In this document: positions 1 through 27,424 of the stretch, one piece after another
Layout of the letters: each line of letters begins with the position of its first letter
How positions within the stretch are numbered: the stretch's first letter is position 1
IMG/VR virus record: IMGVR_UViG_3300009703_000086
Coordinates: 1 to 27,424 of that record
Reading direction: 5' to 3' (one strand)
From: a virus
DNA length: 27,424 bases
Notes under the pieces: model-generated
The model's database searches: none
The model's input: only the letters and a program-made list of their open reading frames with translations
Told to the model about the DNA's origin: nothing
Position numbers and translations under genes: made by a program

Positions 1-38
1 TAATGAAGGTCGTTCGATTGTGATACATAAAGTATCAA

Positions 39-82
39 TAACTCAGGCAGGAATTGCACCTGCTTAAATGACTAGAATCATT
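39..82 (-). other. tRNA 3'-end-like segment (T-arm + acceptor strand); possible attP core
   Basis: On the minus strand GCAGG-TGCAATT-CCTGC (63-47) forms a perfect 5-bp stem with a seven-base loop like a T-arm (C56 and A58 positions kept, G in place of T55), followed by CTGAGTT and A (46-39), which fits the 3' acceptor strand and discriminator base. Just upstream, AATGA-TTCTAG-TCATT (82-67) forms a hairpin. No matching 5' acceptor (AACTCAG) or D-arm is present, so it is not a full tRNA. Marine T7-like phages with integrases carry such tRNA 3' ends as attachment sites. A short perfect hairpin TGATAC-ATAAA-GTATCA (21-37) lies next to it. Confidence 0.45.
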
Positions 83-88
83 GAGCAA

Positions 89-301
89 TTAAACTAATTC
101 AATCATATTAACTAGATCATAATCTAGTCCATAATGATTAACAAACTCCTCGTCATCTGAATAGCGATTGTTTACATCAATTGCTTCTTGATTGTAAGGA
201 ATAATAACATTTAATTCACCGTCATCAAATTGATAATTAAGGTTGAAATCTTCCTTATTATCTAATATTGATTCTTTGCAATGAATGATGATGTTTCTCA
301 T
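89..301 (-). CDS. 70-aa acidic protein, possible early gene
   Basis: The ORF runs from ATG 301 to TAA 91-89. The protein starts MRNIIIHCKESILDNKEDFN and contains NYQFDDGELNVIIPYNQEAI, then an Asp/Glu-rich stretch (YSDDEEFVNHYGLDYD). The DDGELNVII strand pattern and high acidity are typical of small early phage proteins. It follows the 39-aa ORF within a probable P2 transcript. I see no known motif. A few bases after its stop lies the tRNA-like segment. Confidence 0.6.
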   Translation of the reverse strand: MRNIIIHCKESILDNKEDFNLNYQFDDGELNVIIPYNQEAIDVNNRYSDDEEFVNHYGLDYDLVNMIELV

Positions 302-304
302 AAT

Positions 305-424
305 TTAAAACTTAATTGATTTGCGTTTGATGTTAACAACTGATGGTAATTGTGTGAGTTTAATCTCTTTACCTTCAGCTTTTAACTTGTCAATTGTTTT
401 AACTAATGATGTGTAATAGTTCAT
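305..424 (-). CDS. 39-aa small basic protein, possible early gene
   Basis: The ORF runs from ATG 424 to TAA 307-305 and encodes MNYYTSLVKTIDKLKAEGKE, then IKLTQLPSVVNIKRKSIKF. It is the first ATG ORF after promoter P2 and is followed after three bases by the 70-aa ORF. It has no Shine-Dalgarno directly before it; the strong AAAGGAG lies about 30 bases upstream. The helix followed by a basic strand-rich tail looks protein-like, but the short length leaves real doubt. Confidence 0.45.
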   Translation of the reverse strand: MNYYTSLVKTIDKLKAEGKEIKLTQLPSVVNIKRKSIKF

Positions 425-476
425 GAGTTGTTGTTAATGAAAGAAAGAAGATTAACTCTCCTTTGTTTATACATTA

Positions 477-505
477 ATTATAGCAAAGATCAGAGATTAA
501 TGCAA
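477..505 (-). promoter_or_regulatory. Sigma70-type promoter P2 with extended -10
   Basis: On the minus strand TTGCAT (505-500) and TATAAT (482-477) are 17 bases apart. The -10 is a perfect consensus and is preceded by TGC, giving an extended -10 element that compensates for the weak -35. The start would be near 470. The transcript begins with AAAGGAGAG (about 465-457) but no ATG follows at normal distance; the first ORF begins at 424. Confidence 0.75.
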
Positions 506-511
506 GTGCTT

Positions 512-533
512 GTTACACTCTGTAATAGTGTTA
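512..533. repeat. 22-base motif, copy 1, upstream of P2
   Basis: The sequence GTTACACTCTGTAATAGTG then TTA matches the copy at 768-789 at 20 of 22 positions. Here it lies six bases upstream of the P2 -35 element, where an activator or repressor could bind. It overlaps the last codon of the 54-aa gene. Confidence 0.6.
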
Positions 534-695
534 CATAAGCTCGTTTATGTTGTTGTTAACATAGCTTTCAAGATTATCAAACTCATTATCATTAATGTTG
601 TTAACATAATCAATGATGATATCATTTAATAACTCGTAATCTGTCTCAACTAATTGACATAAACTAAGAGCTAGTTGTTGACGATTTAATAACAT
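531..695 (-). CDS. 54-aa small acidic protein, probably early gene
   Basis: The ORF runs from ATG 695 to TAA 533-531. A GAGGT sequence lies seven bases before the ATG, and promoter P1 is just upstream. The protein reads MLLNRQQLALSLCQLVETDY, then ELLNDIIIDYVNNINDNEFD and a short Asn-rich tail. It is acidic and probably all helical, with no known motif. First genes after host-type promoters in T7-like phages are often small, acidic, host-modifying proteins (for example inhibitors of host enzymes), which would fit, but this is inference from position and composition. Confidence 0.68.
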   Translation of the reverse strand: MLLNRQQLALSLCQLVETDYELLNDIIIDYVNNINDNEFDNLESYVNNNINELM

Positions 696-722
696 TTAAT
701 AACCTCATTTGTTTACATACTA

Positions 723-751
723 AGTATACATCAGATCAGTGTACATGTCAA
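723..751 (-). promoter_or_regulatory. Sigma70-type promoter P1
   Basis: On the minus strand TTGACA (751-746) and TATACT (728-723) are separated by exactly 17 bases. The -35 is a perfect consensus and the -10 matches five of six. Transcription would start near 716, about 20 bases before the 54-aa gene (ATG 695), which has its own Shine-Dalgarno. It is probably an early promoter for host RNA polymerase, like the A promoters of T7. Confidence 0.8.
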
Positions 752-767
752 TACATTGTGTGTCTTC

Positions 768-789
768 GTTACACATTGTAATAGTGTTA
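768..789. repeat. 22-base motif, copy 2, upstream of P1
   Basis: The sequence GTTACACATTGTAATAGTG then TTA differs from the copy at 512-533 only at two adjacent central bases. It lies 16 bases upstream of the P1 -35 element, ten bases (one helical turn) further than copy 1 is from P2. This suggests a shared control site for both early promoters. Confidence 0.6.
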
Positions 790-829
790 ACAATGGCGCA
801 CAGATAAGCACACCTTAAGTAACAACAAC

Positions 830-920
830 CCGCTCGCACTTCGTGCTCGCTCGTTAACAATGTGTGGCACATGATTGCACGGCACAAAGTATCAACAAAG
901 GGAGCGAGCGTAGCGAGCGG
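830..920. repeat. GC-rich interrupted palindrome
   Basis: CCGCTCGC (830-837) is complementary to GCGAGCGG (913-920), and GCTCGCTC (845-852) is complementary to GAGCGAGC (902-909). Together they give a two-part stem of 16 bp around about 50 bases, with a small GCAC-TTC-GTGC hairpin (837-847) on one arm. It stands out in AT-rich surroundings and lies between the late terminator and the first early promoter. It could be a structured terminus, a packaging or replication signal, or a second terminator. Confidence 0.7.
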
Positions 921-926
921 AAGTAT

Positions 927-967
927 AAAGAAAAAGGCTGAGACCCCTTTGGGGGGAATGAGTCTCA
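927..967 (-). terminator. Intrinsic terminator at end of late unit
   Basis: On the minus strand TGAGA (967-963) and CCCC pair with GGGG and TCTCA (943-939 end), forming an imperfect GC-rich hairpin with inner CCCC-AAA-GGGG. It is followed by GCC and then TTTTTCTTT (about 935-927). This fits a rho-independent terminator and lies 40 bases after the last late gene. The spare bases TCATTCC on one side make the stem asymmetric. Confidence 0.75.
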
Positions 968-1006
968 CGTGTCTTAAGTAATGCCCTGACAAAATTATGT
1001 CAAAAT

Positions 1007-1198
1007 CTAAAGGGGATAATGTTCCCGCAGCTCACCTTGAGACACAGCTGTTCTAGCTTTATCGTACGAATTATAGAATTCACATTTACCATCATAACAT
1101 CCTAAGTACCGTTCAAAGGTACTCTTACCTCCTTCAAGGTCATACGAGTGAATCGTTGCACCTAGAGGGGAGGTGTGCAGCAGTGTAGGCTTTTTCAT
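1007..1198 (-). CDS. 63-aa small protein, last gene before late terminator
   Basis: The protein starts MKKPTLLHTSPLGATIHSYD, and the rest contains STFERYLGCYDGKCEFYNSY and ends REHYPL before TAG at 1009-1007. The ATG has a purine-rich AAAGAAG just upstream. The strand-rich, aromatic middle with two Cys (residues 34 and 39) could be a small folded domain, possibly binding metal if it forms multimers. I do not recognise it. It is the last gene before the intrinsic terminator, so it ends the late transcription unit. Confidence 0.6.
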   Translation of the reverse strand: MKKPTLLHTSPLGATIHSYDLEGGKSTFERYLGCYDGKCEFYNSYDKARTAVSQGELREHYPL

Positions 1199-1289
1199 AC
1201 TTCTTTAATAATTTAATAGCTTTCTTTCTAGAGGTACATTCCTGTGCTTTAGTCGAAAGCTTTAGTAATTTCCTTTGTAACTTCTTCAA
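1140..1289 (-). CDS. Possible 49-aa basic protein with TTG start
   Basis: An ORF begins with TTG at 1289, five bases after a GAGAGG Shine-Dalgarno-like sequence, and ends TGA at 1142-1140. It reads (M)KKLQRKLLKLSTKAQECT, then SRKKAIKLLKKYEKAY and a tail that is also coding for the next gene. The Lys/Leu heptad pattern suggests a small basic helical protein, and similar KKAL-x-x-LKKYEK helices occur in small marine-phage proteins. It overlaps the C-terminal part of the membrane-protein gene and the first third of the 63-aa gene, each in a different frame. The rare start and double overlap keep confidence low. Confidence 0.45.
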   Translation of the reverse strand: MKKLQRKLLKLSTKAQECTSRKKAIKLLKKYEKAYTAAHLPSRCNDSLV

Positions 1290-1407
1290 TACTACCTCTC
1301 ATTTGTCTATACCCACTTCCTACATATAACTGTCCAAACAGTACGGAGGCGGTGGCTAGACCCCAGAAGATGTAATAGTATCCAGACTTAATCTGGTGCT
1401 TCTTCAT
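1249..1407 (-). CDS. 52-aa small membrane protein
   Basis: A short ORF from ATG 1407 to TAA 1251-1249 encodes MKKHQIKSGYYYIFWGLATA followed by SVLFGQLYVG and a charged helix SGYRQMRGSIEEVTKEITKA. The basic N-terminus, one transmembrane segment at about 9-31 and a cytoplasmic or periplasmic charged tail fit a small single-pass inner-membrane protein. I associate the YYYIFWGLATASVLFGQ pattern with marine phage small proteins near the terminase. It could be a second holin-type or lysis-timing protein, as T7 also has small lysis genes close to its packaging genes. No good Shine-Dalgarno sequence precedes it. Confidence 0.7.
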   Translation of the reverse strand: MKKHQIKSGYYYIFWGLATASVLFGQLYVGSGYRQMRGSIEEVTKEITKAFD

Positions 1408-1482
1408 GCCAGTATGTGTAATATGTATATCCGAGTATTCATTTGTTGTGTGGTGGTAGAATAGTGGATATAAGTATTAAGA

Positions 1483-1520
1483 AGAGGGAATTGATGTCTG
1501 AAAAGACAGAGATTCCCTCT
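1483..1520. other. Strong hairpin with GAAA-type loop after terL
   Basis: The sequence AGAGGGAAT (1483-1491) pairs perfectly with ATTCCCTCT (1512-1520), an inner TGTCT pairs with AGACA (1495-1499 with 1504-1508), and the loop on the plus strand is GAAA, with a three-base internal loop between stems. On the transcribed minus strand no long T-run follows, only TCTT, so it is a weak terminator at best. It may protect the 3' end of the terL message or be an RNase III processing site, as found between T7 genes. Confidence 0.6.
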
Positions 1521-1568
1521 TGGGGGTCGGGTCCACCCTTCCCTTCCCCTGTATACGGTGGAACTCGA

Positions 1569-3302
1569 CTAGACCCATGTTGGAGTCCCGCCTCTGCCAG
1601 TTTTACCTCTAGCTTTTTGTCTTTGAGCTAGATCCATACCTAATACCATATGGTTAGCGGCAGCTTGAGGATCATCTGTCCATGTGTCTAGTATATCTCT
1701 CCACTCATCTTGTTTACGAAGCTTTACAGTTTCATAGGCTGAGATAGAGAGTGCATCTGTGAAATACTGAACACCTTGGGCCAAACAGTCCAATCTGTCA
1801 TCGTGTTTAACAGCACCTTTCTCTCTACACATTCTCGACATCTGATAGAAAAGCATATAGAGAAGACGTAGTTCCGGAGCTTCATCTGGATTAGAGTTAT
1901 AATCCCAGTCAATAACATTCCTGTTAACACATAAACGATGTTGGTTAAGAACTGGCTCCAAGCTATCAATGATCCTATCTTCCTTCCTAACATTAGCTCG
2001 AACTTCCTCTACATCTATATTCTGTTTGGTCTGTTGGAGGTGCTTCTTGAAGAGTTCGCATACTATTCCGTCACCGAAGTTTGTTTCGACGACGAGTTTT
2101 GTAACTCCGTATCTATTACATCCTTTAAGTATATCCAACAGGGTGCGGTCTGAGTATCCGTCTCTGTAAGCTCGCATTTCATGCAAGTATAGGAACCCGT
2201 TCTTTTGGGATAAGTAAGCTGCTGCTGTCTCATCTGTTCCTCGTCCAGAGGGGTCAACTGAACAAATTGTTTCAGTGTAAGCTCCCCATTCTCCCTGTAA
2301 CTGCATTGGAGAGTAAAAGTAGTCCCCGGGTAGTCCGACTGTAGGGAGTTCTTTGATAACATTTCGGGGGTCTGCGCACCAAACGAGGGCGTCTGGAGCT
2401 TCAGTAGGATTAACGGCAGTGACAATAAGGTCAGCCATTTTGAGGGGGAATTTCTCTGCATCGGATAGGGAGGTATCTAACATGAACTGTAGCATGAAGT
2501 TAGATCTTCCCATGGAAGCTTCACGATCTACAAGATCATCATCATCAAATCGGTCTGGGTCTGTACAGGTACCCGATAGAGCACCTGTATCTATATCCTC
2601 TTGTAACTGAGGAGCTATCAATCCTTCATACTGGGAGAGGTTCTTGGGGTATCGGGCGGGCCAAACGAAGGGACGATACGAACGCTCTGCCAACTTACGA
2701 TAAACAGTAAAAGTAGTCTGAGGAGTCCCGAGATACATAATACGAGAATCGTTTTTTGGCGTAAGGATGGATTCAGCTTCTGTACAGAGTTGAAGTAATT
2801 TCTCACGCATTAACTCCGTCATGGAGTTTCCAGGAACTTCTATATCGTCCAAAATCATTAAATCCGCGCGACTTCCTGTTAGCTGCCCAGTTATGCCCAC
2901 CGACTTTACGCTTGGGGCTTGGTGAGGAGAACAGTTTACGTCGAAGCTGATGCGACTCCAGCGTGAATCGTCTGCTTTCGGTCTTAGATGATTGAGCCAT
3001 GGGGTTTCAATAATAAGTTTCTGTAGGAAGATTGACATGTTGTCTGCTCTCTCTTTAGAGGCAGAAATTATCATTATTTTCTTTTCAGGATCTTTAAAGA
3101 GAGTCCAGAGGACAAAGGCTCCTGTGATCCAACTCTTTCCAACACCACGGAAAGCTTGAATCTGGAGACGTTTAGGTCCATGTTGAAGATAGTCTGCGAT
3201 TGCATATTGTGCTCTAGTTGGGGACGGTAAATCAAGCTGTTCCCATAGTGCTTGTAGGAATAGCTTGAAATCCTCTCGTAAGGCGGTTACGATATTATTC
3301 AT
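1569..3302 (-). CDS. terL: Terminase large subunit (DNA maturase B, T7 gp19-like)
   Basis: The 577-aa protein is the packaging motor and nuclease, close to T7 gp19 (586 aa). The ATPase domain has Walker A FRGVGKS (51-57), Walker B LMILDDIE (148-155, catalytic acidic residue E155) and the coupling motif LGTPQT (191-196). The RuvC-like nuclease domain begins near CSVDPSG (347-353, D350), continues with VVETNFGD (404-411, E406) and ends with HDDRLD (500-505), supplying the acidic metal ligands. The C-terminus TGRGGTPTWV ends in TAG. By eye the gene is GC-richer than its neighbours. It uses the TerS at 5480-5725 and fits the direct-terminal-repeat packaging usual for T7-like phages. Confidence 0.95.
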   Translation of the reverse strand: MNNIVTALREDFKLFLQALWEQLDLPSPTRAQYAIADYLQHGPKRLQIQAFRGVGKSWITGAFVLWTLFKDPEKKIMIISASKERADNMSIFLQKLIIETPWLNHLRPKADDSRWSRISFDVNCSPHQAPSVKSVGITGQLTGSRADLMILDDIEVPGNSMTELMREKLLQLCTEAESILTPKNDSRIMYLGTPQTTFTVYRKLAERSYRPFVWPARYPKNLSQYEGLIAPQLQEDIDTGALSGTCTDPDRFDDDDLVDREASMGRSNFMLQFMLDTSLSDAEKFPLKMADLIVTAVNPTEAPDALVWCADPRNVIKELPTVGLPGDYFYSPMQLQGEWGAYTETICSVDPSGRGTDETAAAYLSQKNGFLYLHEMRAYRDGYSDRTLLDILKGCNRYGVTKLVVETNFGDGIVCELFKKHLQQTKQNIDVEEVRANVRKEDRIIDSLEPVLNQHRLCVNRNVIDWDYNSNPDEAPELRLLYMLFYQMSRMCREKGAVKHDDRLDCLAQGVQYFTDALSISAYETVKLRKQDEWRDILDTWTDDPQAAANHMVLGMDLAQRQKARGKTGRGGTPTWV

Positions 3303-3469
3303 ACTTTTTTAATGTAACGAGTTGCTCCACCACCATAACGCTTCTTATCACCAGTCATTCTTAAGAGTCTTTGATTGATAGGTTCATGTGTTTGGATTGG
3401 GACAATCTTATTAGCATCAGTTATAAGAAGTTTGTCTTTGTTCTTTTTCTTTTTACCTTTTTTTGCCAT
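3299..3469 (-). CDS. 56-aa basic protein before the large terminase
   Basis: The protein starts MAKKGKKKKNKDKLLITDAN and ends with a conserved-looking part: PIQTHEPINQRLLRMTGDKK, then RYGGGATRYIKKV. I prefer the ATG at 3469 over the in-frame ATG at 3490 because the shorter form begins with the usual MAKK pattern and has a purine-rich GGAGAAAAAGAAA stretch before it; the longer form would be 63 aa. The stop TGA overlaps the TerL start (ATGA at 3302-3299), a sign of coupled translation. A Lys-rich head plus a short conserved tail may indicate a terminase partner. The function is unknown. Confidence 0.65.
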   Translation of the reverse strand: MAKKGKKKKNKDKLLITDANKIVPIQTHEPINQRLLRMTGDKKRYGGGATRYIKKV

Positions 3470-3728
3470 GTAATTTCTTTTTCTCCGCATGAAGTCGATC
3501 TTTTAAAGACCTAGTTTTTTCTGCTTCAGAAGAAGCACTTTTGGATAATTTCTTACCAGCTGCTCTAATGCTTTTTCCAAGCATAAATTCAGCTTGTCCT
3601 TTTTTAAAACGTTTTGGTTTATCTGGTTTTTTCTTTTTATCAGGCTTTGCTGGTGGTGCGGGAGTTTTAAGTTTATCTTTCTTTTTCTTCGTAGGATCAA
3701 TAAATCCACCGATCTTTATTTTTGCCAT
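3453..3728 (-). CDS. Lysine-rich basic protein
   Basis: The 91-aa protein begins MAKIKIGGFIDPTKKKKDKL and continues with Lys/Pro-rich stretches (KPDKKKKPDKPKRFKKGQAE at 28-47), then a short, more ordered segment FMLGKSIRAAGKKLSKS and a basic tail ending LHGKKR. About one residue in three is Lys. It has no signal peptide or membrane segment. Such a composition suggests nucleic-acid contact or an unfolded scaffold-like protein, perhaps helping DNA packaging, but that is inference. The start lies two bases after the 503-aa gene's stop, and the end overlaps the next small gene. Confidence 0.65.
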   Translation of the reverse strand: MAKIKIGGFIDPTKKKKDKLKTPAPPAKPDKKKKPDKPKRFKKGQAEFMLGKSIRAAGKKLSKSASSEAEKTRSLKDRLHAEKKKLHGKKR

Positions 3729-3730
3729 AA

Positions 3731-5242
3731 TTAAAGTTGACTAGAGAATGTTTGAGCGAAAGTATCGAGATTTAAGAATGGTTCTAATTCAGTAGCAAAT
3801 ATAATTTGTAATTCTTCTGTAATAGCTCCGGGATCTTTAGATAACCATTTAAAAGTAGGAGGGTTTTGTTTCCAACCTAAATTAGCAGCTACTGCTTTAT
3901 TTTTCATAATCCAATTTCTTATAGCTTCTGGTCCTTGTCTAATAATAAGCTTACCTTGTTCAGATTTATTTAAATGTGCTTTGACAAATCTCAAACGTCT
4001 TTTAGAAACATTAATAACTATATTCTTTTTAATTTGATAAACTTGAGCTATCTCAGCTGCAGCTTGTTTAGGAGTAAGTGTACGCCACTCACCTGATTCA
4101 ACCATTGCTTCAATACGACGTTTAGCAGTAAATTGAGGGGAATTATAACCAGCATAGTGTATAGTTTCTATATGATCCTTAGATAACATCATACCTTGAG
4201 GATCAAATTTAACTTTTGTCCTATCAATATTATTAAATTTCCATCTATTTTGATAAGCTTTTCTTAAATCTGCTGTAGTGACTGGTCTACCATCAGGCCA
4301 AAATTTAGCGACCTTGTAACCAAAACGTTTGCCAGCAATTGCTTTTCCTCTAGGTAATCCATAACTTTGTGGATCTGTAGGAACAGCGTAATCTCCTTCA
4401 AGTTTACCTATTTCAGGAGGTGTGATTTCACCAGTTAATTTATCTCGTGTTCCTTTAGCTAATTCTTTACCTATTTCTGTATCTTTAGGATTTTTAAGTA
4501 CATCTTGAATCAGTCGTTCTTTAGGAGTTTTTTTAACGGATTTGAAATCAACTTCACCTAATTGTCGTGCTATATCATCTTGTGCAGAAAGTCTAAAATC
4601 AGCTGTCTTCTGATCCATCGCACCGATAATATTCTTAGCTCTATCACCAAGTTCAATACCAAAGCGTTTTAATTCTTTAACTATTTCGTCTGAATCTATT
4701 CTATTTAGAATTTTACCAGTCCATTCTAAATCTAAAATATGATGATGTTTAAATGGACCTTCTTGTCCTAATCTCCGACTTTTATTGAAGGCTTTTTCTT
4801 CTGCTAAAGTCCTGCCTTTGTTAGATAGTTGCAGATTTTCATCTCTTACTGAAGACTCAAATCTCTTAGGTACAGGCTCACGATACCTACCATCTTCAGG
4901 AAAGATAGGATTTTTATGCATACCTTCACGATCTATAGCTTTTTTCGCTGATTGGGCAATATCAGAGTCTACTCTCTGAGGTTCTTGTACTCTAAAATCA
5001 TCTCCAAACAACAAACCACCATTAGATGAGCCTCTATTCATAGGAGGAGGTGTAAAGGACTTACCACTATTCATTACTTGTTCAGCTTCTGCAAGAACTG
5101 CTGGAGAATAACCCTGATTTTTCAATACATCCAGTTGTTTAGCTATATCATCACTAGCTTTTACTACTCCTTTTGCAATGTCATCTGCACTTTTGGCTAC
5201 ACCTTTTACACCTGCCCTAATACCTGCTGCAATTGCGCTCAT
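3731..5242 (-). CDS. 503-aa protein of unknown function between the terminase genes
   Basis: I do not recognise the family. The N-terminus has an amphipathic repeat, KGVAKSADDIAKGVVKASDD (13-32). Residues 55-160 are low-complexity and charged. A His cluster KHHHILDLEWTGKILNR lies at 165-181, followed by a charged helical region with ELKRFGIELGDRAKNIIG. A second section (305-425) has RFGYKVAKFWPDGRP, then a block SKDHIETIHYAGYN at 354-367 with two more His, and RRLRFVKAHL. These paired D/H clusters could belong to an HNH-like or metal-binding fold, but no full nuclease motif is visible. The C-terminus is helical. It starts by TAATG coupling to the split small gene and lies in the packaging region, so it may be a packaging or virion protein. 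Confidence 0.6.
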   Translation of the reverse strand: MSAIAAGIRAGVKGVAKSADDIAKGVVKASDDIAKQLDVLKNQGYSPAVLAEAEQVMNSGKSFTPPPMNRGSSNGGLLFGDDFRVQEPQRVDSDIAQSAKKAIDREGMHKNPIFPEDGRYREPVPKRFESSVRDENLQLSNKGRTLAEEKAFNKSRRLGQEGPFKHHHILDLEWTGKILNRIDSDEIVKELKRFGIELGDRAKNIIGAMDQKTADFRLSAQDDIARQLGEVDFKSVKKTPKERLIQDVLKNPKDTEIGKELAKGTRDKLTGEITPPEIGKLEGDYAVPTDPQSYGLPRGKAIAGKRFGYKVAKFWPDGRPVTTADLRKAYQNRWKFNNIDRTKVKFDPQGMMLSKDHIETIHYAGYNSPQFTAKRRIEAMVESGEWRTLTPKQAAAEIAQVYQIKKNIVINVSKRRLRFVKAHLNKSEQGKLIIRQGPEAIRNWIMKNKAVAANLGWKQNPPTFKWLSKDPGAITEELQIIFATELEPFLNLDTFAQTFSSQL

Positions 5243-5502
5243 TATTTCTTCCTCGCTTTTAGACGACTTTTACGGTTGGTTGATGGTTTTTGTAATCGAC
5301 CTTTTGTTTTACTACCTTTATAATGGGCAGCATCAAGACCATCGTGGTTTCCTTTAGTACCAAGTTTATTATTTAAGTTATCAGCATTCCTTCTGATTTC
5401 TTTACCCTTCTCTGTTTGCATATAAGCTTTCTATTGTTTAAGACGTTTAGCTTTAGCTTTAGGATTCTTTTTATAGTACTCAGCGGTTGACTGCTTTGCC
5501 AT
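5242..5502 (-). pseudogene. Small basic marine-phage protein split by an in-frame TAG at codon 24
   Basis: With a strong AGGAGG four bases upstream, an ATG at 5502 opens MAKQSTAEYYKKNPKAKAKR, then LKQ, then TAG at 5433-5431. The same frame continues without another stop to TAA at 5244-5242: KAYMQTEKGKEIRR..., LNNKLGTKGNHDGLDAAHYK, then Lys/Arg-rich. Read through, it gives an 86-residue basic protein of the YYKKNP...NKLGTxGNxDGxDAxHYKG type I know from marine phages as one uninterrupted protein. An ATG at 5421, nine bases after the TAG, could restart translation and yield a 59-aa second part. The last base of TAA starts the next gene. The break may be a real nonsense change, suppressed or restarted translation, or a sequence error. 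Confidence 0.68.
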
Positions 5503-5725
5503 ATAGCCTCCTATTAACTAGATCTGGATCTACTTTGGGCATGATTTTATTTAACTTATCTAATGGATTCCCATCGTAAGCAACACCACTTATATCATTT
5601 ATTTTAAGCCAATCACAGGCTGCTTTTAAGTCCTGAGTACTAGCCTCACCACTCTTAACTCTTTTAAGGAATTCATTAGTGACGAGGTTATGTAACTCAT
5701 TAAACTGTTGTTCAGTTGCTTTCAT
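5480..5725 (-). CDS. terS: Terminase small subunit (DNA maturase A, T7 gp18-like)
   Basis: The 81-aa protein is close to the T7 gp18 length (89 aa). It starts MKATEQQFNELHNLVTNEFL, then KRVKSGEASTQDLKAACDWL, which is the helix-turn-helix-like N-terminal pattern of small terminases in marine phages (GEAST-x-DL-x-A). Residues 45-81 contain PLDKLNKIMPKVDPDL, likely the oligomerisation and TerL-contact tail. It would recognise phage DNA and regulate packaging by TerL at 1569-3302. Unusually, three or four genes separate the two subunits; in T7 they are close together. The downstream gene's Shine-Dalgarno and start (5502) lie inside its last codons. Confidence 0.78.
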   Translation of the reverse strand: MKATEQQFNELHNLVTNEFLKRVKSGEASTQDLKAACDWLKINDISGVAYDGNPLDKLNKIMPKVDPDLVNRRLYGKAVNR

Positions 5726-6248
5726 TTGCTACTTCTGTTGAAGTTATTTGTGTATTATGGCCATCACCCATAGATGAACCGCCTTTCCAATCCATACCAA
5801 CGGCTGAAGGTGCAACACCATTCAACCACTTCTGAACTGATAGAAAGCAACCTCCTTCTGGACCTGACTTAGCAGAATGTTCAGTAGAAGGTTGTATCCT
5901 TACTTTCATATGATGAGCTGCAGATAAACTTTTACCTACATCATCTAATTTGTCTGCAAACCACATAGGTAATGTAGTCTTACCATCTGAGTAAAACTCC
6001 ATACCTCTTAACGCTACTTCATAAGAATCAACATTAGGATGTGTATGTGGTGGGATATAGGTGTTTGGTTTTACTGTAACAAGTTCTACTTGAAATGGTT
6101 CGTACCTATAAATACATAATGAAGTTAAACCTTCTACAAAGTGTAAGGAACTTTTTAATGGTACAAAAGGTAGTTGACCTTTCTCTAAATACCATTCTAG
6201 AAAGTCTGTTAAATCATCGTTGAATTCTTTTCCAGTACCGTCTTTCAT
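5712..6248 (-). CDS. Cupin-like protein of unknown function
   Basis: The 178-aa protein has a cupin-type motif 1: PNTYIPPHTHPNVDSYEVAL at 61-80, with H68, H70 and E77 placed like the H-x-H...E metal ligands, ending in G82. A possible second motif has H124 in PSTEHSAKSGPEGG. These fit a single-domain cupin barrel that could bind a metal. The substrate is unknown and there is no sign of a specific enzyme class. In this phage it lies between the exported proteins and the small terminase. I recall similar cupin-like proteins near the terminase in cyanophages. It could be enzymatic or a structural decoration. It overlaps TerS by 14 bases. Confidence 0.68.
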   Translation of the reverse strand: MKDGTGKEFNDDLTDFLEWYLEKGQLPFVPLKSSLHFVEGLTSLCIYRYEPFQVELVTVKPNTYIPPHTHPNVDSYEVALRGMEFYSDGKTTLPMWFADKLDDVGKSLSAAHHMKVRIQPSTEHSAKSGPEGGCFLSVQKWLNGVAPSAVGMDWKGGSSMGDGHNTQITSTEVANESN

Positions 6249-6400
6249 GAAAATAGTTTTTCTTTTACAATTTCGAGAGCTTTATCATCAAGTTTATTAT
6301 CAGTTCTCTTTACATAAGCATCTAATACATCGATTATCAGCTGCTTAACAGAATCTGATTTAATAAAGGCGAGAAGGATGGGCTTGATTAATAGTGTCAT
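6245..6400 (-). CDS. 51-aa small protein
   Basis: A short ORF starts ATG at 6400 overlapping the previous stop (ATGA) and ends TGA at 6247-6245, again overlapping the next start (ATGA). It reads MTLLIKPILLAFIKSDSVKQ, then a helical segment LIIDVLDAYVKRTDNKLDDK and a short basic tail. The N-terminal 13 residues are hydrophobic; the rest is charged and helical. It resembles small conserved proteins found between exported-protein and terminase genes in marine phages. The four-base overlaps on both sides make it very likely to be translated. Its role is unknown; a small membrane-associated lysis or assembly factor is possible. Confidence 0.75.
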   Translation of the reverse strand: MTLLIKPILLAFIKSDSVKQLIIDVLDAYVKRTDNKLDDKALEIVKEKLFS

Positions 6401-7314
6401 TGTTTTAGTGGACATTTGTTAGGTTTATGCCAAGGTTTATACCAAGGCTTTGGTGGTTCTTTACATTTAAGAACCTTTTTCTCTGCTGCTTTGAAAGCAG
6501 AAATAGGAATTACATCACTACAGAGATGATATACCCGTGAACCGGGTACTAACATGAAACCTTTCTGTTGAAGTTTTGCACAGTTATCAATTCTAACTAG
6601 CTCATAATTCAACTTCATCTTATCATGCTGCTGTTTTGCTATAGCTCTACAGCGATTTAAACCTTCTCTATCAAGAGGCACCATAAAATTCACTTGGAAT
6701 CCCCAGTTTTCAGCTACAGTATAGCTTTGTTGATCCATTGCGTCATCAAATGGTGTCGTATGATTCCCCATATAGAATGGAGAGAAGGTCATTGTTGATC
6801 CGTTACAACTTATGTTTGGTCCGTATACCTGACGCGAAGGGGCTCCGTTATTTTGGAACTGGACGGCTTGATTTGTAACGTTTCCTGTAGCCGCTGCCAC
6901 AGGGTTTGAAGTATTGTTGGTTTCTCCCTCTTCAGCATAACTTGGAACTCCTATTGAGAGAATACTGATAATGATACCGTAGTAGAAGTAGTGTCGATTT
7001 CTCTTTCTATTTCTGTTACTGACAGTACCTGACTGGCTGCTCTTGTCACTACTTCGAGTGAAAAGGGATCGCCAGCTGTGTGGAGAGTGAATACCGAATC
7101 GGAATCCACTATTCCGCCTGATGTAGCGGAGGTATGGGTTATATTCTCCCCACTCCACTTGTTCAAGGCTGACCCGTAAGTTGTCGTTGTAATTTCCTCG
7201 ACAATCTCCTGAGTCGTTGTAGTTGTTGAGTTCATTGACCCTTGGGTGAACTGAGGGGTCACTAACTCTGCTCTTGCTACCGAGGGTGAAAACAGTAGGA
7301 AGAGTAAAAGCCAT
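6397..7314 (-). CDS. Exported conserved protein; start unclear (true gene probably residues ~100-305)
   Basis: The ORF of 305 codons opens at an ATG only eight bases inside the previous gene, in the -1 frame. Residues 1-98 are low-complexity and Ser/Asn/Arg-rich, looking like a chance reading of the overlapping gene. From about residue 101 it looks like a real exported protein: RNRKRNRHYF (basic), a hydrophobic stretch YYGIIISILSIGVP, and a cleavage site after SYA (about 127). Then come NPVAAATGNVTNQAVQFQNN, CNGSTMTFSPFYMGNHTTP and a Cys-containing C-terminal half, which I associate with a conserved cyanophage protein. No ATG, GTG or TTG occurs in this frame near the signal sequence; the nearest is GTG at 7158. 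Function unknown. Confidence 0.6.
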   Translation of the reverse strand: MAFTLPTVFTLGSKSRVSDPSVHPRVNELNNYNDSGDCRGNYNDNLRVSLEQVEWGEYNPYLRYIRRNSGFRFGIHSPHSWRSLFTRSSDKSSQSGTVSNRNRKRNRHYFYYGIIISILSIGVPSYAEEGETNNTSNPVAAATGNVTNQAVQFQNNGAPSRQVYGPNISCNGSTMTFSPFYMGNHTTPFDDAMDQQSYTVAENWGFQVNFMVPLDREGLNRCRAIAKQQHDKMKLNYELVRIDNCAKLQQKGFMLVPGSRVYHLCSDVIPISAFKAAEKKVLKCKEPPKPWYKPWHKPNKCPLKQ

Positions 7315-7322
7315 TTTTTCAT
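6951..7322 (-). CDS. Secreted protein with signal peptide (first of two overlapping genes)
   Basis: The 123-aa protein begins MKKWLLLFLLFSPSVARA, a clean signal peptide with a probable signal peptidase I site after ARA at residue 18. The mature part is Thr/Ser-rich (NSTTTTTQEIVEEITTTTYG at 31-50), predicted beta, and ends TVSLSVFSQ. I recall similar exported proteins in cyanophages, always followed by the relative of the next gene. The start at 7322 overlaps the holin-like stop (ATGA). Its stop is TAG at 6951-6953. Nearly all of the gene (to 6951) is also open in another frame, which belongs to the next ORF. The function is unknown; the likely location is periplasm or outer membrane. Confidence 0.72.
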   Translation of the reverse strand: MKKWLLLFLLFSPSVARAELVTPQFTQGSMNSTTTTTQEIVEEITTTTYGSALNKWSGENITHTSATSGGIVDSDSVFTLHTAGDPFSLEVVTRAASQVLSVTEIEREIDTTSTTVSLSVFSQ

Positions 7323-7624
7323 TCTTCCTTTTTCTTTGCCATAGGACAGTTCATTGGTTTACCTTTGTCTTTAGAATTACCAGTAGACAAGCCAAAAGTG
7401 GCTAATGCACCAGTAAACACCGAAGCCACGAACGTGATATCTGAGTTACCGGATTTCTTAACCATAGGTAGTTCTACGTAGTTTAAAGTTATTATAAACC
7501 CGGACCACACCACAACACCCAATCTGACAAACGTACCGAGGATCTGAATCTGTTGTTCTTGATCTTCTATTCCGTCTTTGAGCTTTTTGATGAGTCCTTT
7601 TTTTTCTTCTGGTTTTCCTTCCAT
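7319..7624 (-). CDS. Holin-like small membrane protein (two TM segments)
   Basis: The 101-aa protein has a charged N-terminus (MEGKPEEKKGLIKKLKDGIE), one hydrophobic segment at about 28-48 (ILGTFVRLGVVVWSGFIITL), a short polar turn, a second at about 62-80 (ITFVASVFTGALATFGL), and a Lys/Glu-rich tail. Two helices, small size and charged ends fit a class II holin, and the neighbours are exported or membrane proteins. Similar small proteins are common in marine cyanophages. No endolysin gene is seen in the window, so the lysis role is inferred from structure and context only. It overlaps the following signal-peptide gene by four bases (ATGA). Confidence 0.65.
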   Translation of the reverse strand: MEGKPEEKKGLIKKLKDGIEDQEQQIQILGTFVRLGVVVWSGFIITLNYVELPMVKKSGNSDITFVASVFTGALATFGLSTGNSKDKGKPMNCPMAKKKEE

Positions 7625-7965
7625 TTATTAACTTTAGCTTGTAGTTGCTTTTGAACTTTCTTTTTGATGGGTTCAAATAAAGATTGAGTAACAGTGGTGG
7701 TTGTTACTGCTATGACAGCTGTTGTTACAGCCGTAACTACTACTGCAGTTTCTGGTATTGGCATTTTAATATCAATAACCGGAATCTTTAGAGTAGGTTG
7801 TGCGGGTTCTTCTGTAGTCTCTTCCGCTTCTACCTCTTCAGGGGGCTCCAAATCGGCTGGGGGTACGATCATAGGTTTATAAGCCGGAACGTCCGCTGTA
7901 GGCTGTCTGAGGTACAATTGAGGGATATCTAGAGCCTTGGGTAGGGTTACTCTAGGTATATTCAT
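7567..7965 (-). CDS. Single-TM protein with Pro/Glu-rich N-terminus and Lys-rich C-terminus
   Basis: The 132-aa protein has three parts: a Pro/Glu/Thr-rich N-terminal region (1-65, with PPADLEPPEEVEAEETTEEP), one Val/Thr/Ala-rich hydrophobic segment (about 72-95), and a strongly basic C-terminal tail (about 100-132, KKKVQKQLQAKVNKWKENQK followed by more Lys). The charge distribution predicts the C-terminus inside the cell and the acidic N-terminus outside. It sits between the fibre cassette and a holin-like gene, whose start lies inside it (58-base overlap). It could be a lysis accessory or spanin-like protein, but no family is recognised with confidence. Its stop codon is TAG, which matters for the amber-interrupted gene at 5242-5502. 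Confidence 0.65.
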   Translation of the reverse strand: MNIPRVTLPKALDIPQLYLRQPTADVPAYKPMIVPPADLEPPEEVEAEETTEEPAQPTLKIPVIDIKMPIPETAVVVTAVTTAVIAVTTTTVTQSLFEPIKKKVQKQLQAKVNKWKENQKKKKDSSKSSKTE

Positions 7966-8372
7966 CAGTCTGAGAAAGGTAAGGTTATAGGTATTTCAAC
8001 CCAACTTCTAGTTGATTCTTTCCAAGTATAACCCTTCCCTTCAACAATAGGTTGGTCAGTTGGAGCATGCCATGTAAAGTCTTCTTCTTTAAAAGTCCAT
8101 GAAACACATTCATCACCATATTTATCAAATGGTCTATTATGATAAAAATAATCCTTTTCAGAATTATAATGCATACCAATTCCAGCGAAATTGCCTCTTA
8201 CAGCTGTACCACTATCTTCATCATTTGAATTTGGCGCATAATGTTTTCCATTATGGGTATTATATGAAGTTTGAATCCATTTATCTTTATCTGGAAGCTT
8301 GTTGATAAAGTCTTGTTCAGCTCGAATTACTTGTTGAACTACATTATCTATTACTTTTGCGAAGTGTGCCAT
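7965..8372 (-). CDS. Marine-phage tail-associated protein (MAHFAK family)
   Basis: The 135-aa protein starts MAHFAKVIDNVVQQVIRAEQ, and its middle reads WIQTSYNT...NFAGIGMHYN, followed by aromatic residues up to WTWHAP-type segments and TRSWVEIP near the end. I recognise this arrangement from a family found next to tail-fibre genes in many cyanophages (both T4-like and T7-like), usually annotated as a tail fibre or hypothetical protein. Its biochemical role is not known to me. It lies at the end of the host-contact cassette and shares one base with the genes on each side (8372 and 7965), so it is probably translated with them. Confidence 0.75.
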   Translation of the reverse strand: MAHFAKVIDNVVQQVIRAEQDFINKLPDKDKWIQTSYNTHNGKHYAPNSNDEDSGTAVRGNFAGIGMHYNSEKDYFYHNRPFDKYGDECVSWTFKEEDFTWHAPTDQPIVEGKGYTWKESTRSWVEIPITLPFSD

Positions 8373-9253
8373 TATGCTGTATAACTCCCTGAACTATTAT
8401 ATGTTATAATTGTATCAGAACCAGATGTAGTAACTGAACCTCCTGATTGAGTACCTGAATATTTTCCAGTTGGCATTCTAAGTATTACAATACCAGATGC
8501 ACCACCTCCACCATTCATAGCACTTGGGTAGCCTGCGCCACCACCGCCACCTCCACCAGTATTAGCAGTAGAAGAATTTGGGCCATGTCCAGTAGATCCG
8601 TTTCCACCACCATCTCGGCCAAGACCGGGGCTACCGCTACCAGTAGATCCACCGCCTCCACCACCAGCTCTTGCTGTAGATGATCCGTCAATTGTAGAAG
8701 TTTGGCCATATCCACCTGAACCGGGGCATCCACCATTACTACATGAAGCAGATATATTTCCACCAGCAACTCTAGCTCCACCGCCACCCGCACCGGGATA
8801 ACCATGTTGTCCACCGTTGCTACCATCTCCTCCATCTTGTCCCTGATTAGCAGTTCCATCACCACCACCAGATCCATTCCAAGCATCTCCTCCGCCAGAT
8901 CCTCCAGTACCACCTTGACCAGATCCTTGTCCAGCTCCACCACCTATAGAGGTGATAGATGTAAAACCAGAACCAGTTATTTCAGAAGTACCACCTTGAG
9001 AACCATCAGCACTACCACCTCCACCGCTACCGCCTCCACCGACGGTAACTGTATATTCTGTACCAATTTCAAATACAGCAGCAGTTTCAGCAGATTGATC
9101 TTGACCAGAGTTTTCGTTATTCCAAGAGGATCGATATCCTCCGGCACCGCCTCCAGAACCACTTCCTCCACCTGCACCACCGCCTCCGGCAATGACTAGA
9201 AAACTAACGTCGTAAGAGGTTGAAGCGGCACTTGGTGCCATCATCATTAACAT
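8372..9253 (-). CDS. Polyglycine-rich adhesin-like protein
   Basis: The 293-aa protein has a short strand-rich start (SYDVSFLVIAGGGGAGG, from about residue 13), then roughly 200 residues dominated by Gly runs separated by Ser, Asn, Asp and Gln. It closes with ASGIVILRMPTGKYSG and a small beta segment. Gly-rich blocks of this sort fold as layers of polyglycine II helices in phage adhesins such as T4-like gp38 of Salmonella phage S16, where loops between the helices bind the receptor. That fold is inferred here. The start at 9253 has a GGAG about eight bases upstream; nearby in-frame ATGs (MLMMM) make the exact start uncertain. It ends with TAATG into the next gene. Confidence 0.8.
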   Translation of the reverse strand: MLMMMAPSAASTSYDVSFLVIAGGGGAGGGSGSGGGAGGYRSSWNNENSGQDQSAETAAVFEIGTEYTVTVGGGGSGGGGSADGSQGGTSEITGSGFTSITSIGGGAGQGSGQGGTGGSGGGDAWNGSGGGDGTANQGQDGGDGSNGGQHGYPGAGGGGARVAGGNISASCSNGGCPGSGGYGQTSTIDGSSTARAGGGGGGSTGSGSPGLGRDGGGNGSTGHGPNSSTANTGGGGGGGAGYPSAMNGGGGASGIVILRMPTGKYSGTQSGGSVTTSGSDTIITYNSSGSYTA

Positions 9254-9254
9254 A

Positions 9255-9938
9255 TTAAGATACTCCTACTCCTCCTGCAACTGCTTCATTAGCAGCTACA
9301 TTAAGTAAAGTGCATATACCTTTTTGAGCAATTGTACGAGTCCCAGTACCTGCATCTCCACCTAATCTTAAAGTAACACTAGTACCTTGTATAAGAGTTA
9401 TATCACCGCCAGATGAATTATAAATCCACACTATATCGCCATCGGCAAATACATTCTGATCAAGAGTTACATTTCCAGCTGCTTTTACAACTTTACCTGC
9501 ATCACCTAATACAAGTGTATAAGTACCACCTTGAGTATTAGTTGGGGCTCTACCGTGTGCACCTACTAAAGTACCTCCAGTAATTGAACCTGTTGTAGCT
9601 ACAGCTTGTGATCCAAAATCAGGAGCAATCTTAGTTCCTGCAATCGCTGCACCAGATGCTACAGAAGCATTAACAACAGCGTTAGCTGCTAATTCATCAG
9701 CTCCTACTGCATCATCTGCTAAGTGTGCATTATCTATAGACCCATCTACATAATGCTCAGAGTTAATAGAGTCATCTGCTATATTATCACCATCTATCGC
9801 ATCATTAGCTAGATGAGCATGATCTATAGACCCATCATTGTAATGTTCTGAATCTATAGAATCATCTGCCAGTTTTGTTTCATCAATTAGATCAGCTGTT
9901 AAGGCATCAGCTTTTATTTTTGTTAATGAATTTGCCAT
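9255..9938 (-). CDS. Repeat-rich fibre-like structural protein
   Basis: The 227-aa protein has an N-terminal half made of near-identical blocks of the type DDSIDSEHYNDGSIDHAHLA (about residues 25-75, roughly two and a half copies), then AVGADELAANAVVNASVASG, the same kind of shaft seen in the tail fibre gene upstream. The C-terminal half (about 130-227) is strand-rich, with TNTQGGTYTLVLGDAGKVVK and a small beta domain ending NEAVAGGVGVS. This C-terminal module is common in marine phage fibres. The protein is probably a short trimeric side fibre or fibre adaptor. It is coupled to the 47-aa gene by TAATG and ends one base before the Gly-rich gene. Confidence 0.78.
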   Translation of the reverse strand: MANSLTKIKADALTADLIDETKLADDSIDSEHYNDGSIDHAHLANDAIDGDNIADDSINSEHYVDGSIDNAHLADDAVGADELAANAVVNASVASGAAIAGTKIAPDFGSQAVATTGSITGGTLVGAHGRAPTNTQGGTYTLVLGDAGKVVKAAGNVTLDQNVFADGDIVWIYNSSGGDITLIQGTSVTLRLGGDAGTGTRTIAQKGICTLLNVAANEAVAGGVGVS

Positions 9939-10081
9939 TAATCAGCTTCCTCCGTGATTCCTATTGCCTTTTTCTCATCCAGTGTAGTTAGCCTTAGCCA
10001 ATTTGCTGGATATTTAACTCCTCTTGACGTGAAAGGTAAGTCAAGTTTAAGTATTACTCCATCTAGTTTAAATTTTGTCAT
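9938..10081 (-). CDS. 47-aa conserved-looking small protein between fibre genes
   Basis: A short ORF begins ATG at 10081, overlapping the stop of the lectin gene (ATGA), and ends TAA at 9940-9938, whose last base starts the next gene (TAATG). It reads MTKFKLDGVILKLDLPF..., then KYPANWLRLTTLDEKKAIGI and a short acidic tail. The PxNWLRL...EKKAIGI pattern is one I associate with short domains next to tail-fibre and tail-fibre-assembly proteins in marine phages. The exact overlap at both ends argues strongly that it is translated. It may be a fibre chaperone or a small structural part; the function is not known. Confidence 0.72.
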   Translation of the reverse strand: MTKFKLDGVILKLDLPFTSRGVKYPANWLRLTTLDEKKAIGITEEAD

Positions 10082-12444
10082 CGTGCATTAGCATATTTAA
10101 AAGGAGCCATACCTATTGCATAGTAAATATAATACTCACCATCATCATTAAATTCAGTATGAGTTGATCTTATCTTGAATCCATTTGCATAGAATTCACA
10201 CACCAATGAAGCGGCATTAGCTAGATTATAATATTCATCTGCGGGTGTATCATTAGGATATAAAGGTGCATTTACATAGTTATACGGATTTCTGAACCTA
10301 TCATGTAGATGCCAATGTGATCCTTCAGTATATTTTTTAGATAAGACAAATCTAGGAGTAAAATCTGTCCATATAAATGGTCCATTTTGATCTCCAGTAC
10401 CTTCATATTTTCCAATTTTACTGTAACCTGCTACACTTGTAAAGAAATAAGCAATATGTGCTTGACCATTTCCATTTGAACAGGAAGAAGTACCTAGCGT
10501 AATTACACTTGAAGTAGGTTCTGTATCATTCCACCAAATAGAATTATCCTGTTGTTCATTACCAATATGTAAAAATAAGGCGTATTCAGCACCTATAGGT
10601 TCAGCATATGTACACCATTCTTGGTTTCCATCTTCAAGGTTTTTTATTATAACCAGTTCAGGTTTAACACCTAATGAATGAGAAACTGTATTACCAGCAG
10701 TTTCGTTACCTGTAAATGAAACTAAATCAAAACCAGCTGTTGCTGATTCTTTCCAGTTCCAAGCTGCAAAAGTATCAGTGTTGCCATTTACTCCACCGTC
10801 ACCACCAACACTAAATCCATCTGCTCCAAATGCTGTAATACCACCAGTATTAGTAGCTTGAGCATTTGTATTATTTGTATTTAGTTCTTTATTTACTCCG
10901 GACACAGCATCCGTTACAAACCAATTAGAAGTGGAATTACGTTTTTTAACCCATGTTAAATCAGGTTGAAACCCTACTCCTGTTATAGATTGACTTGAGC
11001 CATTACCTGTATAACCAACTATATTAAAGTAATCACTACCTTTTAAAATGGTTGTATCATCTAAATTCTGTGAACATAATGCTTTAAATCCAGTTGGAGG
11101 TGTATGTTGAAAACCTTGAGCACCAAAATTAGCTTTAACATTATGCCCATTAGTAGTTGAAACACCCCAAGTGAAAGGTTCATTTACAACAATACTTGCA
11201 AATGCAGGATTACTGCCAGCAGCAGGATCACCACTGTCATACCATGTACCATCATGTCCCCAATATATTTTATTATTATCTAAATCAACTGCCATCATCA
11301 AGACAGTCCCTAATTGAGACCCATAGCTGCTATTCCAAGCGTTACCCGGACCATTAAATGCATTTCCACTACTTGGAAGCAAAGAGTATCCTTTATGTAA
11401 CTGAGCAGATTGAGTATTATGTACTGCAGAATCTTGATCTCTTGATTCAGCATCATGCTCTGCAGGTGCAATATATACATTCCACGATTCACCACCTATT
11501 GATTCAAATTCTGCATACCATTTACCAGACTGAACAGCAAATGTTGAATAACACGGGTGATTACCACTTCCATTAGTAGTAGCTGTTTGTAAATTACCAT
11601 TAACTAATATAGCAGTATCTACAGCTGCGGAATTAAAAGTACAATAATTATTAGTTGGAGTATCTAGAACTGAGTCATTATCGAATCCTGCTGCTACTGA
11701 GAAGTTAGCAGGAGTAAAGTTATGCCCATTACCTGAAGAATCTTTACCTAATGTAGCTGCTGTAGTGTTACTATTATCAGAGAAGTTAAGATAGAATCCA
11801 TTTGTTCCATAACTACCAGCATATTTCTTAGGAACCCATTCTCCTGTATCTTCATTCTCTTCACCAAAAGAACTAGCAGCTACGGATGTACCATCAATAA
11901 AATTGATTTCAGCCATATAACCATTGAACCATTCTCCTGCATTATGAGAAGCTCTACCTATAGCATGAAGTGATGTTGTATTAACAAAGTATGTATAATT
12001 CTGAGCTATCGTATAAGTACGAGTTCCCGGTAATTCTACTCCATTAATATATACTCTTATTCTATGATCTGCAGTACCTGATGTTGAATCTGCTCTTAAA
12101 AGAACATGCATCCAACTTGATACATCTATAAAGATTGCATTAGTTGAAACAAAAAATTCTCTATAAGCACCACCATTGGTCTCTAAGACATATAATTTAT
12201 CATCACTTCCAATAGTAATTTTAAAGTAATTACTAGCATCAGCACCTGCATTAAAAATTGGTGCAGTATTACCTTTGTAATCAGTTTTTTTAATCCAAGC
12301 AGAAAACGTAAAGGTTTCTTCTGTCCCTGTACTACCGGGAGTTCTAGAGAATTCTGTGGAATCAGATTCGTTAAACCTTATTGCTCGTTTTATTTCATAG
12401 GCTCCAGCCGCGCTGGAACCCAATCGTATTGTATCAAAAGGCAT
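10078..12444 (-). CDS. Lectin-like tail protein: LamG-type, SPRY-type and three tandem marine-virus repeats
   Basis: The 788-aa protein starts one base after the fibre gene. Residues 18-196 form a LamG/concanavalin A-like domain (FTFSAWIKK at 46-54, RVYINGVEL, GYMAEINFIDG at 175-185). A linker LGKDSSGNGHNFTP follows. Residues 300-447 look like a SPRY domain (SGKWYAEFES, then MMAVDLDNNKIYWGHDGTW, then FGAQGF). The rest holds three related repeats at about 473-565, 572-669 and 674-785. Each begins F/Y-x-(I/L/K)-x-x-(Y/F)-x-G, passes a (T/G)-x-x-P-(D/E/R)-x-(T/V) strand, and ends in an aromatic strand (AAWNWK, AYFFTS, YYAIGMAP). Such repeats are common in marine virus tail proteins (DUF7483 type, from memory). 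The likely role is binding host surface glycans. Confidence 0.82.
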   Translation of the reverse strand: MPFDTIRLGSSAAGAYEIKRAIRFNESDSTEFSRTPGSTGTEETFTFSAWIKKTDYKGNTAPIFNAGADASNYFKITIGSDDKLYVLETNGGAYREFFVSTNAIFIDVSSWMHVLLRADSTSGTADHRIRVYINGVELPGTRTYTIAQNYTYFVNTTSLHAIGRASHNAGEWFNGYMAEINFIDGTSVAASSFGEENEDTGEWVPKKYAGSYGTNGFYLNFSDNSNTTAATLGKDSSGNGHNFTPANFSVAAGFDNDSVLDTPTNNYCTFNSAAVDTAILVNGNLQTATTNGSGNHPCYSTFAVQSGKWYAEFESIGGESWNVYIAPAEHDAESRDQDSAVHNTQSAQLHKGYSLLPSSGNAFNGPGNAWNSSYGSQLGTVLMMAVDLDNNKIYWGHDGTWYDSGDPAAGSNPAFASIVVNEPFTWGVSTTNGHNVKANFGAQGFQHTPPTGFKALCSQNLDDTTILKGSDYFNIVGYTGNGSSQSITGVGFQPDLTWVKKRNSTSNWFVTDAVSGVNKELNTNNTNAQATNTGGITAFGADGFSVGGDGGVNGNTDTFAAWNWKESATAGFDLVSFTGNETAGNTVSHSLGVKPELVIIKNLEDGNQEWCTYAEPIGAEYALFLHIGNEQQDNSIWWNDTEPTSSVITLGTSSCSNGNGQAHIAYFFTSVAGYSKIGKYEGTGDQNGPFIWTDFTPRFVLSKKYTEGSHWHLHDRFRNPYNYVNAPLYPNDTPADEYYNLANAASLVCEFYANGFKIRSTHTEFNDDGEYYIYYAIGMAPFKYANAR

Positions 12445-12445
12445 A

Positions 12446-15103
12446 TCATTTTATATCCAAACTAGCTACCGCATGTATATTACCAGCGGCAATTACCAAA
12501 TAATCTATTCTATCAACTGCAGAGGCAGCTGTAGATAAGGTAGGAGCTGTTCCTCCAGCCCATTTGAAAGCTGAGTTCCATGCAGCAGTTCTCGAACCAG
12601 TACCATCCTGTGTAATTATGATAGAACCTGATTGTCCAGCTACTTCATTATTTGGATCACCAAATGTTGTATTCTCATCTAAAGCTATAGAATGATGACA
12701 AGCAGCTCCAAAATCTAAAGTAATAGCATTTGATGAAGAAGTTGATGCTAATATTTCTACTGCAACACTATCATTAATAACTAAAGGACCAGTAATTGTA
12801 CCACCAGCTAAAGGCAACATAGTATCAGCATAAGCTTTTACTGATTGTTGACTAGGAACTGAAGTAGCACTATTAGAAGACATATTATCTTCATCTACTA
12901 GTGTTAGCTGTGTATTAGTATCTGGAGGAACTGCCCATTCCATACCATTAGAGGTATATCCAAGGAATTTATTAGTTCCACTAGGGGCTGCGTGTATAGC
13001 TAGTTTAACTTCTGCTATTGAATTATCTGCTAACTTACTACCTGCAATAGCTGCAGAAGCATTAATATCAGCATTTAATATAGCTCCATCTACAATCTTG
13101 GCAGATGTAACTGTATTATCTCCCGGTGTAGGAATAGTAACAGCTGATCCGCATTGCATTATAAATACATCAGCACCACTAGGAGGTCCAGCACAGAATG
13201 TAATTTCATCTGATGCTGATAATACAAAACCATCTAAACCAGAAGGATTAGTTCCAGCATTTGGTTTTTGTATAACACCATTTACACTAATTATAAGCTG
13301 TGCTGAATTAGTTACAGCTGCTGCACTACCACTAGTTGAACCTTCTTTTAAATCATATGCAACAATACTACCATTATAAGTAGGAGCATTTGTTGTATTC
13401 TGATTTGTTAATACAAGTATCTTAAAGTCACCTGTTGATGTTACTTCTCCCCATGCTGAACCGTCATAGACGTTCATTTTATCGGTTGAAGTATTGAAGT
13501 ATAAGTCACCAGCATCATTATTAGATCCCGGTGCTGAACTTGCTATACGATATCTAGCAAAGAAATCATTTACATCATCAGATAATGTTCTGACGTCATC
13601 TGTAGTAGGTAGTAATCTATGGAAATTATATGTATGACTTGATCCTGTTGAAGTTACTAATAAACCAGTACTAGCAGGTACAGCTGCACTATTCATACTA
13701 GATGGGAAACCGTTAATTGTTACATTATCAGATCCATTTCCAGCTGTTCTTGCTGTATTAGAACTACCACTTCCGTCTACAGTTACACCTGTAGCATCTT
13801 TAATACTAATTACAACACCAGCTGCTGGTATAGTTGTAGGGAAATTATCTTCATCAGCAATTGCTTCAAAACCACCGAATGGTACTAACTGGGCTGCAAC
13901 ATAATCTACAACAGCTCCAGAGGTTGGAATATGTGAGTCACTATCAGATATGGTAGTCTGTTCGCAACCTATCATACCAATCTCAACTGCATTAGATGCA
14001 ATCGTTACTGCTCCAGAATTAGCTAAAGTTACATCACCTGATATAGCCACAGCTGTAGGAACAGTAGAACCACTACCTACAATAATTTGACCATCAGGTA
14101 CTGCTGCAAGTTTAGTGTGTGCAATAGCTGCACTAGCATTAACGTCAGCATTAACAATACTTCCGTCTGCAATACTAGCAGAGACAACAGCGTCAGAAGC
14201 TAGTTGATCTGCTCCTACTGCATCATCAGCTATCATTGCTTGTTCCACAGCATCATTTGCTATAGTAACAGCACCTGTATTAGCTATAGTTATATCACCA
14301 GAAACTGAAACTTCTGTGGCCTTATTAGATCCATTACCTACAAGAATCTTAGCACTATCTAAGTCTTCAAATTTAGTAAATTCAATTGCTGCTCCAGCAG
14401 CTATATCAGCATTAACAATAGATCCATCTACTATTTTAGATGAATCAACTGAGTTAGCTGACATATGAGCCAAATCAACTGAGGCATTAACTAATTCAGA
14501 AGAATCTACAGAATCAGCAGCTAACATAGTAGCTGTAATTGTTCCTGTATCACCTGTTGTTACTACTGTTCCTGTTACGTTAGGAAGAGTAATTGTACGA
14601 TCAGCAGTAGGATCAGTAACCGTAAGAGTTGTCTCATATCCATCGTCTGTTGCTCCTTCAAATATAATTGTCGTGTCTTCACCCATGGTCATGTGACCCG
14701 TCATGGTATCACCAGTTGTAGACATCTTAGTTTCATCATACTCCATAGCTTTCCGTAGAAGCTGAGTCTGATTATTATTAAGATCTTCAGATGTAATAGA
14801 TGCACCCGGTGTATATGTTGCTCTTGGTGTAGGAGCACCCATATCTGTTTCAGGTCTTATTACTATCGTACCACTAGATAAATCAGCACCACCAATATGT
14901 ATGGTCTTTGCTGCTGTGTCTACGGTATATTCACGTGGGGAGGCGGATTCATTTATGGTAGAAGAAGTAAATGTTAGATTAACTGCGTCTAACGTTACTA
15001 CTACTTCTGTACCTTTGAATACATCAAAACTCCCAGAGTAGCTAAATGTATTCGCAACTCCCGTATTTTGGGAGTGTGTTTTTGTTACTTTTGTATGTGC
15101 CAT
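12446..15103 (-). CDS. gp17: Tail fibre protein (T7 gp17-like N-terminus)
   Basis: The 885-aa protein has a T7 tail-fibre N-terminal domain at about residues 1-125 (Phage_T7_tail type): SYSGSFDVFKGTEVVVTLD, a strand-rich middle, then ITSEDLNNNQTQLLRKAMEY at about 103-122. This domain anchors the fibre to the tail nozzle. Residues 130-410 are Ala/Asp/Ser-rich with repeated blocks of the type DDAVGADQLASDAVVSASIA and DGSIVNAD, expected of a trimeric beta shaft. A second mixed region follows, then a C-terminal block (about 790-885) with DFGAACHHSIALDENTTF and a YLVIAAG strand near the end. The distal part should contact the host. T7 gp17 is 553 aa, so this fibre is long. Confidence 0.92.
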   Translation of the reverse strand: MAHTKVTKTHSQNTGVANTFSYSGSFDVFKGTEVVVTLDAVNLTFTSSTINESASPREYTVDTAAKTIHIGGADLSSGTIVIRPETDMGAPTPRATYTPGASITSEDLNNNQTQLLRKAMEYDETKMSTTGDTMTGHMTMGEDTTIIFEGATDDGYETTLTVTDPTADRTITLPNVTGTVVTTGDTGTITATMLAADSVDSSELVNASVDLAHMSANSVDSSKIVDGSIVNADIAAGAAIEFTKFEDLDSAKILVGNGSNKATEVSVSGDITIANTGAVTIANDAVEQAMIADDAVGADQLASDAVVSASIADGSIVNADVNASAAIAHTKLAAVPDGQIIVGSGSTVPTAVAISGDVTLANSGAVTIASNAVEIGMIGCEQTTISDSDSHIPTSGAVVDYVAAQLVPFGGFEAIADEDNFPTTIPAAGVVISIKDATGVTVDGSGSSNTARTAGNGSDNVTINGFPSSMNSAAVPASTGLLVTSTGSSHTYNFHRLLPTTDDVRTLSDDVNDFFARYRIASSAPGSNNDAGDLYFNTSTDKMNVYDGSAWGEVTSTGDFKILVLTNQNTTNAPTYNGSIVAYDLKEGSTSGSAAAVTNSAQLIISVNGVIQKPNAGTNPSGLDGFVLSASDEITFCAGPPSGADVFIMQCGSAVTIPTPGDNTVTSAKIVDGAILNADINASAAIAGSKLADNSIAEVKLAIHAAPSGTNKFLGYTSNGMEWAVPPDTNTQLTLVDEDNMSSNSATSVPSQQSVKAYADTMLPLAGGTITGPLVINDSVAVEILASTSSSNAITLDFGAACHHSIALDENTTFGDPNNEVAGQSGSIIITQDGTGSRTAAWNSAFKWAGGTAPTLSTAASAVDRIDYLVIAAGNIHAVASLDIK

Positions 15104-15108
15104 TTAGT

Positions 15109-18100
15109 TTACTTAGGGATATTTAGTAAGTTATGAGTGTCACTCAAACTTCTTCTATTAGCTGCTCTTTGGAATCGTGCCTCTTCTTTTAGTTTTATAA
15201 CTTCTGGATGGTTTCGTAAATCAGCCCAAGCTTGGTCAAGTATACGATTAAATAATCTGCGTAAAACTATATTATGTTCATAAGCTTTCATTGGATCTAA
15301 TGAAAAATTACCTGATAATTTATCTTGCTTCATTTTTTGTAAAGAAGCTTGGATAGAAGTAGAGGCTGCTAATTTATTTAATTCAGCTTCTAAATTGTAA
15401 CTACCTATTCGACTTTGTAATAAAGATCTTATTTCAGGATGTTCATGTAATCTAGTACCATCGGGTGCTGTATAAGCAAACAATCTCATATCATAGCCAC
15501 TTTGGAATAAGAAAGAACGACCTGCTCCTTTATCTAAATTAATTTGTATAGGACTTACTGCGTTAAAAGCTCTTGTAAAGAAATTATAACTCTGTATAGG
15601 TTTACCATTTAACATATCATATTTAATTGGTAACGCACCTTTTAATACAGGATTACGATTATTTACATGATCCCAAAAATTTGAGCCTAATTCTCTCATA
15701 GCTGGATTTAAAAGTTTACCTATATCATTTCTTAATGCAGCTAAAGGTAATTGATTATTAGCTAAATTAGCAGCAATTTTATTCATTTTAAAACCACCAC
15801 CTTCACCACCTAATACATCAAATAATTGATTGACACCTTGTAAATAAGTTTTACTTGTTACACTTTTACCAAGAGCAGCTACTACAAGTTGAAATCTTTC
15901 TTCAGCAAATTGTGGTCCCATCAATTCTAAGTTATCACCAATATCTGCAATATTAGCCATAACTAAGTTGAATGGTTCAAATGAATCGTATGATATCCAA
16001 GCATCTCCAATCTTAATACTACGTGGCGACCAACCTGAATCTATCCACATCTGTCTTTGAGAAGCATGAGCTGGACCATTACCAGTCATTTGGCCTGACA
16101 TGTATTTATGTACTAAGCCATATGTCACTAGTGTACCCATAGCTTGCCTACCTAAAATTAAACTTTTAGCAGCCTGTAGATCAGATATAGATTCAATACC
16201 ATATTTTAACAAACCTCCCTGTTTAATAGCATCAGGGGTTGCACCTAATATAGCTCTTGATTCATCAACTATAGCCCCTACAAGTGGTATGTTTTTAACT
16301 GACATTCTTAATCCATTTATACCTGTTCTAGCAAATAAGAAGAAAGGTTTAGTTAATGGATATCTATTCATCAATTCATCCAGACCTTTTGTAAAGCCTT
16401 TGAGTTCTGTAGTTAAAGTTACTTCTTTAAAGTTCTTATCTAAGAAAGCATCCTTAGTAATATCAAGTACACCATCTTCATTATGTAATCTTTTAAATTC
16501 AATATCTTCTATTTTCTCAAGCATCTTAGGGTTAATTTCTATATGATCCCCTGATTCAGCCATTACTTGTTCAATAGCTTTTTTCCTTGATCTTGCTTTT
16601 GATAATAACCATCTAAAGGTATCATCTGTAGCACCCATTACACGAGAAGACCATGTAAATAATTTATTACTATTTGCTTCTCTAGCAGCATTAGCTATAT
16701 AAAAAGCAGCTTTATCTCCATTAGTTCCATTACGTTCAACCCACTCACCTAATAATGTGAAATTTGCATCAGATCGTGAATACTTAGTATATCTAGTTTT
16801 GATTGTTGCTAGTTCACCTGTAAAGTTTGCATCTAAATTAGCTCTAAATACTTTCAATGCGTCTGGGATTAAATCAAACATAGCATGAGTTGAAGAAGCA
16901 GCTGATCTTAAAGCAGCTATATCACCAGTAAAAGGTAGTCTAAGTGTAGAACCTAATAATGTTGATACTTCATTGAGATATGCATTAGCTGCAGTACCCA
17001 TAATAGCTCTAAGTGGTGTTTTAGGGCTACTTAAAATACTATTAACCATGACTGCACCTAACTCCTTAGTCAGGATACCTTGTCTAGTTACATCTGCAAA
17101 TTCTCCTCCTCTTAACTTTTGACGCATCCAATTATCAAAGTCTTTGAAATTCTTGATTTTACTAGACATAGAGAATACTTCTAGTATACCTTGTGCTAAT
17201 TCATCAGACTCACTATTTCTTAAGAATTGCATCATTAACCGTACACCATCTATAGTCTCATCATGTAGGTCAGCTGTACGTGCAGCTAAAGCAGCTTTAC
17301 GTTGAGCTTGAGGGAGTCTTCTGTATTCATCTGAAATCAAATATCTAGACCTTTTTACATTAGTCAGGCCAAATGCTAACTTCTCTGCTATAGGTTTAGT
17401 TATAGCATCGGTAGCAAATATATCAGATATCTTATGTAGTTCACGTCCTACATTACTTAAGTCTCGTATTTCTTTAAATAAAGATTGATTAATTAGATCA
17501 GCAGTAACAATATTTTCTAATAAATTCTCATCACCACCTTCTTTTAATCCTTTTATAATTGGTTCCCAAAACTCTTCTGGAGTTAAGTTAGATGTATTAC
17601 CACCAATAGTTTCTTGGAATCTACGAAATGCAGGTTCAAAAACATCTTGAAATTTCAAGCCTTGTAAATCTATATCATTAAGTAACCCTTGTACATACGG
17701 ATCACCTAATAATTCAGTAGCTTTCGTCTTTAAGAAATCTTCAATAAATTCTGGTGATTTAGTAAACAGTTCAGATTGTCTACCTGTAATAACAGGATCA
17801 ACAGAACCAGCCCCTATATTATCAAGAGCATCAATTTGTCTTAAAATTTTAGCTGCACTATTTGTTGATAAAAGATTACCTTGACTAAATTCAGATGCAG
17901 GACCATTCTTGGCTGCTCTAAATCTGGTACCTTTATTTACGTTTGGTACTTGTATAGTATTTGCTTCTTGAAGAAGTTGAGCTCTTCCTAATTCATCATG
18001 TTGATCTGCAACATTATTTAAGATTCTACCTAGTTCAGTATTCTCAATTGCCTTAAGAGCTTGGTTCATATCTTTGATAGCAGCTCTTTGTTGTACAACT

Positions 18101-19254
18101 GGTAATCCTTTATAACTATCCCCAAGTATAGCAAATATCTTCATCACAGCACCTGACATTCCAGCCGCTTCTAATGTATTTTTAAATTGCTTTACAAATG
18201 GATGGTCATATTCATTTATAGCTATAAGACTAATGGCTTCTTTTGCAATTGGCCAATCTCCTAGAAAAGTATGTTCTTCAAGTAGATTTGCTACATTTTC
18301 ATCATTAAATCTATGTCGTGAAGCCGTCATCCAAATAGCTTCATGAATCATAGCTTGTTGTATGACTCCTTGAGAATTAACCCATCCAGCAGTTTTAGCA
18401 AGTTGAGGTGTATACTTTAAAGCTTTTGGAGCAACTGCTAAACCTTTTAAGCCTTTTGCTACAAATCCTACAGGTATAGCGAATTCACCTATAACTGAAG
18501 TGACATCTCCCATACGTGTACCAGTCCATGGTTCTTTTAAACCAATAGAACCTAAAGGATCCCATTTTGTATCTGCACCATATCTTGAATCCCATGGACT
18601 TTTCCCAGATAATGGTCTACCAATATATATTTCTGGTAATTTTAAAACATCATTAACTATATTATAAGCCGACTTTGATATAGTATGTCCAGCTTCCATT
18701 ACATTTGTTCCAAAATCTGCTGTACCAGATCCTGAAGTAAACATATGCTTTCTATTCCAATAAAGCTCTGCCTTATCATCTGCTTTACCCATACCCGGGC
18801 CAATAAGAAATGGGAAGCTCCCAGCTAGCATTTGGCCCAAATGGAAATTCGGTGTGTCACCATATATTGCTTGATAATTAGGATGCTTAGGATTATTTTC
18901 TCCTTCTTCCCAAGGTATATGACCTTTTAAAGGTTCATAATGTGGGTGATTTCTTATATCTTTATGCTGTTTACCAGTCTCGTAAGGCTGTTTTTTAGCA
19001 TCTATCTGTTGAGAAGAGTGTATTATATTAGGTGTAAGAGCTTGTTGTTCTTCAGCGTTTTGAATGTGCCGATTTAAACCTTCAGTCTCTCCTTTAATAC
19101 CACCTTCTTCATCTAAATTTTCAGGTTTAATAGTACCTGCTGCTTGTTCTTGTAAAAGATTTTGCCTTCGTTGTTCCCAATAAGATTCTTGATTGAGATC
19201 CGAAGCAGTTAGATTATACCCCGTAGGGTCATCAAACATTTCTTCGCGTTCCAT
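15109..19254 (-). CDS. gp16: Internal virion protein D (T7 gp16-like ejection protein)
   Basis: At 1381 aa this is the largest protein and sits just before the tail fibre, matching T7 gp16 (1318 aa). Long helical stretches alternate with a few hydrophobic patches, such as residues 252-276 (VTSVIGEFAIPVGFV onward) and about 140-156. T7 gp16 has an N-terminal soluble lytic transglycosylase domain, but I see no catalytic Glu-Ser motif or GLMQ-type motif in the first 200 residues, which are instead hydrophilic and His/Pro/Asn-rich. The protein is probably ejected with the genome to form the inner-membrane part of the channel. Any wall-opening activity would have to come from elsewhere. It starts ATG at 19254, three bases after the gp15 stop. 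Confidence 0.85.
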   Translation of the reverse strand: MEREEMFDDPTGYNLTASDLNQESYWEQRRQNLLQEQAAGTIKPENLDEEGGIKGETEGLNRHIQNAEEQQALTPNIIHSSQQIDAKKQPYETGKQHKDIRNHPHYEPLKGHIPWEEGENNPKHPNYQAIYGDTPNFHLGQMLAGSFPFLIGPGMGKADDKAELYWNRKHMFTSGSGTADFGTNVMEAGHTISKSAYNIVNDVLKLPEIYIGRPLSGKSPWDSRYGADTKWDPLGSIGLKEPWTGTRMGDVTSVIGEFAIPVGFVAKGLKGLAVAPKALKYTPQLAKTAGWVNSQGVIQQAMIHEAIWMTASRHRFNDENVANLLEEHTFLGDWPIAKEAISLIAINEYDHPFVKQFKNTLEAAGMSGAVMKIFAILGDSYKGLPVVQQRAAIKDMNQALKAIENTELGRILNNVADQHDELGRAQLLQEANTIQVPNVNKGTRFRAAKNGPASEFSQGNLLSTNSAAKILRQIDALDNIGAGSVDPVITGRQSELFTKSPEFIEDFLKTKATELLGDPYVQGLLNDIDLQGLKFQDVFEPAFRRFQETIGGNTSNLTPEEFWEPIIKGLKEGGDENLLENIVTADLINQSLFKEIRDLSNVGRELHKISDIFATDAITKPIAEKLAFGLTNVKRSRYLISDEYRRLPQAQRKAALAARTADLHDETIDGVRLMMQFLRNSESDELAQGILEVFSMSSKIKNFKDFDNWMRQKLRGGEFADVTRQGILTKELGAVMVNSILSSPKTPLRAIMGTAANAYLNEVSTLLGSTLRLPFTGDIAALRSAASSTHAMFDLIPDALKVFRANLDANFTGELATIKTRYTKYSRSDANFTLLGEWVERNGTNGDKAAFYIANAAREANSNKLFTWSSRVMGATDDTFRWLLSKARSRKKAIEQVMAESGDHIEINPKMLEKIEDIEFKRLHNEDGVLDITKDAFLDKNFKEVTLTTELKGFTKGLDELMNRYPLTKPFFLFARTGINGLRMSVKNIPLVGAIVDESRAILGATPDAIKQGGLLKYGIESISDLQAAKSLILGRQAMGTLVTYGLVHKYMSGQMTGNGPAHASQRQMWIDSGWSPRSIKIGDAWISYDSFEPFNLVMANIADIGDNLELMGPQFAEERFQLVVAALGKSVTSKTYLQGVNQLFDVLGGEGGGFKMNKIAANLANNQLPLAALRNDIGKLLNPAMRELGSNFWDHVNNRNPVLKGALPIKYDMLNGKPIQSYNFFTRAFNAVSPIQINLDKGAGRSFLFQSGYDMRLFAYTAPDGTRLHEHPEIRSLLQSRIGSYNLEAELNKLAASTSIQASLQKMKQDKLSGNFSLDPMKAYEHNIVLRRLFNRILDQAWADLRNHPEVIKLKEEARFQRAANRRSLSDTHNLLNIPK

Positions 19255-19257
19255 ATA

Positions 19258-22065
19258 TTAAACGGTATATAATTCAAGAGCTAGCCCTTGTAAATTAGGT
19301 GATAAAACTGGAGAACCGGGTATATTCCAAAATGATTGTAAGTATGATCCATTTTTATTTAAAGTGAATCCCTTATTATCATCATTGAATTTTATATTAT
19401 ATTCATTAGGATTGAAATTCTTCGTTTTATGAAGTTCCTTTAATTTTTTAAAATCCTTTTTACTAATTTGTACCCACTGCCCACCAATATAAACTTCTGT
19501 AACTTTGCCTAGTGGTAATCCAAAAACAGCTTGCCCAAGATTTGTAGCTTGATCTGAGGTAACTTCACGTGTAATCAGTTCAGGTCGTGTATTTTGGGAT
19601 ATTGTAGGAGGTATTAATTGTTGTTTATTCTTATCATATTCTACTTTTGCTTTATTATAGTCAGTTACAGCTTTTATATACGCTATTCTATTTTCGCTAC
19701 CATCTCCAAAATCTTCTGGTACAGGTTCGACTGGAGGTGGTCCTAATATCTCAATAGCATTTTGTTCCCAATCAAATGGTTCATTATCTGAAACATTATC
19801 ACTATCAATTTGAGACATAAAATCGACTGCTTCAATTTTACCTTGTATAACCGATTTTGGAGTTGGTTTATATCCAATTCTTCTATGAAACTCAGATAAA
19901 TCTTGCGCTTTTAAAGCTTCATTAAAGGAACTATAACCGGGTAAACTTAAGTCTGGATCACCAGATGATAGCTGCCAATTTACTAAATCTTCTACACTAA
20001 ATTTTGGATATAATCTAGCTAGATCATAATAGATTTGAGCAATACCACCTTTTAAACCATTCGATTCAACATATAATTTTAAATCTAACCATTCTTTTGA
20101 CTCTATATCTAATCCCGGAATAAGAGCTTCAGTACCTGTAATGAGTTGCCCTTGCTTTTTTGATTGAATAATTGAATCGATAAACTCTTTACCTTGATCG
20201 ATTTGCAGTTTATAATCTTTCTGTAATACTGATGCTTTATCTCTACCTATAAAAGGTCTTGGTTTGAGATATTTCTTTACTGTATCCCGATCAGCTGTGG
20301 CACCAGATTCATTTGGTTTCAATCCAAGTTTATATTGCATCTCATCTCTAGCTAAATCATAAGCTGCTTTAGGTGAATACTTATCCGTATTCAGATAATG
20401 TTGATAAGCCGATAAGAAATCAGCCGTTACTCTCTGATTAATCTCATCCAGCTCATATGGTGTTACGGACATGCCAGACACATCGAAAGCGTCTCCAAGA
20501 GAATCTTTTATAAGCTGCTCATAACCAACTCCATGACTTCCACTTTTTGCAAACTGATGACCACTCATGATAGCTGCAGAATTACTCTGAGCAAAACCGG
20601 GAAGATTTCTGATTTTAGCCATCGTTGATGGCCATGCATCTTTAGTGTCATATCCGGTTAGATAGCCACGACCAGATTCATGCTTCCCTGCTAATATTTT
20701 TTCAGCTCTATTTATTATTGCCTGTTGATCTGCTTGTCCTTTTGTATATATGTCTGTTATCCAATCAGGAGTTGGAACTTCAGATCCACTGCCAGTTAAT
20801 TGCCTCCATTTAGCTTCTATAGCCTCTATTTCCCCCTTGTTTAAATACTCTCTATTTTGCCCTTTAAGATAGGTATCAATATAACCACCGGGTTGCTGGG
20901 CATCTTTAATCTCAATTTCATACTCAGCTCCAAGTCTCGTTAAGCGCTTCTTTTCAGAAGTAATAAATGTCTCTTCTTGATTGTTATATGTGGTTAATAT
21001 ACTCTCTAATCTATCATTATGTGTCTGAGAAAAAAACTTATCTTTATGAATAGGATTTGAACTCTTCTGTGTTTTCCAAATGTTCTTTAGTTGTCTTGGC
21101 GTAATAGTTCCGTTATGTAAAGCTGATACTAATAAATTCTCTACTTCATCCCACGCACCAAGCATACCTAATGGATCATCATTATCATCATGAGTACCAG
21201 ATATTTTAGTTAATAAACCATTTAGGTTGGGATTTTCAGAAGTAATGAATTCATCTAAATATTGTAACCTAGAATTTCTAGAACTTATTATATTATAATT
21301 CTTACGATACTTACCCATCATAGAATTTTTTGCTTTTGATTCTGCACCAAATTCTATTTGATTTGTTTCTGGATTTACATAATCATTTATCTTTTCTAGT
21401 TCTAGCATTTCTTTACTAAAACCATTTATACCATTCTGTTCTCTTAATTCACTAACAGCTTGATCTAATAAAGCTTCTTTAACAAGAGGTGATAATTCAT
21501 GTCTACCATGGGCATCTTTAAAAGATACTGGTTCCTCAAATCCTTCAATTTGAAATGTATTAACTCCTTTAGCCATTAAATGATTTAACTTATCTGGTAA
21601 GGATTGTTTATAAAGCCCAAGCTTCCGTCTAGCATAAGCAACTTGAGCATGGGGGGATAGTTTAGCAAATCTATCAGCGTCTTCATAATATGCACCATTA
21701 ACCAGCATATCATATTTTATTTTATGATGAGCTATATCAATATCTTCAGCGTCATTAAAACGCTTTGCCATTTCAGCAACTTTTCTTGCTCTATCTTTTT
21801 TCTCAGCTTCAATACCTTCTTTTTCTTTTTTCTTCATACGTTCGGAATAAAGAAAAGGTACTAAGCCACCTTCACCAGATGCTATATTTGGAGAACCAAA
21901 CCTTTGGCCTACAAGTAAGTCAGTTGCTTTTCCAATATTATTAAGAGTATCTTTCTCTTGCTCTCTTTGGAAAGCAATTCTATCTTTAGAATTTTGTTTA
22001 AGGGAGTTCATGACCTTTCGGTCTCTTCGCTTCAACCTTTCAATGTTTTCTCTATATGTTGGCAT
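19258..22065 (-). CDS. gp15: Internal virion protein C (T7 gp15-like)
   Basis: The 935-aa protein follows gp14 directly and precedes the largest gene, as gp15 does in T7 (747 aa). The first 105 or so residues are strongly charged (many Lys/Glu/Arg, for example NIERLKRRDRKVMN) and probably helical. The middle is long and mostly helical without a clear enzyme motif, and the C-terminal quarter is Pro/Asn-rich. No transmembrane segment is obvious. In T7, gp15 and gp16 are ejected into the cell and form the periplasmic tunnel with DNA-pulling activity; the same role is inferred here from gene order and size. Sequence identity to T7 itself is not visible by eye. Confidence 0.8.
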   Translation of the reverse strand: MPTYRENIERLKRRDRKVMNSLKQNSKDRIAFQREQEKDTLNNIGKATDLLVGQRFGSPNIASGEGGLVPFLYSERMKKKEKEGIEAEKKDRARKVAEMAKRFNDAEDIDIAHHKIKYDMLVNGAYYEDADRFAKLSPHAQVAYARRKLGLYKQSLPDKLNHLMAKGVNTFQIEGFEEPVSFKDAHGRHELSPLVKEALLDQAVSELREQNGINGFSKEMLELEKINDYVNPETNQIEFGAESKAKNSMMGKYRKNYNIISSRNSRLQYLDEFITSENPNLNGLLTKISGTHDDNDDPLGMLGAWDEVENLLVSALHNGTITPRQLKNIWKTQKSSNPIHKDKFFSQTHNDRLESILTTYNNQEETFITSEKKRLTRLGAEYEIEIKDAQQPGGYIDTYLKGQNREYLNKGEIEAIEAKWRQLTGSGSEVPTPDWITDIYTKGQADQQAIINRAEKILAGKHESGRGYLTGYDTKDAWPSTMAKIRNLPGFAQSNSAAIMSGHQFAKSGSHGVGYEQLIKDSLGDAFDVSGMSVTPYELDEINQRVTADFLSAYQHYLNTDKYSPKAAYDLARDEMQYKLGLKPNESGATADRDTVKKYLKPRPFIGRDKASVLQKDYKLQIDQGKEFIDSIIQSKKQGQLITGTEALIPGLDIESKEWLDLKLYVESNGLKGGIAQIYYDLARLYPKFSVEDLVNWQLSSGDPDLSLPGYSSFNEALKAQDLSEFHRRIGYKPTPKSVIQGKIEAVDFMSQIDSDNVSDNEPFDWEQNAIEILGPPPVEPVPEDFGDGSENRIAYIKAVTDYNKAKVEYDKNKQQLIPPTISQNTRPELITREVTSDQATNLGQAVFGLPLGKVTEVYIGGQWVQISKKDFKKLKELHKTKNFNPNEYNIKFNDDNKGFTLNKNGSYLQSFWNIPGSPVLSPNLQGLALELYTV

Positions 22066-22836
22066 TTAAGTGCTCCATGCTTCAGACCAATTTGTTGTTC
22101 CATCTGATAATGTCGGGATCTCAGGTACAGCAGTTCCTAACTCCCAATCAGAAAACCCTGTATTCTGTACGTTGTATTTTTTCATACCAGTTGGTTTTGG
22201 ATTTGTTAGTTTACTAAAGCCATATGTTTGTAATGCAGAACCTGCTATATCTAACATTAAACCAGCTGAAGAAGGCATTGCTTCTAATTCTGGTGGTACA
22301 GGTGTATGACCATGAGCTGGTGGGAATCGTACTTTGTCGTATAGTTTATCTAGTTTAGTAGAAGCATCAATATGTGCTCCTTCTTTCTTAAGTGCAGCAT
22401 CATCTTGAGCCAGAATCAATGTATTCATTTCTTTAGCCATTGCAAAACCTTTCTTCTTAGCACTTGAAGCAGCTAATCTAGCAGCTGATGCACCAGTTTG
22501 AGTTCCCGCATATTCATTCTCATACATTTTAATGATTTCATCTTGTAATTTGAATGAACTATTGGCAAACATTTGATCTAATTGTTCATCTACTTGCTGC
22601 CATTGATTCACCATAGCACTGAATACTTGCTCTTTTTCTATTTCATATTCCGCTACATCATTGAAATATTGAGCATTATCTAATTTTACTTCATTAATGT
22701 AATTCTGATTTTCATATTGATGTTGCTTGAGTCTCTGTCTATTACGAGCAGCAACTCCAGCTTTTTTTGTTTGATGTTCTCCGATTGACCCTACGGTATT
22801 AATGGCAAACATCCCTGCTGATACTGGATCGCACAC
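22066..22836 (-). CDS. gp14: Internal virion protein B (T7 gp14-like)
   Basis: The 256-aa protein starts MCDPVSAGMFAINTVGSIGE, the hydrophobic Met-Cys beginning seen in many gp14-like proteins. A long alpha-helical, Gln/Asn/Glu-rich middle follows (about 25-160) with a GTQTGASAARLAAS segment (112-125) resembling the GTQSAAS region of T7 gp14. T7 gp14 is 196 aa; it leaves the virion at infection and forms the outer-membrane part of the ejection channel. Placement between gp13-like and gp15-like genes supports the call. A GC-poor Pro/Gly-rich stretch follows near 173-185. The stop lies one base before the next start (22065). Confidence 0.85.
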   Translation of the reverse strand: MCDPVSAGMFAINTVGSIGEHQTKKAGVAARNRQRLKQHQYENQNYINEVKLDNAQYFNDVAEYEIEKEQVFSAMVNQWQQVDEQLDQMFANSSFKLQDEIIKMYENEYAGTQTGASAARLAASSAKKKGFAMAKEMNTLILAQDDAALKKEGAHIDASTKLDKLYDKVRFPPAHGHTPVPPELEAMPSSAGLMLDIAGSALQTYGFSKLTNPKPTGMKKYNVQNTGFSDWELGTAVPEIPTLSDGTTNWSEAWST

Positions 22837-23260
22837 GGCAAAATTCTATAAAGGTTAATTGGTTAGGACCATGTTTAAGTTCCCTTAAGAACTTGAATCC
22901 TAAAAACTTTAGAAGTTTTAGATGAGCGGTGTTCCGTTTATCTACTATATTCCAAAGAAGTTCTTCGTCTCTACTTTCGATGAAGCGTTTAGCTTCTCGT
23001 GCAAAAGTAAGTGGATACTCATGGATGGCATTAGTACATAACATCCATACTTGACCACCTTTATGCACTCCTGCTAATCCGGCAGTCTTGCCGTTAGGCA
23101 CTTCAAACCAAACTGTATCACCATAGAAAGCAGAAAGAGGAATATGAAAAAGTGGGAAATGGCCATGGCCTTCAAACACTTCATTATAATCCTCAGTTCT
23201 AAGATTAGAAGCTACTTCTACAGCAGCCTCTATTGTAATTGGGTGAATGTAATTAGACAC
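22799..23260 (-). CDS. gp13: Internal virion protein A-like (T7 gp13-like, GNAT-like fold)
   Basis: The 153-aa protein lies exactly between gp12 and gp14, where T7 has gp13 (138 aa). It carries a GNAT acyltransferase-like pattern: a central strand WMLCTNA (72-78), and near the C-terminus NIVDKRNTAHLKLLKFLGF (104-122), which matches the N-x-x-(A/H)-x-x-(L/F)-x-x-x-GF end of GNAT folds. Proteins of this phage family are usually annotated as internal virion protein A or DUF2833. It is probably structural or needed for assembly; enzyme activity is doubtful. The last 12 or so residues are encoded by DNA that also starts the gp14 gene (38-base overlap). The gene looks somewhat GC-richer than the flanking ones. 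Confidence 0.8.
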   Translation of the reverse strand: MSNYIHPITIEAAVEVASNLRTEDYNEVFEGHGHFPLFHIPLSAFYGDTVWFEVPNGKTAGLAGVHKGGQVWMLCTNAIHEYPLTFAREAKRFIESRDEELLWNIVDKRNTAHLKLLKFLGFKFLRELKHGPNQLTFIEFCRVRSSISRDVCH

Positions 23261-26200
23261 GTTGATAGTATCTTGGTGAATAATCTCCTTCCCAGTTCAT
23301 TGAATGAATGGTAGCTGGAGATGGGTGATTAGATTTTAATAGTACTGTTAGATTTTCATTTCTATCATATACTGGTATTGTATGTAAATATCCTTTAGCA
23401 ATAGTAGCTGTACTTGCTAGTACATTATCCCATTCTAAAGATTCAACTGTATATGTATAATCATCTCTTCCTCTTCTCTTAAGTGTAACATCTATCACAC
23501 CTACATCGCCAAAGTCAAAGTTCATTCTATGAATGATTAAAGAACCTCTAGTTTCAGATGTTATTGATTGACCACTTTGTTGGACGATATAAATCTTAGG
23601 TAATTCAACTTCAAATTCATACTCATATCCTACAATTAAATCAGTATTAACTGCACTTCCATCTTTAAGAGAGGTCTTCCAGTTACCGGGTAGTGTTACT
23701 GTTTGGTTAGGGGCAGTACCAGTTATCTTAGCAGCTGGCACATCATAACTCTTACCTGCAGCATCACTATCTGTTGTACAATAAACTGTTAAATTTTCAG
23801 AACTATAATAACCTGAACCTAATGTAAATGTAGTGACATCAGTTGCACCAACATAAGTTAAATCACCTGATGCAATAGTTTTCTTAGTATCTAAATGTAC
23901 CCTATTTTCATCAGGAGTAGAACCTATCATAGGTGTGTCTGAAGTTAATTTTATGTCAAATTTTTCAAAGGTAAATTTATTGTTACTTCCTGTACTCAAT
24001 ACGGCATAGTATACATCATCCAATATGGTATGATATATAACCTTATTAGGCATTGTCCATCTGAACCATGCTGACTGGGCTCTTTTGCCACCAGACTCAA
24101 AGTACTTATAACCCCATATTTCATTTGTAGCAGCATGTAATGTACTGTCTACACCAAATAAAAGTACATCATTTTCGTTTGATTCACATACACTTGTAAT
24201 ATTTTGTGGAAATAATTCTCCTACAATTTTACTTTGTTCTTGTATATCTGGTTCTTCTTTAGTTGCTACATTAGCCATTTCATAGAAACGTGTTTGCCTA
24301 GCAGTACTGTTTAAGAAGCCTATAGTTGTACCTAATGAAACTGGTACTGTATCTTTATTAAAACCATATGATGCTAAAAATCCAATCTTAGCTGTCTCAG
24401 GAGTAAGCAAAGCTTCTGCACCTGAACTTAATAAGAATTGTTCACTAGCACTAAAGATAACTAAACCACCTGCAGATTCTACTGCATCAAATAATTTAGT
24501 TGGAAATTTAGAACTAGATTGTAAGTCAATAGGGTCAGCGTTAGATATAGCCATAGCTGTCTTAACCCAGAAGCTATAGTAATCGTTCACCCTAGATAGA
24601 ATGACATTTTCATTACTGAGTAAAGCTATTCTATTCCTAAAGAACAACATCTTTTGAATAGTATTGCCTATGAAGGTAGGTTTAGAGTTAGTGATATCAT
24701 CACCTACATCACGTTCACCCCAATCAGGATAATCAAATTTAAAACATCCGTTAGTATAATTTCTTGCTGTACCACCATTAATAGAATAAATATCTGTTAA
24801 TGTCTGAGCATTGTTTCCAGTACCAGTTAAGTTAATAGCTGTACCAGCTGTAGCATTACTATCATTTGTGGCCAATTTGATCGAATTATCATCTACTATA
24901 ATAGCATAATATGTTGTATCATTAGTTAGACCTGCTAAAGTAGTACCGCCTCCATTACTATATTTTAATGATTGACCTGTGTTATATCCATGCGCATTTA
25001 TAGTTATTACTTCAGTACTTGTATTAACTGCTGATGTAGCTATAGTATCTACTTGACTAGGAGGAACCCTAACAAGCTCTAAGGGCATTGTATCTTTATC
25101 TAACTTAACATCTATCCCCGGTGCTGCTACCTCTTCCCACACGCCCTCTCCGAAGCGAGCTGGGGTATATGTACAGAAAGCACCTGCATTGATTGTACCA
25201 GATGAAGAGTTACTTGCTAAATCGAAAGCATCAGTTGATACGTTTGATACGGTATAATGTCCATCTCCTGCACCTCCACTAGTGAAATCGATAAAGACTG
25301 TATCTCCATTACTTAATCCATGAGCTGTAGATGCTACACTAACTGTAGTACCAGTTCTAGAATATGTAGAGTTTATAGAAATGTTTGCACTAATACCTTC
25401 AGCTTGGAAACGTAGATAGTAATCATCCATATCCTCACCACTGTTTACCACACGGACAATGTATCCATGTCTGCATACACGTGGTAGGTCTGCTATATTA
25501 TTTACCTCAGTTGTAGCAATAGACATTAAACTTCTTTCAGGTGTAGTCACGCCAAAAGGAGTAGCTCTATATAAATGTAAACCGTTACCACATATAGTTG
25601 TAGTAATACCAGTACCACTGATTGCATCTAATGTTGCTTTTAAGTCACCTAATATAGCTGCTGAAGATACATGCTCTTCACTTGTAGAAGATGTAGCATC
25701 TGGCCTAACTGCAGCTATATTAGCTCTAGATGTAATAGTTTGTATAGCTTTTACTTTAATGGTTGTTGTGACACCTTTCTCTGATGTATATTGGTGAGTA
25801 TCATCTACTGCCCAACCTTCTCCACCAAACTGTAATTTAGCAAATGGTTGATATGTATCATGATATGTGTAACTATCATCTACAGGTGCTGTAGGTTGAG
25901 GTGTACATCTAACATCCATCTCATACCTTAATCTACTCTTACCATCAGCACTCATGTTAGGTGGTGAGGTTCCAAATTTATCTGTACCTGTACTTATATC
26001 GACAGTCTCTCTACCCATACCTAGACAGTCACCATTAGATGATCCACTGTAACTTGTACCATCATCAGCTGCTATAGATGTAGCTCTAGTATGTGTATAG
26101 GTAGTATTATCATCTGGGTCAAATATATCTAATGCATACTGTTTACCATAAGATATAGTATCAAGAGTTATGAAAGCTTCATTTAACTGAGCTGGAGACT

Positions 26201-26693
26201 TGTCACCCGCACCTGTTAACATAGCAGTCTCTTTTCTTCTATTAACAAAGAAGGTAGTCTCGTTAATAGTTAGTACCTGTATATCAGAAGACTTCTCATC
26301 TGTTAATGCAGTATTATCTAAGTAAGTAGCTTTAAGAGTTCCGGGAACAAGTGAATAATCCACGGGTATTGAAGCACCATCACTACATCTCCATACATTA
26401 ACTGTACCATCTGCTGCGCATTGTCCGATATATTGTTCATCATGTGCTGTATAAATACTGAACCATTTTGAATGGGCTGCTGTACTAACAGCGTATGTTT
26501 TACTATCCCCATAAGGATTACTTGTGGTTGTTATTTCTTTTACTAACTGGCTTCCCGGACGTTTCTGTAATTGATTAACAACATCAGGTATACCATTAAC
26601 TAGGTCTACAACTTGTCCGGGTTGTTTCCTTTCGTCAGGTAAGGTTGATATTCCTAAAACAAAGTTAGAAATTTTTTGTGTTACACTGGCCAT
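23253..26693 (-). CDS. gp12: Tail tubular protein B (T7 gp12-like nozzle), enlarged
   Basis: The 1146-aa protein begins with the gp12 signature: NFVLGISTLPDERKQPGQV and a KRPG motif at about residue 45. Later come family landmarks: DYYLRFQ (424-430), GVWEEVAAPG (517-526), MPLELVR (536-542), FFRNRIALLSNENVILSR (684-701) and the C-terminal half with SEQFLLSS and the RQTRFYE region. gp12 forms the hexameric nozzle at the tail tip. T7 gp12 is 794 aa, and part of the extra length lies in two beta-rich, Ser/Thr/Gly-rich inserts at about 438-512 and 546-640. Each contains an AHG(L/Y)..G motif and falls between conserved landmarks. The gene overlaps the start of the gp13-like gene by eight bases. Confidence 0.93.
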   Translation of the reverse strand: MASVTQKISNFVLGISTLPDERKQPGQVVDLVNGIPDVVNQLQKRPGSQLVKEITTTSNPYGDSKTYAVSTAAHSKWFSIYTAHDEQYIGQCAADGTVNVWRCSDGASIPVDYSLVPGTLKATYLDNTALTDEKSSDIQVLTINETTFFVNRRKETAMLTGAGDKSPAQLNEAFITLDTISYGKQYALDIFDPDDNTTYTHTRATSIAADDGTSYSGSSNGDCLGMGRETVDISTGTDKFGTSPPNMSADGKSRLRYEMDVRCTPQPTAPVDDSYTYHDTYQPFAKLQFGGEGWAVDDTHQYTSEKGVTTTIKVKAIQTITSRANIAAVRPDATSSTSEEHVSSAAILGDLKATLDAISGTGITTTICGNGLHLYRATPFGVTTPERSLMSIATTEVNNIADLPRVCRHGYIVRVVNSGEDMDDYYLRFQAEGISANISINSTYSRTGTTVSVASTAHGLSNGDTVFIDFTSGGAGDGHYTVSNVSTDAFDLASNSSSGTINAGAFCTYTPARFGEGVWEEVAAPGIDVKLDKDTMPLELVRVPPSQVDTIATSAVNTSTEVITINAHGYNTGQSLKYSNGGGTTLAGLTNDTTYYAIIVDDNSIKLATNDSNATAGTAINLTGTGNNAQTLTDIYSINGGTARNYTNGCFKFDYPDWGERDVGDDITNSKPTFIGNTIQKMLFFRNRIALLSNENVILSRVNDYYSFWVKTAMAISNADPIDLQSSSKFPTKLFDAVESAGGLVIFSASEQFLLSSGAEALLTPETAKIGFLASYGFNKDTVPVSLGTTIGFLNSTARQTRFYEMANVATKEEPDIQEQSKIVGELFPQNITSVCESNENDVLLFGVDSTLHAATNEIWGYKYFESGGKRAQSAWFRWTMPNKVIYHTILDDVYYAVLSTGSNNKFTFEKFDIKLTSDTPMIGSTPDENRVHLDTKKTIASGDLTYVGATDVTTFTLGSGYYSSENLTVYCTTDSDAAGKSYDVPAAKITGTAPNQTVTLPGNWKTSLKDGSAVNTDLIVGYEYEFEVELPKIYIVQQSGQSITSETRGSLIIHRMNFDFGDVGVIDVTLKRRGRDDYTYTVESLEWDNVLASTATIAKGYLHTIPVYDRNENLTVLLKSNHPSPATIHSMNWEGDYSPRYYQRV

Positions 26694-27322
26694 TAGCGTC
26701 TTAGTGCTTGATAAGGTTTATAAGATTGATATGCAGATTCATCAGGCCATCCCATAAAGTTATGGTCACCTTGATTACATTCATATTCCATACATGCTGC
26801 TCTAGCTTGTAGTTCAAATAATTGTAACATCTGTTGTAGTTGCTGGTTAGATACTAACTGTACAGCAGCTCTACCTGATGCTTTATATATTATATATCTT
26901 TGGAAAGGTGAGGGTATATTTTCAAATAATAATAGTCTAACTTTATTTACATAGAAGTAATCATCATCTGGAAATTCATTTGTATGATTCACCCTATCAT
27001 ATAGTTTCCAGATACCATCAGCATCTTTTTTTCTAACAAAGTCACGGGTTCTATCCCATGCATCTTCATTATCTATTCGGATAACATCAGATTCAATGAT
27101 GATCTTATTATCAGCTCCAACAGTTTCTTTTATGTGGTATTCTAAATTAAATGTCCAGCCTTCATTTTGTACATCTTGATTAGTTTCTTTGAGCAGATTA
27201 TATATAAATGATATCTCTGGGTTTGCAAAGTCTAAGCCTGATATAGGAGACTGACCAATACTACCAAGAATCGCATTGACTGCGGATAGTTCGGTATCGA
27301 TATCAACGGTTGTGGTAGTCAT
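26693..27322 (-). CDS. gp11: Tail tubular protein A (T7 gp11-like adaptor/gatekeeper)
   Basis: This 209-aa protein is close to the T7 gp11 length (196 aa). The N-terminus has the family pattern ELSAVNAILGSIGQSPISGL, then a stretch around NLLKETNQDVQNEGWTFN that matches the conserved RVQ-x-EGW-x-FN region of gp11 proteins. In the virion, gp11 forms the ring joining the portal to the nozzle protein gp12. The start is the ATG just after the terminator; no clear Shine-Dalgarno sequence precedes it. The stop meets the next gene at 26693 (TAATG-type one-base overlap), as expected for a gp11-gp12 pair. Nothing looks truncated. Confidence 0.93.
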   Translation of the reverse strand: MTTTTVDIDTELSAVNAILGSIGQSPISGLDFANPEISFIYNLLKETNQDVQNEGWTFNLEYHIKETVGADNKIIIESDVIRIDNEDAWDRTRDFVRKKDADGIWKLYDRVNHTNEFPDDDYFYVNKVRLLLFENIPSPFQRYIIYKASGRAAVQLVSNQQLQQMLQLFELQARAACMEYECNQGDHNFMGWPDESAYQSYKPYQALRR

Positions 27323-27337
27323 AGTTAAGAATTATAA

Positions 27338-27370
27338 ATAAAAAAAAGGGAGGTAGTGATACCCCCCTTT
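27338..27370 (-). terminator. Intrinsic terminator between capsid-end ORF and gp11 (T-phi position)
   Basis: On the minus strand an 11-bp stem (AAAGGGGGGTA with TACCTCCCTTT, one G-T wobble) closes a TCAC loop and is followed by a run of eight T (27347-27340). This is a textbook rho-independent terminator. It sits in the same place as T7 T-phi, between gene 10 and gene 11, where partial readthrough keeps capsid transcripts more abundant than tail transcripts. That role here is inferred from position. Confidence 0.88.
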
Positions 27371-27376
27371 ATTGTG

Positions 27377-27424
27377 TTAGTTATACTGTGCTGTTACAAC
27401 AGCGCAAGTGTCAAGGACACCTGA
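27377..27424 (-). CDS. C-terminal end of upstream gene, probably major capsid protein (partial)
   Basis: The minus strand is open from the window edge and reads SGVLDTCAVVTAQYN, then TAA at 27379-27377. Only 15 residues are visible, so the product cannot be recognised from sequence. The identification rests on position: in T7-like phages the gene directly before gp11 is the major capsid protein gp10, and a strong terminator separates the two, as it does here. The frame is open to the edge, so the rest of the gene lies outside the window. It could instead be a small gene between capsid and gp11. Confidence 0.5.
   Translation of the reverse strand, partial: SGVLDTCAVVTAQYN

Follow-up and report, generated by a model that had tools for sequence, protein, structure and literature searches.

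Gene order and the interrupted small gene

The window analyzed here, the whole of a 27,424-base virus record, covers the late region of an uncultured T7-like marine cyanophage (cyanopodovirus). Its large terminase subunit (TerL) is 87% identical to that of cyanophage NATL1A-7 and 85% identical to that of P-SSP7. Between the gene for the small terminase subunit (TerS) and a 503-aa gene sits a small gene whose first 23 bases (5480-5502) are shared with the last part of the TerS gene. The same position directly after TerS, with an overlap, is found in P-SSP7, P-SSP2, NATL1A-7, and the closest syntenic contig, IMG/VR 3300044298_003704 (here L002). The features considered are as follows:

1569-3302, minus strand: large terminase subunit of the T7 gp19 type, assigned by family matches, with a genuine TAG at the gene end
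3731-5242, minus strand: 503-aa gene downstream of the small gene, with its own Shine-Dalgarno sequence and an L002 ortholog
5242-5502, minus strand: small gene of the phrog_6437 family, 86 codons plus TAA with one in-frame TAG, recognized by translation, family match, and L002 ortholog
5480-5725, minus strand: TerS gene (PF11123, E = 3.2e-16; phrog_891)
5507-5512, minus strand: AGGAGG Shine-Dalgarno of the small gene, read from the sequence, with a calculated duplex of -10.2 kcal/mol with the anti-Shine-Dalgarno
5434-5502, minus strand: N-terminal 23 codons ahead of the TAG, a predicted basic helical arm (fold model helices 6-12 and 14-28)
5431-5433, minus strand: in-frame TAG at codon 24, which is Gln in all relatives examined
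5242-5421, minus strand: 59-aa frame from an internal ATG, a possible reinitiation product whose start is not conserved in relatives

Read from 5502 to 5242 on the minus strand, the small gene translates as MAKQSTAEYYKKNPKAKAKRLKQ*KAYMQTEKGKEIRRNADNLNNKLGTKGNHDGLDAAHYKGSKTKGRLQKPSTNRKSRLKARKK*, 86 codons of which the TAG at codon 24 is the sole break. The first-pass annotation had described a strong AGGAGG at the start, a TAG at 5433-5431, an ATG 9 bases farther on, and a TAATG at the end, and each of these is present in the sequence: AATAGGAGG precedes the start ATG at 5502, the internal ATG lies at 5421-5419, and TAATG joins the small gene to the 503-aa gene. The annotation had also taken the two sides of the TAG for a single protein, a view that gains strength from two results. 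The read-through protein matches phrog_6437, an uncharacterised family, at residues 2-85 of 86 (E = 1.6e-20), and because this match spans the TAG, the two sides belong to one gene rather than to a chance frame. In comparison with L002, substitutions are mostly synonymous on either side of the TAG, with dN/dS of about 0.11 before and 0.08 after it (values that rest on few sites). The continuous open reading frame expected of phrog_6437 is broken in the window copy at codon 24. P-SSP7 gp48 (YP_214225.1) and NATL1A-7 CYIG_00055 resemble the window copy in place, size (78-86 aa), family, and predicted fold, while all inspected members of phrog_6437 have Gln where the window copy has TAG. Judged by its sequence, the small gene is a conserved gene for an uncharacterised protein of the cyanophage packaging region.

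An AlphaFold2 model of the small protein (mean pLDDT 87) shows three helices (6-12, 14-28, and 31-47) followed by a beta-beta-alpha arrangement, whose first strand carries D57 and H60 and whose helix, the last of the model, carries N76-R77; all four residues are invariant. Comparison of the protein with Pfam and the PDB gave no significant match, and comparison with viral folds gave weak matches only, among them models of HNH and endonuclease VII proteins, at E values between 0.5 and 10. The element order of the predicted fold is suggestive of HNH nucleases, a resemblance that we treat as a lead only. The gene lies next to TerS, and in P-SSP7 also next to a gene annotated as an HNH endonuclease, which suggests that the protein may serve as a packaging accessory.

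Codon 24 among relatives of the small gene

The alignment of relatives that the first-pass annotation had proposed as a check showed Gln at codon 24 throughout and TAG in none. All 80 IMG/VR relatives encode Gln there, half with CAA and half with CAG (40 each), and all are full length, beginning at the upstream start and running without an internal stop, so that the combination of stop and restart occurs in 0 of 80. Gln at codon 24 was found as well in the 11 isolate or fosmid phages inspected (S-CBP1, DSL-LC07, S-CBP3, MedDCM S28-C3, MedDCM S45-C4, S-SBP1, S-B28, S-RIP2, P-SSP2, P-SSP3, and P-SSP7). Gln23 and Gln24 are invariant in an alignment of 62 relatives, part of which was gathered with a pattern containing both residues. 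Some relatives were thus found by patterns that include the Gln codons, while the isolate genomes and most of the IMG/VR gathering patterns were free of them.

L002 shares with the window its gene order, the rare 503-aa gene, and the TAATG join, but its small gene (3413-3673) is intact, encoding 86 aa at 93% protein identity, and has CAA at codon 24 where the window has TAG. Searching all 2.9 million IMG/VR contigs with a pattern that has TAG at codon 24 returned 9 matches, all attributable to chance and none of them a relative: eight are unrelated frames, and the ninth did not match the protein pattern. The equivalent pattern with CAG returned at least 120 matches, and those inspected are relatives. 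When we looked for copies from the same population by a flank pattern, only two contigs, L011 and L214 (the latter the same contig as L012), matched the 45-base stretch around codon 24, both with CAG there, and a second pattern returned none. DNA identity to the nearest relatives is about 90%, the searched set may omit records very near the window, and these searches showed no intact copy from the same population.

Two other published copies of the small gene have escaped annotation. In P-GSP1 (NC_020878; locus L084, 2925-3174), the reason is that two A runs are each one base shorter than in a related copy, L049 (A7 against A8 and A5 against A6), and we consider these shortenings likely to be pyrosequencing errors. 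The P-GSP1 gene is like the window copy in being broken, and within a few codons of codon 24, but it is broken by two one-base shortenings of A runs rather than by a stop substitution. In the uncultured phage MedDCM-OCT-S28-C3 (AP013539.1, 16672-16905), the gene is open but unannotated, apparently because there is no ATG start at the usual place.

Readings of the in-frame TAG

Four window genes have TAG as their final codon, as the first-pass annotation had stated, and for three of them (terL, 6951-7322, and 7567-7965) this is further backed by relatives that terminate at or near the same place. When window genes were compared with their kin from P-SSP7, NATL1A-7, or L002, the TAG at codon 24 was the only in-gene stop; the remaining stops in those comparisons lie ahead of an annotated gene start, in a wrong frame, or in a non-coding stretch near 892. 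Wholesale recoding of TAG, which the annotation had already thought unlikely, is ruled out by the genuine TAG stops together with the restriction to a single gene. A tRNA search found none in the window (some 18 kb more of the phage genome would lie outside it if the phage is of the size of its kin), none in P-SSP7, and only a tRNA-Gly(tcc) in NATL1A-7; thus, no tRNA with a CTA anticodon was found in any of the three. A literature search on in-frame amber codons in cyanophages returned nothing.

Besides a nonsense change and a sequence error, the first-pass annotation had offered local suppression and a natural two-part gene; the first two of these four options are supported, while the absence of TAG from the codon 24 of every relative speaks against the other two. 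Under suppression, a suppressor tRNA from either the host or the phage would insert an amino acid, probably Gln, at the TAG. Suppression would account for the continuity of the protein and the low dN/dS after the stop, and recoding of TAG to Gln is known from other phages (PMC9523058, PMC11210395). Like genes of TAG-recoding phages (code 15, Crassvirales and others), the window gene does have TAG in frame where Gln would stand. In code-15 phages, however, many genes are recoded, and about half of those predicted carry a CTA suppressor tRNA (PMC11210395), whereas the window has one affected site, no tRNA, and genuine TAG stops in terL and other genes. We regard suppression or read-through as very improbable. 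A natural two-part gene would instead make a 23-aa peptide and, by stop and restart at ATG 5421, a 59-aa protein in which the conserved C-terminal core is retained. This is an arrangement to which the ATG only 9 bases beyond the TAG lends itself, as do the location of the whole predicted beta-beta-alpha end, with the invariant D57, H60, N76, and R77, inside the 59-aa frame and the shorter, different N terminus of some relatives (P-SSP7, P-SSP2, and P-SSP3). Those short-armed relatives nevertheless keep the QQ pair, and 9 of the 13 residues invariant in the 62-relative alignment precede Met28. The first-pass annotation had asked whether homologues all start at the position of ATG 5421; none does. 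Among the 80 relatives, only 12 have Met at residue 28 and the others have Asn or Gln there, so ATG 5421 is by descent an internal residue. The bases upstream of this ATG pair with the anti-Shine-Dalgarno at -0.4 kcal/mol, against -10.2 kcal/mol at the true start. A natural two-part gene appears quite unlikely. We hold it very unlikely, a shade more so, that the TAG has become fixed in this lineage and divides a terminase-associated protein into two products, of which the 59-aa C-terminal one arises by termination-reinitiation.

Taken together, the relatives, the genuine TAG stops, the lack of a tRNA in the window, the near absence of a Shine-Dalgarno at ATG 5421, and the separate Shine-Dalgarno of the 503-aa gene make recoding, suppression, and a two-part gene unlikely. 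We therefore conclude that the TAG is very probably an isolated lesion without any decoding device, either a nonsense mutation in the phage or in a minority variant or an error in the consensus. A single C-to-T change in the common codon CAG would suffice to produce TAG at the otherwise invariant Gln codon. Purifying selection on both sides of the stop indicates that the lesion is recent or is absent from the population. We put the chances that the nonsense mutation is truly present, in the phage that was sequenced or in a minority variant, at about even. That the consensus or the assembly alone is wrong and the phage gene intact, which is one part of the isolated-lesion reading, is a lesser but real possibility. 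The uniqueness of the lesion and the selection on both sides of it are consistent with such an error, and published copies of the small gene, for example that of P-GSP1, also seem to be damaged by sequencing. The change here is, however, a substitution rather than a homopolymer indel, and we found no further internal stops in the genes of the contig that have kin, indicating that the contig is not error-ridden.

If the TAG is real, ribosomes starting from the strong AGGAGG would produce a 23-aa fragment, and weak reinitiation at ATG 5421 by some of them may yield a 59-aa protein that lacks the N-terminal arm. Helix 31-47 and the beta-beta-alpha end, both predicted, would remain in such a product. 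Translation of the 503-aa gene would continue from that gene's own ribosome-binding site. A lone TAG of this kind is in itself ordinary and of little importance, and the recoding or suppression reading of it is largely closed off; a real stop would, however, amount to a natural test of whether the phage can do without the small protein, or without the N-terminal arm of that protein.

The 503-aa gene and other features of the window

The Shine-Dalgarno sequence of the 503-aa gene, GAGGAAG, pairs with the anti-Shine-Dalgarno at -8.0 kcal/mol. The first-pass annotation had held that this gene loses its translational coupling unless the second part of the small gene is translated, which overstates the dependence, because with a ribosome-binding site of its own the gene does not need translation of that part. 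A family search with the 503-aa protein gave no match. Its one relative in IMG/VR is the L002 protein (70% identity), and there is none among 50,697 phage records. The fold model, made from these two sequences only, is uninformative (pLDDT 41.5). The gene stands where P-SSP7 has the HNH endonuclease and the gene following it, and its protein contains a KHHHILDLE motif.

Elsewhere in the window, the frames 6397-7314 and 6951-7322 overlap by more than 360 bases in different reading frames, and L002 and NATL1A-7 conserve the two of them. The non-coding stretch at 780-1000, past the terL end, is 81% identical in DNA to NATL1A-7 (24759-24991) and 76% identical to a further sequence, L133, and an Rfam search with it gave no match. 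On the minus strand, this stretch is predicted to form a long G+C-rich hairpin (z = -3.0; 1 of 200 shuffled sequences was equally stable) and may be an element of the genome end, of processing, or of a small RNA.
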